A stretch of 64,000 nucleotides of DNA from Sediminispirochaeta bajacaliforniensis DSM 16054. Its GTDB lineage: Bacteria > Spirochaetota > Spirochaetia > DSM-16054 > Sediminispirochaetaceae. Where the stretch lies: positions 1-64,000 of the forward strand of contig NZ_KB899428.1 in NCBI RefSeq assembly GCF_000378205.1, in the 5' to 3' direction. Positions 1 through 64,000 of the stretch are shown here, piece by piece. A program made the position numbers and the translations under genes. Within the stretch, counting starts at the first letter, position 1, and the number at the start of each line of letters is the position of its first letter. The notes beneath the pieces are model-generated. The model was not told the DNA's origin. It was given only the letters and a program-made list of their open reading frames with translations, and did not search any database.

Positions 1-204
1 GGTTTTGTAGGAAAGGTGGAAATGGGTCCAGTAGTCGATGCTGAAGGTGCGGGTGGAGAAGGAGAGGTGGCAGGTTTTGCATTTGAACTTTTGGATGCGG
101 GGGGAGGTTTTGGTGGAGTAGGAGCCTGTTCTAAAGAACCAGTAGCCTTTTGGAGAGAAGTGGTTGAGGCAATGGGGATTGGGGCAGAAGGGGGGATGGA
201 ACAT
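1..204 (-). CDS. Zinc-ribbon transposase-like protein, N-terminal part (runs off the window)
   Basis: An open frame begins with ATG at 204-202 on the minus strand and stays open to base 1, giving 68 residues; the gene continues beyond the window. A purine-rich AAAGGAG lies about 7 bases upstream of the ATG. The peptide has CPNPHC near residues 7-12 and a C-x2-C pair at 42-45 followed by the string FSTRTF, the layout of N-terminal zinc ribbons in IS1/IS1595-like transposases. Nearly every codon ends in C and the coding strand is strongly pyrimidine-rich, unlike the neighbouring genes, which suggests transfer. No catalytic domain is in view, so transposase is an inference; a zinc-ribbon regulator is the alternative. 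Bases 205-301 hold no gene that I can see. Confidence 0.6.
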   Translation of the reverse strand, partial: MFHPPFCPNPHCLNHFSPKGYWFFRTGSYSTKTSPRIQKFKCKTCHLSFSTRTFSIDYWTHFHLSYKT

Positions 205-301
205 GGAAAAACTCCTTTTTCGTAGCGTTCTTACTATAAGTAACTACGAGAAAAGGAGATTTTATTCATTTTTCACCACGATTCCAGACAGTAGTAAAGA
301 A

Positions 302-1015
302 TTACTGCTTTGCTGCAGCAGACTCCAAGGCCTTGAAAAACCCCCTGAGATCGGAAGTCCCAAAAAGTTTCATGGCCAGAGTTGTTCCTGGAATAGGATC
401 GGGAAAGACCGTATTGACAAAATTTCTGATATAGGTTCTTGGCGTTCCGTCTGAGGTCGGTTCGAGGGGTTTCACATACCAGGAACCGTAGAGCTGGCTC
501 ATCTTTCCGTCGAGCGACTCCTTAAGCCGCCATGTTATCAGAAAAGAACCGTCGGGAAAAAAGAGAGGGTAGCGTTCAAGCCGGTAGGAAAAGCTGTCTC
601 CGATCCCCACAAAGGTGAATTCGGTTCTAACCTCCTGAATATGCGGTTTGTCAAAGGACCTCTCCGGAGTAAGGTCCTTAGAGTAGACCAGCCTTGGGTA
701 CATTGAGGCTTCTCCGTCGTGGTCGAGTAGACAGAGGATGATAGAGCGAGCAGAAAGCATAAAAAGGGCTTGGCTGTCGGTAATGGTGAAGAGGCCCTGA
801 ACATCTGGATGTTCCTTATCAACCACCTGTTCTATTACTTCTGCTTTAGACCCCAACTTGTACGGATCGGTTCCCTCAGGGATCGCGGCGCGAAAACGAT
901 ATGCTGTTTTGACTATGTCAGGAATGGGATCGGCTCCTGCTATAGGTAATAAAAGAAAAAAAGAAAGTTCCAGAACTATACACGATAACAGTATGCGGTA
1001 AAGACGCTGATGCAT
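302..1015 (-). CDS. Exported protein, possible START/SRPBCC-like lipid-binding fold
   Basis: 237 residues starting with a signal peptide: a basic N-terminus, a hydrophobic stretch at about residues 7-26 ending in GADP. No lipobox cysteine follows, so it is probably periplasmic. From about residue 85 onward the order of segments (a LLDHDGEA-type stretch, then alternating beta strands, then LYGSWYVKPL and TYIRNFV, and a C-terminal helix with FFKALESAA) resembles SRPBCC/START-like proteins, which bind lipids or other hydrophobic ligands. That is a pattern match by eye and not secure. It stands alone, divergent from murG across a 120-base gap. No catalytic residues can be assigned. If the fold is right, envelope lipid handling is plausible. 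Confidence 0.7.
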   Translation of the reverse strand: MHQRLYRILLSCIVLELSFFLLLPIAGADPIPDIVKTAYRFRAAIPEGTDPYKLGSKAEVIEQVVDKEHPDVQGLFTITDSQALFMLSARSIILCLLDHDGEASMYPRLVYSKDLTPERSFDKPHIQEVRTEFTFVGIGDSFSYRLERYPLFFPDGSFLITWRLKESLDGKMSQLYGSWYVKPLEPTSDGTPRTYIRNFVNTVFPDPIPGTTLAMKLFGTSDLRGFFKALESAAAKQ

Positions 1016-1136
1016 GGCAACATAATAAATAGCTGTATCTCATTTTGTCCAGTACAAATGAAACAGTATGTGCGAATAATAGTGAAAGCTTGAATTGAAT
1101 TAACGCAGTGCTTTCCCTTCCGCCATCCTCCGTGTT

Positions 1137-2258
1137 ATGGTACTTTTCATGAATGAAAAGAGACGCGTGATCGCCTTTACAGGGGGAGGTACCGGTGGGC
1201 ATGTTTTCCCTGCCTTTGCGGTGTGGGAGTCCTTGAAAGAGGCGGACCGTGAAGGCTGGCTGAACTATGTGTGGATTGGATCCCGAGATGGCATGGAAAA
1301 ACAGTTGGTCCATGCCAGGGGGATTGATTATGCAGAAATTCCTTCCGGCAAATTCAGACGTTATTTCAGCTTAAAGAACCTTACGGATATTTTCCGTATT
1401 GCTGCCGGTTTTATATGTTCACTCCGGATTCTAAAAAAGCGAAAGGTCTCTATGCTTTTTTCCAAGGGAGGCTTTGTCTCCGTACCTCCGGTGATTGCCG
1501 CCCATATTCTCGGTATCCCTGTTATCAGCCACGAATCCGATCTTGACCCCGGCCTTGCCACAAGAATGAACAGCCGCTTCTCTGATCTTCTATGCCTTGC
1601 GTACGAGAAGACGGCAAGAGCATTCTCCTCGAAACGGAATATTGTGGTTACCGGAAATCCTGTGCGCAAGGAAATTCTCGAGGGAAACAGGGAAACGGGA
1701 CGACGCTTGTATGATATTCCGGAAGGAAAGCCTCTTTTGTTGGTGCTCGGCGGAAGCCTCGGAGCCCTTCAGGTAAATGAGTTGGTAGCTGGAAGCCTCG
1801 ATGGTTTACTATACCGTTTTTTCGTTATTCATCAAATGGGTGAGCAGCTCTACCATGCGTCGAATAGGAAGGGCTATGTAACGGTACCTTTTCTCCGAGC
1901 CGAGCTTCCTCATCTCCTCGCTGCTGCCGACCTGGTCCTTTGTCGTTCAGGAGCGGGGACCCTATGGGAAAATGGTGTAACAGCAAGTCCTGCAATATTG
2001 GTTCCATTGGGAATGGGGGCAAGTCGAGGTGACCAGTTGCGCAACGCCGAATTCTTTTCGGAAGCGAAGGCTGCGCTTATACTAAAAGGGAAGGATGGAG
2101 GGGAGCCTGATCCTTCCGATCTGCTTGAGGCGGCTTTTTCTCTCATTGATGATACAGCGAAGCTAAGCTCCATGGCCGCTTCTGCTTCTGCTCTTTGCAA
2201 TAAGGATGCCGCAGAAACGATAGCCCGTTTGCTGCTTTCTCAACTCGAAAAGGCATGA
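1137..2258 (+). CDS. murG: UDP-N-acetylglucosamine--N-acetylmuramyl-pentapeptide transferase MurG
   Basis: MurG adds GlcNAc from UDP-GlcNAc to lipid I on the inner face of the cytoplasmic membrane, making lipid II for peptidoglycan. The 373 residues match the family length. The N-terminal glycine-rich loop GGGTGGH is at residues 16-22, the second glycine-rich motif (VLGGSLGA) near 200, and the C-terminal nucleotide-sugar motif CRSGAGTLWE near 270. The ATG at 1137 has no clear ribosome site; an in-frame ATG at 1149 is equally possible and would shorten the protein by four residues. It heads a tight run with cvpA, a delta-prime-like gene, a histidine kinase and a response regulator, the order I recall from the Borrelia hk2/rrp2 locus. 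Confidence 0.95.
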   Translation: MVLFMNEKRRVIAFTGGGTGGHVFPAFAVWESLKEADREGWLNYVWIGSRDGMEKQLVHARGIDYAEIPSGKFRRYFSLKNLTDIFRIAAGFICSLRILKKRKVSMLFSKGGFVSVPPVIAAHILGIPVISHESDLDPGLATRMNSRFSDLLCLAYEKTARAFSSKRNIVVTGNPVRKEILEGNRETGRRLYDIPEGKPLLLVLGGSLGALQVNELVAGSLDGLLYRFFVIHQMGEQLYHASNRKGYVTVPFLRAELPHLLAAADLVLCRSGAGTLWENGVTASPAILVPLGMGASRGDQLRNAEFFSEAKAALILKGKDGGEPDPSDLLEAAFSLIDDTAKLSSMAASASALCNKDAAETIARLLLSQLEKA

Positions 2259-2270
2259 TGGGAGGCTTTC

Positions 2271-2765
2271 ATGGAATTTTCCGCCGTTGATGTCGTGGCT
2301 TTGATTATTGTCCTTGTCCTTGGTGTTCGCTGTGCCTTTCGAGGTTTTGTTGCGGAACTGATGGCCTTTGCGGCAATCCTTCTCGGCTTGGTTGCCGCAG
2401 TAGTGTTTGGTGGCCTCGTCGTTCCCTTTGCCCAGCGGTATATAGGGGATGGATTTTGGACGCCGATAGCCTCGTTCTTGGCTGTATTTCTTGTAACCTA
2501 TATTGTCGTAAAGCTTTTTGAAGGGGCCTTGTACCGCCTCATCGACAGGGTCAATCTTGAAAAAATGGACCAGGCCCTCGGCTTTTTTCTCGGCCTTGTG
2601 GAAGGTGTTCTGCTTCTTGCTGTCCTTCTGTTTCTCATTCGGATTCAGCCGGTTTTCGACCCGGAACCTTTATTATCCCGAAGTTTTTTGGTCCCCTTTC
2701 TCGAAAAGCTGATCCCTTTGGGAAAAGGATTTATCGAATCGGCGTTAGGGGAAAGTAGTGTTTGA
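2271..2765 (+). CDS. cvpA: CvpA family membrane protein
   Basis: 164 residues, almost entirely hydrophobic, with about four transmembrane helices (near residues 6-26, 30-52, 64-84 and 105-125). The opening pattern (an aspartate followed by a hydrophobic helix, then GxRCAFRGFVAE) is characteristic of the CvpA/colicin V production family, where a small aromatic-basic turn links helices one and two. The molecular role of CvpA is poorly understood; in other bacteria it is tied to envelope stress and purine-gene operons. It follows murG by 12 bases and overlaps the next gene by 8 bases, so all are probably co-transcribed and translationally coupled. Confidence 0.85.
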   Translation: MEFSAVDVVALIIVLVLGVRCAFRGFVAELMAFAAILLGLVAAVVFGGLVVPFAQRYIGDGFWTPIASFLAVFLVTYIVVKLFEGALYRLIDRVNLEKMDQALGFFLGLVEGVLLLAVLLFLIRIQPVFDPEPLLSRSFLVPFLEKLIPLGKGFIESALGESSV

Positions 2766-3975
2766 AAATATCTTAAGACAAAAACGGGTTATTTCATTTT
2801 TGAAAGAAGATATCGCTTCGGGGCGGCTTCCGTCGTCATTGCTTTTTTACGGAGAGCCTTACTCGGGCAAGCTCTCTACAGCGTTGGAGCTTGCCAGGGT
2901 TATTTCTTGTTCGGCAGAGGGAAACTGGAATTGCTCCTGCCGCTCTTGCCGCGAATACAGGTCTTTGACCAGCCAGTATCTTCTCATGACCGGCGGTCGC
3001 TATTTTTACGAAGAGATCTCCGCCAGTGGTGATACCATGTATCGCAATCCCTCTCCCGCCACCGCCTACCTCTACATTAGATCTGTCCGCAAACTTCTTC
3101 GGCGTTTTGACGCTCAGCTGTGGGAGGGAAACGAGGCAAAACTGAAGAGCGTCCGTGGCTCTGTCGAGGCCCTTGCCACCTCGATTGATGAACTTGAACC
3201 CGAAGAAAGCGAACACAAACGGAGCGATCTGGAAAAGATCGTGAAGTCAAACGCTTCCCATGTGGAAAAGATCTGCGGCTCATCGGTAAGTAAGAATATT
3301 CCGATCGACCAAATCCGCAATATCTCCTACTGGTGCAGGAGCCTCGGCGGCGATCATCCCAAGTTCGTATTACTTGAAGGTGTTGAGAATATGGTCGATT
3401 CTTCCCGCAACGCCCTGCTAAAACTTCTCGAAGAGCCGCCTGAGAATTGCTATCTTATCCTCCTCACTAGTCGAAAGGGGGGAATCATTCAGACGATCCT
3501 CTCCAGAGTGCGGCAGTATTCCTTTTCTCCCAGAGACCTGAACGCTTCCGAGGAGGTCCTTAGGCGTATTTTTCGCATCGAGGATACAAATCAGAGTCTA
3601 AGACATTTTTTCCTTTCCTGGAAAGGGGTGCGTACCGATCAGCTTGCCGATGCCGCGGAACGGGTCATTACCACCATCCTTGAGGGAGGGAGATATGAGA
3701 TAGAGGCCTTTGACGAGTTGATAAAGCAATATGCTTCGGCAGAACAGTTCGAGCCCTTTCTTGAGGAGCTTACCTCAAGGCTTTCCGCACTCTTGGCTCC
3801 GGCAGGGACGAGAAAGGGCTTTCCCCTTTCTCCCGAGTTGATAGCCGAATGGAATGGCTATATTCGTGAGGCCTATGTGCGCAGGAGTGTCTATAATCAA
3901 AGTGGTTCCCTGCTGCTTGAAAGCCTCTTATATCGCATGGCTGAAAGTATAGAGAAGGAGCGATGTGGTGCGTAA
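2758..3975 (+). CDS. holB: DNA polymerase III delta-prime-like AAA+ clamp-loader subunit
   Basis: 405 residues from a GTG start inside the end of cvpA. The first 60 residues look like the AAA+ module of gamma/delta-prime clamp-loader subunits, with a P-loop-like GEPYSGK at about 31-37 in which the usual Ser/Thr after Lys is Leu. A cysteine cluster (CSCRSC, about residues 60-65) fits the zinc module of this family. Later come LLEEPPENC, the sensor-like strand LILLTS, and LSRVRQ in place of the SRC arginine-finger motif. The missing P-loop hydroxyl and altered SRC fit delta-prime, which does not hydrolyse ATP in the loader. A charged insertion lies between about residues 120 and 165. It overlaps the kinase gene by 11 bases. 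Confidence 0.8.
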   Translation: MFENILRQKRVISFLKEDIASGRLPSSLLFYGEPYSGKLSTALELARVISCSAEGNWNCSCRSCREYRSLTSQYLLMTGGRYFYEEISASGDTMYRNPSPATAYLYIRSVRKLLRRFDAQLWEGNEAKLKSVRGSVEALATSIDELEPEESEHKRSDLEKIVKSNASHVEKICGSSVSKNIPIDQIRNISYWCRSLGGDHPKFVLLEGVENMVDSSRNALLKLLEEPPENCYLILLTSRKGGIIQTILSRVRQYSFSPRDLNASEEVLRRIFRIEDTNQSLRHFFLSWKGVRTDQLADAAERVITTILEGGRYEIEAFDELIKQYASAEQFEPFLEELTSRLSALLAPAGTRKGFPLSPELIAEWNGYIREAYVRRSVYNQSGSLLLESLLYRMAESIEKERCGA

Positions 3976-5131
3976 ATTTATTCAAAGAGCCCTTGCAAAG
4001 CTTCCTAAACTTGATCAGGAGCAAATTCGTCATCTCCTCATTGCCGTAGCAGGCGAAAATGAGAGGCTTGAGGTGGTCCTCGATTCGATGACCGATGGTG
4101 TTATCGTCACCGATGGCAATCATCGAATTATTCTGACCAACAAAAGCTCGGAGCGTTTGGTTCCCTTTGTAACAGCCGATCTTGATGAAAAGATATTGTG
4201 GGAAGTGATCGACGATCGTGAGGTTGCAACCTTTTTGAAGGAGAGTCTTCTCTCAGGCGAGCGGGTCGAGGATGTCGAATTCACCCTTGGTCACAGCGGA
4301 TCGGTACAGACCCTTTCGTTTAATCTCATGCCGATGGTAAAGGATGGGAGTATCGAGGGCTCTCTGCTTATTGTTGCGGATGTCACCGATCGTCGTCGAC
4401 GAGAAGCCCGTCTGCGTCGTGCCGAGAATCTGGCCAGTTTAACCACCCTTGCCGCAGGGGTTGCCCATGAGATAAAGAACCCTCTCGGTTCCATCGGCAT
4501 CCATATTCAGCTTATGCAGCGCTCCCTTGATCGAGACGGTTGTCTTGATCGGGAGCATGGCCTTGAGTACCTCGACATCATGGAGGAAGAAGTTGAACGT
4601 TTGAATGGAATTGTTGTGGACTTCCTTTTTGCCGTTCGGCCGATGAATACTGAGTTGAAACAGGCTGATGTCAATGCGGTGATCCACGACCTCCTTCAGT
4701 TTACCAATTATGAGCTCCAGGAAGGCGGAGTACAGGTGGTGGAGGAGTACGACGATGGTGTTCCGAAGGTTGAGCTTGATGAGAAGTATCTCAAACAGGC
4801 TCTTTTGAATATCATCAAGAACGCCCAGGCGGCCATGCCCGATGGCGGAAGTCTGACGGTAACCACCGGGTTTAAAGATGATCAGGTTACCATTGCAATC
4901 GCCGACACCGGTATCGGTATCGGCGAAGATATGGTCGGCAAAATTTTCGAACCCTACTTTACCACGAAAGAGTTCGGCTCCGGCCTTGGCCTTACGGTAG
5001 TATATAAGATTATCAAGGAGCATGGCGGGGATATTTCGCTCCGATCAAAGAAGGGTGAGGGAACGGTCTTTACCATAAGCCTTCCCGTTCCCCAAAAGGA
5101 GCGGAGACTTTTGGACTTCCAGGGAGAGTGA
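3965..5131 (+). CDS. Soluble PAS-containing sensor histidine kinase (NtrB/AtoS/Hk2-like)
   Basis: 388 residues with no transmembrane segment, so the sensor is probably cytoplasmic. A PAS domain spans about residues 33-145. The HisKA H-box follows, with the phospho-acceptor His at residue 168 in AGVAHEIKNPLG. The HATPase domain has an N-box (LLNIIKNAQAAM), G1 box (IADTGIGI), F box (FEPYFTTKEFG) and G2 box (SGLGLTVV), all intact. It starts with GTG at 3965, overlapping the previous gene, and ends 3 bases before a sigma-54-type response regulator, its evident partner. Architecture and neighbourhood match Borrelia Hk2. What the PAS domain senses cannot be read from the sequence. Confidence 0.93.
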   Translation: MVRKFIQRALAKLPKLDQEQIRHLLIAVAGENERLEVVLDSMTDGVIVTDGNHRIILTNKSSERLVPFVTADLDEKILWEVIDDREVATFLKESLLSGERVEDVEFTLGHSGSVQTLSFNLMPMVKDGSIEGSLLIVADVTDRRRREARLRRAENLASLTTLAAGVAHEIKNPLGSIGIHIQLMQRSLDRDGCLDREHGLEYLDIMEEEVERLNGIVVDFLFAVRPMNTELKQADVNAVIHDLLQFTNYELQEGGVQVVEEYDDGVPKVELDEKYLKQALLNIIKNAQAAMPDGGSLTVTTGFKDDQVTIAIADTGIGIGEDMVGKIFEPYFTTKEFGSGLGLTVVYKIIKEHGGDISLRSKKGEGTVFTISLPVPQKERRLLDFQGE

Positions 5132-5134
5132 TCT

Positions 5135-6496
5135 ATGCAGTTTCATATTTTGATCGTCGACGACGAAAAAAACATCCGTGAAGGTCTTGGCAAAAGCCTT
5201 GAAATGGACGGGCATAAGGTCTTTCTCGCTGCCACGGGAAAGGATGGCTGGCACATTGTCACCACCGAAGAGGTTGATCTGGTGATCACCGATCTGAAAA
5301 TGCCGGAGATGGGGGGATCCGATCTTTTGAAAAAGATTGTATCTTCCTATCCTACCGTACCCGTTGTGATTCTCACCGGGCATGGTACCATCGAGTCTGC
5401 CGTCTCTGCCATACAGGATGGGGCTTATGACTTCCTGACTAAGCCTGTTGACCTTGAACGGCTCAGTCATATTGTCAGGAGGGCCCTTAGCAACCGAGAA
5501 CTGGTTATTCAAAACAGGAACCTCCAAGATGAGCTCGACCGAATCAGCCGTCGAAGTAAATTCGACAAGATGATAGGAAAGAGCCCCCAGATGCGCAAGG
5601 TGATGGAGCTTATCGATCAGGTGGCTCAGACCAAAGCTTCCGTTCTCATCACCGGTGAGAGCGGTGTCGGGAAAGAACTGGTGGCCGACGCTATTCATTT
5701 CCTTTCGAACCGGAGAGAAAAGCCCTTTGTGAAGGTTCACTGTGCTGCCTTATCGGAAAACTTGCTGGAGAGCGAACTGTTCGGCCATGAAAAGGGCTCC
5801 TTTACCGGTGCCATTTCACGGAAAAAGGGGCGATTTGAATTGGCCCACGAAGGGACCATCTTTCTCGATGAGATCGGGGAGATAAGCCAGCAGGTCCAGA
5901 TCAAAATCCTTCGTGTACTTCAGGAAAAGCAGTTCGAACGGGTAGGGGGAGAGTCGACCCTCGAGGTCGATGTCAGGGTGGTAAGCGCCACAAACCGTGA
6001 TCTCAAGGCGGAGATCGAGGCTGGTACCTTTCGTGAAGATCTTTTTTATCGCCTCAATGTCGTCAATATCCATGTTCCCCCCTTAAGGGAACGAACCGAA
6101 GATATCCCCTTGCTTGCTTCGGCATTTCTGAAAGAATTCAGCGAAGAGAATGGCAAGCAGATCGAGGGAATCGATCCCAAAGCTCGACTTGCCCTTTACA
6201 ATTACCGGTGGCCGGGAAATATTCGCGAATTGAGGAATTGCATAGAAAGTTCCGTGGTCATGTGTAAAGGCCAGGTCATTACGACAGACGATCTCCCCCC
6301 TTCTGTTACCCAGGGAGCCGAAGACAGCCTTATCCGTATTCCTGTGGGTATTGCTATGGAGGAGGCGGAAAAAGAGATTATTCGCGCTACCTTGAACCAT
6401 GAAAAGGGAAACAAAACCCGCTGTGCGGAGGTCCTGGGTATAGGGCGAAAAACCCTGCATCGAAAGATCAAGGAGTATGGCCTGGAAGAAGATTAA
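5135..6496 (+). CDS. Sigma-54-dependent response regulator (NtrC/AtoC/Rrp2 type)
   Basis: 453 residues in three domains. The receiver (1-120) has the acidic pair at 9-10, phospho-acceptor Asp53 in ITDLKMPEMGG and the conserved TK...P near 102-104. The AAA+ domain has Walker A GESGVGK at 174-180, the sigma-54-contact loop GSFTGA at 221-226 (a Ser variant of GAFTGA) and Walker B FLDEIGE. The C-terminus carries a Fis-type helix-turn-helix (RCAEVLGIGRKTLHRKI). It should activate RpoN promoters when phosphorylated by the adjacent kinase. The perfect sigma-54 promoter at 11486-11502 upstream of a sigma factor is an obvious candidate target. Its stop codon overlaps that of the convergent J-domain gene. 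Confidence 0.95.
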   Translation: MQFHILIVDDEKNIREGLGKSLEMDGHKVFLAATGKDGWHIVTTEEVDLVITDLKMPEMGGSDLLKKIVSSYPTVPVVILTGHGTIESAVSAIQDGAYDFLTKPVDLERLSHIVRRALSNRELVIQNRNLQDELDRISRRSKFDKMIGKSPQMRKVMELIDQVAQTKASVLITGESGVGKELVADAIHFLSNRREKPFVKVHCAALSENLLESELFGHEKGSFTGAISRKKGRFELAHEGTIFLDEIGEISQQVQIKILRVLQEKQFERVGGESTLEVDVRVVSATNRDLKAEIEAGTFREDLFYRLNVVNIHVPPLRERTEDIPLLASAFLKEFSEENGKQIEGIDPKARLALYNYRWPGNIRELRNCIESSVVMCKGQVITTDDLPPSVTQGAEDSLIRIPVGIAMEEAEKEIIRATLNHEKGNKTRCAEVLGIGRKTLHRKIKEYGLEED

Positions 6497-6948
6497 ACGG
6501 CCTGGCCCCTGGCAATTTCCCATGCCCGTATTCTTCCGAAGGAATAATTTATGTTCTGGGTTATTGTGGTTGCCCGTTTCAGCATTTCGGGGTCTCCGGC
6601 ATGGTGATCGGGGTGGTGCCGTTTCAGCATTGATCTGTGGGCCGCCTTGACATGCGGAAACTCTGCGCCGAAGGGTACACCTAGTAATTTGTAATCATCC
6701 CGAAGCTCCTCGGGCGGAAGATCGAAACCGGAGTGCTTTTCTTCCCGCCCGGTATAACCACCGTTTCCTCGATCCGAACTTCTTTGTGACGAAGAGCCTC
6801 CGAGAAAAGACTCCAGTTCTTCCCATGCCTCTTGGTAATCCCTGTCTTCATACGGATCACTTTCGTGAATATAAAAATCGTAATCGCCGTCCGGGGTCCT
6901 AAACATCGAGCGAAGCAGGCGATGAAATCGATCAAGCAGCGGGTCCAT
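6493..6948 (-). CDS. Small protein with a C-terminal J domain (DnaJ-like)
   Basis: 151 residues from the ATG at 6948-6946, chosen because GGAGG sits about 6 bases upstream; a longer in-frame start at 7008 would lie deep inside the previous gene. The last 65 residues form a J domain: YKLLGVPFGAEFPHVKAAH, then the HPD motif in KRHHPDHHAGD, then helix IV. J domains stimulate the ATPase of a DnaK-type Hsp70. The first 85 residues are acidic, serine/glycine-rich and probably disordered, with no zinc fingers or substrate domain, so it is not DnaJ itself. It overlaps the upstream DapF-like gene by 17 bases, which suggests co-expression. Confidence 0.8.
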   Translation of the reverse strand: MDPLLDRFHRLLRSMFRTPDGDYDFYIHESDPYEDRDYQEAWEELESFLGGSSSQRSSDRGNGGYTGREEKHSGFDLPPEELRDDYKLLGVPFGAEFPHVKAAHRSMLKRHHPDHHAGDPEMLKRATTITQNINYSFGRIRAWEIARGQAV

Positions 6949-7813
6949 CTTTTTCCTCCGTGGAGTAGTTGCCGGTAAAAACATAATGAGGAACACCTCC
7001 GACGACAAGAGGGCCGGACCCTGTCCAGGTTACATACAGTTCTTCTGATTGATTTTGATTTACTTTTCGAGCGGTAACCTCCCGTCCCGAGGATCCACCT
7101 GAGGCACACAAAAGGGTGGCCGCCGCCGCCTCTATGACAGCATCGCCTGGACCCTGCGCCGGAAAAGGGCTGTAGGCGATCAGGCTTTGCTGCTCGGCAA
7201 CCGCGAATACGGCTGAACCGATATTCTGCTTTCGGACATGGCGACAGAAAGCCTCTGCACGCTCTGTCTCCGGTAGCCCGGGAACCATTGCCGTGGCCCG
7301 GGCAGGAAATTCGGAAAAGCTGCAACAGGTGTAGGCTATCGATTGATCCTGCAGAGGCTTCCAGAGGTGTACCTCTTGCCGATCATCCTCCTTAATTTCC
7401 TCTCCGGAGAGGGAAATCGGGATGCCCAGTTCTATCTGGAAAAGGGTGCTGTCTATACAGGTTATTTCAATATCTTTCGCCGGCCCCTCGATGACCAGGC
7501 GGTCTTTATTGAACAATCCAAAGTCGAAGGCAAATCGGGAAGCGCATAGAAGTGCCGATGCGTTCAGCTCCTCTCTCCTTTTTTCTTGTGCTCCCGAAAA
7601 GGGAGAAAGAAAGTGTATCCCGACGTTCTGCTCGCGTGAGGGGTAGAGCAGAATGATACCGTCGCCTCCGACCCCTCGTCTCCTGTCGCAGATGAGATCC
7701 ACGCTCTTCCTGTCGAATAGGTGTTCCGAAATATCGTTGGTAAGAGCATTGATAAGAAGAAAATCGCAGTCCGCAAGGACAAGCTTGTAAAAAGGAATAT
7801 CCATCCAGACCAT
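6932..7813 (-). CDS. Diaminopimelate epimerase-fold protein lacking both catalytic cysteines
   Basis: 293 residues from ATG at 7813 (a TTG at 7840 and an ATG at 7804 are alternatives; none has a good ribosome site). The signature CDRRRGVGGDGIILL near the N-terminus is diagnostic of the DapF family. DapF uses two cysteines, in a CGNG loop and a CGTG loop. Here the first loop reads ELNASALLC, putting Asn where the acid/base Cys should be, and the second reads GPGDAVIEAAAA, putting Glu at the other Cys and losing the GTG phosphate-like loop. It is therefore unlikely to be a standard DAP epimerase. Spirochaete peptidoglycan normally carries ornithine rather than DAP. A pseudo-enzyme or a different isomerase are possible. 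Confidence 0.78.
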   Translation of the reverse strand: MVWMDIPFYKLVLADCDFLLINALTNDISEHLFDRKSVDLICDRRRGVGGDGIILLYPSREQNVGIHFLSPFSGAQEKRREELNASALLCASRFAFDFGLFNKDRLVIEGPAKDIEITCIDSTLFQIELGIPISLSGEEIKEDDRQEVHLWKPLQDQSIAYTCCSFSEFPARATAMVPGLPETERAEAFCRHVRKQNIGSAVFAVAEQQSLIAYSPFPAQGPGDAVIEAAAATLLCASGGSSGREVTARKVNQNQSEELYVTWTGSGPLVVGGVPHYVFTGNYSTEEKDGPAA

Positions 7814-7839
7814 TGTACACAAATCAAGGCTTTCGTCCA

Positions 7840-10314
7840 ATGAAAAGCATCCGCCGCCTTGATCTTTTGGCGTCTACCATCATAATGGATACGATGAAAA
7901 TCGGGGAACGACTGACGTTAGAGGCTGCTGATTATGCCAGGAACAGTATAGAAGAGGCGGAGGGAAACGAGGTTTTCTTTGTCGGTTCTTTCAATGGCTC
8001 CGGGAAGGTTGAGTTTATCGAAGCGGTGGCCCGCGGCAACGAACATGCCGTACCTGCGCTTGCTCCCTTCGTTGAGACCGGCGATGTGGTGATACACAAT
8101 CATCCTTCCGGTGTTCTTAAACCCAGTGGCCCAGATCTTCGCATCGCATCGGAATTGGGTAACCGGGGAATCGGTTTTTACATTATCGATAGTGGTGCCA
8201 CCAGGGTCTATGCCGTTGCCGAACCTGCCCGGAAACGGAGAATCGTTCCCCTCGACGCTGAAAAATTATCGTCTCTCATGACCCCCGGAGGCCTTCTTTC
8301 TCGTATCTTTTCCGACTATCAGATGCGGGATTCGCAGGTCCAGATGATGGAACGTATCATCGAGGCTTTCAATAGTGATGAGATCCTTCTTGCCGAAGCG
8401 GGAACCGGGGTCGGTAAAAGCCTTGCCTATCTGATTCCTTCCATCGCCTGGGCCGTAGCCAACGGCGAGCGGGTAGTCATCTCTACAGCCACGATCAACC
8501 TTCAGCAGCAACTCATTGAGAAAGATATACCCCTGGTGCGACGCCTTGTGAAGGGAGAAATAAAAAGCGTTCTTGTAAAGGGAAGGGGCAATTACCTCTG
8601 TCTTCGTCGGTTTGAAGAGGCTTTGGAGGAGAATTCGCTTTTTCGGGAAGATACTAGTGAACTCGAAGCGATTCGGAAATGGGTTTCCTCCACGGATACC
8701 GGAAGCCGAAGCGATCTCCCATTTTATCCCCTTCGGGAAACATGGGCAAAGGTATGTTCCGAGACTGATGCCTGCATGGGGCTACGCTGTCGTCACCGCG
8801 AATCCTGTTTTGTTTTGCGGGCCCGTCGGGAGGCCGCATCGGCAAATATTCTGGTGGTAAACCATCATCTCCTCTTTTCAGATCTTGCCTTACGTATCGA
8901 GGGAGCGGGCTTTGAGGGTGGTGCTGTCCTTCCTGCCTTCAATCGGCTTGTTTTTGATGAAGCCCATACCATCGAACGCAGTGCCACCAGCTTTTTTTCA
9001 AGAAGCTACCAGCTTCCATCTTTGCTCAAACAACTGAGCAGACTTCGCCGCAGCCAGGGGCGCCGAACCTTTGGTTCGCTGGTTTCCTTACAAAAGCGGT
9101 CGACCCGGCCCGAACTCTTTGAACGGTTCCCCGCATTTCTTTCGAAACTGAAAGAAAGTGCCGAGAAACTCGACCAATCGGGCTTACAGCTGTTATCGGG
9201 AACAAACTCCTTACGTTGTCAAAGCCTCTCTTCCGATGATCTTCGTCGTCTTCTGGAGTCTATGGCCCTTGTCCGAAGTGATATCACAGCCCTGATTACC
9301 AGGATTTCCGCCGCCTTGGAGAGCGTCGATACCGAGGATGATGACCAGGATCTTTTTGAGACCAAGACCATCCTGGAACGACTTTCAAACATGGCTTCTC
9401 TTCTCGGCTCATTTCGGGAACTTACAGAGCGCCCCGAATCGGTATTCTGGATGGAGGTGAGGGGAAGCGGGGAGCGTCGTTTCGCCGTTTTCAACGAGAC
9501 CCCCCTGGATATCGGCCCCGTGATGCGGGAAGCTGTATATGAACCCTTTAAGACATTAATCTGTACCTCGGCAACCCTGACCGTAAACGGACAATTTTCC
9601 TTTTGGATGGGGAGGGTCGGGCTCTTCCCTTCCGAGGAACGACTTGTGTCCGAAATCTTTCCCTCTCCCTTCCGCTATCGGGATCAGGTGCTCCTTGCCC
9701 TTCCTACCGACCCTCCTGATCCCTCTTCCTCGGGCTATCAGGAATACGTGAATCGTTTTGTCAGGGATGCCATACTGACTGCAGGTGGAAGCACCCTAGT
9801 CCTCTTTACCAGCTACGGTATGCTCAATCAAACCTGGGAAGCCGTGGCACCGGACCTTGAGGCCGAAAAGATTCCTGTCTTACGACAAGGGGACGACGAC
9901 CGAAGCCGCCTTATGAATGCCTTTGTGGGAAATGTTTCGGCGGTCCTTTTTGCTACCGATTCCTTCTGGGAAGGGGTCGATGCCCCCGGTGATGCTCTAC
10001 GCATGGTCATTATCTGCAAACTTCCCTTCCGTGTACCTACCGAACCAGTGCTTCAGGCTCGCATGGAGGCCATCGAGGCAAAGGGTGGAAATCCCTTTTT
10101 CATGCTGAGTCTCCCGGAGGCAGCCATGCGTCTGAAGCAGGGCTTTGGGAGGCTCATGAGAAAGGCCGAAGATCACGGAGTTGTGGCGATACTGGACCCG
10201 AGACTGACAAGAAAAAGCTACGGCAAAATTATGCTTGCAAGTCTTCCCGAAACAGCGGTAAGCCGAAAGGATTCCACGGCACTCATGGGGCAGATTGAAG
10301 AGTTCCTTTTTTAG
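7840..10314 (+). CDS. Fusion of RadC-like JAMM domain and DinG/XPD-family helicase
   Basis: 824 residues from ATG at 7840 (ATG at 7885 or TTG at 7813 are possible). Residues about 25-140 form a RadC/JAB-like domain with an intact JAMM pattern: Glu in GNEVFFV, then HNHPSG at 86-91, Ser and Asp99. Then comes an SF2 DinG/XPD helicase: Walker A AEAGTGVGKS near 190, four clustered cysteines (C-x5-C-x4-C-x5-C, near 310-330) fitting a 4Fe-4S site, DEAH in VFDEAHTIE, and C-terminal motifs with ATDSFWEGVD and QGFGRLMR. DinG helicases unwind DNA or DNA/RNA hybrids with 5'-3' polarity. A JAMM domain in place of the exonuclease or spacer N-terminus seen in other DinGs is unusual. It is divergent from the DapF-like gene. 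Confidence 0.88.
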   Translation: MKSIRRLDLLASTIIMDTMKIGERLTLEAADYARNSIEEAEGNEVFFVGSFNGSGKVEFIEAVARGNEHAVPALAPFVETGDVVIHNHPSGVLKPSGPDLRIASELGNRGIGFYIIDSGATRVYAVAEPARKRRIVPLDAEKLSSLMTPGGLLSRIFSDYQMRDSQVQMMERIIEAFNSDEILLAEAGTGVGKSLAYLIPSIAWAVANGERVVISTATINLQQQLIEKDIPLVRRLVKGEIKSVLVKGRGNYLCLRRFEEALEENSLFREDTSELEAIRKWVSSTDTGSRSDLPFYPLRETWAKVCSETDACMGLRCRHRESCFVLRARREAASANILVVNHHLLFSDLALRIEGAGFEGGAVLPAFNRLVFDEAHTIERSATSFFSRSYQLPSLLKQLSRLRRSQGRRTFGSLVSLQKRSTRPELFERFPAFLSKLKESAEKLDQSGLQLLSGTNSLRCQSLSSDDLRRLLESMALVRSDITALITRISAALESVDTEDDDQDLFETKTILERLSNMASLLGSFRELTERPESVFWMEVRGSGERRFAVFNETPLDIGPVMREAVYEPFKTLICTSATLTVNGQFSFWMGRVGLFPSEERLVSEIFPSPFRYRDQVLLALPTDPPDPSSSGYQEYVNRFVRDAILTAGGSTLVLFTSYGMLNQTWEAVAPDLEAEKIPVLRQGDDDRSRLMNAFVGNVSAVLFATDSFWEGVDAPGDALRMVIICKLPFRVPTEPVLQARMEAIEAKGGNPFFMLSLPEAAMRLKQGFGRLMRKAEDHGVVAILDPRLTRKSYGKIMLASLPETAVSRKDSTALMGQIEEFLF

Positions 10315-10341
10315 CCGATGTTTCTTTTTTCCTTTATTAGT

Positions 10342-10482
10342 GTTCCGAATCCTGGTGGTCTGCATGCCCTTTTGTCTGTACCGTAATCGATTTAGTGCCG
10401 ATGCTCGCTTTTTTCTATGTTTTCTCCTCCAGGGGGCTGCGGGGAAAGGAATTACGTTTCTCCAACCACCAGGATTCGGAAC
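10342..10482. repeat. Perfect 18-bp inverted repeat with 105-bp spacer, between helicase gene and groES
   Basis: GTTCCGAATCCTGGTGGT at 10342-10359 is the exact reverse complement of 10465-10482; one more outer base pair also matches. The 105-base spacer has no convincing reading frame and no homology between its ends. The element fills most of the 232-base gap between the helicase stop (10314) and the groES terminator. It could be a long hairpin in the 3' untranslated RNA of the helicase gene, a small inverted-repeat mobile element, or a recombination site. Nothing in the sequence decides between these. Confidence 0.75.
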
Positions 10483-10489
10483 AGTAGGT

Positions 10490-10529
10490 TTTTTTACAAA
10501 AAAAAAGACCGCTCGAGATGAGCGGCCTT
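10490..10529 (-). terminator. Intrinsic terminator of groES
   Basis: On the minus strand the RNA would form a stem from GGCCGCTC and GAGCGGTC (top-strand 10507-10527) followed by a long U tract (top-strand A run 10498-10506 with more A-rich sequence around it). It lies just downstream of the groES stop codon. Confidence 0.85.
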
Positions 10530-10546
10530 TTGGGTCGTGCACTTTC

Positions 10547-10810
10547 TTAGCCGATAACTGCAAGGACATCGGAAAAACGAAGTAGCAGATGTTCCTCTCC
10601 GTCGACTTTGACCTGAGTTCCGGCATATTTGTCGTACATCACCTTGTCGCCAGCCTTTACCTTGATCGTTTCGTCGTCCCCGATCTCGACAACCACACCA
10701 GTCTGTGTCTTTTCCTGGGCAGTCTGGGGTATGAAAATCCCTCCTGCAGTCTTCTCTTCACCAGATTCAAGTTTTACCAAAACGCGGTCACCAAGGGGTT
10801 TTATCTTCAT
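10547..10810 (-). CDS. groES: Co-chaperonin GroES (Cpn10)
   Basis: GroES caps the GroEL chamber during protein folding in the cytoplasm. The 87 residues are slightly shorter than the typical 94-97. They contain the N-terminal KPLGDRVLVK signature and, in the mobile-loop region, EEKTAGGIFIP, followed by the GDKVMYDKYAGT roof and LLRFSDVLAVI at the end. AGGAGG lies 5 bases upstream of the ATG. It is monocistronic: it has its own sigma-70-type promoter (10871-10899) and terminator, and groEL is not adjacent, as is common in spirochaetes. I found no CIRCE operator upstream, so HrcA control is not indicated. Confidence 0.96.
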   Translation of the reverse strand: MKIKPLGDRVLVKLESGEEKTAGGIFIPQTAQEKTQTGVVVEIGDDETIKVKAGDKVMYDKYAGTQVKVDGEEHLLLRFSDVLAVIG

Positions 10811-10870
10811 ACCATCCTCCTGAAAATGTGTTTGAAATATGATTGATTGAACTACTCAATAGCTGAAGCA

Positions 10871-10899
10871 AATATACGCATGAACCCTTTGGTGGTCAA
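10871..10899 (-). promoter_or_regulatory. Sigma-70-type promoter of groES
   Basis: Reading the minus strand: TTGACC (-35, 10899-10894), a 17-base spacer, then TATATT (-10, 10876-10871). Transcription would start near 10864, leaving a leader of about 53 bases before the groES ATG. Confidence 0.7.
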
Positions 10900-10918
10900 G
10901 AAAAAGCTGTAAAAAGTG

Positions 10919-10946
10919 TTGCTTGTCCCATGAGCCAAGTTATAGT
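10919..10946 (+). promoter_or_regulatory. Probable promoter of the 115-residue hypothetical gene
   Basis: TTGCTT (10919-10924), a 16-base spacer and TATAGT (10941-10946) lie upstream of the hypothetical gene at 10973. It faces away from the groES promoter. Confidence 0.5.
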
Positions 10947-10972
10947 ATCTTAATAGGGGAGAGTGTGTAGGT

Positions 10973-11320
10973 ATGGGAAATTCTGAAAACGGTATTATCT
11001 ATCACGATTTCGGCTCAAGACGATGCGACTACCCTCAGAAAGGGGGGCTTCAGCAGCGGTATCGTGAGGACTGGCGCCGCTTTTATGTTATCCAGCTTCA
11101 TCAATATCTTTCCGTCAAGCGTTCCGGTCGACTCGGCAGTCAAGCCGAAGGGGATATGATTCGGGATCTTCTTGCCGTTTACTGGGAGGAGATTCTGGCC
11201 TCGGGAGTTCTTGCCGGGATGGGCCTCTTTGAAAAGATCAGAATGTTTCATGATATACAGATTGATTTCCCCTTTATCGAGGTACCCGCTCCGGAAGGCT
11301 TTATCCCCTTCAGGGGGTAA
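10973..11320 (+). CDS. Conserved-looking hypothetical protein, 115 residues
   Basis: I do not recognise this protein. It is soluble and mixed alpha/beta, with no signal peptide or membrane segment. It is rich in aromatic and charged residues: WRRFYVIQLHQYL near 35-47, the stretch VYWEEILASG near 70, and a C-terminal tail rich in Pro and Phe (PAPEGFIPF). GGGGAG lies 11 bases upstream of the ATG, and a promoter-like pair of hexamers precedes it, which supports a real single gene. It sits between groES and the sigma-54-driven sigma factor. Bases 11321-11485 downstream hold no gene and no clear terminator; they are AT-rich and could contain activator sites for the sigma-54 promoter, but I see no convincing dyad. 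Confidence 0.65.
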   Translation: MGNSENGIIYHDFGSRRCDYPQKGGLQQRYREDWRRFYVIQLHQYLSVKRSGRLGSQAEGDMIRDLLAVYWEEILASGVLAGMGLFEKIRMFHDIQIDFPFIEVPAPEGFIPFRG

Positions 11321-11485
11321 TTCTGGCCCATATTTCATCGCTTTTTAAGCTGTTGTTTCCTTTTGACACAATCTTGAACTTCTTTTTGCTGATATGGCTA
11401 TCGGTTTTACGGTATGGATTGTGAAACGATCTTATAATTACTTACACTGTATATAAATATAATTTTTTTGTTTTAGATCGATTAC

Positions 11486-11502
11486 TTGGCACGGAGTTTG
11501 CA
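11486..11502 (+). promoter_or_regulatory. Sigma-54 (RpoN) -24/-12 promoter of the sigma-factor gene
   Basis: The bases TTGGCACGGAGTTTGCA match the RpoN consensus TGGCACG-N4-TTGCW exactly, with GG at 11488-11489 and GC at 11500-11501, the required 12-base step. The start site would fall near 11513, immediately before the GGAGGA ribosome site (11515-11520) and 12 bases from the ATG. Transcription from it would need an ATPase activator such as the response regulator at 5135-6496. Confidence 0.9.
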
Positions 11503-11524
11503 TTATATTTACCAGGAGGACAGT

Positions 11525-12400
11525 ATGCCTACAAAAAAGAATATAAACAGCAGGTCCGGAGATTTCGGAAATGAGAATGTTATTTCAATATATTTAAAAG
11601 AAATCAACAAGGTACCTCTTCTCTCCAGGGAAGACGAGGATCGTTACGCTCGGCTTGCCGCCGATGGTGATGAACATGCCAAGGAGATGTTGATCAAAAG
11701 CAACCTTCGCTTTGTGGTAAATGTAGCCAAGAAGTATCAGAATCAGGGACTTCCCCTGGCCGATCTCATCAATGAGGGAAATATCGGATTGATGAATGCT
11801 ATCGAGCGCTACGATGTCGATAAGGGGTATCATTTTATCAGTTATGCCGTGTGGTGGATCCGCCAGGCAATACTGAAGGCCATCAGTGAAAAGGCCCGGA
11901 TGATTCGTCTGCCTCTCAACCGTGCGAACGAGCTTGTTCAGATCGAGAAGGCGAAGAAGGGGCTTCAGCTGGAAGGAAAAGAAGAACCCGAGTTTGAAGA
12001 GATAGCCCGGGCCGTCGGTATGGACGCCGAGCATGTTGCTTCCCTTGTCAATATCAGCCGTGATCTTGTTTCTCTGGAGTCTCCCGTTTACACCGATCGA
12101 AGTCAAAGTGAGCTTGGTGATTTTATCGAAGATGTGGACTACAAGAGTCCCGACGAGACGCTGATGGAGCAGTCTCTGAAAGAGGATATTGCCAAGGTGC
12201 TTGATACCCTTTCCGAAAAAGAGGCCGATATTATCCGCCACCGCTTCGGGCTTGACGGAAGAGCGCCTCTTTCTCTCAAGGACATCGGCGACCGATACAA
12301 TCTTACCAAAGAGCGAATCCGGCAGATCGAGAAGAAAGCGATCAAGCGGCTTCAGCATCCTTCTCGTCGGCAATACCTTGAATCTTATGTTGCTGTATAG
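11525..12400 (+). CDS. Group 2/RpoS-like sigma-70 family RNA polymerase sigma factor
   Basis: 291 residues from ATG at 11525, preceded by GGAGGA at a good distance; a longer in-frame start at 11486 would lie in the promoter. It has a short region 1.2 (SIYLKEINKVPLL), complete region 2 (LRFVVNVAKKY, DLINEGNIGLMNAIERYD, SYAVWWIRQAI), region 3 and region 4 with the -35 helix-turn-helix (LSLKDIGDRYNLTKERIRQIEKKA). It lacks region 1.1 and the large non-conserved insert, so it is too short for the housekeeping RpoD of spirochaetes (about 600 residues). The sigma-54 promoter and nearby Rrp2-like activator suggest a stationary-phase or stress factor comparable to Borrelia RpoS. Whether it is orthologous needs a tree. 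Confidence 0.93.
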   Translation: MPTKKNINSRSGDFGNENVISIYLKEINKVPLLSREDEDRYARLAADGDEHAKEMLIKSNLRFVVNVAKKYQNQGLPLADLINEGNIGLMNAIERYDVDKGYHFISYAVWWIRQAILKAISEKARMIRLPLNRANELVQIEKAKKGLQLEGKEEPEFEEIARAVGMDAEHVASLVNISRDLVSLESPVYTDRSQSELGDFIEDVDYKSPDETLMEQSLKEDIAKVLDTLSEKEADIIRHRFGLDGRAPLSLKDIGDRYNLTKERIRQIEKKAIKRLQHPSRRQYLESYVAV

Positions 12401-12431
12401 CGACAATTTTTCTCTTGAACAAACGTGCAGA

Positions 12432-12470
12432 AAAAACCGGGATTCTTCCACAGTTTCCCGGTTTTTTTTT
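12432..12470 (+). terminator. Intrinsic terminator of the sigma-factor gene
   Basis: The stem AACCGGGA (12435-12442) pairs with TCCCGGTT (12456-12463), followed by a run of T residues to 12470. Confidence 0.9.
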
Positions 12471-12499
12471 CTCTGAACCTATAGTAAAATAAGCAAAAC

Positions 12500-12528
12500 T
12501 TGACATGTACATTGTTATGGCTTAGTTT
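12500..12528 (+). promoter_or_regulatory. Probable promoter of ppdK
   Basis: TTGACA (12500-12505), a 17-base spacer and TAGTTT (12523-12528) lie upstream of ppdK. The -35 is perfect, the -10 weak. Confidence 0.55.
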
Positions 12529-12578
12529 TTATCTGCTTAGCAATTACGAAAATAATTCTGGAGGTCTATCGAAGATTT

Positions 12579-15245
12579 ATGGCTAAAACAAAAATGATCT
12601 ATTTTTTTGGTGACGGGAAGGCGGAAGGCAACGCGAAGATGAAGGATTTGCTCGGGGGCAAGGGAGCAAATCTGGCCGAAATGACCAGCATCGGCGTGCC
12701 TGTACCTCCGGGCTTCACAATTTCCACCGAGGTTTGTTCTGCATTTTATGAGAACAAACGTTCTTATCCCGCAGGATTTGACTCGGAACTTAAAGAGCAT
12801 CTTAGTTCGCTTGAAAAGCTTATGGGAAAGAAACTGGGAGATGCAAATGATCCTCTTCTTGTTTCCGTCCGTTCCGGTGCCGCCATATCCATGCCTGGTA
12901 TGATGGATACCATCCTCAATCTTGGTTTAAATGATCAGGCAACGGTAGGCCTCGGCGAAAAGACCGGTAATCCGCGATTTGCCTGGGATGCGTATCGCCG
13001 TTTTATCCAGATGTTTTCCAATGTGGCCATGGGTATGAAAGGGGAGGTATTCGAGGCTATTCTTGAAAAAATCAAGGCGGATAAAAACGTTGAACTCGAC
13101 ACCGAACTTGATGCCGATGATCTCCAGAAGGTTGTGACGGAATACAAGAAGGCATACAAGAAACACATGAAGAGCGATTTCCCTCAGGATCCTGTGGATC
13201 AGCTCCAAAAGGCAATCGATGCGGTTTTCGGTTCATGGATGAATGATCGGGCTATCCACTATCGTAAGCTCAACAATATCACCGGTTTGCTCGGTACCGC
13301 CGTTAATGTCCAGTCCATGGTCTTTGGAAATTTCGGTGACGACTCGGGAACCGGCGTCTGTTTTAGCAGGGACCCTTCGACGGGAAAAAAGGTGTTCTAC
13401 GGTGAGTTCCTTATGAATGCCCAGGGAGAAGATGTTGTCGCCGGTATCCGGACCCCTGAAAAGCTTAGTTCTCTAAAAAAGCGAAATTCCGCCGTATATG
13501 ACGAGCTTGAGGCTATCAAGGACAAACTCGAAAGCCACTACCACGACATGCAGGATATCGAGTTCACCATTCAGCAGGGGAAGCTTTTTCTGCTTCAGAC
13601 CAGAAACGGTAAGAGGACCGGACCTGCGGCGGTAAAGATTGCCGTTGACATGGTTGCCGAAAAGATGATCACGGAAGAGGAGGCCATCGGACGGGTTAGC
13701 CCCGATCAGTTGGACCAGCTTTTTCACCCCGGTATCGATCCAAAAATGAAGAAATCGCTTTCTCCCATTGCCAAGGGACTCAACGCTTCCCCCGGAGCAG
13801 CAACCGGTCAGGTCGTTTTTACGGCTGAAGACGCCGAAGCCTGGGCGAAGGATGGGAAAAAGGTCCTGCTCGTGCGAAAAGAGACCAGCCCCGAAGATAT
13901 CGGCGGAATGGTTGCCGCTCAGGGTGTGCTTACCAGCACCGGCGGTATGACCAGTCACGCTGCTGTCGTCGCCCGCGGTATGGGTAAGCCCTGTGTCGCC
14001 GGTTGTAAGGCAGTGGTCGTTTCAGGAAAAGCCATGAGTGTCGACGGAAAGAAGTTCAAGGAAGGTGACTATCTCTCCATCGACGGTTCTACAGGTGAGG
14101 TTTTCGAGGGTGAGCTCGAGCTTGTTTCTCCCAAGATTACCAAAGACCTTGCCACCTTTTTGGGATGGGCCGATAAGGTCCGTCTCTCCGCAAAGCGGGA
14201 AGGCATTGCCGGTGTCGGCTTTCAGGTAAGGACCAATGCCGATCAGCCGGCCGATGCCAAGGTTGCCCGGAAATTCGGAGCGGAAGGGATCGGTCTTTGC
14301 CGAACCGAGCACATGTTCTTCGACGAGGGAAAGCTGGAGATATTCCAGGAGATGATCATTTCTGAAACGGCGGAGGCACGTTCTGATGCCTTAAAGAAAC
14401 TACTCCCTCTACAGAAAAAAGACTTCAAGGGAATCTTTACCGCAATGGAAGGGCTCCCCGTTACCATACGGCTCCTTGATCCTCCCTTACATGAATTCGT
14501 TCCCAAAACGGCGGAAGAGGTGAAAGAGCTGGCGGCAAAGCTCGGAATCAAGCCTGCCCAGTTAAAAGCGAAGGCCGAAGCGTTGAAAGAGCTCAACCCC
14601 ATGCTTGGTCACCGCGGTTGCCGTCTCGGTATTACCTATCCCGAAATCTACGACATGCAGGTTGAGGCCATTATGGCGGCGGCCTGTGAGGTTCAGAAGT
14701 CGGGCAAAAAGGTGCATCCCGAAATCATGATCCCGCTTATCGGAACCGTAAAAGAGCTTCAGATGCTCCGGGCCAATGCCGAAGCTGTTATTGAAAAGGT
14801 TCTTAGCCAGAAAAAGATGAAGGTTGATTATAAGATCGGCACCATGATCGAGATTCCCCGTGCCGCGTTGACCGCCGACAAGGTTGCGGCTTCCGCCGAT
14901 TTCTTCAGTTTCGGAACCAACGACCTTACCCAGATGACCTTCGGCTATAGCCGGGACGACATCGGTTCCTTTATCGGAGATTATCTTGATCAGGGCGTCT
15001 TACCCCGTGATCCCTTCCAGTCATTGGATACCGAAGGTGTCGGGCAGCTTGTTTCCATGGGTGTCGAGAGGGGCCGATCGGTCAAAGGCGACCTCAAGAT
15101 GGGGATCTGCGGTGAACACGGCGGAGATCCCGATTCCATCGATTTTTGTTATCGAACCGGGCTCAACTATGTCAGCTGTTCCCCTTACAGGGTTCCAATT
15201 GCCCGTCTTGCCGCAGCCCAGGCTGTGGCCCGTAGCAAAAAATAG
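12579..15245 (+). CDS. ppdK: Pyruvate, phosphate dikinase
   Basis: PPDK interconverts pyruvate + ATP + Pi and phosphoenolpyruvate + AMP + PPi, in glycolysis or gluconeogenesis of many fermentative bacteria. The 888 residues are the family's usual length. The N-terminal ATP-grasp domain starts with LLGGKGANLAEM. The swivelling phosphohistidine domain has TSTGGMTSHAAVVARGMG near residues 450-467, with the His phosphorylated. The C-terminal TIM barrel has SFGTNDLTQMTFG and the catalytic CGEHGGDP near 846-853. The ribosome site GGAGG is 14 bases from the ATG, farther than usual, but the conserved MAKxxxYFFGxGKAEG start fixes it. The gene has its own promoter and terminator. Confidence 0.97.
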   Translation: MAKTKMIYFFGDGKAEGNAKMKDLLGGKGANLAEMTSIGVPVPPGFTISTEVCSAFYENKRSYPAGFDSELKEHLSSLEKLMGKKLGDANDPLLVSVRSGAAISMPGMMDTILNLGLNDQATVGLGEKTGNPRFAWDAYRRFIQMFSNVAMGMKGEVFEAILEKIKADKNVELDTELDADDLQKVVTEYKKAYKKHMKSDFPQDPVDQLQKAIDAVFGSWMNDRAIHYRKLNNITGLLGTAVNVQSMVFGNFGDDSGTGVCFSRDPSTGKKVFYGEFLMNAQGEDVVAGIRTPEKLSSLKKRNSAVYDELEAIKDKLESHYHDMQDIEFTIQQGKLFLLQTRNGKRTGPAAVKIAVDMVAEKMITEEEAIGRVSPDQLDQLFHPGIDPKMKKSLSPIAKGLNASPGAATGQVVFTAEDAEAWAKDGKKVLLVRKETSPEDIGGMVAAQGVLTSTGGMTSHAAVVARGMGKPCVAGCKAVVVSGKAMSVDGKKFKEGDYLSIDGSTGEVFEGELELVSPKITKDLATFLGWADKVRLSAKREGIAGVGFQVRTNADQPADAKVARKFGAEGIGLCRTEHMFFDEGKLEIFQEMIISETAEARSDALKKLLPLQKKDFKGIFTAMEGLPVTIRLLDPPLHEFVPKTAEEVKELAAKLGIKPAQLKAKAEALKELNPMLGHRGCRLGITYPEIYDMQVEAIMAAACEVQKSGKKVHPEIMIPLIGTVKELQMLRANAEAVIEKVLSQKKMKVDYKIGTMIEIPRAALTADKVAASADFFSFGTNDLTQMTFGYSRDDIGSFIGDYLDQGVLPRDPFQSLDTEGVGQLVSMGVERGRSVKGDLKMGICGEHGGDPDSIDFCYRTGLNYVSCSPYRVPIARLAAAQAVARSKK

Positions 15246-15279
15246 CTGATCTTTTGTTCTGCTAAAGGATTATCTTCTA

Positions 15280-15317
15280 CACCGCTTCCAATTGTTCCGG
15301 GGGCGGTGCCTTTTTTT
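15280..15317 (+). terminator. Intrinsic terminator of ppdK
   Basis: CACCGC (15280-15285) pairs with GCGGTG (15303-15308), with further weak pairing inside, followed by seven T residues at 15311-15317. The next gene starts only 15 bases later, so read-through into it is possible. Confidence 0.75.
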
Positions 15318-15331
15318 ATGCGAGGAAAACT

Positions 15332-16054
15332 GTGATAGAGCCACAGACTCTTTATCAGCTATTCATGGAACTTTATGGTCCGCGAGGTTGGTGGCCCGTG
15401 GTGACAGATGCGGGAAAGCAGGGCCACGATGCGAAGGGATACCATCCCTTGGATTATAGCATTCCCGATACGGCGCACCGCCGTTTCGAGATCGCTCTCG
15501 GAGCAATATTGACCCAAAACACCGCATGGCGTAATGTCCGCCTTTGCCTTGAGGCCTTGGATGAAGCCGGGGCAATCGATATGCAGCACCTGCTTTCTCT
15601 TTCCGACGAGCGGCTTGAGGCACTCATCCGGCCCTCGGGATATTACCGGCAGAAGGCGAGAAAACTGAAAACCCTTGCCCGTTTTTTCCTGGAGAATGGC
15701 TACGGGGAAGTATCCGCCGCATCGACGCCGAGTCGCGAAGAACTGCTTTCACTTTGGGGCATAGGCGAAGAAACCGCGGATTCGATTTTACTTTATGCCT
15801 TTGGTGTTCCGGTGCTTGTCATAGACGCCTATACTCGGCGGATACTTGCTCGTTTAAAGGGTGAGGAACTCTCGGATAGGGAGATACGCGGCTATCTTTC
15901 CTCCGCAACCGAGGGAAAAGATGTAGAGCAGCAACGTAGGATTCTCAATGAATTTCATGCCCTCTTTGTCGAACATGGAAAAAACAGATGTGCCAAGCGT
16001 TCCCCCGATTGTGAACGTTGTGGAATAAAGGCCTGGTGTAAAGGCCCGTTCTAA
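15332..16054 (+). CDS. Endonuclease III-like HhH-GPD DNA glycosylase with 4Fe-4S cluster
   Basis: 240 residues from a GTG start, preceded by CGAGGA. The helix-hairpin-helix LWGIGEETAD spans about 141-150, the catalytic Asp is D165 in VIDAYTRR, and the C-terminal cysteines follow C-x6-C-x2-C-x5-C, the iron-sulfur signature of Nth/MutY/MIG proteins. The lysine that makes endonuclease III a lyase corresponds to Glu147 here, so this is probably a monofunctional glycosylase, removing a damaged or mismatched base without cutting the strand. The early motif ILTQNTAWRNV fits the archaeal/thermophile EndoIII-related subfamily. The substrate cannot be read from the sequence; MagIII-like alkylpurine and MIG-like mismatch activities are options. 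Confidence 0.87.
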   Translation: MIEPQTLYQLFMELYGPRGWWPVVTDAGKQGHDAKGYHPLDYSIPDTAHRRFEIALGAILTQNTAWRNVRLCLEALDEAGAIDMQHLLSLSDERLEALIRPSGYYRQKARKLKTLARFFLENGYGEVSAASTPSREELLSLWGIGEETADSILLYAFGVPVLVIDAYTRRILARLKGEELSDREIRGYLSSATEGKDVEQQRRILNEFHALFVEHGKNRCAKRSPDCERCGIKAWCKGPF

Positions 16055-16157
16055 GGGGCCTGGACCCGGTGTGTTCCGGTTGACAGCCCCGCCTCTTCCG
16101 TGAACAATGGGGGCCAATACTAAACAGGGAAAACCACATCGAATAAGGAATATGTAA

Positions 16158-17792
16158 GTGATTACTGCAAGCAATATCATGCTCCGTTTTGGGGAGCGAG
16201 TCCTTTTTAAGGACGTTACTATCAAATTTACTCCGGGAAATTGCTATGGGGTCATAGGCGCCAACGGAGCGGGAAAATCCACCTTTCTCAATATTCTCTC
16301 GGGAGAGTTGGATTCCGATGCTGGAGAAATCATTATCAGCCCTGGAGAACGACTCTCGGTGCTCAGACAGGACCATTTTGCTTTTGATGAACATACCGTA
16401 CTTGAGACCGTCATCATGGGGCACAAGGAGCTCTATTCCGTCAAAGCGGAACGGGACGCCATCTATGAGAAGAGTGATTTTACCGAGGAGGATGGTATTA
16501 GGGCGGCAGAGCTCGAGGGGCAGTTCGCCGATCTCGGCGGGTGGGAGGCAGAGGCGGAGGCTGGTCAGCTTCTTTCCGGCCTTGGTATAGCGGAATCCCT
16601 ACTTGAGACCAGGATGGGGGAGCTTGAACCTGGGGATAAGGTTCGCGTTCTTCTTGCCCAGGCCCTTTTCGGCAATCCCGATATCCTCCTCCTCGACGAG
16701 CCGACCAACCATCTTGATCTTGAATCTATCAACTGGTTGGAAGATTTTCTTCTTCGCTTTTCCAATACCGTGATTGTTGTCAGCCACGATCGTCATTTTC
16801 TCAATACCGTTTGTACCCATATTGCCGATATCGATTTTGGGAAGATCCAGCTCTATGTCGGAAACTACGATTTCTGGTATATGTCCAGCCAGCTTGCTGC
16901 CAAACAGCGCAAGGATGAGAAAAAAAGGAGAGAGGATAAGGCTGCAGAATTGAAGGAGTTCATTCAGCGTTTTTCATCCAATGCAAGTAAGGCACGACAG
17001 GCGACCAGCAGAAAAAAACTTCTCGAGAAGCTGACCATCGATGACATCAAACCATCAAGTCGCCGTTTCCCCTATGTCAGTTTTAAACCTGAGCGGGAGT
17101 GTGGAAAAAATGTCCTTGAAGTGAAGGGGCTTTCGGCCTCCTTTGAGGGAGAGAAGCTTTTTGAGAATCTTGATTTTGCCGTTAACAGAGGAGACAAGAT
17201 TGCCTTTGTCGGCCCTATGCATCAGGCAAAGACCACCCTTTTCGACATTCTCAGCGGAAAAGCAGGTCCCGACGCGGGAAGCTATGACTGGGGAGTAACC
17301 ATCACCCCAAGTTACTTTCCAAAGAATAATATTTCCTTTTTTGAAAATGAGATGAGCCTCACCGAATGGCTCAGGCAATTTACCGAAAGCGACGATGAGG
17401 CGTGGATCAGAGGCTTTCTCGGTCGTATGCTTTTTTCAGGTGATGAGGCCATGAAATCGGTTAAGGTGCTTTCCGGTGGGGAAAAGGTGCGTTGTATGCT
17501 CAGCAAGATGATGCTCAGCGGTGCAAATGTTCTGATCTTCGACGAACCGACCAATCACCTCGACCTCGAATCCATCACCGCCTTGAACAACGGCTTGATC
17601 GAATTCCCCGAGGTCCTCCTTTTTACAAGCCATGACCATCAGTTCGTCCATACCATTGCCAACAGAATTATCGAATTTACTCCAAGCGGTATCATCGACA
17701 GGATGATGCCCTTCGACGACTATCTGGCCAGCGAGGATGTAAGGGCCGTCCGTGATCAGATGTACCACGAGCATCTCAGGTTGACGATCTGA
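16158..17792 (+). CDS. ybiT: ABC-F family ATPase, YbiT type, with degenerate second Walker A
   Basis: 544 residues with two ABC ATPase domains and no membrane part. ABC-F proteins act on the ribosome. The linker FSSNASKARQATSRKKLLEK and the first signature region (MGELEPGDKVRVLLAQALFG instead of LSGGQ) mark the YbiT subgroup. NBD1 has Walker A GANGAGKS at 34-41, Walker B LLLDEPTNHLD and switch His SHDRHF. NBD2 has a proper signature LSGGEK, DEPTNHLD and SHDHQF, but its Walker A reads GPMHQAKT at 352-359, with Ala in place of the invariant Gly. One composite ATP site is thus canonical and the other degenerate on both sides. Start: GTG at 16158. It follows the glycosylase by about 100 bases that hold no gene. 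Confidence 0.93.
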   Translation: MITASNIMLRFGERVLFKDVTIKFTPGNCYGVIGANGAGKSTFLNILSGELDSDAGEIIISPGERLSVLRQDHFAFDEHTVLETVIMGHKELYSVKAERDAIYEKSDFTEEDGIRAAELEGQFADLGGWEAEAEAGQLLSGLGIAESLLETRMGELEPGDKVRVLLAQALFGNPDILLLDEPTNHLDLESINWLEDFLLRFSNTVIVVSHDRHFLNTVCTHIADIDFGKIQLYVGNYDFWYMSSQLAAKQRKDEKKRREDKAAELKEFIQRFSSNASKARQATSRKKLLEKLTIDDIKPSSRRFPYVSFKPERECGKNVLEVKGLSASFEGEKLFENLDFAVNRGDKIAFVGPMHQAKTTLFDILSGKAGPDAGSYDWGVTITPSYFPKNNISFFENEMSLTEWLRQFTESDDEAWIRGFLGRMLFSGDEAMKSVKVLSGGEKVRCMLSKMMLSGANVLIFDEPTNHLDLESITALNNGLIEFPEVLLFTSHDHQFVHTIANRIIEFTPSGIIDRMMPFDDYLASEDVRAVRDQMYHEHLRLTI

Positions 17793-17835
17793 TTTCTTGT
17801 CTCATCCTCTGTGGTTGATTGAAAGCAGCCCCCAG

Positions 17836-17866
17836 CGGCGGCCCTGGTTCAAGAACCAAGCCGCCG
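17836..17866. terminator. Hairpin between convergent ybiT-like gene and coaBC
   Basis: TGGTTCAAGAACCA (17845-17858) is a perfect palindrome, extended outward by GGCGGC and GCCGCC with a small internal mismatch. It overlaps the last codons of coaBC. There is no T tract, so factor-independent termination is uncertain. Confidence 0.4.
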
Positions 17867-19108
17867 GGCAGCTTCGAGAAGCAGGCGCCTGGCTGCGGCA
17901 TCTTTCAGGCTCAATGGCAGGTCGATCTCTTCTCCGTCTTTGAAAAAGAGGTGAAGCTGATTGGTTTCTGTCTCAAAACCGGACCCCTCTTTTGAAACAT
18001 CATTGACAGCAATCATATCGGCGCTCGCCTTTTTCATCCTCGCAAGGGCATCCTTACGAAGCTCCGCTTCGCTCACCTTATGCAGGGCCCTGAATGCGAT
18101 AAGATAGGTTTTGGGAGAGAGTTCCTTGATCCTGTCGAGTATCTTTGGGGTCGGAGTCAGGGTAAGGTTAAGCTCCTTTCTCCCGTGGGTCGATATTTTG
18201 GTCGACGAGACCGAATTGCACTGCCAGTCGCCAACGGCTGCCGCCGCCACATAGATATCGACATCCTTTTTATCCAGGATTTGTTTGCTGGCAGCAAGAA
18301 GAGACTCTGATGTATCGCATCTGATAAGCTCTACTCCGGCGGGAGGCTTTACACCGATTTTTCCCGCAAGAACCGTTACACGGGCTCCCGAAAGCATTGC
18401 CGTCCTGGCAATAGCCATTCCCATGCGTCCGGAGGCGTTGTTTGTAATGACACGAACAGGATCGATATATTCGACGGTTCTTCCCGCCGTGACCACGACA
18501 TGCTTTCCCGAGAGTGGGGCCGAGTTCTGAAGCAAAAGGGGCAGGGCCGCGTGAAAAATGGTGTCGGGATCGGGGATCTTCGCTTTTCCCTCTTCGATTT
18601 TCGGATCAAGAACCGAGATTCCCAGTTTTCTCAGGGTTGCAATGTTTTGGACCACCATGGGATGACGCCACATCGGCTCATGCATGGCGGGAACGATCAA
18701 AAGAGGAATACCCTGACCGATGGCGGTCGTCGCAAGGGTCGTCACCGTGGTGTCGTCTATTCCTGCGGCGATCTTGCCGAGGGTATTGGCTGTAGAGGGC
18801 GCGATGAGAAGGAGGTCAATCTTTTCCGGAACATCCCCCGCAAGGGCGACATGTTCGATTTTGCCGGTGAGTTTTGTGATGGTTTCGTGTCCTGTTGCCC
18901 ACTCCATGAGGTCGGGATGGATGATACCGCAGGCCGCTTCGGTCATAACCGGGTAAACGTCGGCACCATGACGCATAAGTTGTCTTGCCAGTTCCGGACT
19001 TTTCACTGCTCCGACACTTCCGCAAATACCAAGGGCAATGCTCTTGCCCGAAAGGCAAGCGCTGGCTGTACCGATGATATCCTTCGACGGATGATTATTC
19101 ATGCTCAT
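17849..19108 (-). CDS. coaBC: Bifunctional phosphopantothenoylcysteine decarboxylase/synthetase CoaBC, archaeal-like
   Basis: CoaBC joins 4'-phosphopantothenate to cysteine and decarboxylates the product to 4'-phosphopantetheine. The N-terminal flavoprotein half (1-185) has the catalytic His86 (IEHVAL) and APSTANTLGK. The bacterial PXMNXXMW motif is PAMHEPMW (140-147) and the bacterial ACGDxGxGRM flap is missing, replaced by EGKAKIPD; both features fit archaeal CoaBC as I remember it. The C-terminal half (200-415) is the synthetase, beginning VVVTAGRTVEYIDPVR, then SGRMG and AVNDVS. The 419 residues match the family. The gene overlaps the upstream decarboxylase gene by 4 bases and is the last of the CoA operon. 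Confidence 0.95.
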   Translation of the reverse strand: MSMNNHPSKDIIGTASACLSGKSIALGICGSVGAVKSPELARQLMRHGADVYPVMTEAACGIIHPDLMEWATGHETITKLTGKIEHVALAGDVPEKIDLLLIAPSTANTLGKIAAGIDDTTVTTLATTAIGQGIPLLIVPAMHEPMWRHPMVVQNIATLRKLGISVLDPKIEEGKAKIPDPDTIFHAALPLLLQNSAPLSGKHVVVTAGRTVEYIDPVRVITNNASGRMGMAIARTAMLSGARVTVLAGKIGVKPPAGVELIRCDTSESLLAASKQILDKKDVDIYVAAAAVGDWQCNSVSSTKISTHGRKELNLTLTPTPKILDRIKELSPKTYLIAFRALHKVSEAELRKDALARMKKASADMIAVNDVSKEGSGFETETNQLHLFFKDGEEIDLPLSLKDAAARRLLLEAARRLGS

Positions 19109-20283
19109 GCTATTATCTCCTCGAGGTCATGTAAAAAGGCATCCAGCATCGTTTTGCTTACATGCGGCATTACCGTGATTCTGAGAAAGCCGGGGAAAAG
19201 ACTAAGAGCCCAGCCGCGACCTCGAAGTCGGCGGGCCAGCTCGTCCGGATCGATCCTACGATGTTTTGCGGGTCTGAGCCCTACTACGTTCATTTGCGGT
19301 TCGATTACGGCATCTACACCACTCATGGAATTTAATCGATCGTAGAGGTAACGGCTGTTTTCCATACATGCCGCCACGGTTTCGACATAGCCCTTTCTTC
19401 CAAGACGATGTAAGGTGGCCCAAATCGACGCCACCGAGGCTCCTGATCTGGTTCCCACGATGGTGCGCTGTCGTGTTTTTCCTCCGGCAAGATAGCTCAC
19501 TTCGGTTTCCGAGGCCACCGCAGCATCGTGATTTCGAAAAACAATAGCGCCGGCCGGAATGGCGCAGCGCCCCATTTTATGTGGATCAATGGTGATACTG
19601 CTAACACCCGGCAGGGAGAAATCAAAGGCTGGTGCGGTGTATCCTGCTTCGGCCAGAAAGGGGAGAACGAATCCGCCGAAGGCGGCATCAACGTGAAGGG
19701 GAAGCTTCCATGCCGTGGCCGCAGCGGATATCTCGGTTATAGGGTCGACCGCCCCGAGACCTGTTGTCCCGGCAACTGCCACAAGTACCATGGTCTTATC
19801 ATCTATTGCCTCGAGATATCGTTTCAGATCGACCCTGCCGTCATCTCCCACCGGGATCTTACAAAGATCAAGGTCCATGATGTCGGCAGCCTTGTCGAAA
19901 GAAAAATGGGCACTTTCGGGAAGTACCACCTTCCGTTTTTCCCTGTGTTTTCGTTTGGCAGCCCAGAGGGCGATGAGGTTTGCCTCTGTTCCGCCCGTGA
20001 CGATTGCACCTTCCGCGCTCCGACTTCCCAATAGACGACCCAGCATCCCGATTGTTTCCCGTTCAAGCTGCTGAAGCCGTGGATGCAGCCCCGGATCCCC
20101 TATATTTCGGTCGAGATAATGTTCATAGACCTTTGCACTGGTGGGGTGGGGAAGGGTACACATCGATCCGAGAATTCGCTCTCCCGAAAAAGAGAGATCA
20201 CCCTCCAGTTTTCTGCCCAGCGCAGCAAGTATATCGGCTTCCCCAGAGCCTTGAAGGGGAATCTCTTCTGTCGTATCTTCCAT
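19105..20283 (-). CDS. mfnA: Group II PLP decarboxylase, MfnA-like aspartate/tyrosine decarboxylase
   Basis: 392 residues from ATG at 20283; a frame extension to 20412 would overlap panB and gives an oversized protein. It is a fold-type I PLP enzyme: VTGGTEANLIALWAAK, the ring-stacking His in ESAHFSFDKA (about 127), the Asp in HVDAAFGGF (about 199) and the PLP lysine in IDPHKMGR (about 236). Archaeal MfnA-type enzymes decarboxylate tyrosine or aspartate; in Thermococcus the aspartate enzyme supplies beta-alanine for CoA. Position between panB and coaBC and absence of panD strongly suggest aspartate decarboxylation here, by inference from context. Start lies 11 bases after the panB stop, and its end overlaps coaBC. 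Confidence 0.88.
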   Translation of the reverse strand: MEDTTEEIPLQGSGEADILAALGRKLEGDLSFSGERILGSMCTLPHPTSAKVYEHYLDRNIGDPGLHPRLQQLERETIGMLGRLLGSRSAEGAIVTGGTEANLIALWAAKRKHREKRKVVLPESAHFSFDKAADIMDLDLCKIPVGDDGRVDLKRYLEAIDDKTMVLVAVAGTTGLGAVDPITEISAAATAWKLPLHVDAAFGGFVLPFLAEAGYTAPAFDFSLPGVSSITIDPHKMGRCAIPAGAIVFRNHDAAVASETEVSYLAGGKTRQRTIVGTRSGASVASIWATLHRLGRKGYVETVAACMENSRYLYDRLNSMSGVDAVIEPQMNVVGLRPAKHRRIDPDELARRLRGRGWALSLFPGFLRITVMPHVSKTMLDAFLHDLEEIIA

Positions 20284-20293
20284 CGCCGCAACC

Positions 20294-21076
20294 TTAGTGA
20301 TAGGTGTGAGCGGCGTCCGGGAACCTGCCGCTACGAACATCTTCCCCGTAGGAAGATACGGCCGAGCAAATTGTTGTTCTAAGATCTGCATAGGTTTTGA
20401 CGAATTTAGCAAGATGTCCGCTGGTGAGTCCCAACATATCGTTTATGACAAGCACCTGGCCGCCGCATCGCGCTCCCGCTCCGATGCCTATGGTGGGAAT
20501 CGAGAGCGCTGCACTTATTCGTTCGGCAAGGGACTCGGGGATACATTCGAGGACAATGGAAAAAGCGCCGTGCTCTTCAAGCCTTTTTGCATCTTCTATC
20601 ATGGCTGCGGCGGACTCGGCGTCCTTGCCCTGAACCCTGAAATTTTCCGCTGTCTGCGGAAGCAGGCCGAGATGCCCCATCACGGGAATACCCGCAGAGC
20701 TAAGGGCCTTACAAACGGCAGTATCGGCTCCTTCGAATTTTACTGCGTCCCCTCCCGCGTCCATCAGCCTCTTACCATTTTCGAGGGCCAAGGCGGCGTT
20801 CGAAAAGGAGCCGTAGGGCATATCGGCAACAACCGGCATATCCGGTGCCCCACGGCGTACCATAGCGGTGTGGTACGCCATCTGTTCGACCGTCACCCCT
20901 TTTGTTTCGTTCTTTCCCTGAACAACCATACCAAGGGTATCGCCGACGAGAATCCAGTCCGCCTTCGCCTCCTGGCAGATGGATGCAAAGGTTGCGTCAT
21001 AGGCGGTTATCATTACGATAGGCGTTTTACTTTCCGTTGCTTTGCGCTTTTCCTGCCACTGCAGAATTCTATTCAT
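20294..21076 (-). CDS. panB: 3-methyl-2-oxobutanoate hydroxymethyltransferase PanB
   Basis: PanB transfers a hydroxymethyl group from methylene-tetrahydrofolate to ketoisovalerate, giving ketopantoate, the committed carbon skeleton of pantoate. The 260 residues are the usual length for this TIM-barrel enzyme. Signatures seen: ITAYDATFA near 23-31, VGDTLGMVVQG near 44-54, VVADMPYGS, AVKFEG near 111, PVMGHLGLLPQ near 130-140 and IGIGAGARCGGQVLVINDMLG near 196-216 with conserved catalytic Glu before it (LECIP). It overlaps the phosphopantothenate synthetase gene by 4 bases. The following step, ketopantoate reduction by PanE or IlvC, has no gene in this operon. Confidence 0.96.
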   Translation of the reverse strand: MNRILQWQEKRKATESKTPIVMITAYDATFASICQEAKADWILVGDTLGMVVQGKNETKGVTVEQMAYHTAMVRRGAPDMPVVADMPYGSFSNAALALENGKRLMDAGGDAVKFEGADTAVCKALSSAGIPVMGHLGLLPQTAENFRVQGKDAESAAAMIEDAKRLEEHGAFSIVLECIPESLAERISAALSIPTIGIGAGARCGGQVLVINDMLGLTSGHLAKFVKTYADLRTTICSAVSSYGEDVRSGRFPDAAHTYH

Positions 21077-21843
21077 GAGGCCTCTCCCGCAAGGGCTTCA
21101 AGTCTGGCCGAAATAAAACGCAGGGCCTCTGCAAAGGCCTTGTTGTTGTCGAATCCGTCGAGAACGGTCAGACATTCGGCTTTGCTTAGTTTTTTGAGTT
21201 CGATCGCCGCTTTGGTAATTGCCGGAACCGCTCTGACGATATGATCCATAATAGAGATCGAGGCGGTTCTGCTGGTGCGGCTCAGGGGATTCAGATCAAT
21301 GGTGATAATCCGTTTGCCCATATTCACAAGGGCCTCGGTCCTGTCTCCGTCCTCAAGGGGAACAAAAACGGTATCGGCAATTAAGATTCCCTCCGAATCG
21401 ACCCGCTTACGTTCACTGCCTATCTCCGGGATCTGTCCTTGGCGGGATTCATCGGTACCGAGGATTTCCCTTGCCCCGGCCTTTTCCATTAGCTTTGTAA
21501 TGGCATCTATCCGCTCCCTGCTGCGGTAAAAAAGGTTAATCTCCAGTTTCGCCCCGGTAGCTTCGGCAAGCTCGACCATTGCTTCGGGACAAAGGGCCGC
21601 AGCATTTCCATTTAAGGAAATGATCGGCCGTTCGGCACACAAGAGTGCCGCTGCCGCAGCCCTGATCGGTCCCTGCACACAGTCGGGAGTTTTCTCTCCT
21701 ATCAGATAATCAAAGGCCTCTCCCCGCCCGTGGGCGATCAAGCCTTCTGGGGCAAGGACCTTTGCATCGACCATATCGACAAGGTGTTCCCTCATCCGAA
21801 TCGATTCATACCGGGGATGATCTTTCGGTAAAAACTCACTCAT
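21073..21843 (-). CDS. 4-phosphopantoate--beta-alanine ligase (archaeal-type phosphopantothenate synthetase)
   Basis: 256 residues from ATG at 21843, preceded by GGAGG about 10 bases upstream and overlapping the kinase stop; an open frame extends to 21969 but lies inside the kinase gene. The sequence matches the archaeal PPS family that I know as DUF137: HPRYESIRMREHL at the start, GLIAHGRGEAFDYLIGE, AAAAALLCAERPIISLNGN, the ATP/substrate segment GAKLEINLFYRSRERI, and TIDLNPLSRTS near the end. PPS condenses 4-phosphopantoate with beta-alanine, using ATP, to 4'-phosphopantothenate. It replaces bacterial PanC and CoaA in most archaea. Finding it in a bacterial operon, fused by overlap to a pantoate kinase, is unusual. 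Confidence 0.92.
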   Translation of the reverse strand: MSEFLPKDHPRYESIRMREHLVDMVDAKVLAPEGLIAHGRGEAFDYLIGEKTPDCVQGPIRAAAAALLCAERPIISLNGNAAALCPEAMVELAEATGAKLEINLFYRSRERIDAITKLMEKAGAREILGTDESRQGQIPEIGSERKRVDSEGILIADTVFVPLEDGDRTEALVNMGKRIITIDLNPLSRTSRTASISIMDHIVRAVPAITKAAIELKKLSKAECLTVLDGFDNNKAFAEALRFISARLEALAGEAS

Positions 21844-22777
21844 GGATAACACATCCTCCCTGTTTCGACGAGGTAGTGGTAAAAAGATACCCCTTTTCCT
21901 CGCTTCTGGAAAGAGCCTGTGCCTCTGCTTCGGCACTCTCCTTATCGGGGAACAAGGCAAAGGCGGCATTCCCGAACATCAGCATTGCCGTAGGTGCCCC
22001 GATTGCGTCGAAGTGATCGAAAAGCCTACGCACTTCGGGGGTAATGAGCCCTGACCGTTCATCAAAGGCCCTGCTTGCCCAGAGAAAGGCTTCGAGCGTC
22101 GGGGTGCAAAGAAGATCTGCGATCAGCTGTTCGCCGGTATCGTTGATACGTCGCCTGATATCTGGGTCAGAGAGGGCGGAACTGGTCGAAATTTTGCGAT
22201 AGACGACAAAAAGAAGGTTGAGATCGTCGGAAATAGGTATCGATACCACCTCGCCTGTCCCGGGGGCCCCCTGTTTCTTACGAATTTCAACACCGCCGCA
22301 GAATTCACCAATGACCGTTCCGAGTCCTGTCTTACACAAAACTTCGGCTCGATGGGCCATTGCACCTGCCTCCTCTGCGGAGAGTGGAGAACCCAGGGCA
22401 TGGTTAAGAGCCAGCGCCAGACTGAGCACCCCTGCTCCGCTGCTTCCGAAGCCGCTGCCTTGCGGAATTTCGATTGAATGAGATATTTCTCTGATGACAA
22501 CATCCTTCAAGAGGGCAGCATCTTGAAAGAGGGAGATGAGCCTTTTGCTTACCACAAGGTCGCTACGTTCTTTGCCGTTTGAGCGGTAGATTGTCTTATC
22601 CCCGGCACTGTGGCCTCCGGACTGTGAAGCGGAGGATAGCGTGACCGTGGTTGTTACCCCTCTTGCAATGGAAAACCCGGCCCCGATCGAGCCCTTGCTG
22701 TCTATTGAATCCTCATCGTCCCGTATGGAAAAGAGTCCCGTTATATGTCCTGGGGAGAAAGCCTTTGCAGTGATCAT
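21836..22777 (-). CDS. Pantoate kinase, archaeal-type GHMP kinase
   Basis: 313 residues from ATG at 22777. The GHMP-kinase phosphate loop is at about 105-116 (PQGSGFGSSGAG). The opening AKAFSPGHITGLFSIRDDED and the segments KGSIGAGFSIARGV, AHRAEVLCKTGLGTVIGEFCGG and PTAMLMFGNAAFALF match archaeal pantoate kinase rather than homoserine, mevalonate or ispE-type kinases. PoK makes 4-phosphopantoate from pantoate and ATP. The next gene is the synthetase that uses this product, which strongly supports the call. It is the first gene of the five-gene operon. There is no clear ribosome site, and the likely -10 hexamer (22788-22793) puts the transcript start within a few bases of the ATG, so a near-leaderless mRNA is possible. 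Confidence 0.9.
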   Translation of the reverse strand: MITAKAFSPGHITGLFSIRDDEDSIDSKGSIGAGFSIARGVTTTVTLSSASQSGGHSAGDKTIYRSNGKERSDLVVSKRLISLFQDAALLKDVVIREISHSIEIPQGSGFGSSGAGVLSLALALNHALGSPLSAEEAGAMAHRAEVLCKTGLGTVIGEFCGGVEIRKKQGAPGTGEVVSIPISDDLNLLFVVYRKISTSSALSDPDIRRRINDTGEQLIADLLCTPTLEAFLWASRAFDERSGLITPEVRRLFDHFDAIGAPTAMLMFGNAAFALFPDKESAEAEAQALSRSEEKGYLFTTTSSKQGGCVIHE

Positions 22778-22787
22778 AACCGGATCA

Positions 22788-22817
22788 ACGATACTTCAGC
22801 AGGAGGGAAAAAGTCAA
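22788..22817 (-). promoter_or_regulatory. Possible promoter of the CoA operon
   Basis: On the minus strand TTGACT (22817-22812), an 18-base spacer and TATCGT (22793-22788). The predicted start would be near 22781, only a few bases before the pantoate kinase ATG. Confidence 0.4.
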
Positions 22818-22841
22818 TCGACAATCGATCGATACTGTGAT

Positions 22842-24605
22842 ATGAGATGTAGAGTGAGAAAATTCGGAAGCCTGTTTCTCATTATCCTGTTGTATGCTCT
22901 TTCCCTCGTTTCCGCCGATCCACTCTCTTTTGAACAAAAGAAGATTGCGGTGGGCGGCAGGGTCACGGGATGCCTTGCCGCAAGGCTCGTGCCGGCGTTC
23001 TGGTTTACCTCGCGCGACCGCTACCTCTACCGATATCGCGAGGGGGATGAGGCCCCTGTTCGCTGCAGGCTTCCCGATAGGGCCGCTTCACCTCCGGTAG
23101 AAGGGGCCGACGGGAAGATCTATCTTCTGCTGGAGGACGGCAGGCTTTTCGCGGCCACTCCCGGCTGTATTGGGGCTTGGTTATTTCAAAACCCAAAGGG
23201 ATTTCTTTCTCCCATAGCGGGGGATGGAGACGGGACGCTCTATTTAGCGGGGAAAGGCGGAAACCTTTCTGCCGTGGCCCATACCGGAAGGCTTCGCTGG
23301 TCTTTGCAGCTTCCCTCCCTGCCTCGGAGTGGACCGGTGCTTGTACGAACCAAGACAGGAGAGAGACTCATCGTGGTCTCATGCGAAGGGCGTAGAAGCT
23401 ATGCCTATGGTACCGATGGGATCCTACGATGGACCTTCCTTTCTGCCGGCGAGGTCCTTTTTCCAAAAAGCGATGGGGTACGACTTTTCTTACCGACGGA
23501 TGCGGGAACCATTACTGCGGTGGATGATAATGGTGTGCTCATCTGGGAGCACCAACTGCCTGCTGTCGCGGCCGACTGTGCCGTCGATGCGGAGCGGGAT
23601 CTGCTTTTCATCGCCGACAGGCTTGGCAATGTCACTTGCCTCGATGCCACTTCAGGTACTGCTGTCTGGGAATTCCCCGCAGGTCGTGCCGTCTTTTCCC
23701 TTGTTGTTCTTCCCGGCTTCCCTCATTCTGTGGAGAGGGAACAAGAGGCAGCCCTTGCCATTAGTGCCGGTGACGGCGGAATCGTCTTTACAGATAAGGA
23801 TGGAAAGGCGCTTGATCAGTTCCAAAGCCCCGCTCCTGCGGCCCCTCTTTCGACGGATGGGCGAGGCCTTCTTCTCTTTGGAGGAAGTGATTGGCTTTTC
23901 CGTCTCTATCGTTTTCCTCCCGCTTCCTCAGCCTCTTCATCCTCCGAAGCTCCACGACAAGGCTCCGAGGACGAGAGAAAACCGAAATCTCTTTTTTCGA
24001 TAACCGAGCCTCCCTTTGACTTTCATTATCTTCAATCCATTGCAAGCTCTGCAGATCGTAATGGCCAGGTTGCCGCTTTGGCGGAAATACAAAATAGGCT
24101 TGAATCCGGAAAACCCGATCGCGGCAGCTCCTATCTTCCTGTACTGCTTCACTATTTCGCAAGCGCCGCCATTGATTCCCCGATCAGGGAGGGGGGAGCC
24201 CTTCGAAATGATTTTCCTACTCTCCGCATTACCGCCGTCAGAATGCTTGCTCGATACGGGCATCCCTCTGCTTCTCGAATCCTGTCACGTTTGATCCGGT
24301 ATGAGTGGGATCCCTCGGTCCGCATTGCCGCCTATCACGCATTATGTACCCTGTTGGACAACCCGGAAGGCGATGCAAGGGCCGCGGTTCGGGATCGCTT
24401 GTCTTCGATGGTCAATAGTAGAAAGGATGAGCAGGAAGTCTCTGCCGCCAGTGATGCGCTTTTTTACCTCGCCGCCTACCATGGGGGGCTGGAAGAGAAG
24501 GATCTTGAGCTGCTGCTTGCCGTTGCCTACGGCCCCTTTGGGAGGGAAACACGTTCATCGGTGCTGGATACCCTTCGACAGGGCGGAAAAAGACGATTAT
24601 ACTAA
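22842..24605 (+). CDS. Exported PQQ-type beta-propeller protein with C-terminal HEAT-like region
   Basis: 587 residues from ATG at 22842; upstream in-frame codons would run into the divergent kinase gene. A signal peptide covers about residues 1-24 (basic start, LFLIILLYALSLVSA). Residues about 60-370 contain repeated blades with the PQQ-like pattern, for example DGKIYLLLEDGRLFA, DGTLYLAGKGGNLSAV, GRLRWSLQL, NGVLIWEHQLP and GNVTCLDATSGTAVWEF, similar to BamB and other propellers. The last 190 residues are helical with HEAT-like spacing (LRITAVRMLARYGHPSASRIL, VRIAAYHALCTLLD). It is probably periplasmic and mediates protein contacts; no enzyme residues are evident. It lies 35 bases before the P83/100 homologue, likely in one transcript. 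Confidence 0.82.
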   Translation: MRCRVRKFGSLFLIILLYALSLVSADPLSFEQKKIAVGGRVTGCLAARLVPAFWFTSRDRYLYRYREGDEAPVRCRLPDRAASPPVEGADGKIYLLLEDGRLFAATPGCIGAWLFQNPKGFLSPIAGDGDGTLYLAGKGGNLSAVAHTGRLRWSLQLPSLPRSGPVLVRTKTGERLIVVSCEGRRSYAYGTDGILRWTFLSAGEVLFPKSDGVRLFLPTDAGTITAVDDNGVLIWEHQLPAVAADCAVDAERDLLFIADRLGNVTCLDATSGTAVWEFPAGRAVFSLVVLPGFPHSVEREQEAALAISAGDGGIVFTDKDGKALDQFQSPAPAAPLSTDGRGLLLFGGSDWLFRLYRFPPASSASSSSEAPRQGSEDERKPKSLFSITEPPFDFHYLQSIASSADRNGQVAALAEIQNRLESGKPDRGSSYLPVLLHYFASAAIDSPIREGGALRNDFPTLRITAVRMLARYGHPSASRILSRLIRYEWDPSVRIAAYHALCTLLDNPEGDARAAVRDRLSSMVNSRKDEQEVSAASDALFYLAAYHGGLEEKDLELLLAVAYGPFGRETRSSVLDTLRQGGKRRLY

Positions 24606-24640
24606 GAGAAACCATGGGGAAGAAGAAAAAGGAGTGTATG

Positions 24641-26248
24641 ATGAAAGGATTTCCGCATCTGACGATGCGTTTTGTCGGTCTGGTAGTGGCCCTCTCGGCC
24701 GCACTCCTCCTACCGCTTTCGGCGCAGGAAGTGGCGACCGGTGAGCTTTTCACCGTTCAAGCCGGAAGTGTTGAGTTCCTGAACTACGAGGGGCCTCATC
24801 AGAAGATTGAGAGTGACGGTCAGATTCGGGGAATAGGTGCGGCTATGGCCGACGGGAGAAGTTTATCCTATCTCGGAAAATATCGCATCATCTCGATAGT
24901 TCCGAACTCTCCCGATCTGCTGGGTGCAGATATTGTTGAAATACTTGATGGGGCGCTTGTCGATCACATTGATAATGTGAGGCGCATTCTTTCCGGTTTT
25001 GTGGCAGCAAAGTACGGCTATGACCAGGAGAAGGCCGATACGATTGCGCTTTTTACCACCTACTATAATGCGGTCCACCGTGGTGATCTTGAATATGTCC
25101 GTTCCCACTACACCGAGGCGGTCCTCTCCCATTTGGATGAGAAGAAGATGGGAATCTCCACGAGCTACAAAGAGTGGCCGGGAAATACCCAAATGCTTAT
25201 CCCTCTATCGCTGGATGGAACGGGGAGTGCCCGGATTTCCGCCGATACCGTAGGTGGAGATGAGGTTGTCCAGGAACTTCGAAGCGATGAATCGAAACAA
25301 GGGCTCGATGATCGAAAATCAATGGTGGAGTTGCGGGAAGATCAGCTTGAAGAAGATAAGGCAGCCACCGCTGAGGAGCGAAAGCAGCTTGAAGGGGATA
25401 CTGCTGATTTGCAGCAGAAACAAGAGGCTGCACATGCTCAGCAGGAGGAGATTGACCGTCGTCAGGAAGAGGTTGCTTCGGCCCTTGAGGGGGCGGAACC
25501 TGGCAGCGCAAAGGAGTCTGAGCTGAAAGGGCAGCAGCAGGAGCTGGCGAAGCAGGAAGAGCAGGTTCAGGCGGCCAAACAGGAGCTCGAAGAGCAGCAG
25601 CAGGAGCTGGATAAACAGGAAGAGCAGGTCGCCGCCAAGGAGAAAGAGCAGGCCAATCGGGAAGAGTCAATCGGGCAGGAGCGCGACCGGATTGCAGGGG
25701 ATGAGCAAAAGACGATTACAGAAGAAGAGGCTGCCGCCCGCCAAAAGGCCGCCGGTGCAACAGCTCCGGGGTTTACCTTTATGCATGTCCGGGAGGAAAA
25801 CGGGATGATCCTTTCCTCAATGGTTATCTACGACTCTGAAAGCGGAAAAGAGCGGGGTAGGTCCGCCGTCAATGCCATCCGCGGTAGAAACGTCTATCCT
25901 GTCTCGGGTGGTTATCTTGCAGTTGTCGGCATAGATGCCCCTCCCAAGGCTGTGAAGCTGATGCTCTTGAATAGTGATGATCTTTCCGTGTCTTCGGAGA
26001 GTGAACAGCATCTCTACGGAGAAAGCTGGGTGCTGTTAGACAATCAGCGTGCGTATGTGGTGGCATCCTTCGGCGGAATATGGAAGATTGCTGCCTTCGA
26101 CAGTGGCGATCTGAGCCTGTTGGCACAGTCCGATGTTGAGGTTGACCCGAATACGGTCATTCAGAAAACAGGAAAAAATATCATTGTAGAAGGCCGGGAT
26201 GGATCACTCCTGAAGCTCGATCCAGAGGGCCTTTCCGTGATTCAATAA
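24641..26248 (+). CDS. P83/100 family exported coiled-coil protein
   Basis: 535 residues from ATG at 24641, which has GGAG at the best distance; ATGs at 24638 and 24614 are alternatives. A signal peptide ends near LLPLSAQE. The N-terminal third has a globular domain (YLGKYRIISIVPNSPDL, VDHIDNVRRILSGFV). The middle (about 200-375) is a highly charged Glu/Gln/Lys coiled coil with an internal repeat. The C-terminal domain is beta-rich. This order and the N-terminal sequence match the P83/100 family, an immunodominant antigen of Borrelia with homologues in other spirochaetes; its function is not established. It shares a transcript with the propeller gene and converges on a ParB-like gene, whose coding end doubles as the terminator. 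Confidence 0.88.
   Translation: MKGFPHLTMRFVGLVVALSAALLLPLSAQEVATGELFTVQAGSVEFLNYEGPHQKIESDGQIRGIGAAMADGRSLSYLGKYRIISIVPNSPDLLGADIVEILDGALVDHIDNVRRILSGFVAAKYGYDQEKADTIALFTTYYNAVHRGDLEYVRSHYTEAVLSHLDEKKMGISTSYKEWPGNTQMLIPLSLDGTGSARISADTVGGDEVVQELRSDESKQGLDDRKSMVELREDQLEEDKAATAEERKQLEGDTADLQQKQEAAHAQQEEIDRRQEEVASALEGAEPGSAKESELKGQQQELAKQEEQVQAAKQELEEQQQELDKQEEQVAAKEKEQANREESIGQERDRIAGDEQKTITEEEAAARQKAAGATAPGFTFMHVREENGMILSSMVIYDSESGKERGRSAVNAIRGRNVYPVSGGYLAVVGIDAPPKAVKLMLLNSDDLSVSSESEQHLYGESWVLLDNQRAYVVASFGGIWKIAAFDSGDLSLLAQSDVEVDPNTVIQKTGKNIIVEGRDGSLLKLDPEGLSVIQ
25531..25629 (+). repeat. Direct repeat inside the P83/100 coiled coil
   Basis: A 36-base unit at 25531-25566 recurs at 25594-25629 with three differences, a period of 63 bases (21 residues). 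It encodes QQQEL..QEEQV repeats. Such repeats can change length by slippage or recombination. Confidence 0.7.
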
Positions 26249-26272
26249 TAAAAAAGGAAAATAGAGGAACAC

Positions 26273-26713
26273 TTACAGGAAACGGTCCTGCTCTCTGTCA
26301 GGCCGTTTCCCTTTCTTCTTTTGTCCATCTCTACCGAAAAGCATGGAGAAGAATCTCTTAATTGCATTCCATATTCTACGAAACACGGAGGGATGCTTCA
26401 GTTTGTCGAGACGATTATAGCCGTCGGCAAGTTCATCGGCCGCAAGACTTCGTCGGTGGAGATTTTCCTCGATTTCAAGCTCCAGCATCTGTATTTCCGT
26501 TTCGACATTGACAACCCTTACCTCGATACTTCTCCAGCCCAGGGCCTTTGCCGCCTCCAGGCGGCGGTGGCCGGCGATGAGCTCGCCGTCTTGATTGACG
26601 ACGATCGGATTCATAAGGCCGAAGGTTCTCAGGCTTTCCATAAGCGGTTTTAGATCTCCGAGTTCCTTTCTGATCCGCTTTCCAATATAGATCTCTTCGA
26701 TTCGCTTATTCAT
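26273..26713 (-). CDS. ParB/Srx N-terminal domain protein without DNA-binding helix-turn-helix
   Basis: 146 residues from ATG at 26713 (ATG at 26722 also possible). The ParB N-terminal fold covers about residues 1-75: IYIGKRIRKELGDLKPLMESLRTFGLMNPIVV, then the GHRRLEAAKALGW motif that binds CTP in ParB. The central helix-turn-helix of ParB is absent; instead there is a short helical stretch (about 80-100) and a very basic, partly amphipathic tail (VFRRIWNAIKRFFSMLFGRDGQKKKGKR) that could touch membrane or nucleic acid. No parA is near, so a chromosome-partition role is doubtful. The domain also occurs in regulators and nucleases. It lies 20 bases after the PBP1A stop and may be co-transcribed with it. 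Confidence 0.8.
   Translation of the reverse strand: MNKRIEEIYIGKRIRKELGDLKPLMESLRTFGLMNPIVVNQDGELIAGHRRLEAAKALGWRSIEVRVVNVETEIQMLELEIEENLHRRSLAADELADGYNRLDKLKHPSVFRRIWNAIKRFFSMLFGRDGQKKKGKRPDREQDRFL
26278..26322 (+). terminator. Terminator of P83/100 gene embedded in the parB-like coding end
   Basis: GGAAACGG (26278-26285) pairs with CCGTTTCC (26303-26310), extended by CCTG/CAGG with one bulged T, then a T-rich stretch to 26322. The same bases encode the C-terminus of the convergent ParB-like protein. Confidence 0.7.
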
Positions 26714-26732
26714 ATTTCCCATCCACTCAAGC

Positions 26733-29234
26733 TTATTCAAGCAACGGATTGTAATCGGGGGTGTCGTTTCCTCCGCTTCCGCTGGTTCCATCGTCGGAGA
26801 AATTGATATCGGGAAGCGTTGAGCTGTCAAACAACGAGTTGCTTGTATCTACATTAAAATCCTCGATAGTGAGAATATCTTGTAGATTACCGACCAATTC
26901 CTTATCCCGTTCCTGTTCAAAACTATGTATGGGGCAAAGCTGTTTTGGTTCCGTACCCGCAATAAAAACCTCTTCGATGGTATGGTCGCATAGTTTTGTG
27001 GGCAGCATTCCCGATTCGGCACAAACCCTGACGGTTACGATGCCAGAAGGCCTTTCGAACTCCTTTGGTTCGAGCCCCGCATGAATCTTTTTCATATATT
27101 CAGCCCAGATTGGTCCTGCGGCAGTTGCACCGGTAATCTCACGACCAAGAGAGTTTCCGGGAGTATCGAATCCAAGCCAGACTGCGGTGGTCATGTAGGG
27201 ACTGAATCCCACGGTCCAGGCATCACCCCAGTTCTGCGTGGTCCCTGTTTTTCCCGCCATCGGCATGCCGTCGAATCCTCCCACGTTGATGCGCCTCCAA
27301 CGCAGCGTTCCGAATTCAACGGTACTTTGGAGCAGGCTGACCATGATATAAGCGGCCTGAGGGGACATGATCTGGAGGTCCCTTCCTCTGTTTTTCTGCA
27401 TTTCTCGCAGCCGTTCTTTTTCCGGTTCAAGAATGGTATTACCGTTTCGGTCGAGAACCTGGGTAATGGCGATCGGCTCAATTCGTTTTCCATGATTGGG
27501 AAAGGTCGAAAAGGCCTGCACCATATTGATAGGAGCTACACTGGTGACACCAAGGCCCAGTGGGTAGGAGCGGGGAAAGAGGACACGATCCTCTTTCCTA
27601 TCTTCCATGCCGAGTAGTTTACTTATTCGGTCGATGGCAGTTTCGAAGCCGACTCCCTCAAGAACCTGCAGACTGGGTACATTCATTGAGGTCGCAAGAG
27701 CATACCGCAAGAGAACCGATCCGTCCCAGGTCCCAAGATAATTAAGGGGTTGATAGGAATTCCCCATATCGTCGTAGAAAACGATGGGGCCGTCATAAAG
27801 CCGTGTTGCGGGGGTAAACTTGCCCGAAGAGATCGCCGCAGAGTAGTAGAGCGGCTTGATACTGGAGCCCGGTTGGACCTTTGCATCGACAGCCCGATTG
27901 TATTGCTTTGTTTCAAAATCACTTCCGCCTACCATAGCGAGGATATGTCCGTTTCGGTGGTCCATGGTGATCAAGGCGCCTTCAATGAAATTTTTCTTGA
28001 TCCTCGATGACTCTTTTGTCCCGGCAAATCGTGCAACACGCATGATGTCGTTGGAGCCGAACAATAGCGAAAGGGCCTCAAGGGGGGGCTGAAAGTTGCT
28101 GTAGAATGAATCTACAGCGGCTTTTTTCTGCTTTGCCCCGGCCACCTTCATATCTTCGAGGTTAAAGGTGAGGGCCAGAAGATCCGCTATGGGAACATAA
28201 ACATCGTCGGCGATCGAAAGCCTTCTCCCTTTCAGCGTACGATATTTTTCATTGACGTCCACGAAGGCCTTATTCATGATCTCATCGGCGATGCGCTGAT
28301 AGCCAAGATCAAGGGTGGTATGCACGATATAGCCGTCTTTGTTGATGTCGACAGCACCGTAGAGCATATCGTTGAGTTTTATCCGTACGTATTCCGAAAA
28401 ATAGGGTGCCTTGCTTTCATTGTCGAAGTAGGCGCTTGCGATATTCGAGCGGGAGAAATCGTAATTGTTCCAGTAATTCTGGAAAGAGACATCGGCTTCC
28501 TCCCTCGTCGTAAAGCCGTTGGCAACCATCTGGTCCAGAACATCTTTTTGTCTACTTCTGGCCCGTTCGGGGTGATTAATAGGGCTGTACAGGGCTGGAC
28601 TTGCAAGCTGTATGACGAGAATCGCCGATTCGGCGACGGTAAGCTCTTCAGCGCTGTGGCCAAAGTAGAACCGGCTGGCCGCTTCCACCCCATAGGCGTT
28701 GTGTCCGAAATACATATCGTTGGCATACAGCTCGAGTATTTCATATTTTGTCAGATCCCGTTCAAGTTGGAAGGCATACCAAAGCTCTTTAAGTTTTCGA
28801 AAAATCGATATATCGGTCCTGTCAGCATAGTAGCGTCCGGCAACCTGCTGGGTAAGGGTACTGCCTCCCGAAAAGTAGCTGCCGGTAAGAACATTCCATG
28901 CAGCCCTGGCTGTTCCCCGAAAACTGAAGCCATGATGTTGGAAGAATGTAAGATCTTCCCGGCTGATCAGGGCAAGGATCAGTGTCTTCGGCAGTTTCGT
29001 GATGGGAACGATATCCCGTTTCTCATCGGAAAATATCTCCGTAATGAGCTCCCCGTTGCAATCCAGAATCTGAGTTGGAAGGGCAGGTTCAAAGTTTGTG
29101 AGGTCCCCTTTTATATCGGTATTGAAGGTCTGAGACAGGACAAACCCCGTGGAAAAACCGACCACAAGTGAACACAATATTGTCAGCACCATGATAATCT
29201 GGGCCTGAATTCGGCGTTTTCTGGAACGAATCAT
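26733..29234 (-). CDS. Bifunctional class A penicillin-binding protein (PBP1A-type)
   Basis: PBP1A polymerises lipid II into glycan strands and cross-links peptides in the periplasm. The 833 residues start at ATG 29234; the frame opens earlier at 29357 but the added residues are not protein-like. An N-terminal membrane anchor covers about residues 12-35. The GT51 transglycosylase has SREDLTFFQHHGFSFRG and GGSTLTQQVAGRYY. The transpeptidase has the active serine in GSSIKP, the SMN motif in TSMNVPSLQ and the KTG motif in AGKTGTTQNWGDAW. A Ser/Gly/Asp-rich tail closes the protein. No ribosome site is visible. It is the only PBP in the window and lies downstream of the Mla/M23 operon but behind a terminator. 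Confidence 0.96.
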   Translation of the reverse strand: MIRSRKRRIQAQIIMVLTILCSLVVGFSTGFVLSQTFNTDIKGDLTNFEPALPTQILDCNGELITEIFSDEKRDIVPITKLPKTLILALISREDLTFFQHHGFSFRGTARAAWNVLTGSYFSGGSTLTQQVAGRYYADRTDISIFRKLKELWYAFQLERDLTKYEILELYANDMYFGHNAYGVEAASRFYFGHSAEELTVAESAILVIQLASPALYSPINHPERARSRQKDVLDQMVANGFTTREEADVSFQNYWNNYDFSRSNIASAYFDNESKAPYFSEYVRIKLNDMLYGAVDINKDGYIVHTTLDLGYQRIADEIMNKAFVDVNEKYRTLKGRRLSIADDVYVPIADLLALTFNLEDMKVAGAKQKKAAVDSFYSNFQPPLEALSLLFGSNDIMRVARFAGTKESSRIKKNFIEGALITMDHRNGHILAMVGGSDFETKQYNRAVDAKVQPGSSIKPLYYSAAISSGKFTPATRLYDGPIVFYDDMGNSYQPLNYLGTWDGSVLLRYALATSMNVPSLQVLEGVGFETAIDRISKLLGMEDRKEDRVLFPRSYPLGLGVTSVAPINMVQAFSTFPNHGKRIEPIAITQVLDRNGNTILEPEKERLREMQKNRGRDLQIMSPQAAYIMVSLLQSTVEFGTLRWRRINVGGFDGMPMAGKTGTTQNWGDAWTVGFSPYMTTAVWLGFDTPGNSLGREITGATAAGPIWAEYMKKIHAGLEPKEFERPSGIVTVRVCAESGMLPTKLCDHTIEEVFIAGTEPKQLCPIHSFEQERDKELVGNLQDILTIEDFNVDTSNSLFDSSTLPDINFSDDGTSGSGGNDTPDYNPLLE

Positions 29235-29305
29235 AGCTGCTACAGTAGGGAGGAACGGCGGAGTTGTCAAGGGAACGCTAAGGGGGGATCGCCCAATACA
29301 ATCCG

Positions 29306-29338
29306 ACAAAAAAAGGCCGATTCGGGGAGAATCGGCCA
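29306..29338 (-). terminator. Terminator at the end of the Mla/M23 operon
   Basis: GGCCGATTC (29315-29323), a GGGGA loop and GAATCGGCC (29329-29337) form a perfect 9-bp stem; on the minus strand it is followed by a U tract (top-strand A run 29308-29314). Confidence 0.9.
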
Positions 29339-29429
29339 GGTGGTGTGCCGTCCGCAATGCATAGTAAACTGGGAGGGGAACTATAACATTGCTTCCGACA
29401 TTTTTATTATCGACTATGAAAGAGAAAAC

Positions 29430-30425
29430 TTAATGGTCTTCTATAAGAATATCAAAAAAGAGCTCAATATTGTAGTTTTTTCCGCCGTTTACGGTGAATT
29501 TTCTGCTTAGCTGATAGTCTCCGAACCTGAAAAGCACCACATGTTCTCCAGGAGAAATGGCAGCCTCTTCCCCAATCGGCTGATTAAGCTGTTTTCCGTC
29601 GATGAATACCACGGTACCGGTCGGTGCACTGATGGTGTAATGGCTTTCAAGAAGTTCGGGTGCTATTGCCAATACCGTCGTTTCTCCCTTTGTGATGTTG
29701 AAGGTACGATTTTCCTCTGCAAAACCGTGAATGTTCAAGCGGAGAGTATGCAGGCCACTGCTGAGCTTGAGCTTTTCGGTCAATTCTTTCTCTGCATAGC
29801 GCTTATTATCGATCAAAAACTGTGTATCTTCTTCAAGCGGTTTTTCGACGCCTTCGGGAAGCTCTAGAGAGAGGGTGAGAAATCCAACATCCTCCAACAG
29901 AAGATCAACCGAAATACCGATATCGGCACTGAGTAATTCCGAGGGAAGCCCTTTCATGATGGGAACAATCTGAAGAATCAGGGGAAAAGACTCCATTGCT
30001 ATCTTGTGGTCGGGAAGAATAATCCCCGGCCCTCCTTGCCCTAGTTCATCACTAAGCGGCAAGCGTAAAAGGAGCTTACCTGAGGGAGGGATAAGACCTT
30101 GATAGAGTAATCTACCTTGGAGTTGCTGCATCCCTTCGGTCGGAGCGGTGGAAAGTCCTCCATAGAGGGAAAGTGCAAAACTGTCCCTATAACGGAGAAA
30201 CGGTCTGGGAATCGTCAGCAATACTTCCACGGACTTTGCAATGGGGTTTTTCACCGAAGGAATGGCAACCAGTTCAAAAAGCCTGAAGTGGCCTTCATCG
30301 CCCGGTGCAAGGGAGCTAGTCAGCTCACCCCTTACCGTTTCCGCATGTGCGTCAAAGGAAATCAGCAAGAGTGAGAGCGCCAGCATGACGGCAATGGGTG
30401 CTGTTCTGCTTGTCATCGTATTCAT
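29430..30425 (-). CDS. Exported protein with C-terminal PEGA-like domain
   Basis: 331 residues with a signal peptide ending near SFDAHA, so probably periplasmic. The N-terminal two thirds are beta-rich and unrecognised. The last 75 residues resemble a PEGA domain: TGTVVFIDGKQLNQP, then ISPGEHVVLFRFGDYQLSRKFTVNGGK, the pattern of a small beta sandwich often found on surface or cell-wall-linked proteins. An earlier segment (LIDNKRYAEKELTEKLKLSSGLHTLRLNIHG) looks like a second copy. It overlaps the M23 peptidase gene by 4 bases, is the last gene of the operon and is followed by a strong terminator. A structural or scaffold role with the hydrolase is plausible, but this is inference from position. 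Confidence 0.78.
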   Translation of the reverse strand: MNTMTSRTAPIAVMLALSLLLISFDAHAETVRGELTSSLAPGDEGHFRLFELVAIPSVKNPIAKSVEVLLTIPRPFLRYRDSFALSLYGGLSTAPTEGMQQLQGRLLYQGLIPPSGKLLLRLPLSDELGQGGPGIILPDHKIAMESFPLILQIVPIMKGLPSELLSADIGISVDLLLEDVGFLTLSLELPEGVEKPLEEDTQFLIDNKRYAEKELTEKLKLSSGLHTLRLNIHGFAEENRTFNITKGETTVLAIAPELLESHYTISAPTGTVVFIDGKQLNQPIGEEAAISPGEHVVLFRFGDYQLSRKFTVNGGKNYNIELFFDILIEDH

Positions 30426-31333
30426 TTAGAAATCTCCGGTAAGAGATTTTGGGGATCCCTGGCCATTCCTCCAAAGCGGATTTCAAAATGAAGGTGAGGA
30501 CCTGTCGACCTCCCGGTATTCCCTACGCTACCGACAATCATATCTAATCTCACGGGGCTTTTCAATTGTACATTAATGCTTTTCAGGTGACCATACACCG
30601 TTTCATACCCACCTTCATGAGAGAGTATCACATAGTTTCCCAGAACACTATCGTAACCGATCTGCTCAACAATACCGGAGCGTGCAGGCATAACAGGGGT
30701 TCCTTCGGGAACCGCAAGGTCTATTCCGTGATGGAAGCTTTGGTCCCCGGTAAAGGGGTCGCGTCTCATACCGAAACTGCTTGTGAGAATCGATCGCTTT
30801 ACCGGGAGCCTGAAGAGGATCCCGAGGAAATAGGCCCGTTGAAGAGCATTAAATCGCTTTTCCGGGAAAAAAAGGAAGGGGCAGGAGCTCCCGTCTTCGT
30901 TTCTGATGAAAATATGCATCCCTTCGGAGGCTTTCGCAAGCATTGCAACGGAGAGAATCTCAAGATCACTTTCGGCTTCCGTCGCAAGAAACAGCCCGGG
31001 CTGATTCGGTATCAGCAGTGGCTCATCCGGCAGGAGGGAGGGGCCATCGAGACGATTAAGCGAGGCAAGGGTATCATAGGGGAGCGAGCATCGGGCGCTG
31101 AGCGAAAAAACATCTTCATCCTCTTGCGGGGTATAGCTGAAAAAGGCGAGTGGAGGGCGCGCATCCCCTGTCGCATCGGCCCGGTAGGATGCCTCGATAT
31201 CATCCATCAATTGGGTAAATAGAGGATCTCCCCTTTGAAGCATTGCAATTTGTGGATAAGGTAAGGCGACAAGGGGAAACGAGGAGAGAACCATCAGCGC
31301 AAAAAAGGGCGATATGCCTTTTCTAATCATCAA
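30422..31333 (-). CDS. Exported LysM-like / M23 family metallopeptidase
   Basis: 303 residues. A hydrophobic signal segment (FFALMVLSSFPLVA) is followed by a LysM-like region near residues 70-115 (DVFSLSARCSLPYDTLASLNRL...LLIPNQPG). The C-terminal 130 residues are an M23/LytM domain: SSFGMRRDPFTGDQSFHHGIDLAVPEG has the first zinc His and Asp, and HLHFEIRFGG supplies the HxH pair, with YGHLK between. All zinc ligands of an active endopeptidase are present, so it can be expected to cut peptidoglycan cross-links in the periplasm. It overlaps the genes on both sides by 4 bases, tying a hydrolase to the lipid-transport genes. Confidence 0.92.
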   Translation of the reverse strand: MMIRKGISPFFALMVLSSFPLVALPYPQIAMLQRGDPLFTQLMDDIEASYRADATGDARPPLAFFSYTPQEDEDVFSLSARCSLPYDTLASLNRLDGPSLLPDEPLLIPNQPGLFLATEAESDLEILSVAMLAKASEGMHIFIRNEDGSSCPFLFFPEKRFNALQRAYFLGILFRLPVKRSILTSSFGMRRDPFTGDQSFHHGIDLAVPEGTPVMPARSGIVEQIGYDSVLGNYVILSHEGGYETVYGHLKSINVQLKSPVRLDMIVGSVGNTGRSTGPHLHFEIRFGGMARDPQNLLPEISK

Positions 31334-31761
31334 CTCCGTCCGGTTTTTACCCTTGTATCACTGAATAAAAGTCCTGCCACGCCAAGGGTGGGGAGAGCCG
31401 CAATGATTGCGGGAATGACCCTCGCTGAAGCAATAAAGCCTGCTACAAGGTAGAGAAGGCCCAAGAGAAGAATAAGCTCTATGCTTTTTTGGGTGAAATG
31501 CTTCACTTCCTCGCGAGATGTACCAGACAGCCTTTTTGCCGCTCTCCAGATAAGGTAGAGAGCTATCAAAGACAGTACGGCAGTCGTATAGACGACGGGA
31601 TGCCGAGTGGCGATAAACCAAAGAGGAAAGGTAATAAGAAGCGCAAATAGTCCGATTCCCAGCAAAAAAACAAGAAATGAGACGATAGTACGAAAAAATC
31701 TGACGTAAAGGCCTAAGAACAGGGTTATCCCGTGTCGTTTTTGATTATTCGATTTCATCAT
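31330..31761 (-). CDS. Small integral membrane protein in the mla operon
   Basis: 143 residues from ATG at 31761 (the following codon is also ATG); the frame opens earlier inside the upstream gene. I see about four hydrophobic segments: near residues 15-38, 42-60, 62-76 and 95-135, with a basic stretch RAAKRLSGTSREEVKHF between the third and last. No known family comes to mind. It overlaps the TPR lipoprotein gene by 17 bases and the M23 gene by 4, so it is translationally tied to both. It might anchor or assist the envelope complex encoded by the operon; this is inferred from position alone. Confidence 0.75.
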   Translation of the reverse strand: MMKSNNQKRHGITLFLGLYVRFFRTIVSFLVFLLGIGLFALLITFPLWFIATRHPVVYTTAVLSLIALYLIWRAAKRLSGTSREEVKHFTQKSIELILLLGLLYLVAGFIASARVIPAIIAALPTLGVAGLLFSDTRVKTGRS

Positions 31762-32731
31762 CCGATTGTTTACCTCTTTGTTCAAGTTTCTGTGCGGCCG
31801 CTTCGTAGCGGAAAGCGTTTTCTTCATCTCCCAGCGCTTCGGCCAATGCCGATAGGCGATGCAGGACCTCTATTGCCGAATCGAGGCGCTCCATCGCCTG
31901 ATAGATCATGAAACATTGGCTAAAGGATGTATAGGCTTCATCATTGTCGTTTCGCTTTTCGGCAACTATGGCGATGGCGTAAAGGTCGTCGGCTATGGCA
32001 AGGCTGCGTTCCAAGGCTCTATCGATCAGCAGTGCTTCCTGAAGAAGTTCGTCAGCCTTCTCATATTGTCGGCTTGCAGTGGCCACCGAGGCAAGCATGT
32101 AAAGGTTGTTGGCCTCTTCTTCCCGGGCCTTCTCCCGGCGATTAATGGCGAGACTCGATATGAGAAATTCTTCGGCTTTTTCCAGATCACCCTGCCGCCT
32201 CATCAAAATCCCACGATCGTGATAGGCTACGGCGCGCTCTCTCGTATACTGTTTTTCGTCGGAAGGGAGGATTTCTGAGGCCTCCTGGAGCAGTATACCC
32301 GCTTTCTTCTCGTCATCGGTTGCAAGGTAGAATTCTCCAAGGAGGATTTTTCCCCGGGCCTGCTTGCCTACAAGACCCTCCTTCTCCGCAAGCATCAGCC
32401 CGTCGGAAAAGGCTTGTCGTGCCTCTTCAAACTCTTTTAACTCGAGACGACATCGTCCAATATCGAAATAACTGTCAATAATACCCTCTCTGTTGTCGGC
32501 AAGAACCTGCTGTCGAAGAGCGTAGGAAAAGAAGGTTAAGGCATCCTTGTATCTGCCTTCGGTGAAATATTCCTTTCCAAAACTTGCGAAATCGGCCGCC
32601 TGAGCCTTTTTCCCTTTTGCCGGCGGCTGCTCCTTCGGCAGCGACGAGCAGGCGGATAAAAGCACTACTGTCGCGAGAAGAATGCTAAAAGGAAAACTGC
32701 ATGTGCGAATACCGTTGCTCCCTTCCATCAA
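31745..32731 (-). CDS. TPR-repeat lipoprotein in the mla operon
   Basis: 328 residues. The N-terminus is a lipoprotein signal with lipobox VLLSAC, so the mature protein is anchored by the Cys near residue 28. The rest is helical with repeated TPR patterns, for example GKEYFTEGRYKDALTFFSYAL, ELKEFEEARQAFSDGLMLAE, GDLEKAEEFLISSLAINR and RQYEKADELLQEALLID. Such proteins act as protein-protein scaffolds. It overlaps mlaD by 4 bases and the membrane-protein gene by 17. In this place it could link the lipid transporter to the M23 hydrolase or to outer-membrane partners, taking a role analogous to MlaA/MlaC adaptors, which are absent; that is speculation from context. Confidence 0.88.
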   Translation of the reverse strand: MMEGSNGIRTCSFPFSILLATVVLLSACSSLPKEQPPAKGKKAQAADFASFGKEYFTEGRYKDALTFFSYALRQQVLADNREGIIDSYFDIGRCRLELKEFEEARQAFSDGLMLAEKEGLVGKQARGKILLGEFYLATDDEKKAGILLQEASEILPSDEKQYTRERAVAYHDRGILMRRQGDLEKAEEFLISSLAINRREKAREEEANNLYMLASVATASRQYEKADELLQEALLIDRALERSLAIADDLYAIAIVAEKRNDNDEAYTSFSQCFMIYQAMERLDSAIEVLHRLSALAEALGDEENAFRYEAAAQKLEQRGKQSDDEIE

Positions 32732-33744
32732 AACTCCCGGTCCCGCAACCCTCCGAAGGTTGTCGGCTGGGCGGTCGTTTTGGGAATCCCTCCCCGAAGC
32801 AGGGGGTTGTTTTTCAGCCCGGTAAGCACATCCTCGCCTTGGTTTATCGCATCGATGGTCTGGTCGAGCAGGGTGCTGATTTGCGGCTGCTTTTCATTGG
32901 CAAAGGCAAGAAGCGTCCTGATTTCTTCGGCCGAAGAGGCAAGCGAATGAAGGATATTGCTCATCATCTTATAGAGTTCTTCATTATCGTTCAGTAATTT
33001 CGCCACCGATCCCTGCGGATTAAGGAGCCTTGTAGCAATGCCCGTCGTATCCTTGAGACTTTCGGTAAGGGTTTCCACATTGTCGAGAATGGAGCCGACC
33101 GGAGCAACGGCACCGTCACTCATCTCTCTGACATTGGCGGCTATGGTGTCGGTCTCTCTAATAAGCGAACCAAGGGGAGCCGTGTTTTTTCCATGTACCA
33201 GATCGTCGATACTAACCAGAAGTGTATTCAGGGAATCGATTGTCGGCCCGATACTGACCAATATATCGGAAACAGCGTCGCTTCCCTTCGGGATGGAGAC
33301 CAGAGACTGAGCGACCAGCCTTTTACCTTCTTCCATATCAAGGGAAGGTATCATTGAATTCTCCGGTAGCGGCGGACCCTGGCTCTTTCCCGGATAAAAA
33401 AGGAGTCCGCTACTGCCTATTCCCAGGGGATTGACGGCCAGCTCGAGAACGGAGTTTTGGCTTACCTTTGAGTAATAGGTATCGAATATATGAAAATCAA
33501 TCATGACGGTATTGTCCTCAAGCAGGGTAACCGCATCCACCGCCCCTATCTTGAAGCCCTTCAACTTTATAGGCATACCGTTTGAAAGGTTGTTTCCCGA
33601 TTCAAATCGGCTGGTAAAGTGGTAATCTTTTGAAAACCAACGCTGGTTGATACCCATCAGAATCAGCAAGCCGGCAACTGCCAATAATGCAAGAAGAACG
33701 AAAAAACCGACGACCTGTTCCGCAAAGCGGATGTGGAATTTCAT
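32728..33744 (-). CDS. mlaD: MlaD-family (MCE domain) lipid-binding protein
   Basis: 338 residues. One N-terminal membrane helix (about 11-32) is followed by the MCE domain (about 40-118), with the signature LSNGMPIKLKGFKIGAVDAV and a second strand set ending in LGIGSSGLLFYPG. The long C-terminal part (about 150-325) is helical and low in complexity, like the alpha-helical needle or coiled-coil extensions of longer MCE proteins. MCE proteins form hexameric rings that carry lipids between inner and outer membrane. It lies 54 bases after mlaF and overlaps the TPR lipoprotein gene. It is longer than E. coli MlaD (183 residues), which is common outside proteobacteria. Confidence 0.92.
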   Translation of the reverse strand: MKFHIRFAEQVVGFFVLLALLAVAGLLILMGINQRWFSKDYHFTSRFESGNNLSNGMPIKLKGFKIGAVDAVTLLEDNTVMIDFHIFDTYYSKVSQNSVLELAVNPLGIGSSGLLFYPGKSQGPPLPENSMIPSLDMEEGKRLVAQSLVSIPKGSDAVSDILVSIGPTIDSLNTLLVSIDDLVHGKNTAPLGSLIRETDTIAANVREMSDGAVAPVGSILDNVETLTESLKDTTGIATRLLNPQGSVAKLLNDNEELYKMMSNILHSLASSAEEIRTLLAFANEKQPQISTLLDQTIDAINQGEDVLTGLKNNPLLRGGIPKTTAQPTTFGGLRDREF

Positions 33745-33798
33745 TCTGGTGTTACCCCCGAAGCCTTTCCGTCATACTACCTCTGCCCTCATTCGGTG

Positions 33799-34581
33799 TC
33801 AAACATCTTCAAGCAGGTTGAGGATATCGTCGTCATAGCTGGAAACATGTTCCAGAACCGAAGCTAAGACCCCTTTTGTTACGGGATGACTACTTCTTTT
33901 TACCACATTGAAGGGGCCGGATTCTACGATTTTTCCCCTGTCTATGATAAGCAGATGGTCGGCCAGAAGCGAGATGAGGTGTGAAGAGCCGCTGCTGATG
34001 ATCATGGAAGTTCCCTCGATCTTCAGCCTTTTAAGCAATTCCAAAACCCTTGCCTCCGAAGCTGAATCAAGATTCAAAAGCGGCATATCGACGAAAAGCA
34101 GCTTCGGATGTGAAACGATCGCCCGTGCAATACCGATCATTTTTTGTTCGCCTCCGGAAATCTGGCTGGGACGCCTTTCCGGTTTGTCCCGATACCCCAC
34201 CTCGGCCATTGTTTCCAATACCTTCCCGGATAGTTCTTCCCCAGATATATGCGGGAAATGTACCTTGAGAGGAAAGGCTACATTCTCAAAAACCGTTTGG
34301 TTTGCCCAGAGTGCGGCATCCTGAAAAATAAAACCGCTGTTTTTACGAAAGGCCTCTTCTTCCCCTCGCCTGAGTTGAAAAAAGCTCTTTTCATTGACTC
34401 TGACGATTCCCGAAGAGGGTGTGAGCAGACCGGCGGCAAGTTTCAGCAAGGTACTCTTACCGGAACCGGAGAAACCGAGGATCACCGTAACCGATCCGGG
34501 AGAAAAAACATGATTAATTTCCGAAATAATCTCGGTATCTCCGCGCATCATACAGACCGAATCCAAGCTGATGGTATACAC
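33799..34581 (-). CDS. mlaF: MlaF-like ABC ATPase lacking the catalytic Glu and switch His
   Basis: 260 residues, the ATPase partner of MlaE by position and family. Walker A GFSGSGKS is intact at 36-43, and the signature ISGGEQ is at 141-146. Walker B reads LLFVDMPLLNLD, so the catalytic Glu that follows Asp165 is Met166. The switch-His position reads MIISSGSSH, with Ser/Gly where TH(D) or SH(D) is expected; a His three residues later is out of register. The D-loop LD is present. Both residues needed for ATP hydrolysis in normal ABC proteins thus appear lost, while ATP binding looks possible. It sits 11 bases after mlaE. The gene is otherwise full length and not broken. Confidence 0.9.
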   Translation of the reverse strand: MYTISLDSVCMMRGDTEIISEINHVFSPGSVTVILGFSGSGKSTLLKLAAGLLTPSSGIVRVNEKSFFQLRRGEEEAFRKNSGFIFQDAALWANQTVFENVAFPLKVHFPHISGEELSGKVLETMAEVGYRDKPERRPSQISGGEQKMIGIARAIVSHPKLLFVDMPLLNLDSASEARVLELLKRLKIEGTSMIISSGSSHLISLLADHLLIIDRGKIVESGPFNVVKRSSHPVTKGVLASVLEHVSSYDDDILNLLEDV

Positions 34582-34592
34582 TTGCGGCTTCC

Positions 34593-35387
34593 TTAGAGAT
34601 AATAGATAAGGGTGATCAATGCATCGGCAACGATAATCAATACAAAGCTTTGCACAACGGCCTTTATGACAACCTGCGGGACCTCGGTGGAGGACTGCTC
34701 CACCCGAAACCCGTTGTACGTAGCCGAGAGCGCTATGATTGCACCGAATATGAGGCTCTTGATCATGCTGGAAACAATGTCGGCCGAACGGATATGCGTA
34801 ATCAAATCATACATATAATCACGCATAGGAATCGGTTGGATGAAGCTGGTAACAAAAAACGAAGCGATCAGGCCGAAAAGGTTAAAATAGATGTTGAGAA
34901 GAATCATGCTGAATATCACGCCGAGGAAGCGTGGTACGACCAGATAGGAAATTGGATCGACTCCCACCGAGGTATAGGCCTCGATCTGATGGCTTACCAC
35001 CATTTGTCCCAACTCGGTGGCGATTGCGGTGCCTGACCGGGCAATGATGATAAAGGCACAAAGCAAAGGTCCCAGTTCCCGCATGATGACCGTGATAAGA
35101 ATCGAATAGATCAGCTCTCCCTGGCCGAACTGAGGAAGCAGATCCACACCGTAGACGATAATGACACCACCCAATATCAAGGCAATAAGACTGATGACTC
35201 CCAAGGCTTCGACGCCGGTAAACAACAGCTGCATCACAAGAACCCTGTAGCCGATCTGCCTGCGCCTGAAAAAGGGAACCGATTCCTTAATCGTCCGAAG
35301 GAAAAAGCCGCAGGCGTAAAAAAGTTCCCTGATAGAGGCTATTACCCTATGGCCAAGCTCTTGAAACATGTGCCAAGTGTAATCCAT
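34593..35387 (-). CDS. mlaE: MlaE-family ABC permease
   Basis: 264 residues with five or six membrane helices. The family signature is clear: RSGTAIATELGQMVVSHQIEAY followed by VGVDPISYLVVPRFLGV, and further on a helix ending AIIALSATYNGFRVEQSS. MlaE dimers sit in the inner membrane and pass phospholipids to or from MlaD. The start ATG at 35387 is fixed because an in-frame stop lies 12 bases upstream; the ribosome site is weak. It is the first gene of a seven-gene operon and is divergent from the cNMP-domain genes across a 121-base region with a perfect palindrome. Confidence 0.95.
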   Translation of the reverse strand: MDYTWHMFQELGHRVIASIRELFYACGFFLRTIKESVPFFRRRQIGYRVLVMQLLFTGVEALGVISLIALILGGVIIVYGVDLLPQFGQGELIYSILITVIMRELGPLLCAFIIIARSGTAIATELGQMVVSHQIEAYTSVGVDPISYLVVPRFLGVIFSMILLNIYFNLFGLIASFFVTSFIQPIPMRDYMYDLITHIRSADIVSSMIKSLIFGAIIALSATYNGFRVEQSSTEVPQVVIKAVVQSFVLIIVADALITLIYYL

Positions 35388-35441
35388 GACCCATCTTCAG
35401 GCAACATGCTGTAATGCCTGCCCCTCCTTGTGCCGATAGAA

Positions 35442-35453
35442 GAACTATAGTTC
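35442..35453. promoter_or_regulatory. Perfect 12-bp palindrome in the mlaE/cNMP divergent region
   Basis: GAACTATAGTTC is its own reverse complement and ends 8 bases before the -35 of the rightward promoter. It is a candidate operator for either direction. It is not a CRP-type TGTGA-N6-TCACA site. Confidence 0.4.
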
Positions 35454-35461
35454 CAAAGCGG

Positions 35462-35491
35462 TTGACACAGATACAAGGCTGTTCCTACAAT
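35462..35491 (+). promoter_or_regulatory. Promoter of the cNMP-domain operon
   Basis: TTGACA (35462-35467), an 18-base spacer and TACAAT (35486-35491), followed by GAGGAG and the ATG at 35509. The leader would be about 10 bases. Confidence 0.75.
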
Positions 35492-35508
35492 TCAGAAGAG
35501 GAGAAGCA

Positions 35509-36486
35509 ATGCCACGGGCTGTACAATATAAGGCAAATTCCATCGTCTACTTCCAAGGTGATGTTGCCGAACGCATCTATATTCTAAAATCCGGAAAGGT
35601 AAGTCTGAATTACAACGACATCGAAACCGGGCAGGAGCTTCATGAGTTGATCCAAACCGGGGAGTTTTTCGGTGTAAAATCTGCCCTTGGCCGATACACC
35701 AGAGAAGAAACCGCCGTTGTTCTCTCCGATGCCCAAATGGTAGTCTTTACCGTTCCCGAATTCGAACAGCTAATCATGCAGAATACCAGAATCATCATGA
35801 AGATGCTTAAGGTCTTTTCCAACCAGCTGCGTCGTATCCATAAGCAGGTCAGGAACCTGATCAGTTCGGGTAAGGAGAGTACCGATCCCGAAAGTGGTCT
35901 GTTTCGGATCGGTCAGTACTATCATCGGGCAAAAAAGTTTCCTCAGGCATTGTATGCCTACCGTCGCTACCTTACCTATTACCCTTCGGGAAAATATGCC
36001 GATGAGGCAAACCGCAATATTCCTCTCGCCGAGCAGAATGCCCAGGGATCTATGCGTAGTTCGGCTCCCGTGAGCGCAGCACCTGCCCGGGAAGAACTCT
36101 CGAATGCAGCCAAGGCTTACTACAATGCTGTGAGTCTCCACAGTCAGGAAAAGTATCAGGAAGCGTTGAAAGAATTTCAGCGTATTGCCTCGGATAAAGC
36201 TGATCAGGAGTATGCGGCAAAAGCCGCATTTGAGATCGGTCGCTGTTATTTCGCCCTTGGTCGGTACGACGAGTGCATCAGACATCTAAGCGGCATGATC
36301 AAAACCTATCCCAAACATCCGGACCTGACCGATGCCCTTTTCTACGTTGGAAGTTGTTATGAAAAAAAGGACGATATCCCAAAGGCCCTCGGATTTTACA
36401 AGAAAATTCTTACCATGGTTCGTGAGGATATGCCGATACACCGGAAAGTGAAGAAAGCAATTGCCGCAATGGGGGCTGCATCATGA
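35509..36486 (+). CDS. Cyclic-nucleotide-binding-like domain protein with TPR repeats
   Basis: 325 residues. Residues about 5-115 form a Crp-like cNMP domain (SIVYFQGDVAERIYILKSGKVSL, then GEFFGVKSALGRYTREETAVVL). The phosphate-binding cassette is degenerate: the Glu of FGE is Val and the RSA/RTA element is not conserved, so normal cyclic-nucleotide binding is doubtful. No DNA-binding domain follows. Instead TPR-like pairs run from about 130 to 315 (GQYYHRAKKFPQALYAYRRYL, YNAVSLHSQEKYQEALKEF, GRCYFALGRYDECIRHLSGM, GSCYEKKDDIPKALGFYKKIL), separated by a Ser/Ala/Pro linker. It is probably a cytoplasmic scaffold or sensor working with the Crp-like regulator that overlaps it by 4 bases. Confidence 0.87.
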   Translation: MPRAVQYKANSIVYFQGDVAERIYILKSGKVSLNYNDIETGQELHELIQTGEFFGVKSALGRYTREETAVVLSDAQMVVFTVPEFEQLIMQNTRIIMKMLKVFSNQLRRIHKQVRNLISSGKESTDPESGLFRIGQYYHRAKKFPQALYAYRRYLTYYPSGKYADEANRNIPLAEQNAQGSMRSSAPVSAAPAREELSNAAKAYYNAVSLHSQEKYQEALKEFQRIASDKADQEYAAKAAFEIGRCYFALGRYDECIRHLSGMIKTYPKHPDLTDALFYVGSCYEKKDDIPKALGFYKKILTMVREDMPIHRKVKKAIAAMGAAS

Positions 36487-37133
36487 GTCTTGACCTTTCA
36501 ATGTTCGGACGTTTTGCCCAGACCTATCAGCCCGGTGATATCATCTTCTGTGAATATGAACCCGGCGATACCTTCTATCTCATTCAGTCCGGAAGGGTTC
36601 AAATCGTAAAAATCATGGATGATATCGAGAAGAACGTTGATATTCTTCAGCCGGGGGAAATTTTCGGCGAAATGGCTATTCTTGAAGAGGCTCCCCGTTC
36701 CGCTTCGGCCGTTGCCATCGATAAGGTGGTAGCTCTCGAATTCAACCGCGCCAACTTCGAGATCCTTATGAAGGGAAATCCCCAGATCGCCCTAAAACTT
36801 TTGAAGCTTTTTACAAAGCGTATCTATGATCAGAAGCGTCGCTTTATGATTCTTACCCTGGATGATATCCAGGCCAGGGTTGCAGACGTCTTTATCATGC
36901 TTGCGGAGACTCAGCCTGCAGACGATCCGGATGTAAACGAGCGGATCTTTAAGACCACCGTCGATGATATTGCGCACTGGGCCGGGATGAGTCCCGACAA
37001 ATGCAAGCAAATTCTCCAGCATTTTGCAAACCAGCGCCGCATAGAGCTCTATGAAGATAGGATTGTGGTAAAGAATATCAACGATTTCGGTCGTTTCGTT
37101 CAGAGCCGCAGGCGTAATCAGCAGGTCGAATAA
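36483..37133 (+). CDS. Crp/Fnr family transcriptional regulator
   Basis: 216 residues. The N-terminal cNMP domain (about 10-120) has an intact cassette, FGEMAILEEAPRSASAVA, including the Glu and Arg-Ser that contact a cyclic nucleotide. A dimerisation helix follows (LLKLFTKRIYDQKRRF), and a winged helix-turn-helix from about 150 to 205 (TVDDIAHWAGMSPDKCKQILQHFANQRRIEL). It should be a cAMP- or cGMP-responsive DNA-binding regulator, though its targets cannot be read here. It is translationally coupled to the TPR-containing cNMP protein. The end of this gene lies about 50 bases before tRNA-Thr. Confidence 0.93.
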   Translation: MSLDLSMFGRFAQTYQPGDIIFCEYEPGDTFYLIQSGRVQIVKIMDDIEKNVDILQPGEIFGEMAILEEAPRSASAVAIDKVVALEFNRANFEILMKGNPQIALKLLKLFTKRIYDQKRRFMILTLDDIQARVADVFIMLAETQPADDPDVNERIFKTTVDDIAHWAGMSPDKCKQILQHFANQRRIELYEDRIVVKNINDFGRFVQSRRRNQQVE

Positions 37134-37147
37134 TTACCCTTCGGTAC

Positions 37148-37176
37148 TTGATTTTTTTCTCAGCATTGGGTAGTTT
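37148..37176 (+). promoter_or_regulatory. Possible promoter of tRNA-Thr
   Basis: TTGATT (37148-37153), a 17-base spacer and TAGTTT (37171-37176) lie 10 bases before the tRNA. The -10 has the same form as that proposed for ppdK. Confidence 0.35.
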
Positions 37177-37186
37177 TTTTCAGCAC

Positions 37187-37258
37187 GCCAAAGTAGCTCA
37201 GGGGTAGAGCAACGCTCTCGTAAAGCGTAGGTCGTGAGTTCGAATCTCACCTTTGGCT
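37187..37258 (+). tRNA. tRNA-Thr (anticodon CGT)
   Basis: A full cloverleaf: acceptor GCCAAAG (37187-37193) pairs with CTTTGGC (37251-37257), D stem GCTC/GAGC, anticodon stem ACGCT/AGCGT with loop CTCGTAA (anticodon CGT), T stem GTGAG/CTCAC with TTCGAAT loop, discriminator T. CCA is not encoded. It reads ACG threonine codons. The stop codon of the convergent UroD-family gene begins one base past its 3' end. Confidence 0.96.
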
Positions 37259-38302
37259 CTAATCTCTTGCCAGGAGTTTATGGAATAGCAAGTGGTTCTG
37301 TGGGTCATATCCTGGTTCCAAGTGATAGTTTACGGTGAGTTCGCCGCCATCGTTGTCGGCTTGTATTTTTTTCAGCCATTCACCAATTTCCACTTCGCCG
37401 GTACCGGGGAGCAGCAGTTCAAGGGGCGGCATGAGATCGATCGGCAGGGTATTCCCGAAAAACCTTCTCACTGCTGCCACGTCGGTCCCGCTTCCGGTAT
37501 CGAGAACGGCTATGGGCGCGCCCTTTTTTATGGATTCAAGGAGGTGCGTGCAATTCCCGCAATGGTGGAGCCGTATCGGACCAATCGCTTTTCCGAGTCG
37601 CTTAAGCGAGGGGATGATGAGTTCTCCGTAATCACTAGGGCTTAACATGGTTCCCGAGCATTCTCCGATGTGGAGTCCTGTTATCGTCATCCCGGCAGCC
37701 CTGGCAAAGGTAAAAATCAACCTTGTACAAACCTCTTCGTACCAAAGAAAGAAGGATGGCAGGAAATCCGGCTTATCGTAGATCGAGAATAGAACATCCT
37801 GACCGAAAAATTTTAAGGCGGTAGTTAGTGGACCGTGTATGGTGGCCCTTCCGCCTCTGTCCCAGAAAAAGGGTGGGATGACGGTTCCTTCTTTTTTGAG
37901 TGCTTCAATCTCTGACAACCAGTTTTTCACCATCGGATGGGCTGTGAGTTCTCCCGGTTCCGGTAATGCTTGTACGGAAGTGATACCGGAAAGGGGTTTT
38001 TCTTCTATATCTGCGTCCTGGTCGGGATAGGCAATAAACCTGGCGCCAAGCAGCATGCCGATGATGAGGTTGGGTTGAATTGCTCCGACAAGAAAATCCT
38101 CAGGATGGTAGTGAGGCAGGGAAACCAAATTCGATTCCAGGTTACAGATGGCATATCCTGAGAAGTGCTGTTCCAAAAACGATGCAATCTTCAGATCGAC
38201 CTCTTGTCGAAACCGAGGAGAAAAATAGTACTCTTCGCCGAACCTTATTCCCGTTTCTCTGTGTATCCATCCATTTGAGACACTTGCCGCTATCCTGACC
38301 AC
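37259..38302 (-). CDS. Uroporphyrinogen decarboxylase family protein
   Basis: 347 residues from GTG at 38302, with GGAGG about 10 bases upstream. The C-terminal half has the UroD/MtaA-type barrel features: TGLHIGECSGTMLSPSDYGELIIPSLKRL, then IRLHHCGNCTHLLESI and VLDTGSGTDV. The H-x-C arrangement in HHCGN recalls the zinc site of cobamide methyltransferases in this superfamily. True HemE lacks it and has an N-terminal RxxxRQAGR motif, which is missing here. So a corrinoid- or zinc-dependent methyltransferase or demethylase is more likely than haem synthesis. No corrinoid protein is next to it. It stands alone, convergent with the tRNA and divergent from the sugar ABC genes. Confidence 0.85.
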   Translation of the reverse strand: MVRIAASVSNGWIHRETGIRFGEEYYFSPRFRQEVDLKIASFLEQHFSGYAICNLESNLVSLPHYHPEDFLVGAIQPNLIIGMLLGARFIAYPDQDADIEEKPLSGITSVQALPEPGELTAHPMVKNWLSEIEALKKEGTVIPPFFWDRGGRATIHGPLTTALKFFGQDVLFSIYDKPDFLPSFFLWYEEVCTRLIFTFARAAGMTITGLHIGECSGTMLSPSDYGELIIPSLKRLGKAIGPIRLHHCGNCTHLLESIKKGAPIAVLDTGSGTDVAAVRRFFGNTLPIDLMPPLELLLPGTGEVEIGEWLKKIQADNDGGELTVNYHLEPGYDPQNHLLFHKLLARD

Positions 38303-38401
38303 CTGAAGCCTCCTTCCCTCTATGATAGGCCCCTTATGGGCAAAGCGGAAGAATGATTTCTTCTCATACCCGAGAAGCCTTTTTAGGAAGAAGAGCGGAA
38401 A

Positions 38402-38424
38402 AGGTATGATATCTGCTCATACCT
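38402..38424. promoter_or_regulatory. Dyad AGGTATGA-N7-TCATACCT upstream of the sugar ABC operon
   Basis: The arms 38402-38409 and 38417-38424 are perfect reverse complements with a 7-base centre. It lies about 50 bases upstream of the proposed -35 (38476). A partial half-site (TCATACC) occurs near 38364. This is the form of a regulator binding site in the 231-base divergent region. Confidence 0.5.
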
Positions 38425-38475
38425 ATTGTACCGGCTTTTGAAAAAAGTGCATGAAATGTTGTGGAAACTTCATAC

Positions 38476-38505
38476 TTGTGGATTAAGAAATTCTTCCTCT
38501 ACAAT
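38476..38505 (+). promoter_or_regulatory. Probable promoter of the sugar ABC operon
   Basis: TTGTGG (38476-38481), an 18-base spacer and TACAAT (38500-38505), upstream of AGGAG and the GTG start at 38534. Confidence 0.5.
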
Positions 38506-38533
38506 CACTTAGAACATCAAAGGAGTTTTTTTT

Positions 38534-39430
38534 GTGAAGCGTAAGAATACCACTATGGTGCTCCTCTTCCTGGGCCCTTGTCTCTTGCTCTATCTGCTTT
38601 TGTTTCTTTATCCCGCGGTAAAGGCCTTTTTTGTCAGCCTCTTTGACTGGAACGGTTTTACTTCGGACATGCAATTTATTGGTCTTGGAAATTTCCGGGA
38701 ACTTTTTTCCGATACGCATTTCTGGTCGGTCGTTATGGCCAACAGCTTCGGCATCATTTTTTTCGGTGGGATTCTGACCTTTGGTATCGCCTTTTTTCTG
38801 AGTGGTCTTATTGCTACCGGTCCGAAGGGAAAGAAATTTATGCGTGGATTGATCTACTTTCCCTCGATTATCAACCCCGTCGCCGTCGCCATTCTGTGGT
38901 CGTTTATCTATAACCACCAGTATGGTTTGCTGAACGGTTTTTTACGGGTGATAGGGCTTGGGCATATTCAGCCGACATGGACGGCCCCAGACACCCTGTT
39001 TTGGGCTATTCTGGTTGCGCTGGTCTGGATGTATTCGGGATTTTACTTTGTGATCCTCTCTTCGGCCCTGGAGAGGGTTCCTGTCGACCTCGTTGAATCG
39101 GCAAAATTAGAGGGCGCTTCCGAATTCCGTATTTTCTTTACGATAAAAATTCCGATGATTTGGGACGTCCTCGTTACCACGATTATTTTTTGGTGTATTA
39201 CCGCAGTCAAGGAGTTTTCCCTCCTGTATGCCTGGGGTGGGGGTGTGGATGTTCCGCAGGCAGGGGCACAGAACCTCGCAACCTACATGTATATGACGGC
39301 CTTCGGACGGAGAGTGACCATGTACCGCATGGGATATAGCACAGCCATGGGTGTGGTGATGTTTCTTATCGTTGCCCTTTTTTATCTTATCATTACCCGC
39401 CTCACCAGGCGCGAAGAAATTCAGTATTAG
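38534..39430 (+). CDS. Carbohydrate ABC transporter permease, MalF/UgpA type
   Basis: 298 residues from GTG at 38534, with AGGAG 8 bases upstream. Six membrane helices are visible, the first at about 8-30. The permease coupling motif of the family is present near residue 195: PVDLVESAKLEGASEFRIFFTIKIPMIWDVL, i.e. EAA-x3-G-type. It transports a sugar or polyol together with the MalG-type partner, which begins 10 bases downstream, and the binding protein. No ATPase gene accompanies them, so a shared MsmX/MsiK-type ATPase encoded elsewhere is likely, as is usual for such clusters. Confidence 0.92.
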   Translation: MKRKNTTMVLLFLGPCLLLYLLLFLYPAVKAFFVSLFDWNGFTSDMQFIGLGNFRELFSDTHFWSVVMANSFGIIFFGGILTFGIAFFLSGLIATGPKGKKFMRGLIYFPSIINPVAVAILWSFIYNHQYGLLNGFLRVIGLGHIQPTWTAPDTLFWAILVALVWMYSGFYFVILSSALERVPVDLVESAKLEGASEFRIFFTIKIPMIWDVLVTTIIFWCITAVKEFSLLYAWGGGVDVPQAGAQNLATYMYMTAFGRRVTMYRMGYSTAMGVVMFLIVALFYLIITRLTRREEIQY

Positions 39431-39440
39431 GAGTAAGCGC

Positions 39441-40286
39441 ATGAAAATCCTGACAAAAGGACGTACTGCCTGGGACATCATAGCGAGAGTGCTTCTTTAT
39501 CTATGGTGCGCTTTTTCCATATTTGTTTTTCTTTGGGTCATCAACAGCTCTCTGAAAACAAATCAGGGATTTTTCTCGGATATCTGGGGAATCGCACACT
39601 CACCGCAATACGGGAACTATCGAAAAATCTGGACGACCTACCATTTGGGAACCTACTTCATTAATTCGCTTCTCATCGTTATTCCCTCTGTCTTAGGCTT
39701 GCTGGCCGTCAGTGCTCCGGCCGCATATGTTCTGGCACGCAAAGAGTTTCCTTTTCGGAAGCAGATTACCAACCTGGTTTCTTTCGGCATGGGGATTCCC
39801 TACCAGTTGCTGCTGGTCCCTCTCTTTTTTCTCCTTTTTAACCTGCGGCTGATAAACAGCAAATTCGGGCTCATCATGGTGTACATTGCCCTTTCCATTC
39901 CCTTTACCGTATTTTTGCTGCTTGGCTATTTTCGTACCCTGCCCAAAAGCCTTGAGGAAGCGGCCGAGATCGACGGATGTGGTCCCATGCTTACCTTTTT
40001 TCGGATCATGCTGCCTTTGACACGAAACGGTTTGGTTGCCGCCGCCGTCTTGAATTTCGTGGGGTTGTGGAATGAGTTTTTATTGGCCCTTACCTTCATC
40101 AGCAAAGATTCCAACTATACCCTCTCCATGGGACTTTATGCCCTTCAGGGGAGTCTCCAATACACAGGAGATTGGGTCTCGCTTTTTGCAGCCTTTACCC
40201 TGGTGGTTATCCCTACCTTTCTGCTGTTCATTCTCCTTTCCCGAACCATCGTGGCCGGTATGACCATGGGGGCGGTGAAGGAATAA
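39441..40286 (+). CDS. Carbohydrate ABC transporter permease, MalG/UgpE type
   Basis: 281 residues from ATG at 39441 (AGGAG 9 bases upstream; the frame is open further upstream but overlaps the other permease). Six membrane helices; the coupling loop reads LPKSLEEAAEIDGCGPMLTFFRIMLPLTRNGL near residues 175-205, with the canonical EAA-x3-G. The closing helix ends with RTIVAGMTMGAVKE, typical of MalG-like proteins. It forms the membrane pore with the upstream permease. The substrate is not evident from either permease; the neighbours only suggest a carbohydrate. Confidence 0.93.
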   Translation: MKILTKGRTAWDIIARVLLYLWCAFSIFVFLWVINSSLKTNQGFFSDIWGIAHSPQYGNYRKIWTTYHLGTYFINSLLIVIPSVLGLLAVSAPAAYVLARKEFPFRKQITNLVSFGMGIPYQLLLVPLFFLLFNLRLINSKFGLIMVYIALSIPFTVFLLLGYFRTLPKSLEEAAEIDGCGPMLTFFRIMLPLTRNGLVAAAVLNFVGLWNEFLLALTFISKDSNYTLSMGLYALQGSLQYTGDWVSLFAAFTLVVIPTFLLFILLSRTIVAGMTMGAVKE

Positions 40287-40303
40287 AATTCGGAGGTTTG
40301 AAA

Positions 40304-41617
40304 ATGAAAAAGAGGTTGTCGATTCTTGCCTTGATCGCTCTGACGCTCCTCGGCTCTTTGTATGCCGGAGGAACGCAGGAGGGAGCTTCTGACGGTTCTA
40401 TCGAGTATGTATCGATGTGGAACGCCGGAGAGCCCCAGGCAATCTTCATGGAAACAATGGCAAAACAGTTTGAAGAGGAGACTGGCATCAAGGTTGATAT
40501 AACCTTTGCCGGTCGGGATGTCCTTACGAAAATACGGAGTCGCCTGTTGATGCAGGATGCCCCCGACCTGATCGATCAGGATTTTAGTGAACTTTCCGGT
40601 GCACTGCTCAAGGGTGACAACGTCCTGGTGGAACCCCTCAATGATTTTCTTTACAAGACAGAGGGGCCCGAGGGGCAAAAACAGATGATGGACCTTTTTG
40701 ATGAGCATCTGGTGAAGCTGTATGCAAAGGATGATTCGATCTACTTTTTCCCATACGAATTTATCACCTCCGGTTTCTTCTACGACAAGACCCTTTTCGC
40801 CGAACATGGCCTTGCCGCACCTGAAAATTGGAAAGAATTTATCGATACCAATCAGCAACTTACAAGCACCGGTGTCCCTGCTCTCGCTCTTGACGGGAAT
40901 ATCTCATTTTACAATGCCTACTACTACTATTGGGCGCTTACCAGGGTCATGGGTCCCGGCCATTTAAAAGATGCTGCGGCAGATGCCAGTGGAAAGGTCT
41001 GGGATGATCCCGGATACCTAAGCGCCGCCAGGATGGTGTATGAATTGAGTGCAGGTGGAAAGAATTTTTTCCAGCCGGGCTATGCGGGCAGCAACTATCC
41101 CGCCGCCCAGGCTGACTGGGCACTGAACAAGTCGGGCTCTATTCTTTGCGGTACCTGGATCCCATCCGAGACAAAGGAACAGCAAGTCGACGGTTTTGAG
41201 GTCGGTTTTTATCCCTTTCCCGAGGTTTCAGGAGGCAAAGGATCAAGCGCCGATGTCGAAGCCTACCTGATCGGCTTTGCCATTCCTACGGGAGCGAAAA
41301 ACATCGAGGGAGCCAAGGCCTTTATGAAGTATATAAGCAGAAAGGAAAACGCCGAAAAACTGGCACACGATACCATCAATATTGCGGCTCGGAGAGATGC
41401 CTCCTACCCGGATCTTCTTACCGAGGTAAAACCGGTAGTGGAGCATGCCGAGAATTTCCACGTCTCCTATGACGGCGCCATGCAGCTTTACCCAGAGTGG
41501 TTTGCCAATGTATTTTATCCCGCTGATAACGATCTCGTTTTCGGAAAAATCACTCCGGAAGCCTTTATCGCAAGGATGAAGAGTGAGACGGCAAGGTATT
41601 GGGAAAGTAAGAAATAG
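40304..41617 (+). CDS. Extracellular sugar-binding protein of the ABC transporter
   Basis: 437 residues from ATG at 40304, preceded by GGAGG. The signal peptide ends in SLYAGGTQEG, an A-G-G type of junction often seen in spirochaete binding proteins without a lipobox Cys, so it is secreted to the periplasm rather than lipidated in the standard way. The mature sequence has the family 1 solute-binding layout: FEEETGIKVDITFAGRDVLTKI, ADWALNKSGSILCGTW, and a C-terminal GAKNIEGAKAFMKYISRKENAEKLA. It captures the sugar for the two permeases. A terminator follows 15 bases after the stop. Confidence 0.93.
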   Translation: MKKRLSILALIALTLLGSLYAGGTQEGASDGSIEYVSMWNAGEPQAIFMETMAKQFEEETGIKVDITFAGRDVLTKIRSRLLMQDAPDLIDQDFSELSGALLKGDNVLVEPLNDFLYKTEGPEGQKQMMDLFDEHLVKLYAKDDSIYFFPYEFITSGFFYDKTLFAEHGLAAPENWKEFIDTNQQLTSTGVPALALDGNISFYNAYYYYWALTRVMGPGHLKDAAADASGKVWDDPGYLSAARMVYELSAGGKNFFQPGYAGSNYPAAQADWALNKSGSILCGTWIPSETKEQQVDGFEVGFYPFPEVSGGKGSSADVEAYLIGFAIPTGAKNIEGAKAFMKYISRKENAEKLAHDTINIAARRDASYPDLLTEVKPVVEHAENFHVSYDGAMQLYPEWFANVFYPADNDLVFGKITPEAFIARMKSETARYWESKK

Positions 41618-41631
41618 ACAATGATTCGGCA

Positions 41632-41664
41632 AGGAGCTCTCAGAGCTTTCCGAGGGCTCCTTTT
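41632..41664 (+). terminator. Terminator after the sugar-binding protein gene
   Basis: AGGAGCTCTC (41632-41641) pairs with GAGGGCTCCT (41652-41661) with one mismatch, followed by T residues. Partial read-through would supply the two-component genes that begin at 41683. Confidence 0.7.
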
Positions 41665-41682
41665 CTGATATGATGAACGGCA

Positions 41683-43137
41683 ATGATCTATCTGATTCCT
41701 GTCTATCTGATTTTTTCTCTTATTGTGACCATACGGCAAAAAAAGGATTCCAGCCTTTTATGGTTTCTATTAATGCCGATTGGTTTTTCTCTTGCTCTTT
41801 TCGGTCTCATTCTTTTTACCGAATACGTCTCCTTCGCCAATTTCATCGAAAATCCTCTTTTGATAAGCAGCAATCTCTTCATCTGGAAGTTGAACTACTA
41901 TCTTGATCTCTCAATCTTCGGCATGTACCGCCTCATGGATGTCGGCATAGCCTTGTATATGCTCGGTGCGATAGGTTTTCCCCTTTCTCAGCACCCCCGC
42001 AGGGGGCTTCTGCGCAAGGGCAGCTTTATTGTTGCCGTACCGGCATTGCTCATCCTTCTTGCCGATCCGGGGATCCTTCAACACGTATTCGAGCCCGATT
42101 CGGTCTTCCAGGGAATGCAGGAGATCCTGAGCGGCTTGAACATTCTCAATCGTCTGTTGAATATTCTGGTGAAGGCGGCCTTGATCACCAGTCTGGTTCT
42201 TTCGCTTTGGATATACTCGAAAACGCCGAAGCCTTTTAGAAAACGATCGGAACTGATTATCCTCGGGCTTGTTCCGATACATGTTTTGGTTTTTGTTCTC
42301 TTTTATTGGTTTCCGAGCCATTCGATCCATATATGGCGCTTGTCGACGGTAAAACTCATCAGTCTTCCGTATACTCGTTTTACCGCGTCGCTTATTTTTG
42401 TGCTTTCCTTTTTTTCGCTTGGTGTCTTAATCTATATCAGCATTGTCTATAACAGTTTTGCCCTGAATGATCAGCGCCATCAGATCGGCTTTAAGGCGAG
42501 GATGAAGACAGCCGGCAGCGGCCTTAAGATTTTTACTCACTCGATCAAGAACCAGTTTATTGCGGTGAAGCTCCTTGCAGAACAGGGCCTTGTACAGGAA
42601 GCAAGCCACCAACAGCTGGAAGGTATCCATGCAATCTGCGAAAAGACTATCGCAAGGCTCAATGCCCTTCCCGTGCTTCCAGACCGTATCGCCTTAACAT
42701 ATTCGCATCTTACAACCTCTTCACTGCTTGGACGGATCGAAAAGGAGTATCCCGATGTTGTGGTTCGCAATACCGTTCCGACGGCGAAGATGGTGGTAGA
42801 CGAACATTATTTCATCGAGGTCCTGCGGAATCTCATCATCAACAGTAAGGAAGCCGTCAGGGGCGTGGAAAACCCCTACATCATTATGTACTGTAACCGC
42901 CAGTTGGATTATCTTGTTATTTCCGTCGAGGACAATGGCTGCGGCATCGACCGCGCCAGGCAGAAGCATGTTTTCGAGCCCTTTTATTCTACGAAGCCTT
43001 CAATCACCAATTGGGGAATGGGGCTTGCGTTTTCCCAGCAGCTTGTAGAGGCGTTCGGGGGAACGATGCGTCTCGAAAGTATGCCGGATATCTTTACTAA
43101 GGTCGAAATATATATCCCGGAGGCTTCAGATGAATGA
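41683..43137 (+). CDS. Membrane sensor histidine kinase
   Basis: 484 residues. About seven hydrophobic segments fill residues 1-260, so the sensor is a multi-pass membrane domain with little periplasmic loop. The catalytic part follows: H-box-like segment GLKIFTHSIKNQFIAVKLLAEQ near residue 285 (His in FTHSIKNQ), N-box LRNLIINSKEAV, G1 DNGCGID, F box FEPFYSTKPS and G2 WGMGLAFSQQL. It overlaps the response regulator gene by 8 bases. Placement directly after a sugar ABC operon suggests control of carbohydrate uptake, but this is positional inference. No clear ribosome site precedes the ATG. Confidence 0.9.
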   Translation: MIYLIPVYLIFSLIVTIRQKKDSSLLWFLLMPIGFSLALFGLILFTEYVSFANFIENPLLISSNLFIWKLNYYLDLSIFGMYRLMDVGIALYMLGAIGFPLSQHPRRGLLRKGSFIVAVPALLILLADPGILQHVFEPDSVFQGMQEILSGLNILNRLLNILVKAALITSLVLSLWIYSKTPKPFRKRSELIILGLVPIHVLVFVLFYWFPSHSIHIWRLSTVKLISLPYTRFTASLIFVLSFFSLGVLIYISIVYNSFALNDQRHQIGFKARMKTAGSGLKIFTHSIKNQFIAVKLLAEQGLVQEASHQQLEGIHAICEKTIARLNALPVLPDRIALTYSHLTTSSLLGRIEKEYPDVVVRNTVPTAKMVVDEHYFIEVLRNLIINSKEAVRGVENPYIIMYCNRQLDYLVISVEDNGCGIDRARQKHVFEPFYSTKPSITNWGMGLAFSQQLVEAFGGTMRLESMPDIFTKVEIYIPEASDE

Positions 43138-43828
43138 TAAAAAATCAATTACCTGTATTGTCGCCGAAGATTTTCCCGAACTCAATAACATCTATCAAAG
43201 TATTCTTAATCATGAGCCTGATATTCGGGTGGTTGCTTCCGTAACCAGCGGGCGGGAACTCCTTTGTGCGGTGGAACAATACCTGCCCGATGTGATCTTG
43301 ATGGATATTGAGATGGAAAGTCCGACCGCCGGAATAGATTACTGCCGACAGATCAGTCGTTCCTATCCCGATATTCGGATCGTCATTCTTACCTGCCATG
43401 AAGAAGAGGAGCGGGTCTTATCTGCCTTCGAGGCTGGGGCTGTCGATTATCTTCTCAAAACGGATTCTATGTCCGATATCATCATTGCCATAAAGAAGGC
43501 GTACAAGCACAGTTCTCCCATTCACAGCTATGCGGCCCAGATGCTTAGAAAGCAGATGCGGGCGATGGGGCATTATAAGGAAGAGCTTCAAAAGTTTACG
43601 ATGGCCTTTATGACACTCACTCCTGCCGAGGTAGGGATCCTCAAGTTATTGCTCGACGGCTATAAACAAAAGGAGATTGCAAAGTATAAACATGTCGAAC
43701 TGGTGACGGTAAAAAGTCACGTCACCAGAATTCTAAAGAAATTCTCTCTTCGCAGGACCAGTGAGGTCGTTGAAATGATTCGTTCCCTCGATGCTCAGGA
43801 TTTTGTCAGGCAATCGAAGTCGGTATAG
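43130..43828 (+). CDS. NarL/LuxR-type response regulator
   Basis: 232 residues. The receiver domain (1-125) has the acidic Glu/Asp near 12-13, phospho-acceptor Asp near 63 in VILMDIEME, and the conserved Thr (ILTCHE) and Lys (LLKTDS). The C-terminal LuxR-type helix-turn-helix runs from about 160 to 220: LTPAEVGILKLLLDGYKQKEIA, then VTVKSHVTRILKKFSLRRTSE. It is the partner of the preceding kinase. It ends 15 bases from the convergent galE stop, with a perfect 16-base palindrome across the junction. Confidence 0.93.
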   Translation: MNDKKSITCIVAEDFPELNNIYQSILNHEPDIRVVASVTSGRELLCAVEQYLPDVILMDIEMESPTAGIDYCRQISRSYPDIRIVILTCHEEEERVLSAFEAGAVDYLLKTDSMSDIIIAIKKAYKHSSPIHSYAAQMLRKQMRAMGHYKEELQKFTMAFMTLTPAEVGILKLLLDGYKQKEIAKYKHVELVTVKSHVTRILKKFSLRRTSEVVEMIRSLDAQDFVRQSKSV

Positions 43829-43831
43829 CCG

Positions 43832-43847
43832 ATAGCTTCGAAGCTAT
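43832..43847. terminator. Palindrome between convergent response-regulator gene and galE
   Basis: ATAGCTTCGAAGCTAT is a perfect 16-base palindrome, flanked by further CCG/CGG complementarity, and it includes the galE stop codon. It could act as a bidirectional terminator, but no T tract follows in either direction. Confidence 0.4.
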
Positions 43848-44857
43848 GAACGGTAGCCCTTTGGATTTTTGGACTGCCAGTTCCAGGCCGATGCCACCAT
43901 CTCATCAAGCCCGTATTCGGCCTTCCAGCCAAGCTCTTTGTTTGCGCGACTCGGGTCTCCCAAAACTTCGGCAACATCCCCGTCTCTTCGGGGACCGATG
44001 ACATAGGGAATCGGTTTGCCGCATGCCTTTTCAAAGGCCTTGATGATTTCGAGGACGGAGTAGCCCTTTCCCGTTCCGATATTGAAGATTGAGTTTCCTT
44101 CGGCCCCTTCAAGATAACGCAGAGCGGCCGTATGCGCCCTGGCCAGATCAACCACGTGGATGTAGTCTCTGACGCCTGTTCCGTCCGGGGTCGGCCAATC
44201 GTTACCGAAGACCACAACCTTCTCTCGGATTCCCGCCGCAACCTGTGAAACAAAGGGAACAAGGTTATTGGGATATGCGGGGTCCTCTCCTATATCTCCG
44301 GACGGGTGTGCACCCACAGGATTAAAATAGCGGAGGATGACACTTTTCCAACCTTCCGCCCCGGCCGTGTCTGTAAGGATCTGTTCCATCATCACCTTGG
44401 TCCATCCATAGGGATTGGTCGCGCTGACGGGGGCATCTTCGGTGACCGGAACCTTTTCGGGATCACCGTACACCGTTGCCGAGGAACTGAAGACAATGTT
44501 TTCGACTCCGAAAGCCTTCATCATCGCAAAAAGGGTGAGGGAACCGGTGAGGTTGTTATCATAATAACGCAAGGGTTCCTGTACCGATTCTCCGACGGCC
44601 TTCAGGGCCGCAAAGTGGATAACGGCATCAATAGGGCCTTCTTGTTCGAAAACCTTCCGCAGGGCAGCCTCATCACGCAGGTCGCATTGGTAAAAAGGAA
44701 TGGCCTGGGAAGCAAGTGCTTCGACGCGACGTACCGACTCCTTACTGGCATTCACCAGGGAGTCTACGATGACCGGCTGGTAGCCGGAGGCTATGCATTC
44801 GATGTTGGTATGGCTGGCAATGTAACCAGCACCGCCTGTTATTAATATCTTTTTCAT
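43844..44857 (-). CDS. galE: UDP-glucose 4-epimerase GalE
   Basis: GalE interconverts UDP-glucose and UDP-galactose (some also the N-acetyl forms). The 337 residues match the family. The NAD loop reads GGAGYIASH, with Ala in place of the third Gly. The catalytic Ser region is SSSATVYGD, and the Tyr-Lys pair is in NPYGWTKVMME. Later signatures include LRYFNPVGAHPSGDIGEDP and TGVRDYIHVVDLA. It overlaps the sugar-kinase gene by 4 bases and is the last of three genes. The context suggests it finishes a salvage route that makes a UDP-sugar from a free hexose or hexosamine. Confidence 0.95.
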   Translation of the reverse strand: MKKILITGGAGYIASHTNIECIASGYQPVIVDSLVNASKESVRRVEALASQAIPFYQCDLRDEAALRKVFEQEGPIDAVIHFAALKAVGESVQEPLRYYDNNLTGSLTLFAMMKAFGVENIVFSSSATVYGDPEKVPVTEDAPVSATNPYGWTKVMMEQILTDTAGAEGWKSVILRYFNPVGAHPSGDIGEDPAYPNNLVPFVSQVAAGIREKVVVFGNDWPTPDGTGVRDYIHVVDLARAHTAALRYLEGAEGNSIFNIGTGKGYSVLEIIKAFEKACGKPIPYVIGPRRDGDVAEVLGDPSRANKELGWKAEYGLDEMVASAWNWQSKNPKGYRS

Positions 44858-45975
44858 GATGCTTGTATCCCTTCATAACAGGATTCCACGATCTCTTCAA
44901 GTAGGTGACTTTGTTCCTGCATCGATTGAACAAGCTTCATCTGGGTTCGGCAACGCACCAGATTATGGTCGGGCGAGGATATCTTGAAGTATCGATCTCC
45001 TTCGAGGTAGTCGGTGAGGAAGCGAAGGCCGACCTCGTAGGTCATCAGTTTTGCCCCAAAGAAGAGATTCGACCGCTCTTCTGGCAGGAGAAAACCGTAT
45101 GTTGTTTCAAGGTAGCCCTGGGTAATGGCCTTGAACAGTTCGGGAATAAGACAGACCTTTGAAAGATCACGTTCGTCCTCTGCGGCGGGAGAGGTGGAGG
45201 TGCGCACCAGATCGCCGAAGTCGTAAGGGGCAAGACCGGGCATCGCCGTGTCCAGATCGATGACGCAGACCGCTTCGTTTGTCTGGGTATCGATCAACAC
45301 ATTGTTTAACTTCGTGTCGTTATGGGTAACCCGCTCCGGGATACGCCCTGATGCATTGAGATCCGTAAGCCGGGAAACCTGATCCGCAAAGGAGCGGTAG
45401 AAATCGATTTCCCCGGCTGCCGAATCTTTCCGTTTTAGCGGATCTTCTTGTAAGAGCTCCTCAAAACGCCGAAAGCGGCTTGGTGTATTGTGAAAGTCTT
45501 TGATGGTTTCGTGAAGACGCTTGCCAGGAAGCTCGGTCAGGAGCTGCTGAAATGCTCCAAAGGCTTTTGCCGCCTGATATGCCTGGTCTCGGTTCTCCAC
45601 GATGTCGTATCCGACCGCTCCTTCGATAAAGAGATAGAGCCGCCAGATTTCTCCCTCATCGTCGCAGGAATATGCCTTTCCGTCGCGACTGAGAACGGTG
45701 GTCAGGGACCTTCTTGATGCGTCCGGTCTGCCGACTTCCTGTAGCCGCTTCTGGCTTTCGACACAGATGCGGTGGACATTCTCCATCAACTTAATTGGTT
45801 CATGGAACACATGGCTGTTGATCCGCTGCAGAATATAGCGCAGCGGCCTTCCCGCCTGATCTACGCTTACCGCATAGGTATCATTAATATGGCCGTTTCC
45901 GTAGGAATGTGCTTCGACAAAATCCCCGAGAATCCGGAAATTCGCACATACGTTTGCAAGGGCTTCTCTATTCAT
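44854..45975 (-). CDS. APH-fold sugar kinase, NahK-like (anomeric kinase)
   Basis: 373 residues from ATG at 45975 (GTG at 45987 also possible; GGGGA precedes the ATG). The aminoglycoside-phosphotransferase/choline-kinase fold shows in the catalytic loop VTHNDTKLNNVLID and the metal-binding CVIDLDTAMPGLAPYDFGD. The start, GHINDTYAVSV, and the stretch YILQRINSHVFHEP are those of N-acetylhexosamine 1-kinase (NahK), which phosphorylates GlcNAc or GalNAc at C1. The operon order nucleotidyltransferase - kinase - GalE parallels the bifidobacterial lacto-N-biose pathway, although the phosphorylase is missing here. Substrate specificity is inferred from the family. Confidence 0.87.
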   Translation of the reverse strand: MNREALANVCANFRILGDFVEAHSYGNGHINDTYAVSVDQAGRPLRYILQRINSHVFHEPIKLMENVHRICVESQKRLQEVGRPDASRRSLTTVLSRDGKAYSCDDEGEIWRLYLFIEGAVGYDIVENRDQAYQAAKAFGAFQQLLTELPGKRLHETIKDFHNTPSRFRRFEELLQEDPLKRKDSAAGEIDFYRSFADQVSRLTDLNASGRIPERVTHNDTKLNNVLIDTQTNEAVCVIDLDTAMPGLAPYDFGDLVRTSTSPAAEDERDLSKVCLIPELFKAITQGYLETTYGFLLPEERSNLFFGAKLMTYEVGLRFLTDYLEGDRYFKISSPDHNLVRCRTQMKLVQSMQEQSHLLEEIVESCYEGIQAS

Positions 45976-46871
45976 TGCTGTCCCCACAATGTTTCAGGAT
46001 ATGTTCCCGTCCGTATTGCCGCTGCTATTGCCTGCATAACCGCTTTTTTGTCCTCGGCATAGGTTACCCCATACCACCGCTCCTCTGTTTCTACGAGAGG
46101 TATCTTTGCATCCTGTTTTGCTATGAAGGCTTCGACAATGTCGGGAATGAAGAATTCCGCCTTTTCGTCGGTCCGATGTTGTGCAAGAAATTGAGAAAAA
46201 AGCGCTTTTGCAAAGGAGAAGATGGGAGGAGAAAAGAGCCACATGTTCATCGAGACCATTGTCTCTTCGGGGATTTCCTCTCCCTTCCCGTCGACCACTA
46301 TTCCGGACGAGGCCCGCTGCAGTCCAAGGGTTTCGGTGATTGATGTGAGGTAGCCGCCCTCGCTCCGACAGATGCCGCGGGCTACCGTCCCGTTGGCCGA
46401 AAGGGTGTTTTTTAGGCGATAGGCTATCAAAGCGGCCTGAAGCCTTTGATTGTCGATTCCTTCAAGCCGCCTTGCGGCACTGGCAAAAGCCGACGGGCCG
46501 TAATAATCATCCGCATTAATGATGAGAAAGGGCTCGGTGACTTCGGCCGCAGCCGAAATGAGGGCGTGACCGGTTCCCCATGGCTTAGTCCGCAGGACAG
46601 TCCCCTTGTAGGGAGCGGGAATGTCATCGGTCTCCTGGAATACGTATGCGACTTCCAGAGTCCCTTCAAGCCTACGTATGATCTGCTCTTCAAAGGCCTT
46701 CACGATGTCCCGTCGTATAATGAATACCACCTTTGTGAAGCCAGCCCTTACCGCATCAAAAAGCGAATAATCCATAATCGTTTCGCCGTTGGGACCTATA
46801 CCGTCGAGTTGTTTTAATCCCCCGTATCGGGACCCCATACCGGCAGCCATAATAACAAGTGTTTTTTTCAC
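45972..46871 (-). CDS. Sugar-phosphate nucleotidyltransferase family protein
   Basis: 299 residues. The N-terminal loop AAGMGSRYGGLKQLDGIGPNG is the NTP-binding signature of GT-A fold nucleotidyltransferases, and the metal-binding Asp pair is in LIINADDYYG near residue 110. It should transfer a nucleotide, probably UMP, to a sugar 1-phosphate. With the kinase (overlap 4 bases) and GalE it makes a three-step path from a free sugar to an epimerised UDP-sugar. Compared with GalU or GlmU it lacks a left-handed helix acetyltransferase domain and has its own C-terminal segment. It is divergent from the PocR/AraC regulator, a natural candidate to control it. Confidence 0.87.
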   Translation of the reverse strand: MKKTLVIMAAGMGSRYGGLKQLDGIGPNGETIMDYSLFDAVRAGFTKVVFIIRRDIVKAFEEQIIRRLEGTLEVAYVFQETDDIPAPYKGTVLRTKPWGTGHALISAAAEVTEPFLIINADDYYGPSAFASAARRLEGIDNQRLQAALIAYRLKNTLSANGTVARGICRSEGGYLTSITETLGLQRASSGIVVDGKGEEIPEETMVSMNMWLFSPPIFSFAKALFSQFLAQHRTDEKAEFFIPDIVEAFIAKQDAKIPLVETEERWYGVTYAEDKKAVMQAIAAAIRTGTYPETLWGQQ

Positions 46872-46945
46872 CTTCGTTCACACTCCATGCCAGGAAGCAT
46901 AAAGCCATTTCAGAAAAGAAATACATATACGTTTTGACAAATAAT

Positions 46946-47824
46946 ATGGACAAAACAACAATTATCTATCACATTTTATCTATGCAGACCATTTCGGAAA
47001 TGCTATTTACCAATGAGATGTTTCAGATCTTCGATCATATCTCCAAGGCTTTCGGTTTTCGTACTTCGGTCCTCGATAATACCTTCTTGGAGGTTGCCCC
47101 CCTTCGCCGAAGTCCGCTGTGCCGCTACTGCACCATCATTCAGGAGGAGTTGGGGATGCTCGATCGCTGCCGGGAAAACGACCGAAAGCAGTGCCTCCTT
47201 GCAGCTTCTACCGGAAAAACCCTATTCTATCAATGTCATGCTGGACTCGCCGAGGCTCTTTACCCCCTTTTTATTGAGGATAGCTGTTTCGGCTATATCA
47301 TCGTCGGCCAGTTTCGCCTGGAGTCGGGAATTCCCGATGTGCTGCTTTCGGAGGTCCGCGACCGGAACCTACGGAAAGGGATGGAGCAGGCGTATGAAAG
47401 CCTGCCTTCCTATAACAGCGAACAATTGAAAAGTATTCTCCGCCTGATCGAGATCACGACAAGCTATCTGATAGAACACCGCATGGTAACGGTAAAGACA
47501 AATCTCCTCGTCGAGAGGCTTCTTTCCTTTATCGAGTCGAACCTGGCCGCCGGACCGGCCATGGCCGATGCGGTGGCAGCGGTCCATCGTTCCCCCTCTT
47601 CGATCAACCAGGCCCTGCATGCGGTTACCGGGAAAAGCTTCAAACAGCTTCTTGTTTCCATGAGGATGGAGAAGGCTGCCGAACTGCTTGTAAGCGAGGC
47701 CTCCCTTTCTGTTGCGGAGGTCGGCTGCCGTGTCGGCATGGATGATCCCTTTTATTTTTCCCGCCTGTTTCGTAAAAACTTCGGCTGTTCTCCCTCTTGC
47801 TATCGCAAAAGAGCCCGAGCGTAA
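46946..47824 (+). CDS. AraC-family regulator with PocR ligand-binding domain
   Basis: About 292 residues if started at ATG 46946; ATG at 46982 is equally likely, since neither has a ribosome site and a TTGACA at 46935 could be a -35. The PocR domain (first 170 residues) has the cysteine-rich pattern LCRYCTIIQ, LDRCRENDRKQC and LFYQCHAGLAEALYPL, then CFGYIIVGQFR. It is thought to bind small hydrocarbon derivatives; cysteines may bind metal. The C-terminal 100 residues are two AraC helix-turn-helix motifs (VAAVHRSPSSINQALHAVTG, VAEVGCRVGMDDPFYFSRLFRKNFG). Divergent from the sugar-nucleotide operon, so it may regulate that operon in response to a sugar or polyol. Confidence 0.88.
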   Translation: MDKTTIIYHILSMQTISEMLFTNEMFQIFDHISKAFGFRTSVLDNTFLEVAPLRRSPLCRYCTIIQEELGMLDRCRENDRKQCLLAASTGKTLFYQCHAGLAEALYPLFIEDSCFGYIIVGQFRLESGIPDVLLSEVRDRNLRKGMEQAYESLPSYNSEQLKSILRLIEITTSYLIEHRMVTVKTNLLVERLLSFIESNLAAGPAMADAVAAVHRSPSSINQALHAVTGKSFKQLLVSMRMEKAAELLVSEASLSVAEVGCRVGMDDPFYFSRLFRKNFGCSPSCYRKRARA

Positions 47825-47855
47825 AATCTTTGATTGTGTGCTATACTCGTTGAAG

Positions 47856-47874
47856 GGCAGAATCCGTTTCTGCC
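47856..47874. promoter_or_regulatory. Dyad GGCAGAA-N5-TTCTGCC between AraC gene and TPR lipoprotein gene
   Basis: Perfect 7-base arms around a 5-base centre, 44 bases upstream of the lipoprotein start. It has no T tract, so it looks more like an operator or a weak hairpin than a terminator. Confidence 0.35.
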
Positions 47875-47917
47875 GTGTTAATAATGTTTATCGGTTTAAA
47901 TGTATAAGGAGATCCAA

Positions 47918-49312
47918 GTGAAAACACGCTATGTACTGCTATTCCTTTCTCTTATCTTTGTTTCATGCTCTGCCTCCTTCGATAGGGATTTTGAAGCGGC
48001 GATGGGGCGGGAATCGGGCCCTGAGGTACTAAATGCCCTTCTTGCCCTTGACCAAAGTTACCCCGAAACATTGAAAGTTAAGGTAAACATCGGTGCGCTC
48101 TACCTTTTATTGGGACAGCACGAGCGGGCGGCCGTCTATCTTGAACAGGGCAAGAAGCTCGACCGCTGGTATGGAAATAAAAAAACCCGTTACCTCTTGT
48201 ACGCAAATCTTGCCGAATTGTACTATGCCCAGGCCTCCTACCAGCAAGCGATAGATGCCGGCAGCAAGGCCCAGGAGCTTGATGAGAGCGATTCGGTGGG
48301 GGCCGCGTTTGTCCGGGCCAAGGCGCTTGCCGCTTTAGAAGAGTATGAACAGGCCCTCACTGCCTTCGATAGCGCTATTGAAAGCCATCCCGACTTGATG
48401 AATAAAACGGACCATGAGATCCTCATAAGCACGCTTATCAAGACGGAAAGCTATGAACGACTTATTATCGAGATCGGTACCTATGCGGCGACCTTCGGCT
48501 ATAGCCCCGGCCTCGGGCTCCATGAGTCCATGGCGTATCAGCGCCTCGGCCGGGTCGAGGAGTCTCTTTTTGCCGCCTTTAAGGAACTTGAGTACCGAAG
48601 GTTCTATGGCATCGTGAGTGAAGAAGAGCTCTCCTCAAGTCTGGATGCTATGTCGACGGCACTATCCGCTTCTGATCTTGAAACCGATGAGGGAAAACAG
48701 CTGATCGAGGCTTTCCATTCCTATCTTGCGGGGGATTACGGCAAGGCCTACGAGGTGTTCCGTTTGACGAAAGCCGATACGAGCTTTGCCACATATCTTG
48801 TGTTGGCCACCTTACTGGAATCCGGCGAGGAGATACAAGAGAACTTCTCCACTTACGCCGATCTCGAGCAATACTTTTCCGATCTTCCCGGCTACTATTA
48901 CCATGCATGGCGGGCATTGGAGCGTTTACCCTCCACCAGCTTCGCTAACGTACAGCCGCTTTTGGAAAAAACAATTCAGCTTGCACCGGCGACCGGCTTT
49001 GCACGGGAGGCGCGGATTCAGCTTGGACGATTGGTGGGAATAGAAGGGCCTGAGGCCGCTTTGGTCCTTACCAAGGAAGAGAGCAATATCCTCTTTTCCC
49101 GGGCCCTGTCCACCGGAGACTCCTCCTATCTTGTACCCCTCATCAAGCTGCAGGAGACAAATGAAAATATCTATCAGCTTCATGCCTATCTTCGATTGAC
49201 CGAGGCGCTCAAATACGAAGGATTTCGTCGTTTTTGTTCTGCTCAGCAGCCGCAGCTTGGTCCCCTTGCTACAGAGCGCATGGCAAGCCTTCTCATCGTC
49301 TATGGGAAGTAG
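47918..49312 (+). CDS. TPR-repeat lipoprotein
   Basis: 464 residues from GTG at 47918, placed 7 bases after AAGGAG; the frame opens earlier at 47900 but without a ribosome site. The lipobox is LIFVSC, with Cys near residue 17. The remainder is helical and TPR-like, for example GALYLLLGQHERAAVYLEQGKKL, AELYYAQASYQQAIDAGSKAQEL, AKALAALEEYEQALTAFDSAI, then less regular helices up to a C-terminal segment. It is anchored in a membrane facing the periplasm and probably acts as a scaffold. It is a single gene whose last 20 bases overlap the end of the convergent RND pump gene. Confidence 0.85.
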   Translation: MKTRYVLLFLSLIFVSCSASFDRDFEAAMGRESGPEVLNALLALDQSYPETLKVKVNIGALYLLLGQHERAAVYLEQGKKLDRWYGNKKTRYLLYANLAELYYAQASYQQAIDAGSKAQELDESDSVGAAFVRAKALAALEEYEQALTAFDSAIESHPDLMNKTDHEILISTLIKTESYERLIIEIGTYAATFGYSPGLGLHESMAYQRLGRVEESLFAAFKELEYRRFYGIVSEEELSSSLDAMSTALSASDLETDEGKQLIEAFHSYLAGDYGKAYEVFRLTKADTSFATYLVLATLLESGEEIQENFSTYADLEQYFSDLPGYYYHAWRALERLPSTSFANVQPLLEKTIQLAPATGFAREARIQLGRLVGIEGPEAALVLTKEESNILFSRALSTGDSSYLVPLIKLQETNENIYQLHAYLRLTEALKYEGFRRFCSAQQPQLGPLATERMASLLIVYGK

Positions 49313-52145
49313 GCCTGTGAGAAATGGGGAAGAGGGCGAAAAACGAAAGATAGAGAAACAGCATTGATGCACCGACACCGAGGGCGATGGTGAGGGAAAA
49401 GGAGGCCAATATGGCCTGACTTTGGTTCCCTTTGAAAAGGAGTGGAATGATTCCCGCAATGGTTGTCAGGCTGCTGATGATGATCGACGGTGATTTTTTT
49501 CTCAGTGCCAGACCGATAGTACGGCCGTTTTTTTCTATTCCCTTGAGTTCGTTGAGCACCAGAACGCCGTTATTAACGGCAATCCCACCTACGAGAATCA
49601 GACCGATCAGGGCTGCACTGTCGACAGCCCTGTGGCTAAGGAAAAAATAGATGAGGGGCAGTGAAAAGGAGAGGGGAATTTGCAACATGCACAAGAGTGT
49701 GCTGGTGATCTTTTCAAAATGGAACATGAGTACGATGAAGACACAGGCTGTCGACAGTACGAGGACCAGGATGAGTTGTTGCTGCTGCCGTGCCGTTTCA
49801 AGATAGTAGGGGGCAACATATGAGCGATAGCCGGTGGGGTAGTCGCTTGCATCGGAGAGCAGTCTGAGATGTTCTATCGCATCTTTTATTGCATCCCGGG
49901 GAACCGACACCGACATGGTTGCGCTTCGTTCCCTTCCGAAATGATAGATGTTTCCCGTCTCCTGCCGTTTATCAAGCGTAGCGATACTATCGACTCTTGT
50001 GTAGTTTCCGTTTCCAAGGGGGACCGTCATCGAAAGTAACTGCTTGGTGGAGTATCCTCCCGCCTGCGAGGCAAAGAAACGGATATCGGCATATCCCTGA
50101 GGCAAAAGCGGCGTATACCATTTTCCCGTCACAGGGCCGGAAAGGGAGCTGAAGAGGTAATTGTAGATCGAAATCGGCAGGGTCGAGGAAAGGGTAAGGT
50201 AATCACTGTCGAAGCTTAGATAGTTTGTCGGCAGGACCTCTTTATAGTGAAAAACAATATCGTCATACCCAAGTTCCGCCTGGATCCTTCTGGCAAGATC
50301 TGCGTTTATGGCCTTCAGACGTTCCGTCTCCGGGCCCGTGGTGATAATCGACAGGCTTTGATCCTCATCACCCTTCTCGGGAAAATAGAGGAAAGCCTCT
50401 GGTATGGCCCGTGTAACGTTCTGTATGGCCGACCGTACGGAATAGTGATCACCGCCGGGGACAAGGTGTATGCTTGCCTCGACACGTTCCGGTTTGAGGG
50501 TTGCACTGAAAAATTTCACCCCTGCTATCGAGGAAATCCGTGATAGTGGGCCGGATGCCCTGCTTTGTACCATATCGAGGTTCACCCCCGGGGGAAATTC
50601 GAGATAAAAGCGAAAGCTTTCCTGTTCCGCCGGATCTGATTCTTGTATCTGCATACCCGCGGCCAGATAAAAAACGGCCAGGCAGATAAGCGGCAGAGCG
50701 ATGATAACGGGGAGACGAATCCTGCTGATTATGGCATGGCCCTTCATAGGGGAGCTCTTTTCCTCAATCTTCACCTGTTTTCCCTTATCGCCCTCCATCG
50801 AAGCCAGGAGATCGGGAAGAATGAAAAAAACGTAGAGCATTGAGGCCGTGATCATCATCGAAATGGACAGGGCAATTCCCGCATAGGCCGTTTGCAGGCT
50901 ATGCGGGGCGAAAATCAGCGGGAGAAAGACCGATATGGTCGATATCCCGGAGACAAGAATGGAATAACGGCTGTAATGGGACTCATCTTCCACAAAAACG
51001 ACTCCCGCATCTATTACCATACCCGTTCCTACGGCAAGGCCCGATAGGGTCATGATGTCCAGGGAAAAGCCGAAAACCTTCAGCCCCGCGATGGTGATGA
51101 CCAGGGAAAAAGGGATATTGAGACAGATAAGTAAGGCTGGGGCCGCTCTTTTAAGAATCAACATGGTCAAAAGGGATACGGCCAAGATGCCTATCCCTAT
51201 GTTGATTGCCACCTGCCTGAGCGCCGACTCGATATGTGCCCCATGATCATAGACGATGGTGGCATTGGGAATCGCTTTCGACGCCTCCCGAAGTCCTGCA
51301 CAGAGCCGGACGCTGTTCGCATCACCGGCCTTGGATACCGAGACGAGAATAGATGCCTTACCGTTGAAAAGGGCAAGGGATTTACGCGGAGTCTGATCAA
51401 GGCTGATATCGGCGACATCACCCATCCTGAGGTTTCTGCCGACTGGGAGTTGCGCTATATCCGAAATGGACCTCACCCTGCTGTCGACGATTGCCGGCAG
51501 ATGATTTGCGACGTTCCATGAGCGAATTAAATTCCAGGATCCGAGGGCATTGTTCAGATCGGAAAGGGTAAGCCCGCAATGGGCCAGCAGCCACGGAGAA
51601 AAGCGTATTTGTACCTCTTTTTGCGGGGCCCCACCGATCTCGACCCTTCCCGTTCCCTCAACGTTTTCGAATCGGGTACGTAGTTCCTCTTCGGAGATAT
51701 CCTGGTCGTAGTCGACTGCGAGAATAAAAACAGGCCTGGACTTCATGTCGCTTTTCAGAAGCACCGGACGTTGTACTCCCTCGGGCAGGCTTGCGTAAAG
51801 CCTTTCTGTGACATCCCTGACCAGAAGGTAGGAACGGTCAAGTTGAGCGGTATCATGGAAAAAAATCGTGATTGTCGCCGATTCTTGTTCGCAGACGGAA
51901 CTGATCCGTTTTATTCCCGGGATGGACTGAAGTTCGTTTTCAAGGGGAGATGTTATGAGCCTCTCGATCTGCTCCTGGAAGACGCCCTTATACTCAATTT
52001 GTACGGATATTGCCTTCATACCGGTTTCGGGGAGATACCCCAGGTCGATTGATCTTGAAAAGATCAGACTAAGCAGCATGAGCGTAATCAAAAGAAAGAG
52101 TTTTCGTTTCGGATGTAGGCTTTTGGGGCTATTATCGGCTTCCAT
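49293..52145 (-). CDS. RND-family efflux permease, second pump of the operon
   Basis: 950 residues, shorter than the usual 1030. Twelve membrane helices in the two-halves layout (one helix near 18-35, then a long periplasmic loop). Helix 4 reads GLAVGTGMVIDAGVVFVED, with a single Asp where AcrB has two, and helix 10 reads VGGIAVNNGVLVLNEL, with Asn instead of the AcrB Lys, as in HAE-type pumps outside proteobacteria. The first periplasmic loop is short. Such permeases use the proton gradient to expel drugs, lipids or signals through a TolC channel. It overlaps the other pump by 14 bases; a heteromeric pump (as in MdtBC) or division of substrates is possible. It is the last gene of the eight-gene operon. 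Confidence 0.92.
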   Translation of the reverse strand: MEADNSPKSLHPKRKLFLLITLMLLSLIFSRSIDLGYLPETGMKAISVQIEYKGVFQEQIERLITSPLENELQSIPGIKRISSVCEQESATITIFFHDTAQLDRSYLLVRDVTERLYASLPEGVQRPVLLKSDMKSRPVFILAVDYDQDISEEELRTRFENVEGTGRVEIGGAPQKEVQIRFSPWLLAHCGLTLSDLNNALGSWNLIRSWNVANHLPAIVDSRVRSISDIAQLPVGRNLRMGDVADISLDQTPRKSLALFNGKASILVSVSKAGDANSVRLCAGLREASKAIPNATIVYDHGAHIESALRQVAINIGIGILAVSLLTMLILKRAAPALLICLNIPFSLVITIAGLKVFGFSLDIMTLSGLAVGTGMVIDAGVVFVEDESHYSRYSILVSGISTISVFLPLIFAPHSLQTAYAGIALSISMMITASMLYVFFILPDLLASMEGDKGKQVKIEEKSSPMKGHAIISRIRLPVIIALPLICLAVFYLAAGMQIQESDPAEQESFRFYLEFPPGVNLDMVQSRASGPLSRISSIAGVKFFSATLKPERVEASIHLVPGGDHYSVRSAIQNVTRAIPEAFLYFPEKGDEDQSLSIITTGPETERLKAINADLARRIQAELGYDDIVFHYKEVLPTNYLSFDSDYLTLSSTLPISIYNYLFSSLSGPVTGKWYTPLLPQGYADIRFFASQAGGYSTKQLLSMTVPLGNGNYTRVDSIATLDKRQETGNIYHFGRERSATMSVSVPRDAIKDAIEHLRLLSDASDYPTGYRSYVAPYYLETARQQQQLILVLVLSTACVFIVLMFHFEKITSTLLCMLQIPLSFSLPLIYFFLSHRAVDSAALIGLILVGGIAVNNGVLVLNELKGIEKNGRTIGLALRKKSPSIIISSLTTIAGIIPLLFKGNQSQAILASFSLTIALGVGASMLFLYLSFFALFPISHRPTSHRR

Positions 52146-55116
52146 GTTTTGTTACGTAATCAAGGGCGGGAAAGATCAACAGCGAAAGAACCGTTCCTAT
52201 AAGCAGTCCTCCGATTACGGAAGTTGCGGTATGGGCCTGCAGGGTCGCTTCGGGAGAGCCGTTGAGCATGAGGGGCAACAGGGCGGTCACGGTTGTCGCC
52301 GTGGTGAGAAAGACCGGTCGTAAACGCCCTCCGGCCATGCGTACCAGCTCTTCCTTATTCCTGCTATGGAGAAAAGAGGCCTTGAGGATGATCGTCGTAT
52401 TGATGGCGGTCCCAAAAAGAATCAGTATTCCTATCCCCGAATTGATATTCAGACTCCTTCCCGTTACGGTAAGAAAGAGAAAACTGCCGCATGCCGAGAG
52501 GGGGAGCACGATCATAAGCAACAAGGGCGCAGAAAATGATTCGAACTGTGCTCCGAGGAAAAGGTACATAAGGACCAAGGCGATTGCGAAGGTTCCGATA
52601 ATGGCCCGCATACTCTCGGCAAAGCTGCTTTGATCTAAACGTTCCCGTTTTATCCCCATTGTGGAGGATCGTCCTGTCAGCACTGCATTGTTGCCTTCCT
52701 TTACGAATAAAAGAATGCTTGGCACTCGGTTATAGCGGTACAGATCGCGCTGCTTCGGCAGACGCTCGAAACGCACCATGTTTCCGAGCTTGACAAAGCC
52801 ATTCTGTGTCTGTAACGGTATCGCCTCGACTTGCCTCCTGGATAACCTGTCATATCCCGCTATCTGTACGCGGATATCGATCTCCTCATCCCGAAGCGTT
52901 ATGGTGCCGACGAGTGAACCTTCGACAAGGCCCTTCAATGTCCCGGCAATTGCAGAGGGGGTGATGCCCGAATTTCTGCAAGCCAATTGGTCGGGAACCA
53001 GACGCAGTTCGGTGTAGCCCCCGGATTCTTCCAGACGAGGATCCGATTCCGGGGCCTCTTGCAGCAACTGGGACCGATAGGCCCGGGCCTCTTGCAGCAC
53101 GTTTTCCCTTTCCCTGCCTGAAAATCTCAGGCGAATCTCCTTCCCTTTGGAAAGCAGACGCGAGATAGGATCCGAACTGTCGGGCCAGGAGAGTTTTCCG
53201 ACTGAAAGTATTGCTGCCTCCCGTTCTATGTGTGCTTTGAGCATCGCTTCCCTTTTGTAGGTTCGCGGCGCATAAAAGAAAGTGAAGAATATGTCGTTCA
53301 AAGAAGATTCTTTTTTTGCCCGTTCGAGAGGGTTATCCGCCTCGTATCCGGTATATGCATACCCGCCGCTGATTCCTTCGGCCTCTCCTGTCGCTTGTAA
53401 AAATCTCTCTGCCGTATCCTCCACCTCATCAAAGGGGGTATCGGCCGGAAGCGACAGGGAGAGTTGAAGCCTTCCTTCCGGGACAGAGGGCATCGTTTCT
53501 TTCGGCAGCACTGTAGCCAGACCGAAAAGGGCGGCAAAGCTGATGATGATCAGAAGGATTATCATGAAGGGTCTTGCTATGAGGGCGTGCAGGAGCTTTC
53601 CGTATACGCTTTCCGCACGGTCAAAGATTTTTTTTGAGGATGATTCTTTTGTCTTCGGGGAAATCAGCACATAAAGGGCCGGTGTCAGGCTCATTGAAAC
53701 CAGAAACGAGAAGATAAGAAGAAGCGAGATCGTGATCGCCAGTTCCCGAAAAAGTATACCGATGATGCCAGGTACAAAAACAATCGGCAAAAAAACGAGG
53801 AGGGTCGTCATAGTTGAACCAAATGTAGAAGAACCCATTTCGAGGACCCCCTCGGCAATAGCGGCATGATCGCGCCGACCCTGGATCCTTTCAAGTACAA
53901 CAATACTGTTGTCCACGATCATACCGATACCGATGGCGATTCCCGTGAGTGACATCACATTCAGTGAAAGGCCGAAAAGATACTGGAAAAAGAAAATGGG
54001 AATGATTGCCGCAGGTAAGGATGATAAGAGTATCACGGCCGAAGAGATCGACCGTAGAAAAATCACCATGACGAGAAAGGCCGCAGCACTGCCAAGTATC
54101 AGCGAAATGGCAAGCTCCCTGAAGGCCGACCGAATTCTCTCCGCACCATCTTCGAGAAAAATAATTTCGATATCGTTTGCATAGTTCCTGCGAATATCCG
54201 TAAGTTCCCGGCGTAAGGTCCTCGATGCATTCAGGGTCCCTTCTTCCGGACTCGGCCAAAGAAAGGCACCTACGCAGGGCTCGCCATTATAGGAAAAAAA
54301 GGAGGTCCGCTCTGCGTGGCCCAGCCGCACCTCGGCTATCTCTCCTAATGAGAGAAAGCTTCTGCTTTCGACCGGAACCGCTATGCGCTGTAAGGCAGAA
54401 AGATCGACGGTATCGGTGCTTGCCTTGATCAGGTGTTCTTTCCCCCCCTCGTTTACTTTGCCGATGGGCAGTTCAAAGACCGATGATGCAAGCAGCGAAG
54501 GAACCTCGTTTAGCGCAAGCCCTGCTGCCGTACAGGTGTCGGGATCGAGCAGGACCTTAACCTCAGGGGAGGTAATACCACGCAGGCGTACCGTGGCAAT
54601 GCCCTCGACCTGCATGAGGCGCGTTTTCAGGTCGTATCGTATGGTCCTGTCGAGCTCCTGGATCGAAGTACCCTCTTTGGGGCGCAAAACTAAAATGAAT
54701 GGTGCCTCGTTTTCTCCACGCTCGGTGAATACCAGGGGTTTTTCGATACCATGGGGAAGGTAGGGATATGCCGAATCGATCTTTTCCCGCACCTCAAGGG
54801 CCGCTTTGTAGCTATCGGTTCCCCAGGAAAATCTCAGCAGGATGGAACTGATCCCCTGGCGGCTGAGGGACTCGAGCTCCTTGACTCCCGATACCCCGGA
54901 AAGGACATTCTCAAGGGGAACGGTGACCTGCCGCTCTATCTCCTCTGCCGAGATATTTTCGAATTCGCAGACAACTCTTACCTCAGGGAAAAGAATCGTC
55001 GGCAGATACTCGCCCTTAAGGCGGGGAAAGGAGACGACTCCGAAGAGTATCAGGGCGAGATAGAGCATGAGGGTCGACAGGGGGTGATCGAGGAACCAAC
55101 GCAAAAACGATTTCAC
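52132..55116 (-). CDS. RND-family efflux permease, first pump of the operon
   Basis: 994 residues from a GTG at 55116 whose GTGA overlaps the stop of the Ig-like lipoprotein gene; an open frame extends to 55206 within that gene. N-terminal helix LYLALILFGVVSFPRLKGEYLP is followed by a beta-rich periplasmic half with FPEVRVVCEFENISAEEIERQV. Helix 4 reads GIAIGIGMIVDNSIVVLERI near residue 390, with Asp-Asn in place of the AcrB Asp-Asp, and helix 10 reads GILILFGTAINTTIIL. These variants are common in HAE-type pumps of Firmicutes and spirochaetes. It overlaps the second pump gene by 14 bases. It is the likely partner of the MFP and TolC proteins encoded upstream. Confidence 0.94.
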   Translation of the reverse strand: MKSFLRWFLDHPLSTLMLYLALILFGVVSFPRLKGEYLPTILFPEVRVVCEFENISAEEIERQVTVPLENVLSGVSGVKELESLSRQGISSILLRFSWGTDSYKAALEVREKIDSAYPYLPHGIEKPLVFTERGENEAPFILVLRPKEGTSIQELDRTIRYDLKTRLMQVEGIATVRLRGITSPEVKVLLDPDTCTAAGLALNEVPSLLASSVFELPIGKVNEGGKEHLIKASTDTVDLSALQRIAVPVESRSFLSLGEIAEVRLGHAERTSFFSYNGEPCVGAFLWPSPEEGTLNASRTLRRELTDIRRNYANDIEIIFLEDGAERIRSAFRELAISLILGSAAAFLVMVIFLRSISSAVILLSSLPAAIIPIFFFQYLFGLSLNVMSLTGIAIGIGMIVDNSIVVLERIQGRRDHAAIAEGVLEMGSSTFGSTMTTLLVFLPIVFVPGIIGILFRELAITISLLLIFSFLVSMSLTPALYVLISPKTKESSSKKIFDRAESVYGKLLHALIARPFMIILLIIISFAALFGLATVLPKETMPSVPEGRLQLSLSLPADTPFDEVEDTAERFLQATGEAEGISGGYAYTGYEADNPLERAKKESSLNDIFFTFFYAPRTYKREAMLKAHIEREAAILSVGKLSWPDSSDPISRLLSKGKEIRLRFSGRERENVLQEARAYRSQLLQEAPESDPRLEESGGYTELRLVPDQLACRNSGITPSAIAGTLKGLVEGSLVGTITLRDEEIDIRVQIAGYDRLSRRQVEAIPLQTQNGFVKLGNMVRFERLPKQRDLYRYNRVPSILLFVKEGNNAVLTGRSSTMGIKRERLDQSSFAESMRAIIGTFAIALVLMYLFLGAQFESFSAPLLLMIVLPLSACGSFLFLTVTGRSLNINSGIGILILFGTAINTTIILKASFLHSRNKEELVRMAGGRLRPVFLTTATTVTALLPLMLNGSPEATLQAHTATSVIGGLLIGTVLSLLIFPALDYVTKHGSR

Positions 55117-56531
55117 GGCGGCAGCACCTGCAAGGTAAGAAGGTAGTCGTTTTCCAGATAGTTGTCGTAGCTGTCGCAGAGGGAAGCTTCTATCCTGATT
55201 GTACAAATCGACGAGATGCCGGAAGCCATCTCAATAGAAGCGTCGACGTGAACGACCGACTCTGTAGCTCCGACATCTATGCTGTAGGAGGTGAAATCGA
55301 GGGATTGAAAGGCGGAAGAGGAGAGCGAGAATGCATCCATAAAAGATGAGGTATCGACGACCGCCCCCTGGGCATGGTGCAGGTAGAGATCGAAACGGGC
55401 ACGGTCGCTATCGCTGATGGTAAGCGTATCGTTGAGGTGCAATTCTGCCGGTGCGGGACTTGCCGTATCATTGATGAAGATGATCTTTGAAAGGCTTAAG
55501 GGGAGGCTGTGGGGGCCGTCGACGAGAAAACGATAGGTTGAATCGATGATGTTCAACTCATAGAGTTTGCCGTATTCCAGCACTTCGTCGAAGATGATAT
55601 GAAGAGTCGTATTATCAGAATTCCACGTATCATCATATGATATTGAAGGATTAACCGTGATGATATCCCGCTTTTCATCCTCGGGGACCGCTGCGCTGAA
55701 GGTAACGAGAAGCTCATCCGCTTTTTCAATTCCCGTTGTATAGGCCGTATCTGCTATATCGTGAAGGAAAAATCCTCCGCTGATATCCTCAACCGATGAA
55801 ATTTCATAGCTTCCCTTATCCCCGGCGGTAAAGCGAAAGGATGTTTCTTTTGTCATTTGATTTCCCGCCAGATCTCGGACTCCCCTTAACATCTGTACCT
55901 CGTACTCTTCTCCCGTTTCATAGGGAACCAGGGGCGTAAAGGTTGCGCTTCGCCCGTCCGGGGACCATGCTATGGTTCCCATGACTTCCGGCGTGATGGA
56001 GAAGTTGTCGATAAAACTGATTTCATCGATTCCTTCGCTGAATTCGATAAGAATAGTCGCATAGGGATCGGAAACAAGATCGCCTGCCCGGGGACTTGTT
56101 CCTGTTATAAAGGGAGGATCGATTTCCTCTCCGGTAAAAAACTGATGATTGACCTCATGCAGCAGGGAATTGCCGTAATCATCCTCCGCCTCGGTGGTGA
56201 CGGTGACGGTATAGACATGGTTGGAGGTAATGCCGAGATAGGGAGTAAAGATGAGCCTGTCGGAAGCCCAGCTGAAGCTTCCCTCCAGTTGCTGATCATC
56301 CTGGGAGAATATGCAGGCAGCCTCGGTTTGGGGCCGGTCCATGGACGAGGAGAACCAGATGCTTATCTCCTGTACATCGGCAGGATCGGCATAGCCTTCC
56401 GCCGGTGTTATAGAGCGCACCTCAGGGGCATCCATATGAAGGTAGTCGTCGATCATATGGCAGCCCGGGATAAGCAATAGAACGAGCACTGCAATGATAC
56501 GTGCGGAAACCGGAAACGAGATGGCTTTCAT
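55113..56531 (-). CDS. Lipoprotein with bacterial Ig-like (SbsA/Big_5) domains, second copy
   Basis: 472 residues. Signal peptide with lipobox LLIPGC (Cys near 24). Then at least three Ig-like domains of the SbsA/Big_5 kind: AEGYADPADVQEISIWFSSSMD to RLIFTPYLGI, then SPRAGDLVSDPYATILIEFSEGID to ATFTPLVPYETG, and a more divergent third from about 260. The pattern of a strand ending in FS..M/G and a later FTP..L is diagnostic. These domains are usually adhesive or structural parts of surface proteins. Here the gene sits between the adaptor and the pump, overlapping both neighbours by 4 bases. An accessory role in the efflux assembly or a separate surface role are both possible. Confidence 0.85.
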   Translation of the reverse strand: MKAISFPVSARIIAVLVLLLIPGCHMIDDYLHMDAPEVRSITPAEGYADPADVQEISIWFSSSMDRPQTEAACIFSQDDQQLEGSFSWASDRLIFTPYLGITSNHVYTVTVTTEAEDDYGNSLLHEVNHQFFTGEEIDPPFITGTSPRAGDLVSDPYATILIEFSEGIDEISFIDNFSITPEVMGTIAWSPDGRSATFTPLVPYETGEEYEVQMLRGVRDLAGNQMTKETSFRFTAGDKGSYEISSVEDISGGFFLHDIADTAYTTGIEKADELLVTFSAAVPEDEKRDIITVNPSISYDDTWNSDNTTLHIIFDEVLEYGKLYELNIIDSTYRFLVDGPHSLPLSLSKIIFINDTASPAPAELHLNDTLTISDSDRARFDLYLHHAQGAVVDTSSFMDAFSLSSSAFQSLDFTSYSIDVGATESVVHVDASIEMASGISSICTIRIEASLCDSYDNYLENDYLLTLQVLPP

Positions 56532-58012
56532 GGCTTTGGCACCACCAGAAGCTGTTCGATGCTTTGCGAAAGGAAACTCCCTTCGTTATTGGCTATTCCC
56601 GATGATCCACCGGCAATAGTCATGAGATAGTAGTGTTCGCCGCTACTGGAAGAGCGGAAATTGGTATAGGTGGCGGTGAGGGTGTAATCATCCTGCCAGG
56701 AGTATGCAGCGGGAGAGGGACTGCCGGATGAGGAGAAAATTTCGGCTATGGATATCTTTTCCTGCACGGCCGCTTTTTCTTCCACCTGAGCAAAGGGGCG
56801 GGAAAAGCGGAAGCGGAAGGTATAGTCGAATGGAGAAGGCTCGGAGCTCCCGATACTCTGGGCCTGGCTGCTTGAGTATGAAGTGAGGCTGAAGGAGTTA
56901 CCAGGGGCCACCCCCTCTATGGCCGAGAGTTCGAGAAGGGGAATATTGGGAGTAAATGTTTTCTTGACATCGATCCCCATGGGAATCTGATGTTCGTCTG
57001 TGACCTCCGCCTCTATTTCCAGCAGATATTCCTGGCCCATGGTGTATCCCTGTTCGGGAATGAAAACCAAGGCGTTGCGATCGGGATACTCTGCGGAAGG
57101 ATCAGCGATCCAGAATGTGGTTCCGGGGCAATTGGGGGAGATGGAAAAACCCTCTTCCACCGAATCCTGGTCCATGGTCTCGGAAAATCCTATCCTGATT
57201 GCATCGTGGTAACGAAGGTCGTTGAGATCTTCGCTGAGAACGGCAAAAGGGCTGGCAGCTGTCCAACTATTTTCTGCAACACTTACATAGAGAATGGTGG
57301 GGGCATCGTCGTCATCGTCGACAAAAAAGCTGAACTGGCTCTCCGCCGGATAGGGTACCCCCCTGCTGTCTGTAAGATCTTCATCGATGGTGATGTGATA
57401 CAGGGTGAGGTTTTCCCATTCATCCTCGGGAAAGATCAGAAGCAGCGTATCTTCCTCTTGCCAGCTATGCTGATACGCTATGGAGGGACTGATGTCCAGC
57501 CCCTCGGCCACACTTGTATCATCCATTGGGACGGAAAAACGAAAGGAAAGCTGGCTTTCTCCCGAAATAGTCGATCCGGGTGCAGGAATAATCTCTGTGA
57601 TTGCAGGGACAGATCCCTCCTCTGCGGCATAAAAAAAGACAATCGTCTTACTGACCGTATATGTCCTTCCCTTATCATCCAGGAACTTTCCTGAAAAAAC
57701 GAGACTGTAGCGCCTGCCCGGAATAAAACCTTCGTCTGGAAGAAATGAGACGTTTCTTTTTTCCCAGCTATATCGCCCCTCGAGTTTTCCCTCAAAATCG
57801 GAGACGGAGAATATATCCTCAACGCTGTACCTGTCTACCCCGAAATCAAAGGAAATGGTGGGGAACCGCCCCTCGGGAAGCAGGTCGTATGAACCTGAGG
57901 GAAAGTATTCGATCTCATCATAATCGGGGAAAAAAAAGAGGTTGCAGGCCAACAGACCTCCCGACAGATAGATCAATAAGCAGACCGGTAATAGGTGCCG
58001 GAGCCTCTTCAT
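56528..58012 (-). CDS. Lipoprotein with bacterial Ig-like (SbsA/Big_5) domains, first copy
   Basis: 494 residues with lipobox GGLLAC (Cys near 23). Repeats of the SbsA/Big_5 type recur: PAPGSTISGESQLSFRFSVPMD to LLLIFPEDEWENL, and DLRYHDAIRIGFSETMDQDSVEEGFSISP to NALVFIPEQGYTMG, with a less typical N-terminal domain and a serine-rich C-terminal one (FSRPFAQVEEKAAVQ). It is clearly a paralogue of the next gene in domain type, but the two are not close copies, so the duplication is old. It overlaps the MFP gene by 4 bases and the second copy by 4 bases. Surface display or spanning of the periplasm are suggested by a lipid anchor and rigid Ig repeats. Confidence 0.85.
   Translation of the reverse strand: MKRLRHLLPVCLLIYLSGGLLACNLFFFPDYDEIEYFPSGSYDLLPEGRFPTISFDFGVDRYSVEDIFSVSDFEGKLEGRYSWEKRNVSFLPDEGFIPGRRYSLVFSGKFLDDKGRTYTVSKTIVFFYAAEEGSVPAITEIIPAPGSTISGESQLSFRFSVPMDDTSVAEGLDISPSIAYQHSWQEEDTLLLIFPEDEWENLTLYHITIDEDLTDSRGVPYPAESQFSFFVDDDDDAPTILYVSVAENSWTAASPFAVLSEDLNDLRYHDAIRIGFSETMDQDSVEEGFSISPNCPGTTFWIADPSAEYPDRNALVFIPEQGYTMGQEYLLEIEAEVTDEHQIPMGIDVKKTFTPNIPLLELSAIEGVAPGNSFSLTSYSSSQAQSIGSSEPSPFDYTFRFRFSRPFAQVEEKAAVQEKISIAEIFSSSGSPSPAAYSWQDDYTLTATYTNFRSSSSGEHYYLMTIAGGSSGIANNEGSFLSQSIEQLLVVPKP

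Positions 58013-64000: not shown

Follow-up and report, generated by a model that had tools for sequence, protein, structure and literature searches.

The window analysed here, a 64,000-nucleotide (64-kb) stretch of the genome of a free-living spirochaete, contains a block of five genes on the minus strand at positions 17849 to 22777. They are listed with the coordinates given by their most likely starts:

21836 to 22777, minus strand: PoK, pantoate kinase (GHMP kinase), 313 aa
21073 to 21843, minus strand: PPS, phosphopantothenate synthetase, 256 aa
20294 to 21076, minus strand: PanB, ketopantoate hydroxymethyltransferase, 260 aa
19105 to 20283, minus strand: MfnA-type PLP decarboxylase, 392 aa
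17849 to 19108, minus strand: CoaBC, archaeal-type bifunctional phosphopantothenoylcysteine synthetase/decarboxylase, 419 aa

The operon has four junctions in total: PoK and PPS overlap by 8 bp, PPS and PanB by 4 bp, and MfnA and CoaBC by 4 bp, and PanB and MfnA are separated by a 10-bp gap, which confirms the tight spacing described in an earlier, sequence-only reading. An in-frame upstream ATG at 21969 is a possible, less likely start for PPS, and a TTG at 20412 is also possible for MfnA. The GC content of the operon is 0.538, against 0.506 for the window, a difference too small to argue from for a recent transfer. The sole RNA match at gathering score in the 64-kb window is a tRNA (37187 to 37258); no riboswitch or other RNA was found there at that score.

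PoK matches the models NF040725 (E value of 2e-40) and NF041122 (5e-40) with 138 bits each, below their curated cut-offs of 380 and 500, respectively. A PDB search shows a single solved relative at an E value of 0.001, the pantoate kinase 6jbc (4e-33). The AlphaFold model of PoK (pLDDT of 91) also retrieves 6jbc as the best Foldseek match (3e-26), followed by a homoserine kinase (1e-15). By sequence, fold, and position in the tree (see below), PoK falls among the archaeal pantoate kinases of the GHMP type and is predicted to convert pantoate and ATP to 4-phosphopantoate. PPS belongs to the phosphopantothenate synthetase family PF02006 (8e-72; 241 bits, with a cut-off of 26). It scores above the cut-off of NF010324 (350 versus 227 bits) and marginally under that of NF041123 (297.6 versus 300 bits), and its PDB relatives include 4mb0 (5e-73) and 3wdk (3e-72). 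This enzyme would combine 4-phosphopantoate, β-alanine, and ATP into 4'-phosphopantothenate.

PanB matches PF02548 (3e-95) and TIGR00222 (283 bits; cut-off, 208). The decarboxylase matches TIGR03812 (431 bits; cut-off, 299) and, in the PDB, 3f9t and 6jy1, both named L-tyrosine/L-aspartate decarboxylase (2e-76). It is probably an aspartate 1-decarboxylase and the source of β-alanine; by family, it is a PLP-dependent MfnA-type enzyme that would take the place of the pyruvoyl-dependent PanD. CoaBC matches TIGR00521 (347 bits; cut-off, 220) and is alone in doing so in this genome. It carries the motifs PAMHEPMW and EEGKAKI at sites that are occupied in bacterial-type counterparts by PAMN and, in the typical case, by an ACGDxGxG flap. 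This confirms the archaeal motif variants named in the sequence-only reading, and the archaeal type of this protein is also evident from the tree and the approximately unbiased (AU) test described below.

The genome from which the window derives (completeness, 100) has no matches to panC (PF02569), panD (PF02261), coaX (PF03309), or coaA (TIGR00554). The canonical bacterial route, which consists of PanC, PanD, and either CoaA or CoaX, was thus not found; the sequence-only reading had named intact copies of these genes elsewhere in the genome as evidence against itself, and none was matched. Bacterial-type CoaE was found in 21 of 21 genomes tested. The same reading regarded ketopantoate reduction as the sole missing step between ketoisovalerate and 4'-phosphopantetheine. 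PanE is indeed absent from the spirochaete operon, but the genome encodes candidate ketopantoate reductases outside it, namely, three PanE-family and three IlvC-family matches, of which the PanE homologues are only 22 to 24% identical to PanE of the bathyarchaeal operon. A candidate reductase of one of these two families is kept in all 17 of the 17 PPS-bearing bacterial genomes tested.

These assignments support the earlier suggestion of an archaeal CoA route, in which phosphorylation of pantoate comes first, as do the gene absences and the trees. PanB would make ketopantoate, and its reduction to pantoate, the presumed substrate of PoK, would fall to IlvC or a PanE homologue from outside the operon. 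MfnA would produce β-alanine from aspartate, and PPS would join it to phosphopantoate, yielding 4'-phosphopantothenate and bypassing free pantothenate. CoaBC would then add cysteine and decarboxylate the product to 4'-phosphopantetheine, and later enzymes, including CoaE, would complete CoA. The names of the PDB relatives of MfnA could also point to another role, with MfnA yielding tyramine or another amine and PoK and PPS using other substrates. This appears extremely improbable, since panC, panD, coaA, and coaX were not found and CoaE is kept, which would leave no other visible route to CoA. It also disagrees with the complementary occurrence of MfnA and PanD among the 17 PPS-bearing bacterial genomes: only MfnA scores above the cut-off in 12 and only PanD in 3, neither does in 2 (G238 and G380), and no genome has both.

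The proposed module extends past a single genome. PPS is present in 13 of 392 Spirochaetota genomes, as well as in Cloacimonadota and in a Hydrothermota metagenome-assembled genome (MAG). None of the 13 carriers has panC, compared with 164 of the 379 other Spirochaetota (Fisher's test, 9e-4), and none has coaX, compared with 330 of 379 (1e-11); these values ignore kinship and overstate independence, as the carriers are related within families. Matches under the cut-off were seen for coaA in G314, G348, G394, and G395 and for coaX in the Hydrothermota genome G392. All five genes are found in one order in 8 of the 13 carriers, i.e., the window genome and seven more. This order is not due to chance, because it recurs in these seven further genomes, in six of which the proteins are only 33 to 54% identical to those of the window. 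Contamination or misassembly is unlikely, as the operon is also found on the single contig of an isolate genome of Spirochaeta smaragdinae (G370), with 94 to 98% protein identity. A search for plasmid-borne copies found no PPS matches in 72,556 plasmids.

The window PPS alone returned no relatives when used as a query for related loci, whereas an alignment query gave at least 542. Among the best 80 of these at least 542 loci, which were examined, 72 are archaeal, and records of three bacterial phyla carry PPS: Spirochaetota, Cloacimonadota, and Hydrothermota (one MAG); other phyla may exist. Three bathyarchaeal loci (L027, L041, and L044) show the arrangement PoK-PPS-PanE-PanB-MfnA-CoaBC. They share with the spirochaete operon its five genes, their order, and their strand and differ from it by PanE, which follows PPS and precedes PanB and has no counterpart in the spirochaete operon. 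Three cloacimonadotal loci (L028, L034, and L045) have the gene order of the window plus PanE at the same position; L028 and L034 start inside the operon, at the contig start, and the L045 operon adjoins the bacterial genes lnt and recJ. In L081, a record titled chromosome, PanE is present and MfnA is found only as a remnant. The Hydrothermota MAG has the PanE-containing order in pieces. Hydrothermota and Cloacimonadota are represented here by MAGs, and misbinning is possible for the Hydrothermota row, which nests with Bathyarchaeota. Shorter related orders, PoK-PPS-PanB-CoaBC, are found in Nitrososphaeria.

For phylogenetic analysis, matches covering less than 60% of the query length were excluded from the family sets, repeat loci of represented genomes were dropped, and length minima were set at 330 aa for CoaBC and MfnA, 230 aa for PoK, 215 aa for PanB, and 200 aa for PPS. 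In the unrooted PoK tree, 17 spirochaete rows form one clade among archaeal rows, beside Bathyarchaeota and Nitrososphaeria. In the CoaBC tree, 14 spirochaete rows form one clade inside the archaeal clade. Five other Spirochaetota have CoaBC of the bacterial type, and carrier CoaBC separates from these and joins the archaea; its union with the bacterial type is rejected (AU test P value of 0.022, the group having been defined post hoc, once the tree was known). These positions argue against ancient inheritance, with the PoK/PPS route present in early bacteria and surviving in a few phyla without interdomain transfer, as does the patchy presence of PPS within the phylum. Its occurrence in records from three bacterial phyla would fit such a history, and a single clade of all bacteria is not rejected (AU P value of 0.34), but we consider it very improbable.

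The PPS tree has a weak backbone, with spirochaetes in four places; a single spirochaete clade is compatible with the data (AU P value of 0.44), and this tree alone is too weak for counting transfers. Both PoK and PPS group with archaeal PoK and PPS and not with bacterial enzymes of other function, the grouping that would have spoken against the initial reading. The window PanB clusters with its operon counterparts from Bathyarchaeota and Cloacimonadota (86/98). The operon PanBs are separate both from canonical bacterial PanBs and from the PanBs of most of the remaining archaea; their union with the bacterial ones is not rejected (AU P value of 0.21). The MfnA tree has 24 rows and very long outgroups, which were not used for rooting. 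The histories of PanB and MfnA are less certain. The five-gene concatenation comprised 43 chosen taxa; PanB was omitted for G316, where it has a long branch, and for G238 and L090, where it is of the canonical type. The concatenated tree places 14 spirochaete rows in one clade among archaeal sequences (100/100) and unites the operon group (23 rows; 100/100).

Several carriers show partial states. G006 and G049 encode PoK-PPS alongside bacterial-type PanB, CoaC, CoaB, and PanD, and G238 has a canonical-type PanB. Together with the scatter of spirochaetes in the PPS tree, this could indicate gene-by-gene assembly, with PoK/PPS, CoaBC, MfnA, and PanB drawn from different archaea or bacteria and ordered by convergent clustering. 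Such a history is unlikely, because several Bathyarchaeota share one gene order with 3 Cloacimonadota and 8 spirochaetes and because the operon group is united in the concatenated tree. Further, G130 and G376 have archaeal-type CoaBC with no PPS match, which looks like later loss or replacement.

Assembly of archaeal genes in a bacterium, either a hydrothermotan or a cloacimonadotan, and subsequent spread to Bathyarchaeota and spirochaetes would account for the order and the PanE common to the bacterial and bathyarchaeal operons. In the concatenated tree, the Hydrothermota row branches first within the Bathyarchaeota set, and unrooted trees leave the direction free. This sequence of events is distinctly unlikely, though, in view of the archaeal majority among the best 80 of the at least 542 PPS loci, the shorter orders in Nitrososphaeria, and the presence of PoK and PPS in most archaea, as described in the literature (PMC6650551).

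The identity and order of the genes, their grouping, and the absence of bacterial counterparts make it very likely that the operon is an archaeal-route CoA module that moved as a block from an archaeon and displaced the bacterial route. The sequence-only reading had left the choice between block transfer and assembly of a module; the shared order and the trees favour block transfer, and they do not fix the number of events or their direction. The donor would most likely have been an archaeon of or near Bathyarchaeota, and PanE would at first have been part of the linked block. The recipient would have been an ancestral spirochaete belonging to the class of the window, in which PanC, pantothenate kinase, and PanD were displaced and PanE was lost.

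The CoA pathway of Thermococcus kodakarensis, as outlined in PMC6650551, shares with the spirochaete operon the steps from pantoate to phosphopantetheine, with phosphorylation before condensation. Its PoK and PPS are homologous to those of the spirochaete, and it has counterparts of CoaBC (TK0517) and a PLP-dependent aspartate decarboxylase. In contrast, the spirochaete genes reside in a bacterium, form one five-gene operon, and are accompanied by bacterial CoaE for the last step. In Thermococcus, feedback acts on ketopantoate reductase, an enzyme that the spirochaete operon does not encode. The canonical panB-panC-coaX-panD cluster, found in the panC-positive relative G130, shares PanB and leads to the same product, 4'-phosphopantothenate. 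There, however, phosphorylation follows the formation of pantothenate, and the families of PanC, CoaX, and the pyruvoyl enzyme PanD differ from those of PPS, PoK, and MfnA.

The 2019 paper (PMC6650551) refers to PoK/PPS as "unique to the archaea," and none of the titles and opening abstract lines listed by a literature search, which covered few subscription papers, reports these enzymes in bacteria. Their presence in the cultured bacterium S. smaragdinae, an environmental halophile, with the bacterial counterparts missing, would mean that domains can exchange a universal core pathway in the form of an operon. On balance, two or three bacterial phyla probably received a whole archaeal CoA module as a single block, which replaced an essential core pathway. 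These bacteria would then make CoA independently of free pantothenate and would no longer use vitamin B5 or respond to its analogues. The predictions are that they would show no pantothenate salvage and that pantothenate-kinase-dependent analogues would be without effect. The point of feedback control becomes a question for testing, because the coaA and coaX searches gave no pantothenate kinase and the PanE-family proteins of this genome are so dissimilar to the bathyarchaeal operon enzyme. The intermediate states in relatives offer a graded series for studying the course of the exchange. Annotation by panC and coaA or coaX alone would misjudge such bacteria as unable to make CoA.

The operon at 17849 to 22777 on the minus strand consists of five genes, whose positions and overlaps match the description in the sequence-only reading. 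Family searches identify them, as that reading did, as pantoate kinase (PoK), phosphopantothenate synthetase (PPS), ketopantoate hydroxymethyltransferase (PanB), the PLP decarboxylase MfnA, and CoaBC. For PPS, MfnA, PanB, and CoaBC, at least one dedicated model gives a score above its curated cut-off. The top models for PoK are two pantoate kinase models (E-values of 2e-40 and 5e-40), yet it remains under both cut-offs; the next model, mevalonate kinase, scores 4e-8. Searches of solved structures return a single sequence for PoK, pantoate kinase 6jbc, and two for PPS (4mb0 and 3wdk), both of them PPS. The predicted PoK structure (pLDDT 91) has 6jbc as its first structural match (E-value of 3e-26), which leads homoserine kinase and the mevalonate enzymes by about ten orders of magnitude. 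Among 20 chosen PoKs, 27 columns are invariant, including GLGTV and some GHMP-motif glycines.

The window's genome (4.57 Mb, 75 contigs, completeness 100) shows no match to panC, panD, coaX, or coaA, the four genes that the sequence-only reading had proposed to look for. It encodes a single CoaBC, that of the operon, one bacterial CoaE, three members of the IlvC family, and three of the PanE (ketopantoate reductase) family, which are 22 to 24% identical to bathyarchaeal PanE. Feedback in the Thermococcus pathway acts on ketopantoate reductase, according to a passage of PMC6650551. With the operon genes and the PanE and IlvC matches present and panC, coaX, and coaA unmatched, the genome has a candidate enzyme for each step from ketoisovalerate to phosphopantetheine and, among the families searched (PanC, CoaX, and CoaA), none for converting pantoate into phosphopantothenate in the bacterial manner.

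PPS is found in 13 of 392 Spirochaetota genomes, representing 9 genera, all within the window's class. None of these carriers encodes panC, present in 164 of the 392 genomes, or coaX, present in 330 (Fisher tests, 9e-4 and 1e-11, respectively, uncorrected for kinship). Matches to coaA (TIGR00554) exceed the cut-off in 0 of 20 genomes, with weak matches below it in genomes G314, G348, G394, and G395. All five operon genes follow a single order in 8 of the 13 carriers (the window, G096, G185, G267, G286, G314, G316, and G370, the last assembled as one contig of 4,653,970 bases). The order in G238 is PoK-PPS-CoaBC-PanB, the operon of G380 is interrupted by a contig end, and G006, G049, and G142 contain PoK-PPS plus bacterial-type PanB, CoaC, CoaB, and PanD. 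In G006 (locus L018) and G049 (L017), a bacterial-type panB-coaC-coaB-panD cluster lies a few kilobases from PoK-PPS, an arrangement that combines both routes as a natural hybrid. Genomes G149 and G266 (family f9, genus g13, the genus code of G238) have neither a PPS nor a coaX match. Spirochaeta smaragdinae is described in a passage of PMC3035371 as requiring yeast extract, for which a vitamin mixture is no substitute; no link to the operon is claimed.

IlvC is encoded in 12 of the 13 spirochaete carriers, the exception being G238, with two PanE-family matches; the non-spirochaete bacterial PPS genomes have PanE and no IlvC (0 of 4). Among 17 bacterial PPS carriers, 12 have MfnA above the cut-off, 3 have PanD, 2 have neither, and none has both. 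Those with neither are G238 and G380, the latter with the truncated operon. The spirochaete G379, which has panC and coaX and no PPS, encodes two MfnAs above the cut-off and no PanD. This goes against a simple MfnA/PanD picture, and MfnA may be a source of beta-alanine for the canonical pathway too.

Searching genome_contigs (84,980 species) for PPS yielded at least 542 confirmed relatives. By record title, the best 80 of these, which were analysed, comprise 72 archaea and 8 bacteria: four spirochaetes, three Cloacimonadota, and one Hydrothermota. The order PoK-PPS-gene-PanB-MfnA-CoaBC is found in Bathyarchaeota (loci L027, L041, and L044) and Cloacimonadota (L045, as well as L028 and L034, whose loci begin at the contig start). 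The extra gene encodes ketopantoate reductase (TIGR00745, 216 to 238 bits with a cut-off of 141, in the scanned loci L026, L027, L028, and L081); other loci with the PoK-PPS-gene-PanB order contain reading frames resembling it. L081, a bathyarchaeal record titled chromosome, keeps the PanE-containing order with MfnA reduced to a remnant; upstream lies aldehyde ferredoxin oxidoreductase, and downstream are TldD-family genes, one of which matches best, below the cut-off, an archaeal TldD model. L045 is preceded by bacterial lnt and recJ. L036, titled archaeon, has the order PoK-PPS-MfnA-PanB-CoaBC. In the Hydrothermota MAG the genes lie on two contigs, one with PoK-PPS-PanE-PanB and the other with PanB-MfnA-CoaBC; the MAG groups with Bathyarchaeota in the trees, and its sequences may be misbinned.

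In the CoaBC tree (63 rows), 10 bacterial-type rows, five of them from other Spirochaetota, are split from the archaeal-type rows with 100/100 support. The 14 archaeal-type spirochaete rows make up a single clade within the archaeal part; two of them (G130 and G376) belong to genomes in which PPS has no match. Constraining the 14 to join the bacterial-type rows is rejected (p 0.022; the group was chosen post hoc from the tree). In all 14, EGKAK follows a P(A/S)MHxxM motif. PAMN or PSMN occurs in every one of the 10 bacterial-type rows, with the ACGD flap in 4 and variants in the rest; a simple PxM(N/H/S) pattern misses 15 archaeal rows from several groups. G130 (L146 and L127) and G376 (L150) belong to the window's class, and panB, panC, coaX, and panD adjoin one another in G130. 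Both lineages look as if they had retained the archaeal CoaBC after losing the kinase and synthetase of archaeal type.

In a quick-method PoK tree (73 rows), a single clade nested among archaeal sequences holds all 17 spirochaete rows (SH-aLRT 100). The PPS tree (93 rows) has a weak backbone with spirochaetes at four positions; a single spirochaete clade is not rejected (p 0.44). In the PanB tree (62 rows), nine operon PanBs group with Bathyarchaeota, Cloacimonadota, and one Thermoplasmata row (86/98), beside which the G316 PanB forms a long branch. On the opposite side are eight other spirochaete rows, whose PanBs are canonical, and the plasmid outgroups, together with the PanBs of Heimdallarchaeota, Nitrososphaeria, and Desulfurococcales, so that this tree has no simple divide between archaea and bacteria; uniting operon and bacterial PanBs is not rejected (p 0.21). 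A concatenation of 43 chosen taxa (1617 columns) unites the 23 rows of the operon group (100/100) and, among these, the spirochaetes (100/100), with Cloacimonadota neighbouring (84/88); a single clade of all bacteria is not rejected (p 0.34).

Taken together, the trees give good support to an archaeal origin of PoK, PPS, and CoaBC and make one plausible for PanB and MfnA. The donor of the block may have been Bathyarchaeota or a relative, and there may have been one transfer or several. PoK and PPS have been called unique to archaea in a passage of PMC6650551 (2019), and a literature search of titles and abstract beginnings found no report of either in bacteria; public protein databases may already annotate bacterial members. 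On these grounds, the operon is rated as a variant of a known pathway, in a domain of life where it was not expected, rather than as a new kind of system.
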